Below, piece after piece: positions 1 through 39,826 of a stretch of 39,826 bases of DNA. The position numbers and the translations under genes are program-made. Origin of the DNA: an uncultured Selenomonadales bacterium (GTDB lineage Bacteria > Bacillota > Negativicutes > Selenomonadales > Selenomonadaceae); the NCBI GenBank assembly GCA_947165145.1, contig CAMUZG010000023.1, positions 1-39,826 of the forward strand. The letters are read 5' to 3'. Numbering within the stretch: position 1 is the stretch's first letter; every line of letters starts with the position of its first letter. The notes below the pieces were generated by a model that worked only from the letters and a program-made list of their open reading frames with translations, had not been told where the DNA came from and did no database searches.

Positions 1-550
1 CGAACGCCGCGACAATTCCGCGAGAATCGGCAAAACCGCCCGCCGCGATAACGGGAACATCAACCGCGTCGACGACTTGGGGCACGAGTGGCATTGTAGA
101 AATTTCGCCGATATGTCCGCCCGATTCGCAACCTTCAGCAATGACAGCATCTGCGCCGCCTTTGACGAGACGTTTTGCAAGCGCGACACTCGCCACGACG
201 GGAATAACTTTTGCGCCGATTTCTTTGAGTGCGGGAACGTATTCGCCAGGATTGCCTGCGCCGGTCGTCACGACGGGCACGCGTTCATCAACGACGACCT
301 GCATGACTTCCTTGACGAACGGCGACATCAGCATGATATTCACGCCGAACGGTTTATCTGTCCAACCTTTGCACTTTTGAATTTCTTTGCGCAAGACGTC
401 GGGGGGCATGTGTCCTGCGCCGATGATGCCAAGCCCGCCCGCGTTCGACACCGCCGAGGCAAGCTCTGCAGTTCCTATCCACGCCATGCCGCCCTGAAAT
501 ATCGGATATCTTATCTGCAGTAACTTGCAGATGGCGTTATTTTCAAACAT
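1..550 (-). CDS. fabK: Enoyl-ACP reductase II FabK (5' part, cut by window edge)
   Basis: This is the N-terminal part (about 183 codons) of a flavin-dependent TIM-barrel enoyl-ACP reductase of the FabK / nitronate monooxygenase superfamily. FabK catalyses the last reduction of each fatty-acid elongation cycle in the cytoplasm. The start at 550 follows a strong GAGGAGGAG ribosome-binding site. Visible family motifs are RYPIFQGGMAW near residue 14, SNAGGLGIIGAGH near 35, the GVNIMLMSP strand, VVTTGAGNP, GADAVIAEGCESGGHIG (phosphate/FMN binding) and VPVIAAGGFADSRGI. It lies 126 bp downstream of plsX on the same strand with its own possible promoter, as in Firmicute fab clusters. A nitronate monooxygenase cannot be excluded by sequence alone, but the position after plsX favours FabK. 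Confidence 0.88.
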   Translation of the reverse strand, partial: MFENNAICKLLQIRYPIFQGGMAWIGTAELASAVSNAGGLGIIGAGHMPPDVLRKEIQKCKGWTDKPFGVNIMLMSPFVKEVMQVVVDERVPVVTTGAGNPGEYVPALKEIGAKVIPVVASVALAKRLVKGGADAVIAEGCESGGHIGEISTMPLVPQVVDAVDVPVIAAGGFADSRGIVAAF

Positions 551-604
551 GAAATCTCTCCTCCTCAACGGTCGAGCCGCTCGGCTGTCTGTGATTGAGC
601 TTAA

Positions 605-631
605 ATTATACGAATCGCTTTGATTTGTCAA
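605..631 (-). promoter_or_regulatory. Putative sigma-A promoter of fabK
   Basis: On the minus strand a perfect TTGACA (626-631) and a perfect TATAAT (605-610) lie 15 bp apart, about 55 bp upstream of the fabK start. The spacer is shorter than the usual 17 bp, so strength is uncertain. It would let fabK be transcribed apart from plsX. Confidence 0.5.
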
Positions 632-642
632 CATTAGGGGGC

Positions 643-698
643 AACTGTCAGCTTTCAGGTTGATAATTCCAAATTCCTAATTCCACATTCCTAATTTC
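643..698. repeat. Heptamer tandem repeat tract at the plsX 3' end
   Basis: Eight consecutive 7-bp units can be read in phase: AACTGTC, AGCTTTC, AGGTTGA, TAATTCC, AAATTCC, TAATTCC, ACATTCC, TAATTTC. Two unit families (AGCTxTC and xxATTCC) are joined in register. The plsX stop codon and last residues lie inside the tract. Related tracts occur at 1942-2013, 5878-5904, 7308-7335, 9501-9528, 12920-12947 and 24776-24812. Confidence 0.75.
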
Positions 699-1666
699 TC
701 AATGACGTTGCCCGTGACGTAGTCGCAAGTGACGCCGATTGCCGAACAAATTGCTTTAGCGTCCGATGAACCGTGGCTTATCACGCAACAGCCGTTCACG
801 CCTAAAAGTGGTGCGCCGCCGTTCTCTGACACGTCCAAACGTTTCGACAGAGTCTTGAACGTCGCGTTCAAAATTTCGGGTCCCAAAAGTTTCGCGCCGC
901 CGTTAGCTGTCAATTCTTCGTGCAGAAGTTTCATTATCGTCAACGCAAGCCCTTCGCCGAATTTCAGGACGACGTTGCCGACGAAGCCGTCACAAATCAC
1001 CACGTCGAATTTTCCGCGCGGAATGTCGCGACCTTCAGCGTTGCCCACGAAATTTATCGTCGACGAATTCTTCAGCAGTTGATAAGTTTCTTTGACCTGC
1101 TCGTTGCCTTTAGTCTCTTCTTCGCCGATGTTGAGCAGTGCCACGGACGGATTTTTTATTTTAAGGACGTGTTCAGCGTAAAGCGAACCCATCAGAGCGG
1201 TTTGGCAGAGATGTTCGGGTCTGCTGTCGACGTTCGCGCCGCTGTCGAGTAAAAGTGTAATGCCGTTGGGCGTTGGAATTGGCGTTGCGATTGCGGGACG
1301 ATGTATGCCTGGAATTCTTCGCAAGATGAGTTGAGCCGCCGCGACTGCTGCGCCCGTTGAGCCGGCAGAGAGTATCGCGTCGCACTCGCCGTTTTTGAGC
1401 ATTTTTGTCGCCACGACGATTGACGAATCTTTTTTGTTGCGGACGGCGTCGGCGGGGTGTTCGTCCATTTGAATTACTTCGCCCGCGTGCTGAATTGTTA
1501 TCGGGAAATTTTTATTGCCGATTTCTTCCGTGAGCATGGAACGAATTTTTTCTTCGTCGCCGACCAAAATTATTTCGCACGGATATTTCTGCACGGCTTG
1601 CACGGCACCTTTGATGATTTCCGCTGGAGCCTTGTCACCGCCCATTGCGTCGACTGCTATTTTCAC
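677..1666 (-). CDS. plsX: Phosphate acyltransferase PlsX
   Basis: PlsX makes acyl-phosphate from acyl-ACP, feeding PlsY in phosphatidic-acid synthesis, as a peripheral membrane enzyme. Length (329 aa) is normal. Family motifs are AVDAMGGDKAP at the N-terminus, the HPADAVRNKKDSS segment, LSAGSTGA, VICDGFVGNVVLKFGEG and a C-terminal GAPLLGVNGCCVISHG. A GTG start at 1666 was chosen because GGAGGAG lies 8 bp upstream; an upstream in-frame TTG would put that site inside the gene. It follows rpmF by 78 bp and precedes fabK, the usual phospholipid/fatty-acid order. The last residues and the TAG stop are formed by a heptamer repeat tract, so the extreme C-terminus (KLGMWN) may be recently altered. 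Confidence 0.96.
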   Translation of the reverse strand: MKIAVDAMGGDKAPAEIIKGAVQAVQKYPCEIILVGDEEKIRSMLTEEIGNKNFPITIQHAGEVIQMDEHPADAVRNKKDSSIVVATKMLKNGECDAILSAGSTGAAVAAAQLILRRIPGIHRPAIATPIPTPNGITLLLDSGANVDSRPEHLCQTALMGSLYAEHVLKIKNPSVALLNIGEEETKGNEQVKETYQLLKNSSTINFVGNAEGRDIPRGKFDVVICDGFVGNVVLKFGEGLALTIMKLLHEELTANGGAKLLGPEILNATFKTLSKRLDVSENGGAPLLGVNGCCVISHGSSDAKAICSAIGVTCDYVTGNVIEKLGMWN

Positions 1667-1744
1667 CGGTTGCACTCCTCCAAAATTTATTTGCAAAAAA
1701 AACTGGGCAGGTGTTCAATGCCTGCCCAAAAATTTTCCGTATCC

Positions 1745-1921
1745 TCAAGCCGTCTCTATAACTTCTCGTCCGTCATAGTAACCGCATTCCAGGCACACAT
1801 GGTGTGGGAGTTTAGGTTCATGGCATCTCGGACATTTCACGTAGTTCGGAGTTTCCAGTTTCCAATTCGCACGCCGCCTGTCGCGTCTCGATTTGCTGAG
1901 TTTTCTTTTTGGTGCCGCCAC
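1745..1921 (-). CDS. rpmF: 50S ribosomal protein L32
   Basis: A 58-residue L32 of the large ribosomal subunit. It begins AAPKRKLSKSRRDRRRANWKL, with the basic N-terminus typical of the family, and carries two CxxC pairs (CPRC and CLEC), so it is a zinc-binding type. The GTG start at 1921 has a near-perfect AAAGGAGGTG ribosome-binding site; a GTG three codons upstream would lie in that site. It sits between the DUF177 gene and plsX, a highly conserved order in bacteria. Confidence 0.97.
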   Translation of the reverse strand: MAAPKRKLSKSRRDRRRANWKLETPNYVKCPRCHEPKLPHHVCLECGYYDGREVIETA

Positions 1922-1941
1922 GTTGCACACCTCCTTTGATT

Positions 1942-2013
1942 AATTTGGAATTAGGAATGTGGAATTATTTGACGCCGTTCAATTCCTAATTCCTAATTTC
2001 AAATTCCTAATTG
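1942..2013. repeat. Inverted pair of heptamer repeats between DUF177 gene and rpmF
   Basis: Positions 1942-1967 read as GGAATTA / GGAATGT units and 1980-2013 read as the complementary AATTCCT-type units, so the two blocks can form an AT-rich hairpin with a loop around 1968-1979. The right block overlaps the end of the DUF177 gene and supplies its last codons and TGA stop. Confidence 0.7.
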
Positions 2014-2457
2014 TTCTAACGCCGCGAGCCGCGGGTCAACAATGAATTTGTCGCAACCGCACTCGCCGTCATTTAAGTTCGCGCCGCACACGGGACATAA
2101 TCCCTTGCAGTCGTCCTTGCAAAGATTTTTCATGGGCTGACCGGCAAGCAACTCGTCCCGCAAAAGTTCAGTCACGTCAATAACATCGTCCACTGCCGCA
2201 GACTTCTCAATTTCCTCGGCGAACTCGTGAACATTATCGGCTTCGGCTTGGGCAAGGCATCTGTCGCAGGTGAAAGATTTTCTGTACTCGATGCGCCCGC
2301 GAACGACAAAACATCTTCCAACGTCTTCGACCGTGCCGATGATTTTGATTTCGCCGATGAAACCGTCTGCCGAAAAATCTTCGTTGAAGAGACTTTCAGC
2401 CGTCGCGCTGAACTCGAAAGGAGCGTTGCCGCCCCTTGCCGTTTGCACTTTCGGCAT
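1999..2457 (-). CDS. DUF177 / YceD-family protein upstream of rpmF
   Basis: A 152-residue member of the DUF177 (YceD) family, which is nearly always next to rpmF and is linked to 23S rRNA handling and ribosome assembly. It has the family core (GxIKIIGTVEDVGRCFVVRG, then a CDRC pair) and a cysteine-rich tail with CxxxC, CPVCG and CGC that could bind zinc. The ATG at 2457 follows AAGGCGGTG; an upstream TTG at 2484 is possible but would absorb the ribosome-binding site. Its final residues (EQLGI) and stop are made by a heptamer repeat. Identity is firm; molecular role is inference from the family. Confidence 0.88.
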   Translation of the reverse strand: MPKVQTARGGNAPFEFSATAESLFNEDFSADGFIGEIKIIGTVEDVGRCFVVRGRIEYRKSFTCDRCLAQAEADNVHEFAEEIEKSAAVDDVIDVTELLRDELLAGQPMKNLCKDDCKGLCPVCGANLNDGECGCDKFIVDPRLAALEQLGI

Positions 2458-2511
2458 TTTACAACACCGCCTTTCTTGTGTCAAGGCAACTTTTTATCGC
2501 GCTGGATTGTA

Positions 2512-2558
2512 AATGGGCAATGATCTGCGGCTGAATTAGCCGTTGACCACTGCCCATT
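2512..2558. repeat. Two-part inverted repeat between rnhB and DUF177 gene
   Basis: Outer arms AATGGGCA (2512-2519) and TGCCCATT (2551-2558) enclose inner arms CGGCT (2528-2532) and AGCCG (2538-2542). It starts 5 bp after the rnhB stop on the minus strand. There is no T-run, so it is a structured intergenic element rather than a clear terminator. Confidence 0.55.
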
Positions 2559-2563
2559 GAAAT

Positions 2564-3214
2564 TCATTCTGCAAGCAAACTTTTGACGGGATTAAAAGAT
2601 CGGCGATGAATCGGGCAGGCACCGAACTTTTTTATCGCGTCGAGATGATATTTCGTGCCGTAGCCGCGATTGTGTTCAAAGCCGTATTTGGGATAAATCT
2701 TCGCCCATTCGTCGGCAAGGCGGTCACGTGTCACCTTAGCGACAATCGACGCGGCGGCAATCGATGCACTTAGCGCGTCACCGTGAATTATCGAGCGTGA
2801 CAAAATTTTTTCGCCGAAGTCAACTTTCATTGCGTCAGTCAAAACGAATTCGGGTTTAACGCTCAAACCGGCAACGGCGCGTTTCATGCCTTCAATCGTC
2901 GCTTGGTAGATGTTGAGCGCGTCAATCTCGTCGACATCAACGCAGACGACGTGATAACTTATCGCGGACGAAATGATTTTGTCGAAGAGAATTTCGCGGA
3001 TTTTGGCGGAAAGTTTTTTTGAATCGTCGAGCCGCTCAAGGTAAAGATTTTCGGGAAGAATGACAGCCGCCACGACGACAGCTCCCACCAACGAACCGCG
3101 TCCAGCTTCGTCCACGCCGGCAATCAAATTGAAACCTTCGGCGCGAGTTGCCGTCTCGAACTTGTAAAGATTTTTGACACGTTCAATGTCAGCTTCGGCG
3201 GAAAATTTTTTCAT
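2564..3214 (-). CDS. rnhB: Ribonuclease HII
   Basis: RNase HII cleaves the RNA strand of RNA-DNA hybrids and starts removal of misincorporated ribonucleotides. The 216-residue protein carries the signature AGVDEAGRGSLVGAVVVAA near residue 32 (first two metal-binding acids), an LTDAMKV segment with a conserved Asp, and HGDALSASIAAASIVAKVTRD. The C-terminal HRRSFNPVK element is also conserved. The start at 3214 overlaps the purD stop as ATGA, implying translational coupling; a GTG two codons upstream is an alternative. Confidence 0.95.
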   Translation of the reverse strand: MKKFSAEADIERVKNLYKFETATRAEGFNLIAGVDEAGRGSLVGAVVVAAVILPENLYLERLDDSKKLSAKIREILFDKIISSAISYHVVCVDVDEIDALNIYQATIEGMKRAVAGLSVKPEFVLTDAMKVDFGEKILSRSIIHGDALSASIAAASIVAKVTRDRLADEWAKIYPKYGFEHNRGYGTKYHLDAIKKFGACPIHRRSFNPVKSLLAE

Positions 3215-4473
3215 GAGCACATTGCCTTTGCGGCGATGTCGCGGCGAAAATGCACGTCGTCGAAGTGAATCACTTCCACGCTGCGATAAGCTTTGTCGAC
3301 AGCCTCTGGAATCGTCGGAGCGGTCGTCGTGACACCTAAAACTCTGCCGCCGTTCGTGACAAGTTCATTGCCGACAAGTTTGGTGCCCGCGTGGAAAATC
3401 AGTGCGCCGAGACTTTTAGCTTTGGTCACGCCGTCAATCGGCAAATTTTTTCTGTAAGACTTCGGATAGCCGCCGCTCGCCATAATCACGCAAACCGCAC
3501 TGTCATCGCGCCACGAAAGTTTTTTGTCGGGGAGCGTGCCGTCCGCGCAGTTCATCATCAGCTCAAGCAAATCGTCTTCCAACAGCGGCAGAACAACTTG
3601 CGTTTCAGGGTCACCGAATCGGCAGTTGAACTCAACAACTTTGGCGACACCGTCAACAATCATCAAGCCCGCGTACAGGCAACCGCGATAAGTGATTCCT
3701 TCGGCTTTGAGCGCGGCAATCGTCGGCTTGAGAATTTTTTCTTCGACCTGCGCGGCAATCTGAGCGTCAACAATCGGAGCGGGAGCATAAGCACCCATTC
3801 CGCCGGTATTCAAACCTTTGTCGCCGTCGTCGACGCGTTTATGATCTTGAGCGGCAATCATCGGGAGAATCGTTTTTCCGTCGGTGAGCGCAAGGATTGA
3901 TGCTTCTTCGCCCGCCATGAATTCTTCGACAACGATTTTGTCGCCAGCCGAGCCGAACGTTTGCATTTCGTCGACAGCGTTCAAAGCCTCGTCGAGTGTT
4001 TGCGCAACGATAACGCCTTTGCCCGCCGCGAGCCCGTCAGCTTTGATGACAATCGGTGCGCCCTTCGTGCGGATGTAATTTTTTGCGGCGTCGCGGTCGT
4101 CGAAAACTTCAAAGTCAGCAGTCGGGATGCCGTACTTCTTCATGAGCCGCTTTGCAAAAATTTTCGAGCCTTCAATCTGCGCGGCGTCACTTGTCGGACC
4201 GAAAGCTTTAATGTTCGCGGAGTTGAGCGCGTCGACGAGACCGTTAACGAGCGGAGCTTCCGGACCGATAACGACAAGATCAATCGCGTTGTTCACGGCG
4301 AAATTCACGAGCGCGGCGTTGTCGGAGACAGAAATATTTTCGACGCACTCAGCAAAATCTGCAATGCCGGGGCTGCCGGGTATCGCGAAAAATTTTCCGA
4401 GCTTTGAACTCTGTGAAATTTTCCAAGCAAGCGCGTGTTCACGTCCGCCGCTACCAATCAACAAAACATTCAT
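3211..4473 (-). CDS. purD: Phosphoribosylamine-glycine ligase (GAR synthetase)
   Basis: PurD is an ATP-grasp enzyme joining glycine to phosphoribosylamine in purine synthesis. The N-terminus MNVLLIGSGGREHALAWKI is diagnostic, followed by the ATP-grasp domain with ADGLAAGKGV, the LNTGGMGAYAPAP loop and EFNCRFGDPETQ metal-binding segment. Length is 420 aa, normal. The start at 4473 has GGAGG 11 bp upstream; a longer reading frame to 4638 overlaps greA and is rejected. It lies 13 bp after greA and overlaps rnhB by 4 bp. No other purine gene is nearby, so purD is unlinked from the de novo purine cluster here. Confidence 0.96.
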   Translation of the reverse strand: MNVLLIGSGGREHALAWKISQSSKLGKFFAIPGSPGIADFAECVENISVSDNAALVNFAVNNAIDLVVIGPEAPLVNGLVDALNSANIKAFGPTSDAAQIEGSKIFAKRLMKKYGIPTADFEVFDDRDAAKNYIRTKGAPIVIKADGLAAGKGVIVAQTLDEALNAVDEMQTFGSAGDKIVVEEFMAGEEASILALTDGKTILPMIAAQDHKRVDDGDKGLNTGGMGAYAPAPIVDAQIAAQVEEKILKPTIAALKAEGITYRGCLYAGLMIVDGVAKVVEFNCRFGDPETQVVLPLLEDDLLELMMNCADGTLPDKKLSWRDDSAVCVIMASGGYPKSYRKNLPIDGVTKAKSLGALIFHAGTKLVGNELVTNGGRVLGVTTTAPTIPEAVDKAYRSVEVIHFDDVHFRRDIAAKAMCS

Positions 4474-4486
4474 CAGCTGTCCTCCG

Positions 4487-4957
4487 TCATTTAACGTCAA
4501 GAATTTCAAACGCGATGATTCCAATCGGCGCATGAACTTGAACGGTTGAGCCAGCCGACTTGCCGAGTAGCGCGTTGCCCAACGGTGATTCGTCGGAAAT
4601 TTTGTCGTTATCGGGGTCAGCTTCAGTTGAACCGACAATCATATAAGTCGCCGTCGTGTTGAGTTCAACGTCGCGGACTGTGACGGTGCTGCCGATTGCG
4701 ATTTTGTCCGAAGACGTTTGCGCGGAAATAATTTCGCTGTTGCGGAGTTTCGCCTCAAGTTCGCTGATTTCGCCTTCAAGACGTCCCTGCTCATTTTTGG
4801 CGTCGTCGTATTCGGAGTTCTCACTCAAGTCGCCGAGAGCAATGGCCGCTTTGAGTCGTTCGGAAATTTCGATGCGCTTAACGCTTTTCAGATAGTCCAG
4901 CTTCTCGACGAGCTTGTTGTAGCCGTCTTGAGTAAGCATGATTTTCTTTTCAGCCAT
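4487..4957 (-). CDS. greA: Transcription elongation factor GreA
   Basis: GreA enters the RNA polymerase secondary channel and stimulates cleavage of backtracked transcripts. The 156-residue protein has the N-terminal coiled coil (about residues 10-75) with the acidic tip GDLSENSEYDDAKNEQ, including the catalytic Asp43 and Glu46, and a C-terminal FKBP-like domain ending with SPLGNALLGKSAGSTV. It is 15 bp after the metallo-hydrolase gene and 13 bp before purD, so likely in one operon. Confidence 0.97.
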   Translation of the reverse strand: MAEKKIMLTQDGYNKLVEKLDYLKSVKRIEISERLKAAIALGDLSENSEYDDAKNEQGRLEGEISELEAKLRNSEIISAQTSSDKIAIGSTVTVRDVELNTTATYMIVGSTEADPDNDKISDESPLGNALLGKSAGSTVQVHAPIGIIAFEILDVK

Positions 4958-4972
4958 GTTGGATTAAACCTC

Positions 4973-5698
4973 TCAATAAAAGTTCACGCCGTCGAAGGAG
5001 CGCGACTCGCCTGGCGTAATCGGTGACCACGTTGGAATATTTTTTGACGCCGCCGCGAATTCTGCTGACGGTTGCCAAATCGGATAATCGACGCGATGCA
5101 TTGCGACGAAAGCTTGAACGCGGGCACGTGTCACGAATTCGATTGCGCCTTTCTCTTGGTCGTCACCGAGCCGCCCGTCAATCGGGAAGAACGCAACGTC
5201 AGCTTCCAAACCGTCCATGCGTTTTACCTGCCGCTTGAAAGATCTTTCAGCCAGCGCGATATTTTCGGGCGTATCGTCTTTCCAATGCCACCAGTTGAAA
5301 TCGCCCGCGTGGAAAACTCGTCTACCGTTCGGCAAACGCACCATGAAGGATACGCCAACGTCGGTTGAATCGTACGAACGAACGCGGATTAAATCGTCTT
5401 CCCACATGGTGTAGCGTTTCATGTACGTGATTTTGCTTGACGGGAAAATTTTGACGCGCTTGGTGCGTTTCATGTCGCTGCTGAAGATGTACCGCGTGGC
5501 TTTGGGAGCGTAAGCGCGAATGTGCGTGCCGAAGTGGTCGAAGTGCGCGTGCGTCACGAAGATGTACAGTCTGTCGAAATCGCCTTTATCGTATGCGGCG
5601 TCGATAATTCCTGCGGGATCGTCGTAATCGTCAAACACGAGCAAAATTTTTTCGTCTTGAATCAGGAAACCGCTGTTCAACAAATAACTGATGTTCAT
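4973..5698 (-). CDS. Metallo-beta-lactamase-fold hydrolase (UlaG-like)
   Basis: A 241-residue cytoplasmic protein with the metallo-beta-lactamase fold. The zinc motif THAHFDH is at residues 49-55, and FHAGDFNWWHW (His130, Asp133) and MHRVDYP late in the protein supply further metal ligands. It resembles UlaG-type lactonase-like or tRNase Z-like stand-alone proteins; the substrate is unknown. It is first of a run with greA, purD and rnhB. Its ribosome-binding site (GAGGAGG) lies at the edge of two competing hairpins. Aromatic-rich NWWHW after the metal Asp is characteristic of an uncharacterised Firmicute subgroup. Confidence 0.8.
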   Translation of the reverse strand: MNISYLLNSGFLIQDEKILLVFDDYDDPAGIIDAAYDKGDFDRLYIFVTHAHFDHFGTHIRAYAPKATRYIFSSDMKRTKRVKIFPSSKITYMKRYTMWEDDLIRVRSYDSTDVGVSFMVRLPNGRRVFHAGDFNWWHWKDDTPENIALAERSFKRQVKRMDGLEADVAFFPIDGRLGDDQEKGAIEFVTRARVQAFVAMHRVDYPIWQPSAEFAAASKNIPTWSPITPGESRSFDGVNFY

Positions 5699-5710
5699 AA
5701 GATATTTTAT

Positions 5711-5820
5711 CCTCCTCAGGTCGGCAGGAGTAAGTTTGATTGCCGACCGACTATGCTTTGTGTGAAAAAGTTCTAATCGCCTCCGTTCGGTTATCAGCAG
5801 GTTAACAGTTTATTGTTCAC
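5711..5820 (-). promoter_or_regulatory. Leader with competing hairpins before the metallo-hydrolase gene
   Basis: On the minus strand GGTCGGCA (5741-5748) pairs perfectly with TGCCGACC (5719-5726). In the alternative fold CTCC at 5727-5730 pairs with the GGAGG ribosome-binding site around 5711-5715. The two folds are mutually exclusive. Upstream, 5801-5820 is an imperfect palindrome (GTTAACA, 6 bp, TGTTCAC) that could be an operator. No known riboswitch class is recognised. Confidence 0.35.
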
Positions 5821-5877
5821 GACCTTTGTATTAAAGGCTATTCATTTCGTATGGACTTGGGACTAGCAATTCAACTT

Positions 5878-5904
5878 CAAATTCCTAATTCCACATTCCT
5901 AATT
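5878..5904. repeat. Heptamer repeat after yitT
   Basis: Units ATTCCTA / ATTCCAC / ATTCCTA in phase, immediately downstream of the yitT stop codon. Same family as the tract at 664-698. Confidence 0.7.
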
Positions 5905-5908
5905 GAAC

Positions 5909-6859
5909 TTAGTCGTCGTTGCGATTGGCAAGAGCGTCTTGGATTTTCTGTTCGACTTCGGGATTGATTTTGGTATCAGTGCGATATTTGACGTTGTGAC
6001 GACCAGGACGTGTGAATCCGCGTCCCACGACCTCGCTTGCCGACAAGATGAGCATGAAGGCTTTGCTGTCGACCGTGTTGACGATGATTTTGATTTTGGC
6101 AATCTGCGTCATGCTGACGACAACCATCACGATTTTTTTCGGGTCGCCAGTGTAAGCACCTTCGCCATGCAGGAACGTCACGCCGCGTCCAATGTCGGCA
6201 ATAATCCCTTCGGCAATGTCATGTGCCTTGTCCGAGATAATCAGAATCGCCTTGCGCTGATTGAGACCGTCGATAACTTTGTTGGTCATCTGCGACGTAA
6301 TGTACATGCAAATCAGCGTGAACATCGCCGAACTTACGCTGAACAATCCGCCCGCAATCGCGACAATCAAGCAGTTGAAACCGAAGATAACGGAGCCGAT
6401 CTCCATTGAATAATATTTTTTGAAAATCGCGCCGAGTATGTCGAAGCCGCCGGTTGAACCGTTCATGCGGAAGACGAGACCGTAACCGATGCCGTTGAAA
6501 ACGCCTCCGTAAATCGCCGCGAGCATTAAATCATCAGTCGGCGTGTAAGCGGACAAAAATTTTGTGGCGTCCAATGCGAACGAAAACATCAGCGTTCCGA
6601 TGACGACGTCGAGAGTAGATTTTTTGCCAAGAAGTTTGTACGACGCGATTAAAAGCGGCACGTTGTAAGCCAGCGTTTGCAAGCCGATTGGCAAGCCCGT
6701 TAAAAAGTAAAAAATAATCGCAATGCCAGTGACGCCGCCCGTCAACAGGCTGCTCGGCACTACGAAAAGATTTATTGAGCTGGCGGCAATGATACAGCCC
6801 GTGAAAATCCCCATGTACTTCAGCGGATTCCATTTGGTGAGGACTGTGGTCAGTGTCAT
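5909..6859 (-). CDS. YitT family membrane protein (DUF161 plus DUF2179)
   Basis: A 316-residue integral membrane protein. The N-terminal part has about five hydrophobic segments with the family motifs SINLFVVPSSLLTGGVTGIA, GLPIGLQTLAYN and FRMNGSTGGFDILG, followed from about residue 210 by a soluble DUF2179 domain (AILIISDKAHDIAEGI, then RGVTFLHGEGAYTGDPKKIV). Members are widespread in Firmicutes and of unknown transport or regulatory function. The start at 6859 has AAAGGAGGCACG upstream. An extended -10 promoter precedes it, and a heptamer repeat follows the stop. Confidence 0.9.
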   Translation of the reverse strand: MTLTTVLTKWNPLKYMGIFTGCIIAASSINLFVVPSSLLTGGVTGIAIIFYFLTGLPIGLQTLAYNVPLLIASYKLLGKKSTLDVVIGTLMFSFALDATKFLSAYTPTDDLMLAAIYGGVFNGIGYGLVFRMNGSTGGFDILGAIFKKYYSMEIGSVIFGFNCLIVAIAGGLFSVSSAMFTLICMYITSQMTNKVIDGLNQRKAILIISDKAHDIAEGIIADIGRGVTFLHGEGAYTGDPKKIVMVVVSMTQIAKIKIIVNTVDSKAFMLILSASEVVGRGFTRPGRHNVKYRTDTKINPEVEQKIQDALANRNDD

Positions 6860-6893
6860 TTTAAAACGTGCCTCCTTTCCGAATGCGATTGTA

Positions 6894-6902
6894 ATTATAC
6901 CA
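6894..6902 (-). promoter_or_regulatory. Extended -10 promoter of yitT
   Basis: TATAAT preceded by TGG gives a TGnTATAAT extended -10 element 35 bp upstream of the yitT start. No good -35 hexamer is seen, which fits the extended -10 type. Confidence 0.55.
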
Positions 6903-6960
6903 TAAATTTGCTTTCTTGGCACAAAAATTTTTTAAAAAATTTCTACGCGGCTTGCAAACA

Positions 6961-6987
6961 AAAACCCTCTGCCGTCGTGACAGGGGG
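6961..6987 (-). terminator. Rho-independent terminator of rpmB
   Basis: On the minus strand CCCT-GTC pairs with GGC-(AG)-AGGG around an ACGAC loop and is followed by TTTTTG. It lies about 55 bp after the rpmB stop. Confidence 0.6.
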
Positions 6988-7041
6988 AATTTGTTTAAAC
7001 TCCGACTGATTGAATCGAAGGTTGGTATTCTCATTTGAAAC

Positions 7042-7233
7042 TTAAATGGCACGCTGAACTTTGCCGGAGCGAAGGCAACGAGTACAAACGTTGACGCGTT
7101 TGATTTGGTCGCCGACGACAGCACGCACGCGCTGAATATTGGGCTTCCATTTGCGTTTGGTTTTGTGGTGCGAGTGACTCACGTTCATTCCCGACATCGC
7201 GCCTTTTTGACAAATTTCGCAGTAAGCAGACAT
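7042..7233 (-). CDS. rpmB: 50S ribosomal protein L28
   Basis: A 63-residue L28 of the large subunit. It starts SAYCEICQKGAMSGMNVSHS and contains HKTKRKWKPNIQRVRAVV, both typical, with CEIC and CTRC pairs that make it a zinc-binding type. The ATG at 7233 follows AGAGGTGATTTGC. It is monocistronic: a TTGCTA-17-TAAAAT promoter lies upstream and a terminator downstream. Confidence 0.96.
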   Translation of the reverse strand: MSAYCEICQKGAMSGMNVSHSHHKTKRKWKPNIQRVRAVVGDQIKRVNVCTRCLRSGKVQRAI

Positions 7234-7267
7234 GCAAATCACCTCTTCTCTGAAAAAAGACACGCAT

Positions 7268-7296
7268 ATTTTAGCACAGAAATTTTTTCTTAGCAA
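7268..7296 (-). promoter_or_regulatory. Sigma-A promoter of rpmB
   Basis: TTGCTA (7291-7296) and TAAAAT (7268-7273) are separated by exactly 17 bp, with a TGC extended -10 element. It is 35 bp upstream of the rpmB start. Confidence 0.7.
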
Positions 7297-7307
7297 GCAG
7301 TTTTATC

Positions 7308-7335
7308 AATTAGGAATTAGGAATTTGGAATTAAA
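7308..7335. repeat. Heptamer repeat after ftsQ
   Basis: Units GGAATTA, GGAATTT, GGAATTA directly follow the ftsQ stop codon (minus strand) and lie between it and the rpmB promoter. Confidence 0.7.
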
Positions 7336-7337
7336 TG

Positions 7338-8075
7338 TCATTCGGCGAGTTTGATGACGGGCGCAGTGTAGTTGAAGTCGACGTACTCCACCGCGTGCGG
7401 ATTAGTCTCAAGGTCGCGCAGAAAATCCGCCGTCAAGTGCGCTTTCTCTTCAAGCCGCTCAAGTTTGCCGATACGAATTTGAACGGGCTTAGCCGTCGCG
7501 CTGTACATGACGATATAATCTGCCTCAACAATCGCAATTTCCGACAGCCGATTAAGCGTGTCTTCGTCGAGCAGTCGCAGGAAGCCTAGAACTTTTTTGA
7601 CAACCTCATCGTCCAGTTCGTCGCCGATATACAAATCATTCGCGGTCGCGCCAGTAATCATCGGGATTTGCATCGTCTTCAACGTCCTGTAGCTGTCGAG
7701 AACCGTGCCGTTATGGTCAAGGTCAAGATAGCCGTAGTTACAGCGAATCGTTGCAATCGGTCGCCGTTCCTTGATTTTAATTTCAAGCGTGTGCGGCAAA
7801 TGTCGGCGAACGCTTACTTCTTCAATGCGCAAATCCTTCGACAGGCGGCTTTGAACAACGTCGGTCTCCAGGCGGAAAAGTTGTTCGCCCATGTAAATAT
7901 TGCCGATTCGCATGATGTCCGCTTCCGTCAAATATTTCGCGCCTTCAAGTCGAATTTCGTTGAGCGTGAAGAGCGGCACGTAGACGAAGAAGCCGAGAAC
8001 CGCCGCGCTTACGACAAGGAAAATCAAACCTTTGAAGAACCGACTGAAATTTCGTCGTCGTCTGATGACTGCCAC
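7338..8075 (-). CDS. ftsQ: Cell-division protein FtsQ/DivIB
   Basis: A bitopic divisome protein that bridges cytoplasmic and periplasmic division proteins. It has a basic cytoplasmic tail (residues 1-13 with RRRRNFSRFFK), one transmembrane helix (about 14-34), a POTRA domain (from LFTLNEIRLEGAKYLT to about 105, including HLPHTLEIKIKERRPIA) and a FtsQ beta domain. The 245-aa length is normal. The start is GTG with GGGGGTG upstream. It is 15 bp downstream of a glycosyltransferase gene and not in the usual mur/fts cluster. Confidence 0.88.
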   Translation of the reverse strand: MAVIRRRRNFSRFFKGLIFLVVSAAVLGFFVYVPLFTLNEIRLEGAKYLTEADIMRIGNIYMGEQLFRLETDVVQSRLSKDLRIEEVSVRRHLPHTLEIKIKERRPIATIRCNYGYLDLDHNGTVLDSYRTLKTMQIPMITGATANDLYIGDELDDEVVKKVLGFLRLLDEDTLNRLSEIAIVEADYIVMYSATAKPVQIRIGKLERLEEKAHLTADFLRDLETNPHAVEYVDFNYTAPVIKLAE

Positions 8076-8090
8076 ATCTTCACCCCCGAT

Positions 8091-9497
8091 TTAAATTGTC
8101 GTCAAAATTTTTTTGTAAAAGTCATCGACAAAAGCCCGCGTGTCGGTAAGCCTGTCGACGGAAATTTTTTCAATCAAAGCCGCCAACCGTGAGCGATTAT
8201 TTGCTAAGTCGACGGCATTTTTTATGTAGGCGTCAACGTCCGCGACAATCAGCGCGTCAACGTCGGCAATGTGCAAAATGTCCGCGCCTGTACGTCGGCT
8301 TGCGAGTTCGCCGCACAAATTCAGAACGGGAACGCCCATGTACAACGCAAGAGCCGTCATCATGCCGCCGGGATACGGGAAGGCGTCGAGAATCAAATCA
8401 ATTTCCGCGTAGTCCGCAAAATAATCGTAATCGCTGAGCCGAACTTCAGCGCGCTCAATGCCGAATTGCTCAAGCCGTTCAATAAGTGCACGTCGACGAC
8501 TGGGCAACGGTGTCGTGTCGCGGAAAATGATTCGTGCGTCGGGCACTGCGTCCAAAATTTTTTTCACGGCGGATAAGAAATCGTCGCTGAACTTCATGAA
8601 ATTATTCAGACAGCCGAAAGTAAATTGTTCGTGCGGAACAGTTCGACGCGTTTGACGTGAGTGAATCATTTGAGCATTCGGGCAGAAGGCAAAGGCATTT
8701 TCGAGCGGCAAAATTTTTTCCGTGAATGTCGTATCGTGTGCCGTCAAAAATTCGTCACCGATGAAATAATCAATCGCGTTGAGCCCCGTCGAATCAAAGT
8801 AGCCGATACCGCTGATTTGAGTCCGCGCAGGACGATAACCCGCAACCTGCAACGTCATACCGCCTTCAGTGTGTCCGCCCAAATCGCAGAGAATATCGGT
8901 GCCCACGTCGCGAATCATCTGCGCGGCTTCCTCAAAACTCGTCTCGGTGATGTCGGTGTAGCTGTCGACGTTGCGGCGGATTTTCTCCGTGAAAGCGTCT
9001 TCGTCGTGCGACATGCTCCACGCGGTCACGGTGAACTTGTCGCGGTCGTAATCGGTCATCAAAGCTTCGTAAAAGCGTGCGGCGGACGAGTCGCTGAAAT
9101 GCGGCGCAATGAACGCCACGGAAATTTTATCGGCAAGCGGTCGCGTGATAGGCGGAAAAATTTCAACGTCACGATAAAGCGAATTGTACACAGCAAGCTC
9201 GTTGATAAGCGTCGTTGCGTCGAGTTGCGGCAGATAATGCAGTATGAACAGCCAATTCGAGAAATGCGAACGTTGACTGCGCAAGAATCTATCTGTGTTC
9301 GCGGCGTTGAATGACGCTTGAGCGGCACCGTCGACATTGCACAGGTCGTGGAAGGCGGCGGCAATCAGCTCATGAACGCGCCACACGTCTTTTGCGTCGA
9401 CATCGGGCAGAATAATTTTCAGCTGTTCGAGAGCTTCTTGAGGCTTGCCGTTGTCCAAAAGTTCTCGCGCACTGTTATACGAGTAAATCGCTGACAT
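8091..9497 (-). CDS. Family 41 (SPINDLY/OGT-like) protein glycosyltransferase
   Basis: A 468-residue cytoplasmic protein of the O-GlcNAc-transferase/SPINDLY type (GT41). Residues 1-85 form a short TPR-like helical region (NSARELLDNGKPQEALEQL); the catalytic half has ISVAFIAPHFSDSSAARFYEA, ILCDLGGHTEGG, ISGIGYFDSTGLNAIDYFI and LDAFPYPGGMMTALALYMG, matching the family's nucleotide-sugar-binding motifs. Likely role: O-glycosylation of a surface or flagellar protein, or glycan synthesis; acceptor unknown. The start at 9497 was chosen because GGAG lies 6 to 7 bp upstream; that site comes from a degenerate heptamer repeat. It has a strong promoter divergent from valS. Confidence 0.85.
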   Translation of the reverse strand: MSAIYSYNSARELLDNGKPQEALEQLKIILPDVDAKDVWRVHELIAAAFHDLCNVDGAAQASFNAANTDRFLRSQRSHFSNWLFILHYLPQLDATTLINELAVYNSLYRDVEIFPPITRPLADKISVAFIAPHFSDSSAARFYEALMTDYDRDKFTVTAWSMSHDEDAFTEKIRRNVDSYTDITETSFEEAAQMIRDVGTDILCDLGGHTEGGMTLQVAGYRPARTQISGIGYFDSTGLNAIDYFIGDEFLTAHDTTFTEKILPLENAFAFCPNAQMIHSRQTRRTVPHEQFTFGCLNNFMKFSDDFLSAVKKILDAVPDARIIFRDTTPLPSRRRALIERLEQFGIERAEVRLSDYDYFADYAEIDLILDAFPYPGGMMTALALYMGVPVLNLCGELASRRTGADILHIADVDALIVADVDAYIKNAVDLANNRSRLAALIEKISVDRLTDTRAFVDDFYKKILTTI

Positions 9498-9500
9498 TTT

Positions 9501-9528
9501 CCAACTCCACACTCCTAATCCCAAACTG
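9501..9528. repeat. Degenerate heptamer repeat in the leader of the GT41 gene
   Basis: CAACTCC, ACACTCC, TAATCCC, AAACTGA units on the plus strand are diverged members of the heptamer family. Read on the minus strand they provide the GGAG ribosome-binding site of the glycosyltransferase gene. Confidence 0.5.
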
Positions 9529-9541
9529 AATCCGCCCGCAG

Positions 9542-9570
9542 ATTATAGCAAGTTCGGCGGCAGGGGACAA
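9542..9570 (-). promoter_or_regulatory. Sigma-A promoter of the GT41-ftsQ genes
   Basis: TTGTCC (9565-9570), 17 bp, perfect TATAAT (9542-9547) with a TGC extended -10. It is back to back with the valS promoter. Confidence 0.75.
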
Positions 9571-9576
9571 GTTCCC

Positions 9577-9605
9577 TTGACGAATAAGCGGCGGCAGTTT
9601 ATTAT
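9577..9605 (+). promoter_or_regulatory. Sigma-A promoter of the valS operon
   Basis: TTGACG (9577-9582), 17-bp spacer, TATTAT (9600-9605). The predicted transcript has a leader of only about 27 nt, leaving no room for a T-box, unlike many Firmicute aminoacyl-tRNA synthetase genes. Confidence 0.75.
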
Positions 9606-9638
9606 TGCAAATAATTTTATCAAGCGGAGGAGAAAATT

Positions 9639-12287
9639 TTGAGCAACATATCGAAGACGTACGAACCTCAAGAAATTGAGCGAACAATATACGAGGAATG
9701 GGAACGAGCTGGCAACTTCCACACAACCGCCGACGCCGCAGGTCAGCCTTATTGCATTGTCATACCGCCGCCCAACGTCACGGGTCAATTACACATGGGT
9801 CACGCGCTTGACGAGACGCTTCAAGACATTTTGATTCGTTATCACCGCATGAAGGGCGATAATACTCTTTGGATGCCAGGCACCGACCACGCAGGTATTG
9901 CCACTCAAGCCAAAGTCGAAGAACAACTGCGCGGCGAAGGCACCAATCGTTACGAACTCGGTCGCGAAAAATTTTTGGAACGCGTCTGGCAATGGAAAGA
10001 AACTTACGGCAACCGAATCACCTATCAGCTTAGAACGCTCGGTTCAAGCTGTGATTGGGAACGCGAACGTTTCACGATGGACAAAGGTTGCTCCGCCGCC
10101 GTCAGAAAAGTTTTCGTTCAGCTGTACAACGAAGGCTTGATTTATCGCGGCACACGCATAACGAATTGGTGCCCGAAATGCAACACGGCGTTAAGCGATA
10201 TTGAGGTTGAGCACGAGACGGAACAAGGTCATCTGTGGCATTTACGCTATCCGTTCGCGGACGGCAGCGGCTACATTGAAGTTGCGACGACTCGTCCCGA
10301 AACGATGCTCGGCGACACGGGCGTTGCAGTTCACCCCGACGACGAACGCTACAAAAATCTTGTCGGCAAGAAAATTATTCTGCCGCTCGTCAATCGCGAA
10401 ATTCCCCTGTTCGCCGACAGCTACGTTGATAAAGAATTCGGCACGGGTGCAGTCAAAGTTACACCTGCTCACGATCCTAACGACTTTGAAATGGGACTGC
10501 GCAACAATCTCGAACAGGTCAAAGTTATCAACAACGACGGCACCATGGTTGACGGTCTCGGTAAATACAGCGGGCTTGACCGTTACAAATGCCGCGAAGT
10601 CATTGTTGCCGATTTAGAGGCTGGCGGATTTTTGGTCAAGATTGAGAATCACGAACACGCCGTCGGTCACTGCCAACGCTGTCACACGACCGTCGAGCCG
10701 CTCATCAGCAAGCAGTGGTTCGTTAAAATGGAAAGTCTTGCCGCGCCCGCGATTGAGGCTGTCAAATCTGGCGAACTGAAATTTGTTCCCGAACGTTTCA
10801 CGAAAATTTACATCAACTGGCTGGAAAATATTCGCGACTGGTGCATAAGCCGCCAACTTTGGTGGGGACATCAAATCCCCGCGTGGTACTGCGACGATTG
10901 CGGCGAAATGACTGTCAGCGAAACCGACGTGACCGAATGCCCGCATTGTCACGGAAAAAATTTGCGTCGTGATGAAGACGTTCTCGACACGTGGTTTTCA
11001 AGCGGACTGTGGCCTTTCAGCACGCTCGGCTATCCGGACGACACGCCCGAACTTAAAAAATTTTACCCGACAAGCGTCCTCGTGACGGGCTACGATATAA
11101 TTTTCTTCTGGGTCGCGCGTATGGTTATGATGGGCTTGAAATTCCGCGGCGAAGTGCCCTTTAAGCACGTCTTCATTCACGGACTGGTTCGCGACGAGTT
11201 GGGGCGCAAGATGTCTAAGTCACTCAACAACGGCGTTGATCCCGTCGAAGTCATCGAGAAGTACGGCGCGGACAGCTTGCGTTTCATGCTGATAACCGGC
11301 AACACGCCTGGCAACGATTTGCGTTTTTATTGGTCGAAGGTCGAATCTGCCCGCAACTTCGCCAACAAAATTTGGAACGCGTCAAGATTTTTGCTGATGA
11401 ATTTGGAAGGCTTTGACCCGACGTTCAAGACGACACGCGACGATTTGGAACTTGCCGACAAATGGATATTGAGCCGCTTGATTTATCGCGTCGAGACCGT
11501 CACTGACAGCATAGAACGTTTCGAGTTGGGCGAGGCGGCGCGACAACTTTACGAGTTCATTTGGTTTGAATTCTGCGATTACTACATCGAACTGACAAAA
11601 GCGCGGCTTTACGGCTCCGACGCTCAAGCTAAGGCAACGGCTCTGTTCGTGCTGTCAACCGTGCTTGAAACTTCGCTGAGGCTGTTGCACCCGTTCATGC
11701 CGTTCTTGACCGAAATTATCCGCCAAAAGCTCCCGAAAGTCGAAGGCTCAATCATGCTCGCGAAATATCCGACTGTTGACGAATTCGCGGACTTAATCTC
11801 CAACGACGACAACATCGGAGAATTTGCCGACTTGGTCTTGAACATCGTTAAAACCGTGCGCAATCTCAAATCTGAATTGGGCATCGATTCGCGCAAGAAA
11901 GTCGCCGTCGTGCTGAAGATTACTCACAAAAATTGCGCCGACATGTTGAAATCTCACGCGCGATACATCACTGACCTTGCCTTCGCCGAGCCGATAACTT
12001 TTGCCGACGAAAAGCCCGCTCACGCAATGAGCAACGTCATTGACGGCGCGGAAATTTATCTGCCGCTGGAAGGTTTAATCGACACGGACAAGGAGATTGC
12101 CCGCTTGACGAAGGAACTTGACAAAGTTCGCAAAGGTGCCGCGTCGACTGCCGGCAAACTCAACAACGAACGTTTCTTGAGCAAAGCACCCGCCGAAGTC
12201 GTTCAAGCCGAACGCGAAAAACTCGACGCCGCCAACGAAAAAATTTCCGCTCTCGAACAAAGGATTAATCAACTTGAAAACTTATGA
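9639..12287 (+). CDS. valS: Valyl-tRNA synthetase
   Basis: Class I synthetase charging tRNA-Val, 882 aa, full length. The HIGH motif appears as HMGH at residues 52-55 after IPPPNVTGQL; KMSKS is near residue 525 (ELGRKMSKSLNNG). The editing domain carries ATTRPETMLGDTGVAVHP, and WWGHQIPAWYC plus CxxC zinc-like motifs precede the catalytic second half. The C-terminal roughly 65 residues form the ValS coiled-coil arm. A TTG start at 9639 is preceded by GGAGGAG. It opens a plus-strand unit with folC, overlapping it by 14 bp. Confidence 0.98.
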   Translation: MSNISKTYEPQEIERTIYEEWERAGNFHTTADAAGQPYCIVIPPPNVTGQLHMGHALDETLQDILIRYHRMKGDNTLWMPGTDHAGIATQAKVEEQLRGEGTNRYELGREKFLERVWQWKETYGNRITYQLRTLGSSCDWERERFTMDKGCSAAVRKVFVQLYNEGLIYRGTRITNWCPKCNTALSDIEVEHETEQGHLWHLRYPFADGSGYIEVATTRPETMLGDTGVAVHPDDERYKNLVGKKIILPLVNREIPLFADSYVDKEFGTGAVKVTPAHDPNDFEMGLRNNLEQVKVINNDGTMVDGLGKYSGLDRYKCREVIVADLEAGGFLVKIENHEHAVGHCQRCHTTVEPLISKQWFVKMESLAAPAIEAVKSGELKFVPERFTKIYINWLENIRDWCISRQLWWGHQIPAWYCDDCGEMTVSETDVTECPHCHGKNLRRDEDVLDTWFSSGLWPFSTLGYPDDTPELKKFYPTSVLVTGYDIIFFWVARMVMMGLKFRGEVPFKHVFIHGLVRDELGRKMSKSLNNGVDPVEVIEKYGADSLRFMLITGNTPGNDLRFYWSKVESARNFANKIWNASRFLLMNLEGFDPTFKTTRDDLELADKWILSRLIYRVETVTDSIERFELGEAARQLYEFIWFEFCDYYIELTKARLYGSDAQAKATALFVLSTVLETSLRLLHPFMPFLTEIIRQKLPKVEGSIMLAKYPTVDEFADLISNDDNIGEFADLVLNIVKTVRNLKSELGIDSRKKVAVVLKITHKNCADMLKSHARYITDLAFAEPITFADEKPAHAMSNVIDGAEIYLPLEGLIDTDKEIARLTKELDKVRKGAASTAGKLNNERFLSKAPAEVVQAEREKLDAANEKISALEQRINQLENL

Positions 12288-13455
12288 CGACGCGCTGAAA
12301 TATCTGGAATATCTGTGCACTTTCGGCATTAAAGAAGGTCTCGAACGAATCAACGCACTTGCCGAACAGCTCGGCAATCCGCAAAATTTTTATCAGACGA
12401 TTCACGTTGCGGGCACCAACGGCAAAGGTTCAGTTTGCGCCATGCTCGCCGAAATGCTCAAAGCTCACGGGTTGACTGTCGGATTGTTTACGTCGCCGCA
12501 CCTTGAAAGTTATTGCGAACGAATCCGTGTTGACGGTGAAAATATTTCGGAAGCCGACTTTACGGAGATGATTGCCCGCGTCAAAGCTTGCAACGTCGTC
12601 TGCACACACTTTGAGGCGTTGACTGCCGCCGCTTTTGAATATTTCAGAGTTCGTAAAGTCGACGTGGCTGTCATTGAAGTCGGATTGGGCGGCACGTTTG
12701 ATTCGACGAACATCATCACGCCCAAACTTGCAGTTATCACGAACGTTGCGCTTGACCACGAAAATATTTTGGGCGACTTGGACAACATCGCCCACAACAA
12801 AGCCGGAATCATCAAGCCGAACGTCCCGACGGTCACGGGCGCGACTGGTCGTCCGCTCGAAATCATCAGAAGTGTTGCCCGCGAGAAAAATTCTCCGCTG
12901 TACGAAGTCAATCCCTATGAGCTATCAGCTATCAGCTATAACCTAAACCTGCGCGGCGACTATCAGCAATTCAACGCGGCTGTCGCAATCAAGGCGGCTG
13001 AAATTCTCGGCTTGAACAGTGATGCGATTGAAACGGGTTTAGCTCGTGTGCAATGGGCTGGTCGCTTTGAAGTCGTCGAAACTGCGGCGGGTGTCGTCGT
13101 GATTGACGGGGCTCACAATCCTCACGGCGCGGCGGCTCTACGTCAATCGCTCGACAAAAATTTTCCGCACGGACAACGGGCTTGGATTTTCGGTGCACTG
13201 CGCGACAAAAATTTTTCCGCGATGATTGATCTGCTTTTTCGCGAAAATGATTTTGTTATCGTCACGCCGCCCGACTCCGAACGTGCCGCTTCAACCGAAA
13301 TGATTTGCTCGGAACTGCGCGGACGTGGCATTGATTGCGTTGCCGTCGAAGAAAATTTTGCGGCTGTCGAACGGCTGATGAATTCTTCTGCTGACGTGAA
13401 GATTGTCGCCGGTTCACTGTATTTAATCGGTGCGGTCAGAAAATTTTTTGTTTGA
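12274..13455 (+). CDS. folC: Folylpolyglutamate / dihydrofolate synthase
   Basis: FolC adds glutamate to folates (and in bifunctional forms couples dihydropteroate with glutamate). The P-loop HVAGTNGKGS is at residues 44-53; GLFTSPHLESYCERIRVDG, GLGGTFDSTNI, TNVALDHENILG, and VVIDGAHNPHGA are all typical. At 393 aa it is shorter than many homologues (about 420-440). The TTG start overlaps the end of valS and has AAAGG upstream. A 28-bp heptamer tract in phase lies inside the gene around residues 216-225 (ELSAISYNLNL), where the family varies. Confidence 0.95.
   Translation: MKTYDDALKYLEYLCTFGIKEGLERINALAEQLGNPQNFYQTIHVAGTNGKGSVCAMLAEMLKAHGLTVGLFTSPHLESYCERIRVDGENISEADFTEMIARVKACNVVCTHFEALTAAAFEYFRVRKVDVAVIEVGLGGTFDSTNIITPKLAVITNVALDHENILGDLDNIAHNKAGIIKPNVPTVTGATGRPLEIIRSVAREKNSPLYEVNPYELSAISYNLNLRGDYQQFNAAVAIKAAEILGLNSDAIETGLARVQWAGRFEVVETAAGVVVIDGAHNPHGAAALRQSLDKNFPHGQRAWIFGALRDKNFSAMIDLLFRENDFVIVTPPDSERAASTEMICSELRGRGIDCVAVEENFAAVERLMNSSADVKIVAGSLYLIGAVRKFFV
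12920..12947. repeat. Heptamer repeat inside folC
   Basis: AGCTATC, AGCTATC, AGCTATA, ACCTAAA read in 7-bp phase within the coding sequence. The unit matches the AGCTTTC family seen at 650-656. Confidence 0.6.
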
Positions 13456-13471
13456 AAGGAGGCGCGGGGAA

Positions 13472-15112
13472 TTGGACAGAATCAGCGTCTTCGCGAGACG
13501 ACAGCGCATAAAAAATCTTGAGCAGTGGACGATGTACGCAATCTTAGCGGAAGCGTTCTTCCTCGCGCTCTCACCAACGATAGCGGCGGCGGCAGTCGTG
13601 TTCGGCGTGATAACGTGGTTCCTGCGCGGGCGTATCGATACTCGAAACAAAATGCGCACGTTGCCGTTTGATGTGCCGGTCGCGTTATTTCTGTTAGTCG
13701 GTGCGGCAAGCGTCTTCATGTCGTCAGCGCGAAGTTTCGATTTGATTTACAATTACTGCATGCTCGTCGGCGTCTACGGCTTGACATATCTAATCGTCGG
13801 GCAAACGGTGCAGACTCCCGCGCAGATTAAACAGGTTGCTCAAGCACTCGGCGCGTCGGCGATATTGGTTGTGCTGTGCGGATTTTTTCAATTCGTGTTC
13901 GGCGTTGACGCGGCTGATGTCAAGTGGACTGACCCCGACGCTTTCCCCGAATTGCGCAAAAGAATTTTTTCGACGCTGGAGAATCCGAACGTGCTGGCTG
14001 GCTATCTCGACGTGTTCATCTGCTTAGCTTTAGGCATGTTGGCGACGGTTGAACGTCGTTCGCAAAAAATCGTGCTCGTCGTCGCGATTGTAATGTTAGC
14101 GGCGTGTCTGGCAATGACTTATTCGCGCGGTGCCTTCCTGACGATTGCGATTGTCTTCGCAATTTACGGCGTGCTGAAAGATTGGCGCGTGTTGATTTTG
14201 TTCGCGGCAGTCACGGGATTTATAGCCTTCAACGACCCGACGTTTGTCGACAGAATCACATCAACTTTCACAATGGGCGACACTTCCGAAGGCGTGCGAA
14301 TCGGAATTTGGGTCAGTACCTTCGCGATGATTTCCGACCATCCTTTTGCGGGAATCGGTTGGGGTGCTTATCAATTCGTCTACCCGCAATACAATTACTA
14401 CGTCGCCGACCCGAACATTATCATTTATCACGCGCACAACATTTATCTGAATTTCGCGGCGGAAATCGGCATTGTCGGTGCGCTGGCGTTCTTCTGGTAT
14501 TTTTTCGGTACAATGTTGATGTCGTTCGGCGTAAATTTCAGCGGCTCGGACGATGACGATGATAGCTTTTTTAATCGCATGGAAAAAATTTTCGCTGGCA
14601 ATTCGTTTATGCGGTACATGGCGGAACTTGCGGCGGTGATTAACGAGAAGTTCGCCAACTTCGCGGACGCGCTGATGAATTTGTTCAACAGGAAGCAGCC
14701 GAAAACTCGCAAGGTAAAAAAATCCAAACAACCGCAACTTGAACTTGTTCACCACGACGAATTGAATTTGCCGCACCGCAATCGAAAACGTTCAACCGAT
14801 AAAGTCACGTCGATTGACGACATTGCCGTCGGTGGCGAAAAAATTTCCGTCAAAAGCGTTCAACTCGACGAACCCGACAACGAACATGACGACAAAAAAA
14901 CTTCGGCGGTTGATTTCAAAGACGTGACAAAAATTGACGACAAAAATTTTCTTGACGGGCTCAAGCTCGGAATCGGGCTGGCGTTCCTGTCAATAGCTTT
15001 GAACGGTCTCACGGATGATTTGCTGTTCAACATTCCAAGCTCAATGCTGATGTGGCAACTCGGCGCATTGGGCGCATCAATAGAAAAAGTAAACGGTTTC
15101 AGGGAAAAATAA
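13472..15112 (+). CDS. O-antigen ligase / polymerase-like membrane protein
   Basis: A 546-residue polytopic membrane protein of the Wzy/WaaL superfamily. About ten hydrophobic helices precede and include the family core (MTYSRGAFLTIAIVFAIYG, then VRIGIWVSTFAMISDHPFAGIGWG, and YHAHNIYLNFAAEIGIVGAL with the conserved His). Such proteins join or polymerise surface glycans in the periplasm. Unusual is a hydrophilic insertion of about 120 residues (about 365-490), acidic and lysine-rich, before a last membrane pair. The TTG start at 13472 follows GAAAGGAGG; an upstream ATG at 13430 overlaps folC. Glycan target unknown. Confidence 0.8.
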   Translation: MDRISVFARRQRIKNLEQWTMYAILAEAFFLALSPTIAAAAVVFGVITWFLRGRIDTRNKMRTLPFDVPVALFLLVGAASVFMSSARSFDLIYNYCMLVGVYGLTYLIVGQTVQTPAQIKQVAQALGASAILVVLCGFFQFVFGVDAADVKWTDPDAFPELRKRIFSTLENPNVLAGYLDVFICLALGMLATVERRSQKIVLVVAIVMLAACLAMTYSRGAFLTIAIVFAIYGVLKDWRVLILFAAVTGFIAFNDPTFVDRITSTFTMGDTSEGVRIGIWVSTFAMISDHPFAGIGWGAYQFVYPQYNYYVADPNIIIYHAHNIYLNFAAEIGIVGALAFFWYFFGTMLMSFGVNFSGSDDDDDSFFNRMEKIFAGNSFMRYMAELAAVINEKFANFADALMNLFNRKQPKTRKVKKSKQPQLELVHHDELNLPHRNRKRSTDKVTSIDDIAVGGEKISVKSVQLDEPDNEHDDKKTSAVDFKDVTKIDDKNFLDGLKLGIGLAFLSIALNGLTDDLLFNIPSSMLMWQLGALGASIEKVNGFREK

Positions 15113-15122
15113 CAATTTCTGA

Positions 15123-15136
15123 CGCCTCGGGAGGCG
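15123..15136 (+). promoter_or_regulatory. Hairpin containing the rex ribosome-binding site
   Basis: CGCCTC and GAGGCG flank GG, so the GGGAGG ribosome-binding site of rex can be held in a 6-bp (realistically 5-bp) stem 7 bp before the TTG start. This could limit rex translation. Confidence 0.35.
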
Positions 15137-15142
15137 AGACAC

Positions 15143-15766
15143 TTGAAGAAAAGTATTTCACAGGCAACGATTGACAGACTGCCGCTTTATTTCAGAACGC
15201 TCCAACTTGTCGAAGAAGAAGAGATGGACATTATTTCTTCCGACGAGTTGGGGCGCAGACTCGACATCACGCCCGAACAAATTCGCAAAGACTTGGCGAC
15301 GTTCGGACAATTCGGCAGAAAAGGTATCGGCTACGACGTGCACGAACTCAAAGACAAAATCGGCAACATTCTCGGCTTGCAAAATGGTTGGCGGCTTGCG
15401 ATTGTCGGTGTGGGACATTTGGGCGGTGCGCTTGCCAATTACGTGAACTTTTCGTCGCTCGGCTTCACAATCGCGGCTCTGTTCGACAACAACGAATCAA
15501 TCATCGGCACGACAGTCAACGGGCTCACGGTCAACGACGCGGCTTGCATGAAAGAAGTTATCGCGGATCAGGAAATTGACATTGGCGTTATCACGGTGCC
15601 TGCCGCCGAAGCTCAAGCCGTTGCGGATTTGCTCGTTGCGGCGGGTGTCAAAGGCATTTGGAATTTCGCGCCGATAAGGTTGACTGTACCGCCGAATATC
15701 CCGCTCGTCAACGAAGATTTATCAATCGGCTTGGGCGCATTAAGCTATCACATGTCACAGGAATAG
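15143..15766 (+). CDS. rex: Redox-sensing transcriptional repressor Rex
   Basis: Rex binds DNA when the NADH/NAD+ ratio is low and represses fermentation and respiration genes. The 207-aa protein has the N-terminal winged helix (ATIDRLPLYFRTLQ through RRLDITPEQIRKDLATFGQFGRKG, residues 8-62) and the Rossmann fold with VGVGHLGGALANY (residues 88-100), AALFDNNE and the C-terminal swap helix. A TTG start at 15143 is preceded by GGGAGG. It lies 30 bp after the ligase-like gene. No Rex operator was identified in the window. Confidence 0.96.
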   Translation: MKKSISQATIDRLPLYFRTLQLVEEEEMDIISSDELGRRLDITPEQIRKDLATFGQFGRKGIGYDVHELKDKIGNILGLQNGWRLAIVGVGHLGGALANYVNFSSLGFTIAALFDNNESIIGTTVNGLTVNDAACMKEVIADQEIDIGVITVPAAEAQAVADLLVAAGVKGIWNFAPIRLTVPPNIPLVNEDLSIGLGALSYHMSQE

Positions 15767-15795
15767 CTTTAGCTTGAAACGGAGGCTTATAATTC

Positions 15796-16020
15796 ATGAC
15801 AATTCTAATGGTCTTGGACGCGATAATTTCAATCGCGCTGATTTTGGTTATCCTCGGTCAAGAGGCAAAGTCCGGCGGCATGGGCGGCATGGACGGCGGC
15901 TCCGATACGGTCTTCAGCGGCAAAGCTCGTGGCATGGACGCGCTACTTGCTCGGCTGACTGTCGTCCTTGGAATTTTCTTCGCGATAATCACGCTGATAA
16001 TCGCAAAGTTGAGTATGTGA
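15796..16020 (+). CDS. secG: Preprotein translocase subunit SecG
   Basis: A 74-residue membrane protein of the SecYEG channel. Two transmembrane helices (about 3-21 and 50-71) flank the conserved glycine-rich cytoplasmic loop (QEAKSGGMGGMDGGSDTVF). It has an ACGGAGG site upstream. Its stop overlaps the possible GTG start of the esterase gene. Confidence 0.95.
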   Translation: MTILMVLDAIISIALILVILGQEAKSGGMGGMDGGSDTVFSGKARGMDALLARLTVVLGIFFAIITLIIAKLSM

Positions 16021-16775
16021 CGGGGGCGAACACTTTGATTGACGGTGGTCAACCTTTTTTTCTGAAAAGCGGCGGTTCAAGCGGCGTGTTGCTGATTCAC
16101 GGCTTCACGGGACTTCCCGCCGGAATGCTTTTGTTAGGCAACGTTTTGAATCGCGCGGGATTTAACGTCATTTGTCCGCGATTGGCTGGTCACGGCACGA
16201 ACGAACGCGATTTGATGCGCACGAACAAAGACGATTGGTATAATTCCGCGCTCGACGGATTTTTTATTCTGCGCAGCGTCTGCGATGAAATTTTCGTTGT
16301 CGGACACTCGATGGGCGGACTGTTGGCTTTGAAACTCGCCACGGAATACAACGTTGCAAAGATTGTGACGCTCGCTGCACCGATTTTCATTGACGACAGC
16401 CGCGGATTAGAAAATTTGCCGCCACGTGAATTTTGTAGCGATGCTTGTGTATTGACGCCGAAAAAAAAATTCAACGACATTCCGCCCGCCGTCAACAACG
16501 CTTACGACAAAACGCCGCTCGTTAGCGTGCACGAAATTGTTGATTTGATTGACGACGTGAAAAAAATTCTGCCGAACGTCACCGCGCCGATATTAATCGT
16601 TCACGGCGAAGAAGACCACACAGTCCAGCCGCGCAGTGCACGATTTATCATGGACAATGTTGGCTCGAAGGTCAAACGCGTCGTCACGGTGCCGAACAGC
16701 GGACATCTGCTACCTTTCGCCGAGGAACGCGAATTTGTCTTCGACGTGACTTTAAATTTTTTGTCGTCATCGTAA
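16017..16775 (+). CDS. Carboxylesterase (Est30-like alpha/beta hydrolase)
   Basis: A cytoplasmic serine esterase of about 250 residues. It has GVLLIHGFTGLPAGM (oxyanion region), VVGHSMGGLLAL (nucleophile Ser), VHGEEDHTVQP (Asp) and PNSGHLLPF (His). The secG-esterase pair is conserved in Firmicutes, usually followed by rnr and smpB, which are absent here. Two starts are plausible: GTG at 16017 overlapping the secG stop, or TTG at 16035 with GGGGGCG upstream; the first was used. A hairpin repeat follows and its last stem plus T-run could terminate transcription. Confidence 0.88.
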   Translation: MTGANTLIDGGQPFFLKSGGSSGVLLIHGFTGLPAGMLLLGNVLNRAGFNVICPRLAGHGTNERDLMRTNKDDWYNSALDGFFILRSVCDEIFVVGHSMGGLLALKLATEYNVAKIVTLAAPIFIDDSRGLENLPPREFCSDACVLTPKKKFNDIPPAVNNAYDKTPLVSVHEIVDLIDDVKKILPNVTAPILIVHGEEDHTVQPRSARFIMDNVGSKVKRVVTVPNSGHLLPFAEEREFVFDVTLNFLSSS

Positions 16776-16810
16776 CTGTAACGTTGAATTTTATTTTAAA
16801 TTTTTTAAAT

Positions 16811-16979
16811 CTACTTTTCTTTGCGCGCACAAAGAAAAGTAGCAAAAGAAAGTGCGCCTCGCAGGGGCGGCTCAGTTTTCATGCAGTCAACGTTGCGACT
16901 AACCGTAGTTCGTGGTGCCGTCAAATGAAACATCCTGTTTCAGTTGCCGGCGAGAGGCCGCCATCCATGGCGGCCTCAA
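16811..16979 (+). repeat. Structured repeat, copy A
   Basis: About 169 bp containing three hairpins: ACTTTTCTTTG / CAAAGAAAAGT (16813-16840), GAAACA / TGTTTC (16927-16941) and GAGGCCGCCAT / ATGGCGGCCTC (16954-16977). A second copy lies at 22880-23042 in the opposite orientation. The last hairpin is followed by AATTTTTTTT and could act as a terminator for the upstream plus-strand operon. Confidence 0.85.
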
Positions 16980-16995
16980 TTTTTTTTGCAAAAAT

Positions 16996-19320
16996 TTATT
17001 TGTCTTGAACGAATGTCTCGACGTGCAGATGTTTGCCGTCCGTGCGAAATTTTATCAAGCCGTCGCGGTCAGTGCGGAAAATTTTCGTCGGCAAATTCTC
17101 CAAGCGTTCCAAAACTTCCGCGCGTGGGTGCCCGAAAGTATTTCCGTAGCCGACACAAATCACGGCGCATTTCGGCTTGACGGCACGCAAAAATTCTTCG
17201 CTCGAACTCGTCGCGCTACCGTGGTGAGCAACTTTTAAAACCGTGCTCGAAACGTCAATTCCCGCGCTCAAAATCTGAGCCTCAACGTCCTTGATCAAAT
17301 CGCCCGTGATTAAAAAAGTCACGTCGCCATATCGAATTCTGTAGACGTTGGAAATTTCGTTGCCGCTCCCGACTTTCGGCGCGAACGAAACTTCAACCTG
17401 CACGCCGTCAATCGTGAAGACTTCGCCGGTTTGCGCGACGTGCATTGTCGGTAAAAGTTCCTGTGCAATACCAAAGACCGCCGCATAATCAGCTTTCGAT
17501 TCGCCCGCCGTGATGATTTCGTCGACGGGGAATTTTTTTATTACAGAACCTGTGCCGCCAGCGTGATCCTCGTGAGCATGAGTCAGAAAAATTTTGTCGA
17601 CCGCGCGAATGTTTTCGTGCTTGAGGTAGGGGACGACGACTCGCCCGCCGATGTCAAACATTTTTTCACGAACACCGCCCGCGTCGAAAATCATGCACTT
17701 GCCGTGAGGCGTGACGACGACTGCGCAATCGCCCTGTCCGACATCAACGAAGCTGACTTCAAGTTCACCATTCGGGCGGGAAATGTTTATCGCGAGCAAA
17801 AAAATTATCGGCAACAAAATTATCGGGCGACGCAGAATCAGCGCGACGTAATACAAAAATCCCGCCGTCAAGCCGAGTGTCGGGACTTGTACCGCGCTTA
17901 ACGGCAACTTCGCGAAAATTCGGTTGAGCTCCGCGCCCGTGTCGAATATCATTGCCATAACGACGAAAAAAATTTTTCCCGCGAACGGTGCTATTGCCGC
18001 GATTAATCCGCCGAGCAGTCCGCCGACAATCACGAGCTCAAGCAACGGCATTACGAACGCGTTCGCCAAAACCGAGCTCAACGAAAGTTGGTTGAAGTAC
18101 CACACGATGACGGGCAAGCTTGCCAACTGTGCGCCCAAAGTCATTGACGCCGCTTCCGCAAAAAATTTCGGCAACCGTTCAAGTCGAGTTTTCAAATTCG
18201 GCGACAAATACATCAGCCCCGCCGTCGAGGTGAAACTCAACTGAAAGCTCACGTCGAAAAGCAACAGCGGTTGATAGAACAACATTGCAATCGCCGTCAA
18301 CGTCAAGAGCCGTGCGCCTTCAGCCTCCGCGTCGAGTGTTTTGGCAAAAAAAATCAGCACGCCCATTGACGCTGACCGAACGACTTGCGGAAGGAGCGCG
18401 CTTAAAATTGCGTATGTGCCGATGATTAAAAATCCCAAGATGAATGTTGCGCCTTTCGGGACGTGGCATGATTTGCAGACGGTTGACGTTGCCGCAGATA
18501 ACATTGTCATATGCGAGCCGCTGACCGATAAGATGTGCACAATGCCCGTTGTTTGGAAGTCTTCGACGAGTTCGGGATTAAGTCCCGCGTAACCGCCGAA
18601 GAGCATTGCGAAGAGTGCTGCCGCGTCTTCACGTGCCATGACCTGCGCCATTGATTCGCGATAATGTTTACGAACTGCCGCGATGCCGCGCAGAAATTTT
18701 GTGTAGAAATTGCCGCTGACAGCCTCGACCGTGATACCGTTCTTGCTTGCCGACATTCGCGCGGTAATCCCGTTCGCCTTCATGCGCGTGACGTTGTCGA
18801 TTAGCCCAGGGTTTTTGTAATCGGTCAGCAGTTTGAGGTTGCCGCCCGCAGAAATTTTGTCGCCGATACGAATGGTCGGAAGTGGTTCGTCTTTCGGGTA
18901 GTAAGTCAGAATCAGTCCGCCCGAAATTTTTTTGTCCGTGCCGTTGAGTTTGATTGTTTGCGCGTCGATGACGAATCGCCATTGCGTCATACCGTTCGGC
19001 AAAATTTTTACTTGTGGTTCTTCGCGAACGGTGCCCGAAATGTTGACGGCTTGTCCCGCGAAAAAGCTCACGTCATTAGGCGGCAGATTGTCGACTGCGG
19101 CGAATCGCCACGTGCCGATTGCGAAAAAAAATATCGGCGCGACAATCCACGCTGTCAACTTCCGCCGCCGCCACGTCACAGCAAGCCCGATTATCATTGT
19201 CGCCGCGCAGGTGACGAGAATTAATTTCGGCGAACGATTGACGTGCTCCATGACGAGAATCCCCGCCGCCATTGACGCAAGACAGCCGTTCAGCATTGAA
19301 TCGGAGACTTTAACTTTCAT
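16996..19320 (-). CDS. comEC: ComEC/Rec2 DNA-uptake channel
   Basis: ComEC conducts single-stranded DNA across the inner membrane during transformation. The 774-residue protein has an N-terminal membrane/DUF4131 region (to about 200), the Competence domain with GIVHILSVSGSHMTML and many helices (about 210-500), and a C-terminal metallo-beta-lactamase domain (VSFVDVGQGDCAVV, LTHAHEDHAGG, KVAHHGSATSSS). All three parts look intact, including metal ligands. It starts 6 bp after the Hsp70-like gene stop, with only a weak ribosome-binding site, which suggests coupling to that gene. No comEA is adjacent. Confidence 0.95.
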   Translation of the reverse strand: MKVKVSDSMLNGCLASMAAGILVMEHVNRSPKLILVTCAATMIIGLAVTWRRRKLTAWIVAPIFFFAIGTWRFAAVDNLPPNDVSFFAGQAVNISGTVREEPQVKILPNGMTQWRFVIDAQTIKLNGTDKKISGGLILTYYPKDEPLPTIRIGDKISAGGNLKLLTDYKNPGLIDNVTRMKANGITARMSASKNGITVEAVSGNFYTKFLRGIAAVRKHYRESMAQVMAREDAAALFAMLFGGYAGLNPELVEDFQTTGIVHILSVSGSHMTMLSAATSTVCKSCHVPKGATFILGFLIIGTYAILSALLPQVVRSASMGVLIFFAKTLDAEAEGARLLTLTAIAMLFYQPLLLFDVSFQLSFTSTAGLMYLSPNLKTRLERLPKFFAEAASMTLGAQLASLPVIVWYFNQLSLSSVLANAFVMPLLELVIVGGLLGGLIAAIAPFAGKIFFVVMAMIFDTGAELNRIFAKLPLSAVQVPTLGLTAGFLYYVALILRRPIILLPIIFLLAINISRPNGELEVSFVDVGQGDCAVVVTPHGKCMIFDAGGVREKMFDIGGRVVVPYLKHENIRAVDKIFLTHAHEDHAGGTGSVIKKFPVDEIITAGESKADYAAVFGIAQELLPTMHVAQTGEVFTIDGVQVEVSFAPKVGSGNEISNVYRIRYGDVTFLITGDLIKDVEAQILSAGIDVSSTVLKVAHHGSATSSSEEFLRAVKPKCAVICVGYGNTFGHPRAEVLERLENLPTKIFRTDRDGLIKFRTDGKHLHVETFVQDK

Positions 19321-19326
19321 TGCGCG

Positions 19327-21741
19327 TTAACTCAGTTCAATTTGCTCGGACATGTCCAAGTCGTCGGACAAATCGCTGACACTGGTCGCAATCTGGTACT
19401 CGATAACGTTCGATTTCACGGCGCGGATAAAAACTGTCGCGTTTTCGTCGGGATTGTCAATGTGAATTGTGATACGTTTCGCCTTTTGAATGCTCATCTG
19501 ATTCGAGGCGGCTTCAGGCAAATTCGTGTAGAAAATGTCAAAACTGTCGCCCGCGTCGATGAACGGATACCACACGTCGAATTTGGTTGTGCGGTCGATG
19601 ACGGTCTTGAACTTGCGCTTCTTGTTCCTGCCAACGTAACAACTGAACGGCGTCTTTTCGGGGTCGGGCGTGATGTGTTTGGTCTTGACGAGTCCGCCGG
19701 CTCTGCTCAACAGCAAACCGAACGCGACGCCAGTTTTACCTGTCGGGGCGGTCATGTCGGTACGAATTTCAACGCCGCGAGCCTTTTGAATCGCGTGAGC
19801 AGCTTCTGTGCCGAGTGCAGGATAAATTTTGAATTCGGGGACGTCGGTCACGCCAAAAAGAATTTCCGCTGGAGACTTCTCGCGTTGTCTGTCGACGGGA
19901 ATTTTTTTAACAGTCTCGCTCAAAACGATTTGGTCGCTGTCGTTGTCCATGTCGCCGAGCCAAACTTCCAAGCCTTTGTTGTCGCGCCGATAAATGCTAC
20001 CGCCTTGCATGAAGTAATCGTTTTTGAGCTCGTAGCCGCGTTTGAGCCGTCCGCCGGCAAAAGGATTTTCATCGTCAGCAAGTCGCGTGTCTTCGCCAGG
20101 CGAAAGGTATTCAGCAAAAAGTTCGTTGACAATCGGCGACTTCGACGAATTGCCCGCAAGGAAAATCGACAGCTCCTCAATTTCGTTGAGCGATTTTATC
20201 TTACGCAGAGAATTTTTGCTGTTCTTGTCGAAGGCTTCCTTCATGGAGATGAAAAAGTTGTTGATGCCGACACGAATTCTGTCGCGCAAAATTTTTTGAA
20301 GGTCGATTGTCACGGCGAGCCTGAAATTTTCTACAAGCTGACCGTCGTCGCGGAAAAGATTTATCGTGATTGAGCCGTCCGCAGAAATTTTTTTCGCCGC
20401 CTCGGAATCGGGAGTTTCCCACACGGGACGCAACTTTTCAACCAACGCGTGCATGTTCGAGTGCGCTTCCTGCGAATCTTTTATCAAAGCCTCGGAGCCC
20501 GCGAAACTTTTTTTGTCCGCCGCCCACGTGAATGGAATTTTTCCGCCGCCGTCGACGTGGAGCAACGCATCTTGATTCGATTTGAAGACTTCAAACGCCA
20601 AGAGTTTCAAAAGATTTTCGCCGCCCAAAGTTCGGTCGCCGTTCTCGCCGAAATGAACCAGCACATAATCATAGCGGTCATTCGACGATTCGCGCAGAAA
20701 ACCGAAATCAAAATCTGTCGTGCCGCCGCCGAAATCGAACACCGCGTAATAGATTTCTTCTTCGTCTTCGGGGTCGAAACCGTATTCTTGCAGGGCAGTT
20801 ATCGCATAAGCCGCCGCCTCGCTAGCACCTTCGCGAACGGAAAATTTTTTCATCTCCGCCGCGTTCGACAGCAGTGATGTTGGCAGTGACTTCATCAAGC
20901 CGCGCTCGAAACTCCGCCGCATTTTTTCGCGAATCGGTCGCTCATACGTCACGGGGAACGACAAAATGTAATTCAGGAAGATGTGCCGCTCCTGCTGCAT
21001 GTTGTTTATAAAAAGTCCGAGATAGTACGCGTAAATTTCCAGCGGATTAATTTCGTCTTCAGCAAGCTCAGCGAACGGCGCAAGTTGCGTGATGAATTTT
21101 TTTTCGTCGCGGAGCATGAACTGAACCTTTGAGCCGCACCAATGTTTTAAGTCCGTCAAGAAGGAATAAAATTTTTCGGAGCCGACTTGCGTCATGTTGT
21201 CGAAGGCAGCGTGCGAAATTTTAACGTCGCTCCAACGCGTGAACGGACGACCTTCGCGCCAATAGTACGCCATCAAAAAGCTTTCAATGTCGATGAACTG
21301 AATGACCGTCGGATTTTCGTAGTTCTCGGAAAAATTCAGACCTCTGCGCCAAGAACCGCTACCGACTTGCAACGGAATGATTTGCGAATGTTCGTTCTCG
21401 TAAACGACGACTGTGCGGCTCGTGCCGAAGTCAATCGCGACAATGCCGGTCGACACGTCATCAATCGGATTGCGGGCGACAAAATTTTCGCTGAGCAAAA
21501 TTTCCCTGCCGTTATCCTTGTCGATGTCCCATAAATCCCAGTGCCCGCGGTTCGGGTCGAACAAAATATTTTCGTCGTAAGCGTCGAGACCGGCGCGTTC
21601 GTTGTCGCATTTGAGCAGGTAATCTTTCAGCTGTTCGGTAAATTTCGCGTCGGGAATATCGGGCGTTGCGGAACTGCTACTACCGCCGAAAAATTCCAAG
21701 TCCTCATCGGAAATCCGCACGCTGTTTAAAATCTTCGTCAC
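19327..21741 (-). CDS. Hsp70-like ATPase, divergent, unknown role
   Basis: An 804-residue protein with an actin/Hsp70-type ATPase core: phosphate-1 loop VAIDFGTSRTVVVYENE near residue 102, phosphate-2 YAVFDFGGGTTDFDFGFL near 333, and adenosine motif SIFLAGNSSKSPIVNELF. A roughly 100-residue N-terminal extension and large insertions (aromatic-rich YYWREGRPFTRW; CGSKVQFM) are not found in DnaK, and a canonical substrate domain is not recognisable; the C-terminal part looks beta-rich. The GTG start at 21741 follows GAGAGGAG; a longer frame running across the DUF362 start is rejected. It is co-directional with comEC, 6 bp apart. Function not known. Confidence 0.75.
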   Translation of the reverse strand: MTKILNSVRISDEDLEFFGGSSSSATPDIPDAKFTEQLKDYLLKCDNERAGLDAYDENILFDPNRGHWDLWDIDKDNGREILLSENFVARNPIDDVSTGIVAIDFGTSRTVVVYENEHSQIIPLQVGSGSWRRGLNFSENYENPTVIQFIDIESFLMAYYWREGRPFTRWSDVKISHAAFDNMTQVGSEKFYSFLTDLKHWCGSKVQFMLRDEKKFITQLAPFAELAEDEINPLEIYAYYLGLFINNMQQERHIFLNYILSFPVTYERPIREKMRRSFERGLMKSLPTSLLSNAAEMKKFSVREGASEAAAYAITALQEYGFDPEDEEEIYYAVFDFGGGTTDFDFGFLRESSNDRYDYVLVHFGENGDRTLGGENLLKLLAFEVFKSNQDALLHVDGGGKIPFTWAADKKSFAGSEALIKDSQEAHSNMHALVEKLRPVWETPDSEAAKKISADGSITINLFRDDGQLVENFRLAVTIDLQKILRDRIRVGINNFFISMKEAFDKNSKNSLRKIKSLNEIEELSIFLAGNSSKSPIVNELFAEYLSPGEDTRLADDENPFAGGRLKRGYELKNDYFMQGGSIYRRDNKGLEVWLGDMDNDSDQIVLSETVKKIPVDRQREKSPAEILFGVTDVPEFKIYPALGTEAAHAIQKARGVEIRTDMTAPTGKTGVAFGLLLSRAGGLVKTKHITPDPEKTPFSCYVGRNKKRKFKTVIDRTTKFDVWYPFIDAGDSFDIFYTNLPEAASNQMSIQKAKRITIHIDNPDENATVFIRAVKSNVIEYQIATSVSDLSDDLDMSEQIELS

Positions 21742-21808
21742 AATGTCGACTCCTCTCAAAAAGTTTTTGTCATTATAGCGAACGCGGGCGATTGTGGCAA
21801 AAATTTTC

Positions 21809-21865
21809 TTGACTTGAGCAAACTCCAAGGAATAATATTGACGTAAAAAATCCCCTGCGCGGGGA
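21809..21865 (+). promoter_or_regulatory. Promoter and leader hairpin of the DUF362 gene
   Basis: TTGACT (21809-21814) and TAATAT (21833-21838) are 18 bp apart. The transcript leader carries TCCCC-TGCGC-GGGGA (21851-21865) just before the AGGAGG ribosome-binding site. Confidence 0.55.
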
Positions 21866-21882
21866 TAACAGGAGGAATTTTT

Positions 21883-22815
21883 ATGACTCAAGCACCCGTT
21901 ATCGGCAGCAAAAACGTCACGGGCACGAATTACGTCGGTTCCGCCGCAAAAGTCTACTTCACCAAGACAATCGACGCCGCGCACTTAATCAAGCTTTACA
22001 AACTCGTCAACGAAAATATTTTTGGCAAAATTGCAATCAAACTCCACACGGGCGAAAAACACGGTCCGAACATTTTGCCGCGCGACATGGTTCAAGCTTT
22101 CCAAGCGCAAGTTCCCAACTCGGCAATCGTCGAATGCAACACGCTTTATCACGGCGACCGCTACGACACTCAAGGGCACCGCGAAGCAATCGAAATCAAC
22201 GGTTGGAATTTTTGCGACGTCGACATCATGGATGAGGACGAAAAAACCGTCAATTTCCCCGTGAACAACGGTTTCCATTTGAAAGAAGTTGCAATGGGCG
22301 CAAATCTCGTCAATTACGATTCGCTGATTGTCTTGACGCATTACAAAGGGCACGCAATGGGCGGTTTCGGCGGCTCAATGAAAAATATCGCAATCGGTTG
22401 CGCAAGCGGTCATCTCGGCAAAGCGCAAGTTCACGGCGTCGACCCCGACAACGTTCCCGTATGGACTGAATGGCCTATGAAAGAATATTTCATGGAGCTG
22501 ATGGTTGACAGCGCGAAGGCGACTTGCGACCATTTCGGCAAGCATATAGTCTTCCTGAACGTCATGCGCCGAATCAGCGTTTCGTGCGACTGCGAAGGTG
22601 TTTCCGCCGCTGAACCGACAATGAAAGACATTGGCATTGCAGTTTCAACCGATTTGCTTGCCGTCGACCAAGCGTGCTGTGACATGATTTACTCCGCGAC
22701 TGACAGCCACGACATGAAAGAACGTATCGAAACTCGTCACGGTCTGCGTCAACTCAGCGCAATGGCTGAAAAGGGCATGGGCAATCCGCAATACGAACTG
22801 ATTGAAATCGACTGA
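21883..22815 (+). CDS. DUF362 domain protein
   Basis: A 310-residue DUF362 family protein, related to proteins often described as iron-sulfur or Fe-S assembly associated, of unproven function. It has KIAIKLHTGEKHGPNILPRD, an IVECNTLYHGDR strand, THYKGHAMGGFGGSMKNIA and GCASGHLGKAQVHG, all family hallmarks. It lacks the C-terminal CxxCxxCxxxC ferredoxin domain that many relatives have. It has its own promoter, a strong AGGAGG and a terminator, so is monocistronic, and diverges from the Hsp70-like gene. Confidence 0.88.
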   Translation: MTQAPVIGSKNVTGTNYVGSAAKVYFTKTIDAAHLIKLYKLVNENIFGKIAIKLHTGEKHGPNILPRDMVQAFQAQVPNSAIVECNTLYHGDRYDTQGHREAIEINGWNFCDVDIMDEDEKTVNFPVNNGFHLKEVAMGANLVNYDSLIVLTHYKGHAMGGFGGSMKNIAIGCASGHLGKAQVHGVDPDNVPVWTEWPMKEYFMELMVDSAKATCDHFGKHIVFLNVMRRISVSCDCEGVSAAEPTMKDIGIAVSTDLLAVDQACCDMIYSATDSHDMKERIETRHGLRQLSAMAEKGMGNPQYELIEID

Positions 22816-22833
22816 CCTCAACCCGATAACTTT

Positions 22834-22867
22834 GCAGGAAGTAATAAACGTTGCCTCCTGCTTTTTT
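22834..22867 (+). terminator. Rho-independent terminator of the DUF362 gene
   Basis: GCAGGA pairs with TCCTGC and is followed by TTTTTT, 19 bp after the stop codon. It directly precedes repeat copy B. Confidence 0.8.
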
Positions 22868-22879
22868 GTTGCGGGAATT

Positions 22880-23042
22880 TGAGGCCGTCATGGATGACGG
22901 CCGCCGGCAACACGTCCACGGAAAGGACGTTTTGCCGGAACTACGAGCTACGGGTAGTCTCAACGTTGGAATCATTTGGACTGAACGCCCCTGCGAGGTG
23001 CCTTTTCTTTTGCTACTTTTCTTTGGGCACGCAAAGAAAAGT
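22880..23042 (-). repeat. Structured repeat, copy B (inverted relative to copy A)
   Basis: The minus-strand sequence matches copy A along its length: ACTTTTCTTTG / CAAAGAAAAGT (23015-23042), CCTCGCAGGGGCG, CAACGTTG, a middle hairpin ACGTCC / GGACGT (22912-22930) and GGCCGTCAT / ATGACGGCC (22883-22902). The last stem differs from copy A by a paired C-to-T and G-to-A change that keeps pairing. The 360-bp gap between the DUF362 gene and scrB is filled by a terminator, this repeat and a promoter. Confidence 0.85.
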
Positions 23043-23111
23043 TGATCAATAAGATTGAATTTAGTTTCAAAGTTAAATCGCGCGAATCACGACGACCGCA
23101 AACTCCGCCGC

Positions 23112-23140
23112 TTTACAATCCGAACGCAATCCGTTATGAT
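23112..23140 (+). promoter_or_regulatory. Sigma-A promoter of the sucrose hydrolase gene
   Basis: TTTACA (23112-23117), 17-bp spacer, TATGAT (23135-23140), 36 bp upstream of the start codon. Confidence 0.7.
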
Positions 23141-23176
23141 ACAAAAAGTTTCAACTACATTGAAAGGAAGATGCGT

Positions 23177-24724
23177 ATGTCAGAACAAATCACGGACTTC
23201 AAACAGTTTTCGCAAATCACCGACGCTCGCTGGTATCCGCGTTATCACATCGCGCCGCCGTTCGGTTGGTGCAACGATCCTAACGGCATGTGCTATTACA
23301 AAGGGCAATATCACTTCTTCTATCAACATTATCCTTACGAGCCGCGTTGGGGTCCCATGCATTGGGGTCACGCCGTCAGCGACGATTTGGCTTATTGGAA
23401 ACATTTGCCGATTGCTTTGGTGCCCGAAGAACCTTACGAAACGGGTGGCGGTTGTTTCAGCGGTTCCGCTATCGAAAAGGACGGCAAGCTCTGGCTCATG
23501 TACACCGGACATCTTCAAGCAAATCCTGAAGAAGAAGCAGCGATTGGTTTCCCGCATATCGAATTCCAGTGCCTTGCGTCCTCCGAAGACGGCGTTCACT
23601 TCACCAAATCCGCGACAAATCCCGTTATCGAAGAAGCCGACGTTAAAAGCGACGAAGTTTCAATCCACGACATTCGCGACCCGAAAGTTTGGGAACATAA
23701 CGGCAAATATTACGCTGTTCTCGGCTCACGTACGCCCGATATGGCTCATGGACAAATTTTGCTGTTTGAATCGAAAGATTTGACCACTTCCTGGAAATTT
23801 AAAGCCATTTCCGCCCGCAGTGAAGGAAATCTCGGCGGAATGTGGGAATGTCCGAACTTCGCGGAGATTGACGGGCAAGATGTTCTGGTTTTCTCGCCGA
23901 TGGACTTGAGAACCGACGACGGAACGTTTTATAACGACAAAGTGGCGGGCGTTCTTATCGGCAAACTCAATTACAAGACAGGAATTTTCAAACACGGCGA
24001 TTTTCAGTACCTCGACAAAGGTTTTGACTTCTACGCACCGCAAATCATGCAAACTCCCGACGGTCGCACGATTATGATCGGCTGGTTGGACATGTGGAAC
24101 GTCGATATGCACGAAATTAGAGACGGTTGGGCAGGTCAAATGTCAATTCCGCGCGAGCTTCACGTCAAAGACGAAAAAATTTTCTCGACACCCGTTAAAG
24201 AACTCGAAAAACTCCGCAAATGGACGCCCATAACGTTTGAAGACGTTGTAATTGACGAGGCGACGAGTTTTGACGGTGTTGCAGGTGAGGCTTGCGAACT
24301 TGTTCTGACGATTGACGCCGCAGAGTCGAAAAAATTCTCAATCGCCATTCGTGCGTCTGAACTAGAACAAACCGTTTTAAGTTACAATGCCAGCGGCAAA
24401 TTTACGCTTGACCGCACGAAATCCGGCGAAATAATCAACGGAGCAGCTTCCGTTCGCGAAATTGAAGTCGAACCGACCGACAAACTCAAACTTCACATTT
24501 TTATCGACCGCTCAAGCGTGGAAGTCTTCATCAACGACGGCGCGGAAGTTCTTTCGGCGAGAATTTATCCCAAACGTACTTCGCAAAAAATTATCTTCGT
24601 GCCCGAAAACGGATTGCTCGAAATTGATTCGCTGGAATTTTATAAGCTCGATTTCGGCATTCCGCACCCGCACATCAAAGATACGCCCGTCGACGTTGCC
24701 AAAGAATTCCCGTTCCTCAAATAA
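23177..24724 (+). CDS. scrB: Sucrose-6-phosphate hydrolase (GH32)
   Basis: A 515-residue glycoside hydrolase family 32 enzyme without signal peptide, so cytoplasmic, most likely cleaving sucrose-6-phosphate. The nucleophile motif is FGWCNDPNG (Asp34; most members have WMNDPNG), followed by HWGHAVSDDLAYW, CFSGSA, HDIRDPKVW (transition-state Asp) and MWECPNF (acid/base Glu). A C-terminal beta-sandwich holds FIDRSSVEVFINDG. The ATG at 23177 follows AAAGGAAG; the frame extending back to 23042 runs into a repeat. No PTS transporter, fructokinase or regulator is adjacent, so the gene stands alone between its promoter and terminator. Confidence 0.92.
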   Translation: MSEQITDFKQFSQITDARWYPRYHIAPPFGWCNDPNGMCYYKGQYHFFYQHYPYEPRWGPMHWGHAVSDDLAYWKHLPIALVPEEPYETGGGCFSGSAIEKDGKLWLMYTGHLQANPEEEAAIGFPHIEFQCLASSEDGVHFTKSATNPVIEEADVKSDEVSIHDIRDPKVWEHNGKYYAVLGSRTPDMAHGQILLFESKDLTTSWKFKAISARSEGNLGGMWECPNFAEIDGQDVLVFSPMDLRTDDGTFYNDKVAGVLIGKLNYKTGIFKHGDFQYLDKGFDFYAPQIMQTPDGRTIMIGWLDMWNVDMHEIRDGWAGQMSIPRELHVKDEKIFSTPVKELEKLRKWTPITFEDVVIDEATSFDGVAGEACELVLTIDAAESKKFSIAIRASELEQTVLSYNASGKFTLDRTKSGEIINGAASVREIEVEPTDKLKLHIFIDRSSVEVFINDGAEVLSARIYPKRTSQKIIFVPENGLLEIDSLEFYKLDFGIPHPHIKDTPVDVAKEFPFLK

Positions 24725-24747
24725 TTTACATCTTGCAATCAAAAAAG

Positions 24748-24775
24748 CCCTTCGGCACACGTCGGAGGGTTTTTT
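24748..24775 (+). terminator. Terminator after scrB
   Basis: CCCTTCGGC-acac-GTCGGAGGG with a GU pair or two, followed by TTTTTT; the A-run on the left also allows use on the minus strand. Confidence 0.85.
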
Positions 24776-24812
24776 CAATTTAGAATTAAGAATTTGGAAT
24801 GTGGAATTAAAT
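24776..24812. repeat. Heptamer repeat after scrB terminator
   Basis: AGAATTA, AGAATTT, GGAATGT, GGAATTA in 7-bp phase, same family as the tracts in the first 10 kb. Confidence 0.7.
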
Positions 24813-24847
24813 TCTTGATTCGGCTCGTAAAGTTCGTAAAAAAAATT

Positions 24848-24876
24848 AGCCCCGAATCAACTTCGAGGCTTTTTTT
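24848..24876. terminator. Second terminator-like hairpin, near the toxin-antitoxin 3' end
   Basis: AGCCCCGAA pairs with TTCGAGGCT (one mismatch) and is followed by a T-run on the plus strand; A-rich sequence on the other side gives T8 on the minus strand, so it can serve the minus-strand toxin-antitoxin pair. Confidence 0.65.
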
Positions 24877-24877
24877 A

Positions 24878-25057
24878 TCAGAATCTACTTTCAATAGGTC
24901 TTTCACTAAAATTTTGCGTGTCTCTTACTAAAATTTTCTTTTGTTCTGGCTTTTCCTTCGTTACAACTTCACGTTTAAGATTTTTACCGTCATTTTCTTC
25001 AAAATCTTTGATGATTTCATTCAGAGACTCAAAAATCATATCAAACGCTTTACTCAT
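24878..25057 (-). CDS. Short antitoxin-like protein, apparently lacking its HTH domain
   Basis: A 59-residue protein starting MSKAFDMIFESLNEIIKDF. This opening is the N-terminus of helix-turn-helix antitoxins that accompany HigB/RelE-type toxins, which continue for about 100 residues into an Xre-like DNA-binding domain. Here the protein ends after a lysine-rich stretch and a short duplicated segment (KILVRDT / QNFSERP), and no HTH is encoded downstream. The ATG at 25057 follows GAGGAG. It lies one base after the toxin gene stop. Either a truncated antitoxin or a minimal toxin-binding form. Confidence 0.6.
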   Translation of the reverse strand: MSKAFDMIFESLNEIIKDFEENDGKNLKREVVTKEKPEQKKILVRDTQNFSERPIESRF

Positions 25058-25058
25058 T

Positions 25059-25412
25059 TTATTTTTTCTCCTCAAAATACTTTTCAAGCCGCTCTATTAG
25101 CTGTTTAATCGAATTTTTCTCTGCTTGACTTAAATTTTCCATTTCATTTTTAGCAAATACCATTATCAAAAAGATTATTCCATGAACTTCAAAGTCAACA
25201 TAACAAACTCGCACACAATGTGACTTGCCTCTATTGCCGTAGCTGAATCTCATCTTCCTCAATCTGCCTGTTCCTTGAATTACGCTTCCGATTTTGGGAT
25301 TTTCAAGTAAAATTTGCTGTAAATCTTTCAAATCATCATCATTTAATCCGAATTCAGCCCATTGACTATCAAATTTCTTGCCGTGAATGAATTCTCGTCT
25401 AATTTCTTCCAT
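25059..25412 (-). CDS. RelE/HigB-like toxin
   Basis: A 117-residue protein resembling the HigB/RelE-superfamily toxins related to phage Gp49-like proteins: an N-terminal FDSQWAEFGLNDDDLKDLQQIL segment, PKIGSVIQGTGRLRKMRFSYGNRGKSHCVRVCYVDFE core, and FAKNEMENLSQAEKNSIKQLI towards the end. The core arginines and lysine plausibly act on ribosome-bound mRNA. The start at 25412 has GAGG 7 bp upstream. It is 23 bp after cbiB and is followed by the short antitoxin gene, the toxin-first order of higBA systems. Confidence 0.72.
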   Translation of the reverse strand: MEEIRREFIHGKKFDSQWAEFGLNDDDLKDLQQILLENPKIGSVIQGTGRLRKMRFSYGNRGKSHCVRVCYVDFEVHGIIFLIMVFAKNEMENLSQAEKNSIKQLIERLEKYFEEKK

Positions 25413-25435
25413 ATGATAACCTCAAAATTGATTGA

Positions 25436-26380
25436 CTACGCGATTGCAAACGCGCACATCAAAAATAAAACCGTGGCGGTGTACATCAGCCGAATTGCTC
25501 CGATAATGTGCGTTGACTCCAAACTTTCGTTAGGTTCGCCCATGTATGCTCTAAAATGTGGTTCGCCGAAATAATAATTAGTGCCGCCAAGTCGAATATT
25601 CAACGCTCCAGCAACAGTAGCCTCAGCCCAACCGCCATTCGGACTTGGATGTTTGCTTGCGTCGCGTTTCATCATCTCAAAAGCGTTTCGATAGTCAAGA
25701 TGAAGTATGACAGCCGCGCAGATAAACAAAAATCCCGTCAAACGAGCCGGAACGAAATTTGCAACGTCATCGACACGAGCCGCAACTCGTCCGAAATAAA
25801 AATATTTGTCGTTCTTGTAGCCGAGCATAGAATCCATCGTGTTAATCGCCCTGTACGCGACTGCAAGCGGCAATCCGCCAATCGCAAAGTAAAACAGCGG
25901 CGAAATTATTCCGTCAACGGTGTTTTCGGCTACAGTTTCGACAGTTGCGCGGACAACTTCAGCCTCGTTGAGATTTTGAGTATCGCGACCGACAATCCAA
26001 CCGACTTTTTCGCGAGCAGCGGCAAGGTTTTCAACGTCAAGCAACGAATATATTTCGCGAGCTGAATCGGCAAGACTTCGCGGCGAAATCATGAAACTCA
26101 ATGCCAATGCTTGAATAAAAATCTGCGCGGCGAGACTCGGAACAGTTTGCGATAAAATTTCAATGCCAAAACCGACAAGGTAAGCGACAATCACGACGAT
26201 TCCGACGAGAACTCCACCTTTAAAAATTTTTTTTGACGGTTTATCGACATCACGGCGCAAAATTTTTTCGAGAAAAGAAATTAAGTTGCCGATAAGCACG
26301 ACTGGATGAAATTTACTGCGCGGGTCGCCGATAAGTGCGTCAACGAGAAATGCGATAACTGCGGTTATCATCGGGCTCAT
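25436..26380 (-). CDS. cbiB: Adenosylcobinamide-phosphate synthase CbiB/CobD
   Basis: An integral membrane enzyme that attaches the aminopropanol arm in cobalamin synthesis; 314 aa. Motifs are AFLVDALIGDPRSKFHPVVLIG near the N-terminus, GRDTQNLNEAEVVRATVETVAEN (about residues 135-157), DGIISPLFYFAIGG, YRAINTMDSMLGY and HPSPNGGWAEATVAGALN. The ATG at 26380 has TTGGAG upstream. It is divergent from the ChbG-like gene and separate from cobU and cobQ, 4 to 6 kb away. Confidence 0.95.
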   Translation of the reverse strand: MSPMITAVIAFLVDALIGDPRSKFHPVVLIGNLISFLEKILRRDVDKPSKKIFKGGVLVGIVVIVAYLVGFGIEILSQTVPSLAAQIFIQALALSFMISPRSLADSAREIYSLLDVENLAAAREKVGWIVGRDTQNLNEAEVVRATVETVAENTVDGIISPLFYFAIGGLPLAVAYRAINTMDSMLGYKNDKYFYFGRVAARVDDVANFVPARLTGFLFICAAVILHLDYRNAFEMMKRDASKHPSPNGGWAEATVAGALNIRLGGTNYYFGEPHFRAYMGEPNESLESTHIIGAIRLMYTATVLFLMCAFAIA

Positions 26381-26459
26381 TAAATCAGTCTCCAATTTTT
26401 TTTGCAAAGTATTCGGTTGACTGCGCGATAATTCCTGCACGCGTCAAGGAGGTCTGAAC

Positions 26460-27302
26460 TTGAAAAATTTAATTGTGAATGCTGATGATTTCGGTCGACA
26501 CGAATTGGTTAATCGTGCGGCGGAAATTGCGTTTAAATCCGGTTGTTTACGGTCTGCGACGTTAATGGCGGGCGGAATTGCCTTCGACGACGCGATTAGG
26601 ATTGCGAAAAATAATTCTGGCTTGGGAATTGGTATACATTTCACGCTTGCGAACGGAAATCCGATCTTGCCGCCGAAAGAAATTCCAACTTTGGTCACGT
26701 CTGAAGGAATTTTTCACGATAATTATATTGCATTCCTGAAAAAATATTTTAGCGGAAAAATTTCTCTTGAAGAAGTGCGATCTGAGCTTGCCGCGCAGCT
26801 TGAAAAAATTTTGAGCACGGGAATCACGTTGACGCACGTCGACAGCCACCAACATCTTCACCACGTGCCGGGTATAATCGAAATTGTTTTGGATTTGGCG
26901 TCGAATGCGAATATTAAGGCAATGCGTTCAGCCGACGCGAAAATTTTTGACGGAGAATTGAACAGTATCGGAAAATTTATCGGGCGACTCGGATTAGGTT
27001 CTTTGGCGAAGTTTGCGGCTCATCAAGCGCATAAAAAAAATTTCGTCACGCCAGAACACTTCGCGGGAATCGTCGCGGGTGAATCGGTCAACGAAAATTT
27101 TTTACTCAAACTTATTTCTAATTTGCAGGACGGCACGACGGAAATTATGCTTCACCCAGGCACCGACAATAAAATTTTGTGCGACTTTTGCCAATGGGAA
27201 CACGATTTTGAGACAGAACTTGCCGCAGTCACTAGTTCGCGTGTAATTGCCGTGCTTGACGAGAAAAATATTTCTGCAATAAATTTTTCTGATTTAAGGT
27301 GA
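26460..27302 (+). CDS. ChbG/YdjC-family carbohydrate deacetylase
   Basis: A 280-residue member of the YdjC/ChbG/HpnK family of metal-dependent deacetylases acting on N-acetylated sugars. The motif LIVNADDFG (Asp12, Asp13 pattern) starts the protein, then GIHFTLANGNPI, THVDSHQHLHHVPGI (metal His) and EIMLHPGTDN. The TTG start at 26460 has a perfect AAGGAGGT. It is followed 4 bp later by a GtrA-like gene, hinting at modification of lipid-linked sugars in the envelope. The exact substrate is unknown. Confidence 0.85.
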   Translation: MKNLIVNADDFGRHELVNRAAEIAFKSGCLRSATLMAGGIAFDDAIRIAKNNSGLGIGIHFTLANGNPILPPKEIPTLVTSEGIFHDNYIAFLKKYFSGKISLEEVRSELAAQLEKILSTGITLTHVDSHQHLHHVPGIIEIVLDLASNANIKAMRSADAKIFDGELNSIGKFIGRLGLGSLAKFAAHQAHKKNFVTPEHFAGIVAGESVNENFLLKLISNLQDGTTEIMLHPGTDNKILCDFCQWEHDFETELAAVTSSRVIAVLDEKNISAINFSDLR

Positions 27303-27306
27303 TGAA

Positions 27307-27690
27307 ATGACACACGAAAGGTTTATGGAAGTCCTACGCTTCTGTTTCGTCGGCGGATTGTCGTTTTTGGTCGATTATTTGCTGCTTTTCGCGCTGACGG
27401 AGTGGGCGGGCGTCTATTATCTGTATTCGTCGGCAATATCGTTCGGCGTGTCGGTCGTGTTCAATTATTGGCTGTGCGTGGCTTACGTTTTCAAAGATGC
27501 GGGCAAACAAACGGCTCGTCGGGCGACAATTTTTTTGGTGACGGGAGTAATAGGCTTGGGACTCAATCAATTTTGTATGTGGTTTTTCGTGGCGATGGCG
27601 GGCTTGCATTATATGTTGGCAAAAATTTTCGCAACGGCAATCGTAACGATTTGGAATTATTTTACCAAGAGAATGGCGATTCGCGGATAA
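27307..27690 (+). CDS. GtrA-like membrane protein
   Basis: A 127-residue protein with four predicted transmembrane helices (about 8-32, 37-58, 71-92, 97-117). The pattern RFCFVGGLSFLVDYLLLF and the last helix with NYFTKRM are typical of GtrA, a putative flippase of polyprenyl-phosphate-linked sugars. It has AAGGTGATGAA upstream and is coupled to the ChbG-like gene. Confidence 0.88.
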   Translation: MTHERFMEVLRFCFVGGLSFLVDYLLLFALTEWAGVYYLYSSAISFGVSVVFNYWLCVAYVFKDAGKQTARRATIFLVTGVIGLGLNQFCMWFFVAMAGLHYMLAKIFATAIVTIWNYFTKRMAIRG

Positions 27691-27697
27691 TTTACAG

Positions 27698-28543
27698 TCA
27701 AAAGTCGACAAGTTCACGATTTCTTTTGTCGAAACGTGCAATTTTCGTGTAACCGAAACTGCGGACGTACTCGCAAGCAATTTCGTTGAATTTACCGCAA
27801 TCTTCTGGTCGATGAGCGTCTGAATTTATCGTAATCGGCAACTTGTAAGCAGCGGCAATCTTCATGAAGTCTGCGTAAGGCGAAATTTCTTTGACGGGGT
27901 AGCGGTAAAGCGTGCCGGTGTTCACGTCGACGACCATATCAGAATTTTTCAGAGCAATTGCAACGCGCTCAAGGTATGGCGTCACGTCGAAAGTCGGAAA
28001 ATGTTTGAAAAGCCGCACGTTGAACGGGTGACCGAGTATATCATAATTGCCGCTAGCCGCCAAAAGCTCAACTTGCGTAGAATATTCGTCCCAAACATCG
28101 CGTAAATCGTGATTCTGCCACTCGTCGATTAGTTTGGAGGCGTCGAAGCCCCAACCCCACAAAAAATGCACGGAACCGATACGATAATCGAAATCCCACG
28201 CGTCAAGGATTTTTTTCACGGCGGATTGATCGCGGAAATTGCAAACTTCAATTCCGACCTTTACGGCGTGATTTTTTTTTAGTCGCGCCATGAAATCGAA
28301 ATAATCTTGTAGCGTGTGCTTAAATTTATTCGTCTTGAGCCAAACTTTTTGAAACTTCCCGACGGGCGAATCGTCCAAAGTCAAATCGTCGTAATAAAGC
28401 TGCTCGAATTCGGGGAAAGTGTGCGTATGTTCGCTGACACCGATTTCGTCAAGCCCGTGAGCCTTTGCCGCGTCGAAAAAGCCTTGAACCCAATTTTCGT
28501 CGTAGTTGCCGTACTCAAAATGCATGTGGTAATCGAATTTCAT
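27698..28543 (-). CDS. PHP-domain phosphatase, histidinol-phosphatase-like
   Basis: A 281-residue PHP-family metallo-phosphoesterase. Metal-binding motifs are YHMHFEYG at the start (His6, His8), GVSEHTHTFPEF, KVGIEVCNF, IGSVHFLWGWGFD, ILGHPFNVRLFKHFP and INSDAHRPEDCG near the C-terminus. This matches HisK/HisJ-type histidinol phosphatases, but no his genes are near, so the substrate is unproven. The ATG at 28543 follows ACGAGGTG. It is convergent with the GtrA gene (7 bp apart) and preceded by a long leader with a strong hairpin. Confidence 0.82.
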   Translation of the reverse strand: MKFDYHMHFEYGNYDENWVQGFFDAAKAHGLDEIGVSEHTHTFPEFEQLYYDDLTLDDSPVGKFQKVWLKTNKFKHTLQDYFDFMARLKKNHAVKVGIEVCNFRDQSAVKKILDAWDFDYRIGSVHFLWGWGFDASKLIDEWQNHDLRDVWDEYSTQVELLAASGNYDILGHPFNVRLFKHFPTFDVTPYLERVAIALKNSDMVVDVNTGTLYRYPVKEISPYADFMKIAAAYKLPITINSDAHRPEDCGKFNEIACEYVRSFGYTKIARFDKRNRELVDF

Positions 28544-28722
28544 TGCGGTCACCTCGTTAGAATTTAATCGCCGCTGTTATCGTAGCAGTTGGCGTCAAAG
28601 TATTCAAAGGCAGGGCAATCAGCAAAGCTCACGTCGAAGACTTCTTTAAATGGAAGAAAGAGCAGATGCTTGATGTTGCTAGCCCCAAGCCTAACGTCCG
28701 AAACGACTCTGCTCCTTCTTCC
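28544..28722 (-). ncRNA. Structured 5' leader of the PHP gene (or small RNA)
   Basis: The predicted transcript start is close to 28722. From there GGAAGAAGGAGCAGA (28708-28722) pairs with TCTGCTCTTTCTTCC (28652-28666) in a 15-bp helix with one GU pair that is only stable in minus-strand RNA. The 41-nt loop and about 100 nt downstream are G/C-balanced with smaller stems. No known riboswitch, T-box or 6S signature is recognised. No protein-coding gene is seen between 28544 and 28908. Confidence 0.45.
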
Positions 28723-28728
28723 GGCGAC

Positions 28729-28757
28729 AGTTTACCACAAAACCGAAGCGAAAACAA
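28729..28757 (-). promoter_or_regulatory. Putative promoter of the PHP leader transcript
   Basis: TTGTTT (28752-28757), 17-bp spacer, TAAACT (28729-28734) with a TGG extended -10 element. The expected start site coincides with the first base of the long hairpin. Confidence 0.5.
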
Positions 28758-28908
28758 TCAAAATTTAGTTTGAAGGAAAATAGACGTTGCTCTCAAAGTC
28801 GCCGCGATTCACTCGTCTCACAAAGATTTTATCACGGCGGCAGGAAAAAGTTTTTGTTGGCAGAATCAATCGGCAGAAAACTTTTGGGACAAGGTGATCC
28901 TTTTGAAT

Positions 28909-29571
28909 ATGATCAAACAAATCCTGCGCAAGGTGAGAAATATTTTAATCGGGCTGATAGTGCTGACAATTTTAATCGTGGCGGGCTTCGTTGCGGCAGT
29001 AAAATTCGACGTGTTGAGCACGGAAGATGTCGCCATGCTCAACGAAGAACTCGGCTTATATCGACTGCCATTCGTCGGCAACGGAAGATATTTCGAGGTG
29101 CCCGAAGGTGTCGAGTGGCCGCCACCGCCTGAACCAGAGCCCGAACCTGAGCCGGAACCACCGCCCGAACCCGAACCCGTTCAACCCGAACCGCAACCTG
29201 AACCCGAAAAACCTAAGCGCGAAGAAAAACCTAAGGAAGTCAAAATCGACCGCAAGGCAATCGAAGAACAACGCGCTAAACGTGAGGCTGAAGAGAAAAA
29301 ACGCGTCGCACGGCTCGCCAGAATTTACGAGAGCATGAAGCCCGAACAGGCTGCCAACGCTTTAATCAACGTCGATTGGGACACGACCGTTTTAATCTTC
29401 CAACGCATGAGCGAAGAATCCGTCGCGAACATTTTGGCGAAGATGGAGCCTGAAGCCGCCGCGCAACTCACCGAAATGCTTTACGCGGGCACACAACGTC
29501 GAGTGACCTTGCCGTCAGACACGATGCGCAATGAACCGACTACGCCCGTCGAAGAAGTCTCCGCGCAATAA
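28909..29571 (+). CDS. MotE-like membrane-anchored protein with Pro-Glu linker
   Basis: A 220-residue protein with one N-terminal transmembrane helix (about residues 8-29), a periplasmic segment, a Pro-Glu repeat (alternating PEPEPEP, roughly 68-105), a charged coiled coil (about 110-145) and a C-terminal MgtE-N/FliG-like module (SMKPEQAANALINVDWDTTV, ILAKMEPEAAAQLTEML). This layout matches the MotE chaperone of flagellar stators, though the linker recalls TonB-like wall-spanning segments. No flagellar gene is near. A TTG at 28903 is an alternative start. Function inferred only from the fold. Confidence 0.65.
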   Translation: MIKQILRKVRNILIGLIVLTILIVAGFVAAVKFDVLSTEDVAMLNEELGLYRLPFVGNGRYFEVPEGVEWPPPPEPEPEPEPEPPPEPEPVQPEPQPEPEKPKREEKPKEVKIDRKAIEEQRAKREAEEKKRVARLARIYESMKPEQAANALINVDWDTTVLIFQRMSEESVANILAKMEPEAAAQLTEMLYAGTQRRVTLPSDTMRNEPTTPVEEVSAQ

Positions 29572-29584
29572 TTTGCAATCAAAA

Positions 29585-29620
29585 ATCCCGACAGTCAACG
29601 CGATTGTCGGGATTTTTTTT
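29585..29620. terminator. Bidirectional terminator between MotE-like and SDR genes
   Basis: ATCCCGACA and TGTCGGGAT form a perfect 9-bp stem with A5 on the left and T8 on the right. The SDR stop codon starts inside the T-run, so it serves both converging genes. Confidence 0.9.
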
Positions 29621-30404
29621 ACGTGTAGGAGCCGACGATATAGCCGCCGTCGACGAAAAAATTTTGTCCCGTTATCCAAGCAGCCCTGTCGCTCAACAGG
29701 AAAAGAATCATGCCCGCAACGTCGCGAGCTGTGCCCAAACCTAGCAGGTGCCGCGAAATAATTTCTTCGTTAGCAGTCGCCGCGTACATTTCGTTTTGCA
29801 TCATCTCAGTCTTGACGAGCGCGGGAGCAACGGAGTTTATGCGATGTTTGCCGCGAACAATTTCCTTCGCGAAAGACTTGACTGCCGATTGAACCGCCGC
29901 TTTCGCCGCAGAATACGCGAACAACGATTTACCGCTGAAGTCGCCCGCAATCGAACTCATCAGCACGAAGGAGCCGCCACCGTCCGAAAATTTTTTCCGC
30001 GTCGCCGATTGAACGAAATTAACTGCGCCCCAAAAACTCGTGTCGAAAATTTTTTTGGCAAGCGTGGCGTCGAAGGAATTCAGCGGAGTTAAGCCCCAAA
30101 TGCCCGCCGTGTAAACGCCGCCGTTGATTCTGCCGACCGCACCGGTAAAATTGCTTAGCACCGACGACCAATCCTCAGCAGTCGCCTCCGTCACGTCAAG
30201 TTGCTCGGTAAAAATTTTCGGCGGACGTTTGGTAAGACTGACGGGCGAACTTTTGCGCAACTCGTTGAGCCGCTCCAAGTTCCTGCCGATAGCCAAGACG
30301 TTCGCGCCGCTTTGTGCCAGTTCAATAGCCGTTTGCCGACCAATGCCACTCGACGCGCCGACCACGACAAAATTTTTCCCCGTGAAATTGAATGTTACGC
30401 TCAT
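29619..30404 (-). CDS. Short-chain dehydrogenase/reductase
   Basis: A 261-residue classical SDR oxidoreductase. The Rossmann motif VVGASSGIGRQTA (TGxxxGxG-like) is near residue 13, catalytic Ser in VLMSSIAGDF, YSAAKAA (Tyr and Lys) near 160, and a C-terminal DRAAWITGQNFFVDGG. Most resemble FabG-type 3-oxoacyl-ACP reductases, but the substrate is not predictable. ATG at 30404 has GAGG upstream. It has its own promoter inside the end of the cobU region. Confidence 0.88.
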   Translation of the reverse strand: MSVTFNFTGKNFVVVGASSGIGRQTAIELAQSGANVLAIGRNLERLNELRKSSPVSLTKRPPKIFTEQLDVTEATAEDWSSVLSNFTGAVGRINGGVYTAGIWGLTPLNSFDATLAKKIFDTSFWGAVNFVQSATRKKFSDGGGSFVLMSSIAGDFSGKSLFAYSAAKAAVQSAVKSFAKEIVRGKHRINSVAPALVKTEMMQNEMYAATANEEIISRHLLGLGTARDVAGMILFLLSDRAAWITGQNFFVDGGYIVGSYT

Positions 30405-30445
30405 TAAGCAAGACCTCGGATTTTTTTGGAGTTCAAATTTTTTTG

Positions 30446-30474
30446 ATGATAGCACAGGCGGCGGGATTTATCAA
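30446..30474 (-). promoter_or_regulatory. Sigma-A promoter of the SDR gene
   Basis: TTGATA (30469-30474), 17 bp, TATCAT (30446-30451), just after the cobU stop codon and 42 bp before the SDR start. Confidence 0.7.
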
Positions 30475-30477
30475 CAA

Positions 30478-31032
30478 TCACGCTTCCGCCAAACGTTTCA
30501 CGTCGACAGCAAGCCCCGCGACAGTCAGATAAACTTTTTCGGCTTGAGCAGCAAGAATTTGATTCGCAAGACCTGCCGAGTCTCTGAAGTGCCGCGCAAG
30601 TTTGTTCTCGGGGACAATGCCGCAACCGACCTCGTTGGTGACGAAAATTGTCACGGCGTCGACAGTTTGAGCCGCGTCGATTAATTTTTCAATCAGCGTT
30701 CGCACGTCGTCGCGAAGTTTTGATTCGTCGTCAAGGTTCGCCGCGCAGATGAAATTGCTAATGTACATCGTGACGCAATCGAAGAGAATCGCGCCGAAAT
30801 TTTTTCCCGCCGCGAAAATTTTTTCTTCAGCCGCCGTCGGAGCCTCGAAAGTCTGCCAATTATCGCCGCGCCGTTCACGATGAATTTTGATTCGTTGAGC
30901 CATCTCGTCATCAAAAATTTGCGCGGTTGCAATGTAAGCCGCACGTCCGCCGCCGAATTTGAGAGCGATTTTTTCCGCGAAAGAACTTTTGCCGCTGCGA
31001 GCACCGCCCGTCACCAAAATTATTTTGCCCAA
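30478..31032 (-). CDS. cobU: Adenosylcobinamide kinase / guanylyltransferase CobU
   Basis: CobU phosphorylates adenosylcobinamide and adds GMP during nucleotide-loop assembly of cobalamin. The 184-residue protein has the P-loop ILVTGGARSGKSSFAE at the start, AAYIATAQIFDDEMAQRIKIHRERR, LFDCVTMYISN (Walker B) and FVTNEVGCGIVPENKLARHFRD. The TTG start at 31032 follows ACGGAGG; an upstream frame to 31236 overlaps the sigma-factor promoter and is rejected. It is divergent from sigH. Confidence 0.93.
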   Translation of the reverse strand: MGKIILVTGGARSGKSSFAEKIALKFGGGRAAYIATAQIFDDEMAQRIKIHRERRGDNWQTFEAPTAAEEKIFAAGKNFGAILFDCVTMYISNFICAANLDDESKLRDDVRTLIEKLIDAAQTVDAVTIFVTNEVGCGIVPENKLARHFRDSAGLANQILAAQAEKVYLTVAGLAVDVKRLAEA

Positions 31033-31114
31033 AAAGTTTTCGCCTCCGTCAAGGATAAAAAAATTTTCTATTCTACCTTCGACGCGATAATCCCTACTTG
31101 CCGCCGCAAAAAGT

Positions 31115-31143
31115 TTGACTAAAAATATGCCGTGCAGTATAAT
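31115..31143 (+). promoter_or_regulatory. Sigma-A promoter of the sigma-factor gene
   Basis: TTGACT (31115-31120), 17-bp spacer, perfect TATAAT (31138-31143), 27 bp before the start codon. One of the best promoters in the window. Confidence 0.8.
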
Positions 31144-31169
31144 CAGCGCATTAAATGGAGGGCGTCGAC

Positions 31170-31907
31170 ATGAAATCGAACGTTGAAAATTCTTTTGAAA
31201 CCGAAATCGCCGACGAGTACGCCAAATACGAGACACTCTCGGACGAAGAGCTTCTTGTCGAAATTAAGGATAAAGACAACAGTGCCGCAATGGATTATCT
31301 GATTCACCGCTACAGGAGTTTCGTGCGTGCCAAGGCGCGTTCGTATTTCCTAATCGGCGCGGACCGCGAAGACATCATTCAAGAAGGCATGATCGGCTTT
31401 TTTAAAGCGGTGCGCGACTTCAAAAGCGATAAGCTGTCGAGTTTCCACGCCTTCGCCGAACTTTGTGTTACGCGCCAAATCATCACGGCGATTAAAACTG
31501 CCACGCGACAAAAACACATTCCGCTGAACTCTTACATTTCGCTGAACAAACCGATTTACGACGAGGACAGCGATCGCACGTTGCTTGACGTTATCAGTGG
31601 CGTGAAAGTTGCCGACCCCGAAGAACTTGTCATCAGCCGCGAAGAATTCCTTGCAATCGAAAAGAAAATGGAAGAAATTTTGAGCGAACTTGAATGGCAG
31701 GTGCTCATGGCTTATCTTGACGGCAAATCTTATCAAGAAATCGCGGCGAGTTTGGATCGTCACGTCAAATCAATCGATAACGCACTGCAACGTGTGAAAC
31801 GCAAACTTGAACGTTACGTGACCAGTCGCGGCGAGACAATCGACATCGGCACGGTGTATCGCGGGCTATCGACTCTCGACCGCCACATGAAAGCTAGTCA
31901 CTCCTAA
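31170..31907 (+). CDS. Sigma-70 family factor, SigH (Spo0H) type
   Basis: A 245-residue sigma factor. Region 2 contains AAMDYLIHRYRSFVRAKARS and ADREDIIQEGMIGFFKAVRD (core binding and -10 recognition); region 3 is short; region 4 has SELEWQVLMAYLDGKSYQEI and SIDNALQRVKRKLERYV (HTH). This layout is that of SigH, which in Firmicutes controls competence, stationary-phase and, where present, sporulation genes. A C-terminal tail of about 25 residues is extra. The ATG at 31170 has GGAGG 8 bp upstream. A terminator follows at once. comEC in this window is a possible but untested target. Confidence 0.9.
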   Translation: MKSNVENSFETEIADEYAKYETLSDEELLVEIKDKDNSAAMDYLIHRYRSFVRAKARSYFLIGADREDIIQEGMIGFFKAVRDFKSDKLSSFHAFAELCVTRQIITAIKTATRQKHIPLNSYISLNKPIYDEDSDRTLLDVISGVKVADPEELVISREEFLAIEKKMEEILSELEWQVLMAYLDGKSYQEIAASLDRHVKSIDNALQRVKRKLERYVTSRGETIDIGTVYRGLSTLDRHMKASHS

Positions 31908-31935
31908 GCGTCCGCAACGGGCGCAATTTTTTTTT
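31908..31935 (+). terminator. Terminator of the sigma-factor gene
   Basis: GCGTCC-GCAAC-GGGCGC followed by AATTTTTTTTT. Its T-run abuts the -35 hexamer of the next promoter. Confidence 0.85.
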
Positions 31936-31960
31936 ACAAATTCACGCAGACAATTATAAT
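31933..31960 (+). promoter_or_regulatory. Sigma-A promoter of the GNAT-cobQ genes
   Basis: TTTACA (31933-31938), 16-bp spacer, perfect TATAAT (31955-31960). Confidence 0.75.
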
Positions 31961-32019
31961 CGACAATCGCGGCTCTGTCACTACCAAAATCTTTGCCGAC
32001 AAAATTACGAGGTGATTTT

Positions 32020-32538
32020 ATGACAATCGAACTTATTCCGACGCGCGACGACGAACGCGAAAAATTTATCGTCGACATTCAAGCCGCCTTCAAAAAGGCT
32101 GTTGTTGAAGAATTCGGCGACGACGGCAAGGAAGTCATTCCGCGCGAGGACGTGGAAAATTCTTTCAACGAAAACGGCGCACAAACTTTTAATATCGTTC
32201 GTGACGGCGAAATTGTCGGAGGTACCGTGCTCAAAATCGACCGCGAGACCAATCGCAACGAATTACTGTTGCTTTTCGTGAATGTCGACTGTCACAGCAA
32301 AGGTATCGGTTCGGCGGCGTGGCAGGCGATTGAAAAACTTTTCCCCGAAACAAAAATTTGGGAGACAGTCACCCCTTACTTCGAGAAACGCAATATTCAT
32401 TTCTACGTCAACAAATGCGGCTTTCATATCGTCGAATTTTACAATCCTCATCACAAAGACCGACATTTTGACGAACATGATGACGATTTCCCCGGCGGAG
32501 ATTATTTTTTCCGCTTTGAAAAGGTGATGAGCAAATGA
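32020..32538 (+). CDS. GNAT family N-acetyltransferase
   Basis: A 172-residue GCN5-related acetyltransferase. It shows VGGTVLKIDRETNRNELLLLFV (beta strands 3 and 4), the acetyl-CoA loop as CHSKGIGSAAWQAIEKLF (Q/RxxGxG/A-like), and a C-terminal NKCGFHIVEFYNP strand. The His/Asp-rich tail (HHKDRHFDEHDDDF) is notable. The ATG at 32020 has ACGAGGTG upstream. Its stop overlaps the cobQ start as ATGA, so the two are translationally coupled; whether it has a cobalamin role is unknown. Confidence 0.85.
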   Translation: MTIELIPTRDDEREKFIVDIQAAFKKAVVEEFGDDGKEVIPREDVENSFNENGAQTFNIVRDGEIVGGTVLKIDRETNRNELLLLFVNVDCHSKGIGSAAWQAIEKLFPETKIWETVTPYFEKRNIHFYVNKCGFHIVEFYNPHHKDRHFDEHDDDFPGGDYFFRFEKVMSK

Positions 32539-33992
32539 CGCAGTGTTTGATGTTCCAAGGAACAAGTTCGCACGTCGGCAAGAGTATTTTGACGACCGCG
32601 CTGTGCAGAATTTTTTTCCGCGAAGGTCGTCGCGTCGTTCCGTTCAAAGCGCAGAATATGGCGTTGAATTCTTTCGTGACGGCTGACGGTTTGGAAATGG
32701 GTCGCGCTCAAGTCGCTCAAGCCGAAGCTGCAAATCTTCCGCCGCGTGTCGAAATGAATCCAGTTCTGCTCAAACCCACGGGCAATCAAAGTTCGCAAGT
32801 CATCATCAACGGACGGGCTGTCGGTGTCATGAGTGCGTCGGATTATCATCAAGGTTACTCGCTTAAAGCTTTCGACGCCGTCAAATCTGCGCTGAAAAAA
32901 CTTTCCGCCGAATTTGACACGATTGTCATTGAAGGTGCTGGTTCGCCCGCCGAAATCAATCTAAAAGCAAACGATATTGTCAATATGCGCGTCGCAAAAT
33001 TTTTGAATGCGCCAGTGATTCTCGTTGCCGATATTGATCGCGGCGGTTGTTTGGCGTCAATCGTCGGAACGCTAGAACTTCTCGATGATGATGAGCGCGA
33101 ACTCGTCAAAGGTCTCGTTATCAACAAATTTCGCGGCGATGTGAATTTATTTTTGCCTGCAGTGGATTTTTTGGAGCATAAAACTTCAAAACCCGTGCTC
33201 GGAATAATACCGTACATAGAAAAACTCGGCATTGACGACGAAGACAGCGTTTCACTCGACGAAAAAACTTCCTGCGCGGGCGGCGACGTGTCAATCGCAG
33301 TGATTCGGCTCGGAAAACTCTCCAACTTCACGGATTTTGACAGTTTGGCGGGTGAATCGGACGTAAAACTCTTTTACGCCACTCAAATAGACCAAATCGA
33401 CACCGCAGACGTAATTATTTTGCCAGGCAGTAAAAATACCTCGGAAGATTTGCTAAATCTGCGCGAAAATCACTTTGACGAAAAAATTTTGCAACGTTCT
33501 CGCCAAGGTGCTGCGATTGTCGGAATATGCGGCGGTTTTCAGATGTTAGGCGAAAAAATCTTCGATCCACTCAAAACCGAATCGAATTACACTGAAATTG
33601 ACGGTTTAAAACTCCTTCCGATTGCCACAACCTTCATTTCCGAAAAATTTACGCGTCAAGTCACCTTTAACGTCGATTTTGACTTCCTCGGCAGTAAAAT
33701 TATCGATAAAAATCTCTGCGGATACGAAATTCACGCGGGTTTAAGCGATTTCGGCAATAAAAAAGTCTTGGCACACGAAAATATTCTCGGAACTTACGTC
33801 CACGGCATTTTTGACAACGATAATTTCCGCAGACAGTTTTTAAACGCTATCCGACGCAAAAAAAACCTTGAACCGCTCGAATCAATGCGCAATTTCCGCG
33901 CCGAAAAACAAAAAAACTACGACAGACTCGCAAAAATCGTCCGCGACAACATAAATATGACTTTACTCGAAAAAATCATGGCTTCAACGTAA
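32535..33992 (+). CDS. cobQ: Cobyric acid synthase CobQ/CbiP
   Basis: CobQ amidates four side chains of adenosylcobyrinic acid diamide using glutamine. The 485-residue protein has the P-loop GTSSHVGKS (residues 9-17), NMALNSFVTADGLEMGRAQ, EMNPVLLKPTGNQSSQV, IEGAGSPAEINL and VADIDRGGCLASIVG in the synthetase half, and a glutamine amidotransferase half with nucleophile Cys in VGICGGFQMLG (near 332) and the His in TYVHGIFDN (near 423). Full length and intact. Start coupled to the GNAT gene. Confidence 0.96.
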   Translation: MTQCLMFQGTSSHVGKSILTTALCRIFFREGRRVVPFKAQNMALNSFVTADGLEMGRAQVAQAEAANLPPRVEMNPVLLKPTGNQSSQVIINGRAVGVMSASDYHQGYSLKAFDAVKSALKKLSAEFDTIVIEGAGSPAEINLKANDIVNMRVAKFLNAPVILVADIDRGGCLASIVGTLELLDDDERELVKGLVINKFRGDVNLFLPAVDFLEHKTSKPVLGIIPYIEKLGIDDEDSVSLDEKTSCAGGDVSIAVIRLGKLSNFTDFDSLAGESDVKLFYATQIDQIDTADVIILPGSKNTSEDLLNLRENHFDEKILQRSRQGAAIVGICGGFQMLGEKIFDPLKTESNYTEIDGLKLLPIATTFISEKFTRQVTFNVDFDFLGSKIIDKNLCGYEIHAGLSDFGNKKVLAHENILGTYVHGIFDNDNFRRQFLNAIRRKKNLEPLESMRNFRAEKQKNYDRLAKIVRDNINMTLLEKIMAST

Positions 33993-34005
33993 AATTCCCC
34001 GCTTT

Positions 34006-34149
34006 ACTGCTCAACTTGCCATTTAATTCGCCATGTGCTACGCTTTTATCAGCCGCACCGTAAGACCTAGCTATGGGGATATAAGGCGCAAAAAACTATC
34101 TCGTAAACCGTAAAGTATTCATGTAAAATCCACTTTGGAAGTTGAGCAG
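34006..34149. repeat. Inverted repeat bounding a 144-bp segment
   Basis: CTGCTCAACTT (34006-34016) is perfectly complementary to AAGTTGAGCAG (34139-34149), and the match extends imperfectly on both sides (GCTTTA against TAAAAGC outside; GCCA against TGG inside). It resembles the terminal repeats of a small non-autonomous element or a very long hairpin. No gene lies in 33993-34319. Confidence 0.5.
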
Positions 34150-34291
34150 GGGTAAAAGCCGCCGTCTTCCAAAAAAAATTTGAAGTACAAAACAGGGTTG
34201 GGGCAACGACCCTTGCAGGAGATACTGTAAGACCTGAATTTTCGGGCTGGTATTGTTGATAGCAGAATCCCTTTCGTGGGGAGTTTGTCAA
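34146..34291 (+). mobile_element. Decayed right end of an IS200/IS605-type (TnpB) element
   Basis: An open stretch from 34146 to 34259 ends with GDTVRPEFSGWYC, which resembles the extreme C-terminus of TnpB proteins. It is followed by TTGATAGCAGAATCCC and a hairpin-like CCC...GGGG end, GAATCCCTTTCGTGGGGAGT then TTGTCAA at 34265-34291; a GGGGAG..TGTCAA end is typical of this family as I remember it. The rest of tnpB is absent. A partial duplicate (ACCGTAAGACCTA) lies near 34057. Recognition is from memory, not from a search. Confidence 0.5.
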
Positions 34292-34319
34292 CGATTAAAC
34301 AACGAACGGAGTGATTTAT

Positions 34320-35606
34320 TTGGAAAATTTCATCGGTCCACAAAACATTTTGGCAAAAAAACGCGAATACATCATGCCTTGCCTAGGAAATTTCTACGTC
34401 GACCCGCCTCAATTCGTTCGCGGTGATATGCAATACCTTTTCGACACGTCTGGCAAAAAATATCTCGATTGTTACGCGGGCGTTTCGGTCATTAACTGCG
34501 GTCATTGCAACAAATTCATTACCGAACGCATGATTGAGCAAATTAAAACGCTCCAACACGTCTGCAACATCTATTTAACCGAGAATTTTGTCAATCTTGC
34601 CGAACGTCTCGCCGAAATTACGCCTGGCGACTTGCAAAAAAGCTTTTTCTGCTCAACAGGCACCGAAGCTAACGAAGGATCGCTACTTTTGGCGTCGATT
34701 TACACGAAAAGTTCCGAGTTTATCGCTCTGCAAAGCGGTTTGCACGGTCGAACCAAGCTCACAATGAGTTTAACGGGTATCGGCATGTGGCGAACCGATA
34801 AAAATCCCGTCGGAGGCATAAATTTCGCCCCAAATCCCTACTGTTACCGCTGTCCGCTCAATAAAACCTATCCCGAATGCGATTTGGAGTGCGCAAACCG
34901 AATTGAAACGATTATTCAAAGCTCAACATCCGGAAAACCCGCCGCATTGATTGCTGAACCGATTCAAGGCAACGCAGGTATCGTTGTTCCGCCGAAAAAC
35001 TATTTTAAACGCGTCAAAGAGATTTTAAACAAGTACGAAACGCTTTTAATCGCTGATGAAGTCCAAACAGGCTTCGCACGGACCGGAAAAATGTTCGCGA
35101 TTGAAAATTTCGACGTGACGCCCGATATTATGAGTGTCGCGAAGGCTTTGGGCAACGGTCAGCCCATTAGCGCGTTCATTTCGACAAAAAAAATCGCCGA
35201 TACCTACACAAAACCCGGTGCATCGACTTTGGGAGGCAATCCCGTTTCGTCGACGGCTGGAATCGCGGTTCTCGACTACATTTCCGAACAAAATCTTGCC
35301 GAAAACGCCAAAATTCGCGGCGAACAACTCATGAACGGCTTAAAAACTCTCCAAAAACAATTTCCGATTATCGGAGACGTGCGCGGTATCGGTTTAATGG
35401 TCGGTGCCGAACTGATTCACGCAGATAAATCGCCCGCTTTCAAAGAACTCGACGAACTTTTGGAAGAATTAAAGAATCGCGGCTTCATTGTCGGCAAAAA
35501 TGGCGTCGGACGCAACGTTTTGGCTTTTCAACCGCCTTTAGTCATCACAAAACAGAATATTGACGACGTTTTGAACGCAATCGAGCTGATTTTGAAAGGC
35601 AAGTAA
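34320..35606 (+). CDS. Class-III PLP aminotransferase (AGXT2/ornithine-like)
   Basis: A 429-residue aminotransferase of fold type I. Features are GKKYLDCYAGVSVINCGHCN, STGTEANEGSLLLA (PLP phosphate loop), LIADEVQTGFARTGK (Asp binding the PLP pyridine N) and SVAKALGNGQPISAF with the Schiff-base Lys near residue 275, then STLGGNPVSSTAG. A cysteine cluster CYRCP...ECDLEC occurs in the alanine-glyoxylate / beta-alanine aminotransferase subgroup. The TTG at 34320 follows CGGAG. Transposon debris lies directly upstream and no clear promoter was seen. The amino donor is unknown. Confidence 0.88.
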   Translation: MENFIGPQNILAKKREYIMPCLGNFYVDPPQFVRGDMQYLFDTSGKKYLDCYAGVSVINCGHCNKFITERMIEQIKTLQHVCNIYLTENFVNLAERLAEITPGDLQKSFFCSTGTEANEGSLLLASIYTKSSEFIALQSGLHGRTKLTMSLTGIGMWRTDKNPVGGINFAPNPYCYRCPLNKTYPECDLECANRIETIIQSSTSGKPAALIAEPIQGNAGIVVPPKNYFKRVKEILNKYETLLIADEVQTGFARTGKMFAIENFDVTPDIMSVAKALGNGQPISAFISTKKIADTYTKPGASTLGGNPVSSTAGIAVLDYISEQNLAENAKIRGEQLMNGLKTLQKQFPIIGDVRGIGLMVGAELIHADKSPAFKELDELLEELKNRGFIVGKNGVGRNVLAFQPPLVITKQNIDDVLNAIELILKGK

Positions 35607-35607
35607 C

Positions 35608-36240
35608 ATGAGCGACGATAAAAAACAGAAATCTTTCACCGAACAAGTTTCAAGCAGCTTTTTAAAAGGATTATTGGTCGTCGTGCCGCCCGTGATAACA
35701 ATTTTCGTCGTCACGTGGCTTTTCAATCTCACTGAAAGCTCAATCGGGAAAATTTTGCCCGTAAAAGTCCCTGGCGTCGGTTTAATCGTCGTTATCGTCG
35801 GAATTTGGATCATCGGCGTGCTCAGCGGCAATTTTTTATCAAAAAAAGTCATCGACTTCTTCGATATGCTGATTTCCAAAATTCCAATCGTAAAATTCAT
35901 CTACGGTTCGGTTAAACAGGTCACAAAGGCTCTTTTTGAATCAGATTCCGCTTTCAAAAACGTCGTGCTCGTTCCTTATCAAAAATCTTACGTTTTAGCG
36001 TTCCAAATGCTCAATATTCCCGCTCCGATTAAAGAAAAACTCGGCGACGATTACGTTTGCGTTTATATGCCGTGGAGCATGAATATGACGGCGGGAATGA
36101 ACTTTTTCGTAAAAAAATCCGACGTAATTCCCGTAAACATGCTACCGCCTGACGCTTTTCAGTTCATTTTGACTGCCGGAACGTTTTCGGCTGGTGGAAT
36201 CGCGTCGGAACAGTTAAATAAGCTCAAAAAATCGTCTTGA
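35608..36240 (+). CDS. DUF502 membrane protein
   Basis: A 210-residue DUF502 family protein with two transmembrane segments (about 19-41 and 58-78: LLVVVPPVITIFVVTWLF and GLIVVIVGIWIIGVLSGNF) and the motifs IPIVKFIYGSVKQV, FKNVVLVPYQKSYVLAF and a conserved ending FILTAGTFSAGG. The function is not established. It starts one base after the aminotransferase stop, so is co-transcribed, and is tail to tail with the radical SAM gene, one base apart. Confidence 0.9.
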   Translation: MSDDKKQKSFTEQVSSSFLKGLLVVVPPVITIFVVTWLFNLTESSIGKILPVKVPGVGLIVVIVGIWIIGVLSGNFLSKKVIDFFDMLISKIPIVKFIYGSVKQVTKALFESDSAFKNVVLVPYQKSYVLAFQMLNIPAPIKEKLGDDYVCVYMPWSMNMTAGMNFFVKKSDVIPVNMLPPDAFQFILTAGTFSAGGIASEQLNKLKKSS

Positions 36241-36241
36241 A

Positions 36242-37471
36242 TTACAAAATATAATGGCTGAAGCTCCCGATTGACACTTTCGGGAAATTTTTTTTGAGTT
36301 TTTGCAGAAATTCTTTCGTGCCGAGAAAATTTTCGTCTCGCGGCATGATTTTAAAGAATTCATCGGGGTCAAAGTTCAAATTTCGCACTTGAATCATCTG
36401 AACTGGTAAATCAGCTAAAAAATCTTTCCACGCGGCAAATTCTGCGGCTCTATCGTTAAATCCTGGCATGTAAAGCATATTCAGCGAGACGTGAACATTT
36501 TTATCGAGCGCATAGCGAATTGAATCCTTAACTGCGTCGAGTTTGTAGCCTGCACGGTAATATTTTTGATAATTTTCGGCGTTCGCACTGATAATCGAGA
36601 CGCGCATTGAATTTAAGCCCACGTCGACGATTTTTTTTATTCCAAAAGTGTTTCCAGCATTAGTATTTATGTTAATTTGTCCGCGAGAAGTTTTTTCACG
36701 GATTTTTTTTATCGCCGCACTGATATTTTCAAATTGCAAGCTCGGTTCGCCTTCGCAACCTTGTCCAAAGCTGATAATGCCCTCTTCGGCGTGCGAAAGA
36801 TGATAAATTCCAACGTCCGCAATTTCTTCGACTGTCGGCTTAAAATTTATTCGACTTTGAGGACTCGGACAACACTCGGCGGCTTGCAAAGAGATACAAC
36901 CCAGACAATTCGCGTTGCAAACGGGCGAAGTCGGTATTCCGCACTCCCAACGACGATAAAATAAGTTCTGCGCGGTCAAACAATGCCATTTTAGCGAACA
37001 ATTTGCGACTTGATCGACGATTCGATTGTTCGGCAAGTCATTTTTTACGCGGCGAATCATTTTTTTCAAGTCTCGCGTGTTGAAATTGACTGGATCCCAT
37101 TTAAAATTCTCGTCAGTGTAAATTGCGGCGGCGTAAATCTCATTTTTGTAGAGCGCGACGGCTGTGTAACCGTACAACGGCAGAATTTTCGCGCGAGAAT
37201 TCTTTTTGAAGGCGGGCAAGTGCGTTCGAGTGTAACCTTGCGGCAAAATTGCGGATACAGCTTGACCTTTCAGCGTTAAAAATTCTCCGTGGCGAAATCC
37301 TACAGCTTTTCGTTGCGGAAGGAACATTAAATCAGCAGATTCGGGCAATTTTATTAAATCTTCAGGCTTGAGTTTGAAAAATTTTTCGCCAATACGTCCG
37401 ACGCCCTCAAATTCCGGCACATCAAAGATATTTCCGCGTTCATCAGCCATCAATGCAATTATTTTACTCAT
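36242..37471 (-). CDS. Radical SAM protein
   Basis: A 409-residue radical SAM enzyme. The [4Fe-4S] motif is CNANCLGC (CxxxCxxC, Cys185, Cys189, Cys192), preceded by a roughly 160-residue N-terminal domain of unknown role and further cysteines (CSLKWHC, WECG, AECC) that may hold another cluster. Later motifs GCEGEPSLQ and ININTNAGN (SAM binding) and MRVSIISANAENY are typical of the core fold. Substrate unknown. The ATG at 37471 follows GAGGTG. Convergent with the DUF502 gene without an obvious terminator. Confidence 0.85.
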   Translation of the reverse strand: MSKIIALMADERGNIFDVPEFEGVGRIGEKFFKLKPEDLIKLPESADLMFLPQRKAVGFRHGEFLTLKGQAVSAILPQGYTRTHLPAFKKNSRAKILPLYGYTAVALYKNEIYAAAIYTDENFKWDPVNFNTRDLKKMIRRVKNDLPNNRIVDQVANCSLKWHCLTAQNLFYRRWECGIPTSPVCNANCLGCISLQAAECCPSPQSRINFKPTVEEIADVGIYHLSHAEEGIISFGQGCEGEPSLQFENISAAIKKIREKTSRGQININTNAGNTFGIKKIVDVGLNSMRVSIISANAENYQKYYRAGYKLDAVKDSIRYALDKNVHVSLNMLYMPGFNDRAAEFAAWKDFLADLPVQMIQVRNLNFDPDEFFKIMPRDENFLGTKEFLQKLKKNFPKVSIGSFSHYIL

Positions 37472-37516
37472 TTTCATCACCTCGACTAAGATTTTTTGAG
37501 TTTAACAAAATAAAAA

Positions 37517-37539
37517 CCCTACGACCGTTCGCCGAAGGG
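37517..37539 (-). terminator. Terminator after the yoeB-like toxin gene
   Basis: CCCTTCGGC-GAAC-GGTCGTAGGG followed by TTTTTATTTTG on the minus strand. Confidence 0.75.
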
Positions 37540-37547
37540 AGATTTTT

Positions 37548-37808
37548 TTACTTGTCTCCATAATGTGTTCCGCATTGAGTTATTTCTACAACTTCATTCT
37601 CGATTTTGAATATCAAACGGTTCTTTTCATCGATTCGGACGCTCCACCAGCCAGATTTGTCGCCTTTTAACGGTTCGGGCTTGCCTATGCAGTTATAACC
37701 GTTCCTGTCGATGTCTTTCAGTAGAGCATTTATCCGTTTCAGCGTCTTTTTATCCTTCTGCCATTCAATATAACCCGACCACGCCATATCATGCCAAAGA
37801 AATTTCAT
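37548..37808 (-). CDS. YoeB/Txe-type toxin
   Basis: An 86-residue ribosome-dependent mRNA endonuclease of the RelE fold. The core MAWSGYIEWQKDKKTLKRINALLKDIDRNG, GKPEPLKGDKSGWWSVRIDEKNRLIFKI and ITQCGTHYGDK matches YoeB, including the catalytic Glu/Arg/His positions and the C-terminal HY. It overlaps the antitoxin gene by 4 bp and has a terminator downstream. Confidence 0.93.
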   Translation of the reverse strand: MKFLWHDMAWSGYIEWQKDKKTLKRINALLKDIDRNGYNCIGKPEPLKGDKSGWWSVRIDEKNRLIFKIENEVVEITQCGTHYGDK

Positions 37809-38044
37809 TCGTCTACCTCAATCAATTCGTGTTCGTGCATATTTATTCCGTTTTCAGCGTCTTCGATTGACTTTGAAAGCACAGTTTGATTCTCTTCGCT
37901 CCAAAATGGGTCAAGTCCAAAGTTCCCGCCATATTTGAGATTATCTATTAACAATTTCATGCCGTCAACAAACTTCAATCCAGTTTTTTCTTCAAATGTC
38001 TGTACATCTTTACTGTCAATCGAAAAATTTATCATTTCTGCCAT
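37805..38044 (-). CDS. Antitoxin partner of the YoeB-like toxin
   Basis: A 79-residue acidic protein. The N-terminal half (MINFSIDSKDVQTFEEKTGLK) looks like a ribbon-helix-helix dimerisation and DNA-binding part of the RelB/DinJ type, and the C-terminal half (DPFWSEENQTVLSKSIEDAEN and HELIEVDE) is the typical toxin-binding tail. The ATG at 38044 has GAGGTGATAAAA upstream. A strong promoter precedes it, probably autorepressed by the pair. Confidence 0.85.
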   Translation of the reverse strand: MAEMINFSIDSKDVQTFEEKTGLKFVDGMKLLIDNLKYGGNFGLDPFWSEENQTVLSKSIEDAENGINMHEHELIEVDE

Positions 38045-38062
38045 TTTTATCACCTCAAAATT

Positions 38063-38090
38063 ATTTTATCAAAGATTTTCATGCTGTCAA
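38063..38090 (-). promoter_or_regulatory. Promoter of the toxin-antitoxin operon
   Basis: Perfect TTGACA (38085-38090), 16-bp spacer, TAAAAT (38063-38068), 19 bp before the antitoxin start. Confidence 0.8.
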
Positions 38091-38093
38091 ACG

Positions 38094-38123
38094 AAAAAAA
38101 CCCTCCGACTCGTCACCGAAGGG
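38094..38123 (-). terminator. Terminator after pth
   Basis: CCCTTCGGT-GACGA-GTCGGAGGG followed by TTTTTTTCG on the minus strand. It directly abuts the toxin-antitoxin promoter. Confidence 0.85.
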
Positions 38124-38130
38124 AATTTTT

Positions 38131-38715
38131 TTATTCAGCAGAGACTTTTTTTCGTTTTGGATTGAATTTATTCATTGCGTTGTCAATTCCGTCTTTGAAA
38201 ATGCAAATTACGGCGGGAACAAGCTCATCAATCGCGTCGGAAATGATTTTTGAGTCATTTTGATTGAACGGACTGAGCACGTGGCTGTTGACCGACCAAT
38301 TTTCAGGCGGACGACCGACACCGATACGAATTCGCGGGAAATTTTGCGTTCCGAGGTGCTGAATAATCGATTCAATGCCGTGATGACCGCCGCCTGAACC
38401 TTTTGGGCGCAAACGAATCATTCCGAGCGGTAAATCCATATCATCATGCGCGACAACGAGATTTTCAACGTCGATTTTATAAAAATTAACGATTGGCGCG
38501 ACAGCCTCGCCGCTCAAGTTCATAAAAGTCTGCGGTTTGACGATTAAAATCTTTTCGCCGTCCAAAAATGATTCTGCGACGAGCGCATTAAACTTTTCGT
38601 GCCAATTCGTGGCGGAAATTTTATCAGCGAGCGAATCAGCAAGCATAAATCCGACATTATGTTTAGTTGCGGCATATTCGGGCGTAGGGTTGCCTAATCC
38701 GACAAAAATTTTCAT
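38131..38715 (-). CDS. pth: Peptidyl-tRNA hydrolase
   Basis: Pth releases peptides from prematurely dissociated peptidyl-tRNA. The 194-residue protein has FVGLGNPTPEYAATKHNVGF with catalytic His19, KPQTFMNLSGEAV, VAHDDMDLPLG with Asp91/92, and GSGGGHHGIESIIQHLGTQNFPRIRIGVGRP. It overlaps the upstream hydrolase gene by 4 bp (ATGA) and is followed by a terminator. Confidence 0.97.
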   Translation of the reverse strand: MKIFVGLGNPTPEYAATKHNVGFMLADSLADKISATNWHEKFNALVAESFLDGEKILIVKPQTFMNLSGEAVAPIVNFYKIDVENLVVAHDDMDLPLGMIRLRPKGSGGGHHGIESIIQHLGTQNFPRIRIGVGRPPENWSVNSHVLSPFNQNDSKIISDAIDELVPAVICIFKDGIDNAMNKFNPKRKKVSAE

Positions 38716-39611
38716 AAATTGCCCTCCAAGAACGTAAAAACTTTATCGAAGTACGCATTTGGATTCGTTCGCTTAGAATCAGCATGTCCTGCACCGCTCA
38801 CGATGAATTTTTCTTTGTTGGAAGTGGCTTTATCGTAAAGTTTCTCCATCATTTCGATAGGAACGAGCGCATCTTTATCGCCGTGAATAAAAAGTATGGG
38901 CACATTGATATTTTGAACGACATCAAGGGGCGCGGCGTCGGAAATTTTCACACCCGTTTTGATTTTGCACACAAAATTGGCGCAAGGCATGACAGGATAC
39001 TCCGGCAAGCCGAAAATTTTATTAAGTTGCGAAGTAAACATGTCGTAAGCGGAAGAATAGCCGCAATCTTCGACGACAGCGCATAAATTTTTAATATTTT
39101 GATTCGCGGCAGTCAATAAAGTAGTAGCGGCACCCATTGAGACGCCGTGAAGGATAATTTTTGAATTTGAAGGGATTTTTTCAGCCCAAAGAGCAATATC
39201 TTTGCTTTCGAGAGCACCCATCGTGATAAATTCGCCTTCACTCGTGCCGGAAGCGCGTAAATCGGGAATTAAGACGTTCCAACCGTGTTTAAGATAATTT
39301 TCGGCGTAATCGTAGGCAAAACGACCGTCGCGACCGTAACCGTGAACCAAAATTGCCCAAAGATTGGAATTTTTATCTGTGTAGAAGATTTTTGCGTGCA
39401 AAGTCAGTCCGTCGGAACTTTTAAGGGATAAATCTTCGTTTTTGAAGTTTGGAGCGGGCGGAGCAGACAAATTTGGGTCAGCAATGTTGAAAGTTGCTTT
39501 TGGCGGCGATAAATCATCACCACGTTTTAGCGCGAAGTCGACAAAATAATTTCCGACAGCATAACCCGCGACGGTCAGCAGAATTATTGCGGCGAGAAGA
39601 ATTTTCTTCAT
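38712..39611 (-). CDS. Membrane-anchored alpha/beta hydrolase
   Basis: A 299-residue hydrolase with an N-terminal signal anchor (about residues 4-22). The fold motifs are ILVHGYGRDGR, IPDLRASGTSEGE, HGVSMGAATTL (nucleophile Ser), FIHGDKDALVP (Asp) and GAGHADS (His), like the S9/DUF-type hydrolases related to BEM46. It therefore probably acts outside the cytoplasm. The ATG at 39611 has AAGGAG upstream. Substrate unknown; co-transcribed with pth. Confidence 0.87.
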   Translation of the reverse strand: MKKILLAAIILLTVAGYAVGNYFVDFALKRGDDLSPPKATFNIADPNLSAPPAPNFKNEDLSLKSSDGLTLHAKIFYTDKNSNLWAILVHGYGRDGRFAYDYAENYLKHGWNVLIPDLRASGTSEGEFITMGALESKDIALWAEKIPSNSKIILHGVSMGAATTLLTAANQNIKNLCAVVEDCGYSSAYDMFTSQLNKIFGLPEYPVMPCANFVCKIKTGVKISDAAPLDVVQNINVPILFIHGDKDALVPIEMMEKLYDKATSNKEKFIVSGAGHADSKRTNPNAYFDKVFTFLEGNL

Positions 39612-39644
39612 AAGCAAATCTCCTTAATGTACGAACGCGGCGAT

Positions 39645-39708
39645 AACGTTTGACAGCTGAAACGTTGAATCGCGACAACTGGATGCAACGTCACGTTGCT
39701 TTTTTCAT
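39645..39708 (-). promoter_or_regulatory. Leader with two palindromes and a five-codon mini-ORF
   Basis: On the minus strand AAGGAG (39717-39722) precedes ATG at 39708 and a reading frame of only MKKAT. Its TGA lies in the centre of a perfect palindrome GCAACGT-C-ACGTTGC (39685-39699). A second palindrome, AACGTTT / AAACGTT (39645-39666), follows before the hydrolase start. Could be a leader peptide region or remnant; low certainty. Confidence 0.3.
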
Positions 39709-39731
39709 GAAAAATACTCCTTAAACGCGAA

Positions 39732-39758
39732 AGGCGGAAGTTTCTTGGACCCCCGCCT
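39732..39758 (-). terminator. Hairpin downstream of tRNA-Pro
   Basis: AGGCGG pairs with CCGCCT and is followed by TTTCGCGTTT on the minus strand, 13 bp after the tRNA 3' end. Confidence 0.5.
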
Positions 39759-39771
39759 GAAATTTCCGATA

Positions 39772-39826
39772 TGGTCGGGTTGACAGGATTTGAACCTGCG
39801 ACCCCCGCGTCCCGAACACGGTGCTC
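39772..39826 (-). tRNA. tRNA-Pro (CGG), 3' part, cut by window edge
   Basis: The minus-strand sequence contains an anticodon arm CCGTG-TTCGGGA-CGCGG with anticodon CGG, the T arm with GGTTCAAATCC, and a 3' end CCCGACCA with encoded CCA. The acceptor 5' half and D arm lie beyond the window. The anticodon reads proline codon CCG. Confidence 0.93.

Follow-up and report, generated by a model that had tools for sequence, protein, structure and literature searches.

A dispersed bacterial intergenic repeat with a covarying pseudoknot and a third tract that follows the sequence of its stem

The window analysed here, positions 1–39,826 of contig CAMUZG010000023.1 of an uncultured Selenomonadales bacterium, carries two copies of a repeat in which a pyrimidine/purine stem, P2 (10–14 bp), is combined with a pseudoknot helix, P1 (4–6 bp), formed by its loop. 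Both helices are shown by covariation, as is the dependence of a third tract on the sequence of the stem, and read on the minus strand of the element (the orientation of copy A being plus) this tract is consistent with a triple helix of the U·A-U/C+·G-C kind. The element is probably a non-autonomous dispersed intergenic repeat in which the fold of one strand is selected, as an RNA with a triple-helix pseudoknot. An initial annotation of the window had described the two copies but had recognised neither the pseudoknot and third strand nor the spread across phyla and the likely sense strand.

The copies lie where that annotation placed them, in opposite orientation. Copy A (16811–16979; proposed RNA strand minus) lies 3′ of comEC and is codirectional with it, and copy B (22880–23042; proposed RNA strand plus) is 3′ of a DUF362 gene, again in the same direction. 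They are 76% identical over 171–174 nt (an inverted-repeat search detected the pair over 74 nt at 85%), and their longest exact common block is the 22-nt CAAAGAAAAGTAGCAAAAGAAA, found at 16830–16851 (+) and 23004–23025 (−). In copy A the long stem (16811–16842) pairs CTACTTTTCTTTG (16811–16823) with CAAAGAAAAGTAG (16830–16842), and the hairpin loop GCGCA (16825–16829) pairs with TGCGC (16853–16857) as the pseudoknot helix (16825–16857). The candidate third-strand tract (16844–16851, minus; AAAAGAAA on the plus strand, UUUCUUUU on the minus-strand RNA) mirrors the stem purines AAAGAAAA (16831–16838). The middle hairpin (16917–16951, minus) has an apical loop with GGA on the minus strand (ACAGGAUGU), and the last hairpin (16954–16977, minus), GAGGCCGCC ATGGAT GGCGGCCTC, also has a GGA loop. 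In copy B the same parts are read on the plus strand: the last hairpin (22883–22902; GGCCGTC ATGGAT GACGGCC, with a GGA loop), the middle hairpin (22904–22938; CCGGCAAcACGTCC ACGGAAA GGACGTtTTGCCGG), P1 (22998–23030; GTGCC at 22998–23002 with GGCAC at 23026–23030), the tract (23004–23011; TTTCTTTT, matching the stem purines AAAGAAAA in parallel) and P2 (23013–23044; CTACTTTTCTTTG at 23013–23025 with CAAAGAAAAGTTG at 23032–23044), which has one mismatch in its outer part. The two copies differ in the last stem as annotated, with GGCCGCCAT/ATGGCGGCC in copy A and GGCCGTCAT/ATGACGGCC in copy B. On the plus strand the last hairpin of copy A is terminator-like, with a T-run after it; a terminator role was rejected because only copy A of the two window copies has this run.

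A search of the 1.94-Mb draft genome of the host (G000) with copy A returned at least 33 relatives, giving at least 34 copies in total, distributed genome-wide in both orientations. A further partial match of 66 nt (G000:C2:111588) lies outside these 34. The 22-nt block, allowing at most two mismatches, matched the genome 25 times and its reversed control not once, which is far above chance. In 30 aligned copies, 96.9% of the cells of 29 named pairs are kept as pairs, 14 of the 29 pairs show two-sided change (0 of 500 shuffles) and the covariation score is 0.240, compared with 0.105 for shuffled alignments and at most 0.072 for slid controls; the number of further pair types in this alignment (19, against 19.1 in shuffles) shows no excess. 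The selection on folded structure that the initial annotation had proposed is thus borne out. Beyond the three hairpins per copy that it described, bases in the hairpin 1 loop pair with a segment further downstream to form P1. Three of the five P1 pairs are compensatory, 96.0% of P1 cells are paired in the 30 copies, and the helix is seen by inspection in all 34 host copies. Outside the genus the mean longest complement between loop and segment is 3.84, compared with 2.56 when permuted (0 of 2000 permutations). This complement is 2 or less in 14 of 69 distinct strings; for example, the three strings of G099 have loops too short for the pseudoknot, and a Rikenellaceae genome (G083) keeps the tract with little loop/segment complement.

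The linker between the stem and the pseudoknot segment is a mirror image of the stem's purine strand, with a single G that shifts with the stem. In 34 of 34 host copies, spanning five stem types, the number of A residues before the G in the linker equals the number after the G in the stem. The same rule holds for all 77 copies with a recognisable tract in G029, G010, G014–G016, G096 and G092, and for 67 of 69 distinct tract-bearing strings from searches that left the linker free, a set that overlaps the 77 copies at G010/G090, G096 and G092. A Flavobacteriales genome (G119) has two stem types, each with its own matching linker. A linker that follows the stem in this way is what a third strand would be expected to leave as its mark. 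The minus strand is favoured as the working strand because it satisfies the Hoogsteen code (A to U, G to C), although the loop crossing P1 is then only 1–3 nt long, a tight span. The opposite reading, on the plus strand with purines as the third strand in the minor groove, is disfavoured on groove geometry that was argued rather than modelled, since the linker is too short for 13–14 pairs. The working molecule would then be the RNA of the strand carrying UUUCUUUU, with the tract lodged in the P2 major groove and running parallel to the purine strand, as 7–9 layers of U·A-U with one C+·G-C; the remaining outer P2 pairs would give the chain room to cross the deep groove.

The core is found between genes in six major groups of bacteria and is conserved across phyla, whereas the remainder of the element differs; the strong conservation of the tract itself is in part forced by the search pattern. 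In Paraburkholderia the element is a near-palindrome of about 700 nt with one core at each end. Empty orthologous sites show that insertion is lineage-specific. The element is present in none of 21 other genus genomes at the minC–minD site, none of 19 at tilS–hpt and none of 15 relatives at atpH–atpA (a 16th ends at a contig edge), and one Paraburkholderia site is empty in P. phymatum. The three genus loci were used in place of the window loci because the gene across the repeat did not turn up beside comEC or DUF362 in the fetched relatives. The many intergenic copies and their lineage-specific presence bear out the earlier suggestion of a MITE-like dispersed repeat that carries no gene. Terminal inverted repeats were not detected when left flanks were compared with reverse-complemented right flanks of the 34 copies (self mean 15.59, cross 15.58); apparent AACGTTG ends spotted by eye disappeared in this test, and a covarying closing stem for the whole element was rejected by it. 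One of the 34 copies (L012, at tilS–hpt) is flanked by a 21-nt direct repeat with 19 of 21 positions identical, the best of its row; overall, flanking direct repeats score 16.94 for self and 15.98 for cross comparisons, with 224 of 5000 permutations as high. Copying by reverse transcriptase, an idea taken from this single long repeat, was dropped, as RVT_1 has one match in G000 and none in the copy-rich G010 or G014–G016. Neither a transposase-like gene nor a linked RAYT (Y1) transposase was recognised when open reading frames near the copies were clustered and the 25 largest clusters viewed by their first 70 residues. These clusters are mostly the element itself.

The fold is not among the catalogued RNA families where tested, and the repeat class is apparently unnamed. 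With Rfam 15 the only match in the window is a tRNA end, and the 19 loci searched of 80 from other bacteria gave three matches; at the gathering score none lies at the motif in either search. TwoAYGGAY RNA (RF01731), searched in four loci, matched two of them weakly (E = 0.84 and 2.9; 27.7 and 25.4 bits), below its gathering score of 43 bits. The minus-strand hairpins of the repeat do have A-Y-GGA-Y-like loops, but only positions 49–107 of the 168 in the model were matched and the pseudoknot was not covered. sRNA-Xcc1 (Rfam RF02221), a small RNA with a patchy occurrence in Proteobacteria, resembles the element in this spread, but Rfam, where searched, gives no match at the motif. The element resembles MITE/REP-type repeats in being short, intergenic, lineage-specific, without its own gene and present in tens of copies, and differs from them in lacking shared terminal inverted repeats, in having only one clear flanking direct repeat, and in its base-specific third strand and cross-phylum pseudoknot. 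Telomerase RNA and ENE elements are triple-helix RNAs. The SAM-V and guanidine-III riboswitches are triple-helix pseudoknot folds. The element shares with this group the H-type pseudoknot and, as proposed here, a third strand lying in its major groove. In contrast to these RNAs, it is dispersed, the downstream genes scanned have no common function, and its tract, identified as a third strand by covariation only, is longer and uniform, with 7–9 layers. Searches of the openly licensed literature with motif strings and keywords listed no account of the element, and one may exist elsewhere.

Covariation alone fits RNA and single-stranded DNA equally, and the added hairpins and the orientation of the copies bear on the choice. 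When 200 nt around the core were searched, hairpins with GGA loops turned up on the minus strand in 99 of 101 copies (34/34 in G000, 18/18 in G029, 30/31 in G010 and 17/18 in G096) and in 28 of 40 gammaproteobacterial copies; on the plus strand there is one among the 101 and three among the 40. No GGA hairpin was found within 200 nt in 42 of 46 Burkholderiales copies, where the element is longer than 200 nt, or in any of six Bacteroidota and four Clostridia copies. Relative to genes, copies in the genus of the window are oriented '−−' 48 times and '++' 15 times, a bias that is absent in Burkholderiales (6 and 6) and reversed in G096 (4 and 8). The GGA-in-loop consensus is of the type that CsrA binds. 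G000 has a csrA gene, as do 53 of 60 genus genomes, and being near-universal in the genus csrA was dropped as a discriminator.

For the RNA reading we infer how the repeat is transcribed, moved and used. Lineage-specific hairpins 5′ of the core, mostly with GGA loops in Selenomonadales and Gammaproteobacteria, accompany the pseudoknot, and in CsrA-bearing hosts the RNA may also bind CsrA, a link that the GGA hairpins make directly testable. Least certainly, copies might spread through some machinery and be co-transcribed by read-through from neighbouring genes; the folded RNA might then act as a compact, exonuclease-resistant cap that stabilizes the upstream message, which would make insertion tolerable. 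Only tentatively would we describe the element as an undescribed cross-phylum class of selfish mobile RNA element in which an H-type pseudoknot with a 7–9-layer major-groove triple is the most widely shared part and lineage-specific hairpins are added. If this were so, the triple helix would be what allows the element to survive in operons as an RNA, or else the handle that an enzyme grips to move it. Nucleic-acid triple helices are rarely supported by covariation across three strands, and the motif supplies many natural variants: a single Paraburkholderia genome has about 150 type-A stems. The class, if real, would be a common intergenic repeat recognisable by a rule rather than by sequence and would offer a ready panel for testing how triple helices fold in cells; it would also raise the question of what moves or preserves it across phyla.

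Selection of the fold in single-stranded DNA, with a transposase or recombinase recognizing the hairpin or pseudoknot in unwound DNA, is the strongest competitor, although we consider it unlikely. Y1 HUH transposases recognize hairpins, and dispersed copies, lineage-specific insertions, a core kept across phyla while the rest varies, inconsistent gene orientation outside the genus and absent terminal inverted repeats would all suit such a mechanism. The genus orientation bias and the strand specificity of the GGA hairpins speak against it, and so does the nature of the fold, since RNA is the best-known setting both for C+·G-C and U·A-U triples and for compact pseudoknots of the H type. The neighbour clusters viewed held no transposase-like gene, and the 21-nt direct repeat is unlike HUH insertion, which is not known to leave one.

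Less probable still is a cis-regulatory leader, an RNA controlling the downstream gene through, for example, CsrA or a ligand. By our home-made gene calls, 29 of the 34 host copies do precede a gene start when read in the sense direction, and the GGA loops, the frequency of csrA and the riboswitch pseudoknots described above would agree with such a role. However, the 15 of 34 downstream genes that were scanned are mostly unrelated housekeeping genes (including Glu/Gln-tRNA synthetase, a phosphoribosyltransferase, a MinD-like protein, enolase, IMPDH, SurE and a sigma factor; one is without a family), a functional mixture on which a metabolite regulon or riboswitch gene set was rejected. Moreover, orthologues in relatives do without the element at three sites, and a promoter-like site separates copy B from the next gene (one found, 0.5 expected).

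That the repeat is a protein-binding site in duplex DNA or a plain palindrome, with the mirror rule reflecting shared ancestry only, is improbable. The conservation of the tract across phyla, itself partly an effect of the search pattern, would fit, but a duplex site needs no covariation, and the five stem types in one genome each have a matching linker, G119 keeps both of its stem types with theirs, and the loop covaries with its distant partner. Recombination between A and B that flips the 6-kb comEC segment, which the initial annotation had suggested from their opposite orientation, can practically be dismissed given 76% identity, a longest exact block of 22 nt, copies in both orientations throughout the genome and no inverted order in 20 comEC and 20 DUF362 loci of other genomes, where the site itself is not comparable because the fetched flanks did not show the gene on the far side of the repeat (abhydrolase, GH32). 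The Hsp70 likeness assigned earlier to the frame at 19327–21984 proved very weak, with no Pfam match at E ≤ 0.001 and an NCBIfam DnaK match (E = 0.006) over about 60 residues, far under the model cut-off. In G010 the start of this gene still adjoins DUF362.

The two inverted repeat copies described in the initial annotation lie where it had placed them and in opposite orientation: copy A at 16811–16979 and copy B at 22880–23042. Read on the minus strand of the element (for copy A, that opposite to the strand on which it was described), copy A lies just 3' of comEC and copy B just 3' of the DUF362 gene, each codirectional with its gene. The window corresponds to a single contig of a draft genome (G000; 1.94 Mb, 82.8% complete), which contains 31 near-full-length matches to copy A (copies A and B included; 73–100% identity) on both strands and on many contigs. 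Three shorter matches and one more from a pattern search were also found; with one 66-nt partial match set aside, 34 copies were analysed.

Thirty of these copies were aligned (the partial L041 and L042, the pattern-only L052 and the full-length L053, which fell beyond the 30 loci of the similarity search, were omitted), and a structure of 29 named pairs was scored for covariation. In this alignment 96.9% of cells are paired and 14 of the 29 pairs show two-sided changes. The covariation score is 0.240; shuffled alignments give 0.105 (none of 500 reached the observed score), and sliding the structure gives no more than 0.072. Further pair types (19, compared with 19.1 in shuffles) show no excess. 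The last hairpin is 100% paired: the C:G and T:A variants reported earlier for copies A and B are both present, and the alignment adds a third. The middle hairpin was excluded from the pair count because its sequence types (at least three among the G000 copies, with yet another in L041) cannot be aligned. Pairing is less complete (84%) in a small CTAC/GTAG hairpin. The best-supported interpretation is that selection maintains a folded single strand in this dispersed element.

The core of this fold contains a pseudoknot. The loop of hairpin 1, a pyrimidine/purine stem, and a segment a short distance downstream are complementary in 34 of 34 G000 copies, as inspected by eye, and the loop/segment pair varies by copy (TGCC/GGCA, CGCA/TGCG or TGTC/GACA). 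In the 30-copy alignment three of the five pairs of this helix show two-sided changes and 96% of cells are paired. By eye, the segment also usually tracks the loop in loci beyond G000. Across 69 strings the longest loop/segment complement averages 3.84, compared with 2.56 when permuted (0 of 2000 permutations as high), and is two or fewer in 14 strings. RNAalifold, which is unable to draw pseudoknots, proposes a small hairpin that would compete with the 5' side of the helix. The stretch CCTCGCRGGGGCG, at 16855–16869 in the window and at the equivalent alignment position in the other copies, is nearly invariant; it could form a CGCC/GGUG pairing that would compete with the pseudoknot, a possible two-state switch.

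The linker that joins the stem to the pseudoknot segment is a purine tract and a mirror image of the stem's purine strand: AAAGAAAA in the stem is accompanied by AAAAGAAA in the linker, and vice versa. As many A residues precede the G in the linker as follow the G in the stem; this holds for 34 of 34 G000 copies, spanning five stem types, and for all 77 copies whose tract is recognisable from G029, G010 and G014–G016 (same genus), G096 and G092. As a control for bias, named genomes were searched with patterns that specified the stem but left the linker open; 67 of the 69 distinct tract-bearing strings obeyed the rule, in a set that overlaps the others in G096, G092 and G010/G090, and both exceptions came from one Rikenellaceae genome. 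In viral contigs, searched with the same kind of pattern, seven type-B and nine type-A stems with an intact linker obey the rule by eye; the remaining matches are unrelated stretches or have a broken tract (for example L220 and L206). Because a switch of type needs coordinated changes at three places, the rule is poorly explained by drift or shared ancestry alone.

The linker is purine on the plus strand. Its minus-strand sequence, UUUCUUUU, runs parallel to the purine strand and matches the classical pairing rules of U·A-U and C+·G-C triples. The groove-crossing argument for a triple helix is based on A-form geometry: with one nucleotide per layer and eight layers, one extra nucleotide could, on general geometric grounds, cross the deep groove of a 13–14 bp stem, and a crossing to its outer end fits the extra stem pairs. 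The direction of flanking genes within the genus agrees with the minus strand: with a home-made gene caller on draft genomes, both neighbours are codirectional with minus 48 times and with plus 15 times (G000, 22 versus 3; G029, 9 versus 4; G010, 14 versus 8; G014–G016, 3 versus 0). Beyond the genus orientation is inconsistent (minus versus plus: Burkholderiales, 6 versus 6; gammaproteobacteria, 10 versus 4; G096, 4 versus 8). A third argument for the minus strand is that GGA-loop hairpins within 200 nt of the core lie on it (G000, 34/34; G029, 18/18; G010, 30/31; G096, 17/18; gammaproteobacteria, 28/40) rather than on plus (1, 0, 0, 0 and 3, respectively). Within this distance they occur in few Burkholderiales (4/46), where the element is longer, and in 0/6 Bacteroidota and 0/4 Clostridia.

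The acting molecule is most likely to be an RNA with the sense of the UUUCUUUU strand, in which a triple-helix pseudoknot occupies the 3' side and lineage-specific hairpins precede it. Such an RNA may protect the upstream message and make insertion tolerable, and in some hosts the element may bind CsrA. The mixed list of neighbouring genes argues against a regulon.

Insertion is indicated by three sites, with gene families assigned by Pfam, at which the element is present in G000 and absent from other genus members: minC–minD (0/21), tilS–hpt (0/19) and atpH–atpA (0/15, a 16th atp locus being cut by a contig end). At atpH–atpA it replaced most of a small open frame (129 and 125 codons in G021 and G001), leaving just the last bases; frames of 125–140 codons occur there in some genus members (L382 in G021, L389 in G001, L390 in G013 and L392 in G022). 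The tilS–hpt copy, L012, is flanked by a 21-nt direct repeat (19/21 identical; the highest value in its row of the 34-copy comparison), imperfect and unusually long for a target duplication. Among the 34 copies no other has flanking repeats as clear, and no shared terminal inverted repeats were found. No transposase-like gene occurs among the neighbouring-frame clusters listed; a reverse transcriptase is present in G000 and absent from the copy-rich G010. One Paraburkholderia copy is missing at the orthologous place in P. phymatum.

The species-genome scan gave at least 80 loci carrying the core, grouped by record titles as 32 Gammaproteobacteria (two titled only 'proteobacterium'), 29 Burkholderiales, ten Selenomonadales, six Bacteroidota, two Desulfobacterota and one Clostridia. 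The exact type-A pattern occurs in six of 37 genomes of the genus, G000 among them; none of 23 genomes from the other genera in the class has it. Paraburkholderia elements are ∼700 nt long, carry a core near both ends and are ∼70% self-complementary; six of the replicons listed have at least 40 places each, of which a near-palindrome may give more than one per copy. The elements at L105 and related Paraburkholderia loci are edged by simple runs, TTTTGC and GGTTTTT. In the G096 copies listed (L341–L357) the outer side of the core carries GGCAACGTGACGTTGCATCC or TATTCACAGCCAATAAAA, as if these flanks marked two sub-families.

At gathering score, no Rfam family was found at the motif in the window and 19 of the 80 listed loci; a permissive search of four loci gave only a sub-threshold TwoAYGGAY match, on the GGA hairpin. 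Known RNAs lie elsewhere in fetched loci: TwoAYGGAY (L083, 7902–7971), RAGATH-18 (L102, 2046–2107) and AaHKsRNA22 (L109, 4000–4098).

Another dispersed repeat, shorter than the first (AATTCCTAATTCC / GGAATTAGGAATTA) and mostly intergenic, occurs in the window at 648–697, 1978–2013, 5870–5905, 7301–7333 and 24770–24809, and similar runs lie at the minC–minD junction of the relatives G015 and G016. Positions 19327–21984 encode an 885-residue protein without an assigned family, with a faint DnaK-like stretch at about residues 400–458 only; a start resembling it (46%) adjoins DUF362 in G010. A truncated tRNA lies at the contig end (39775–39826).
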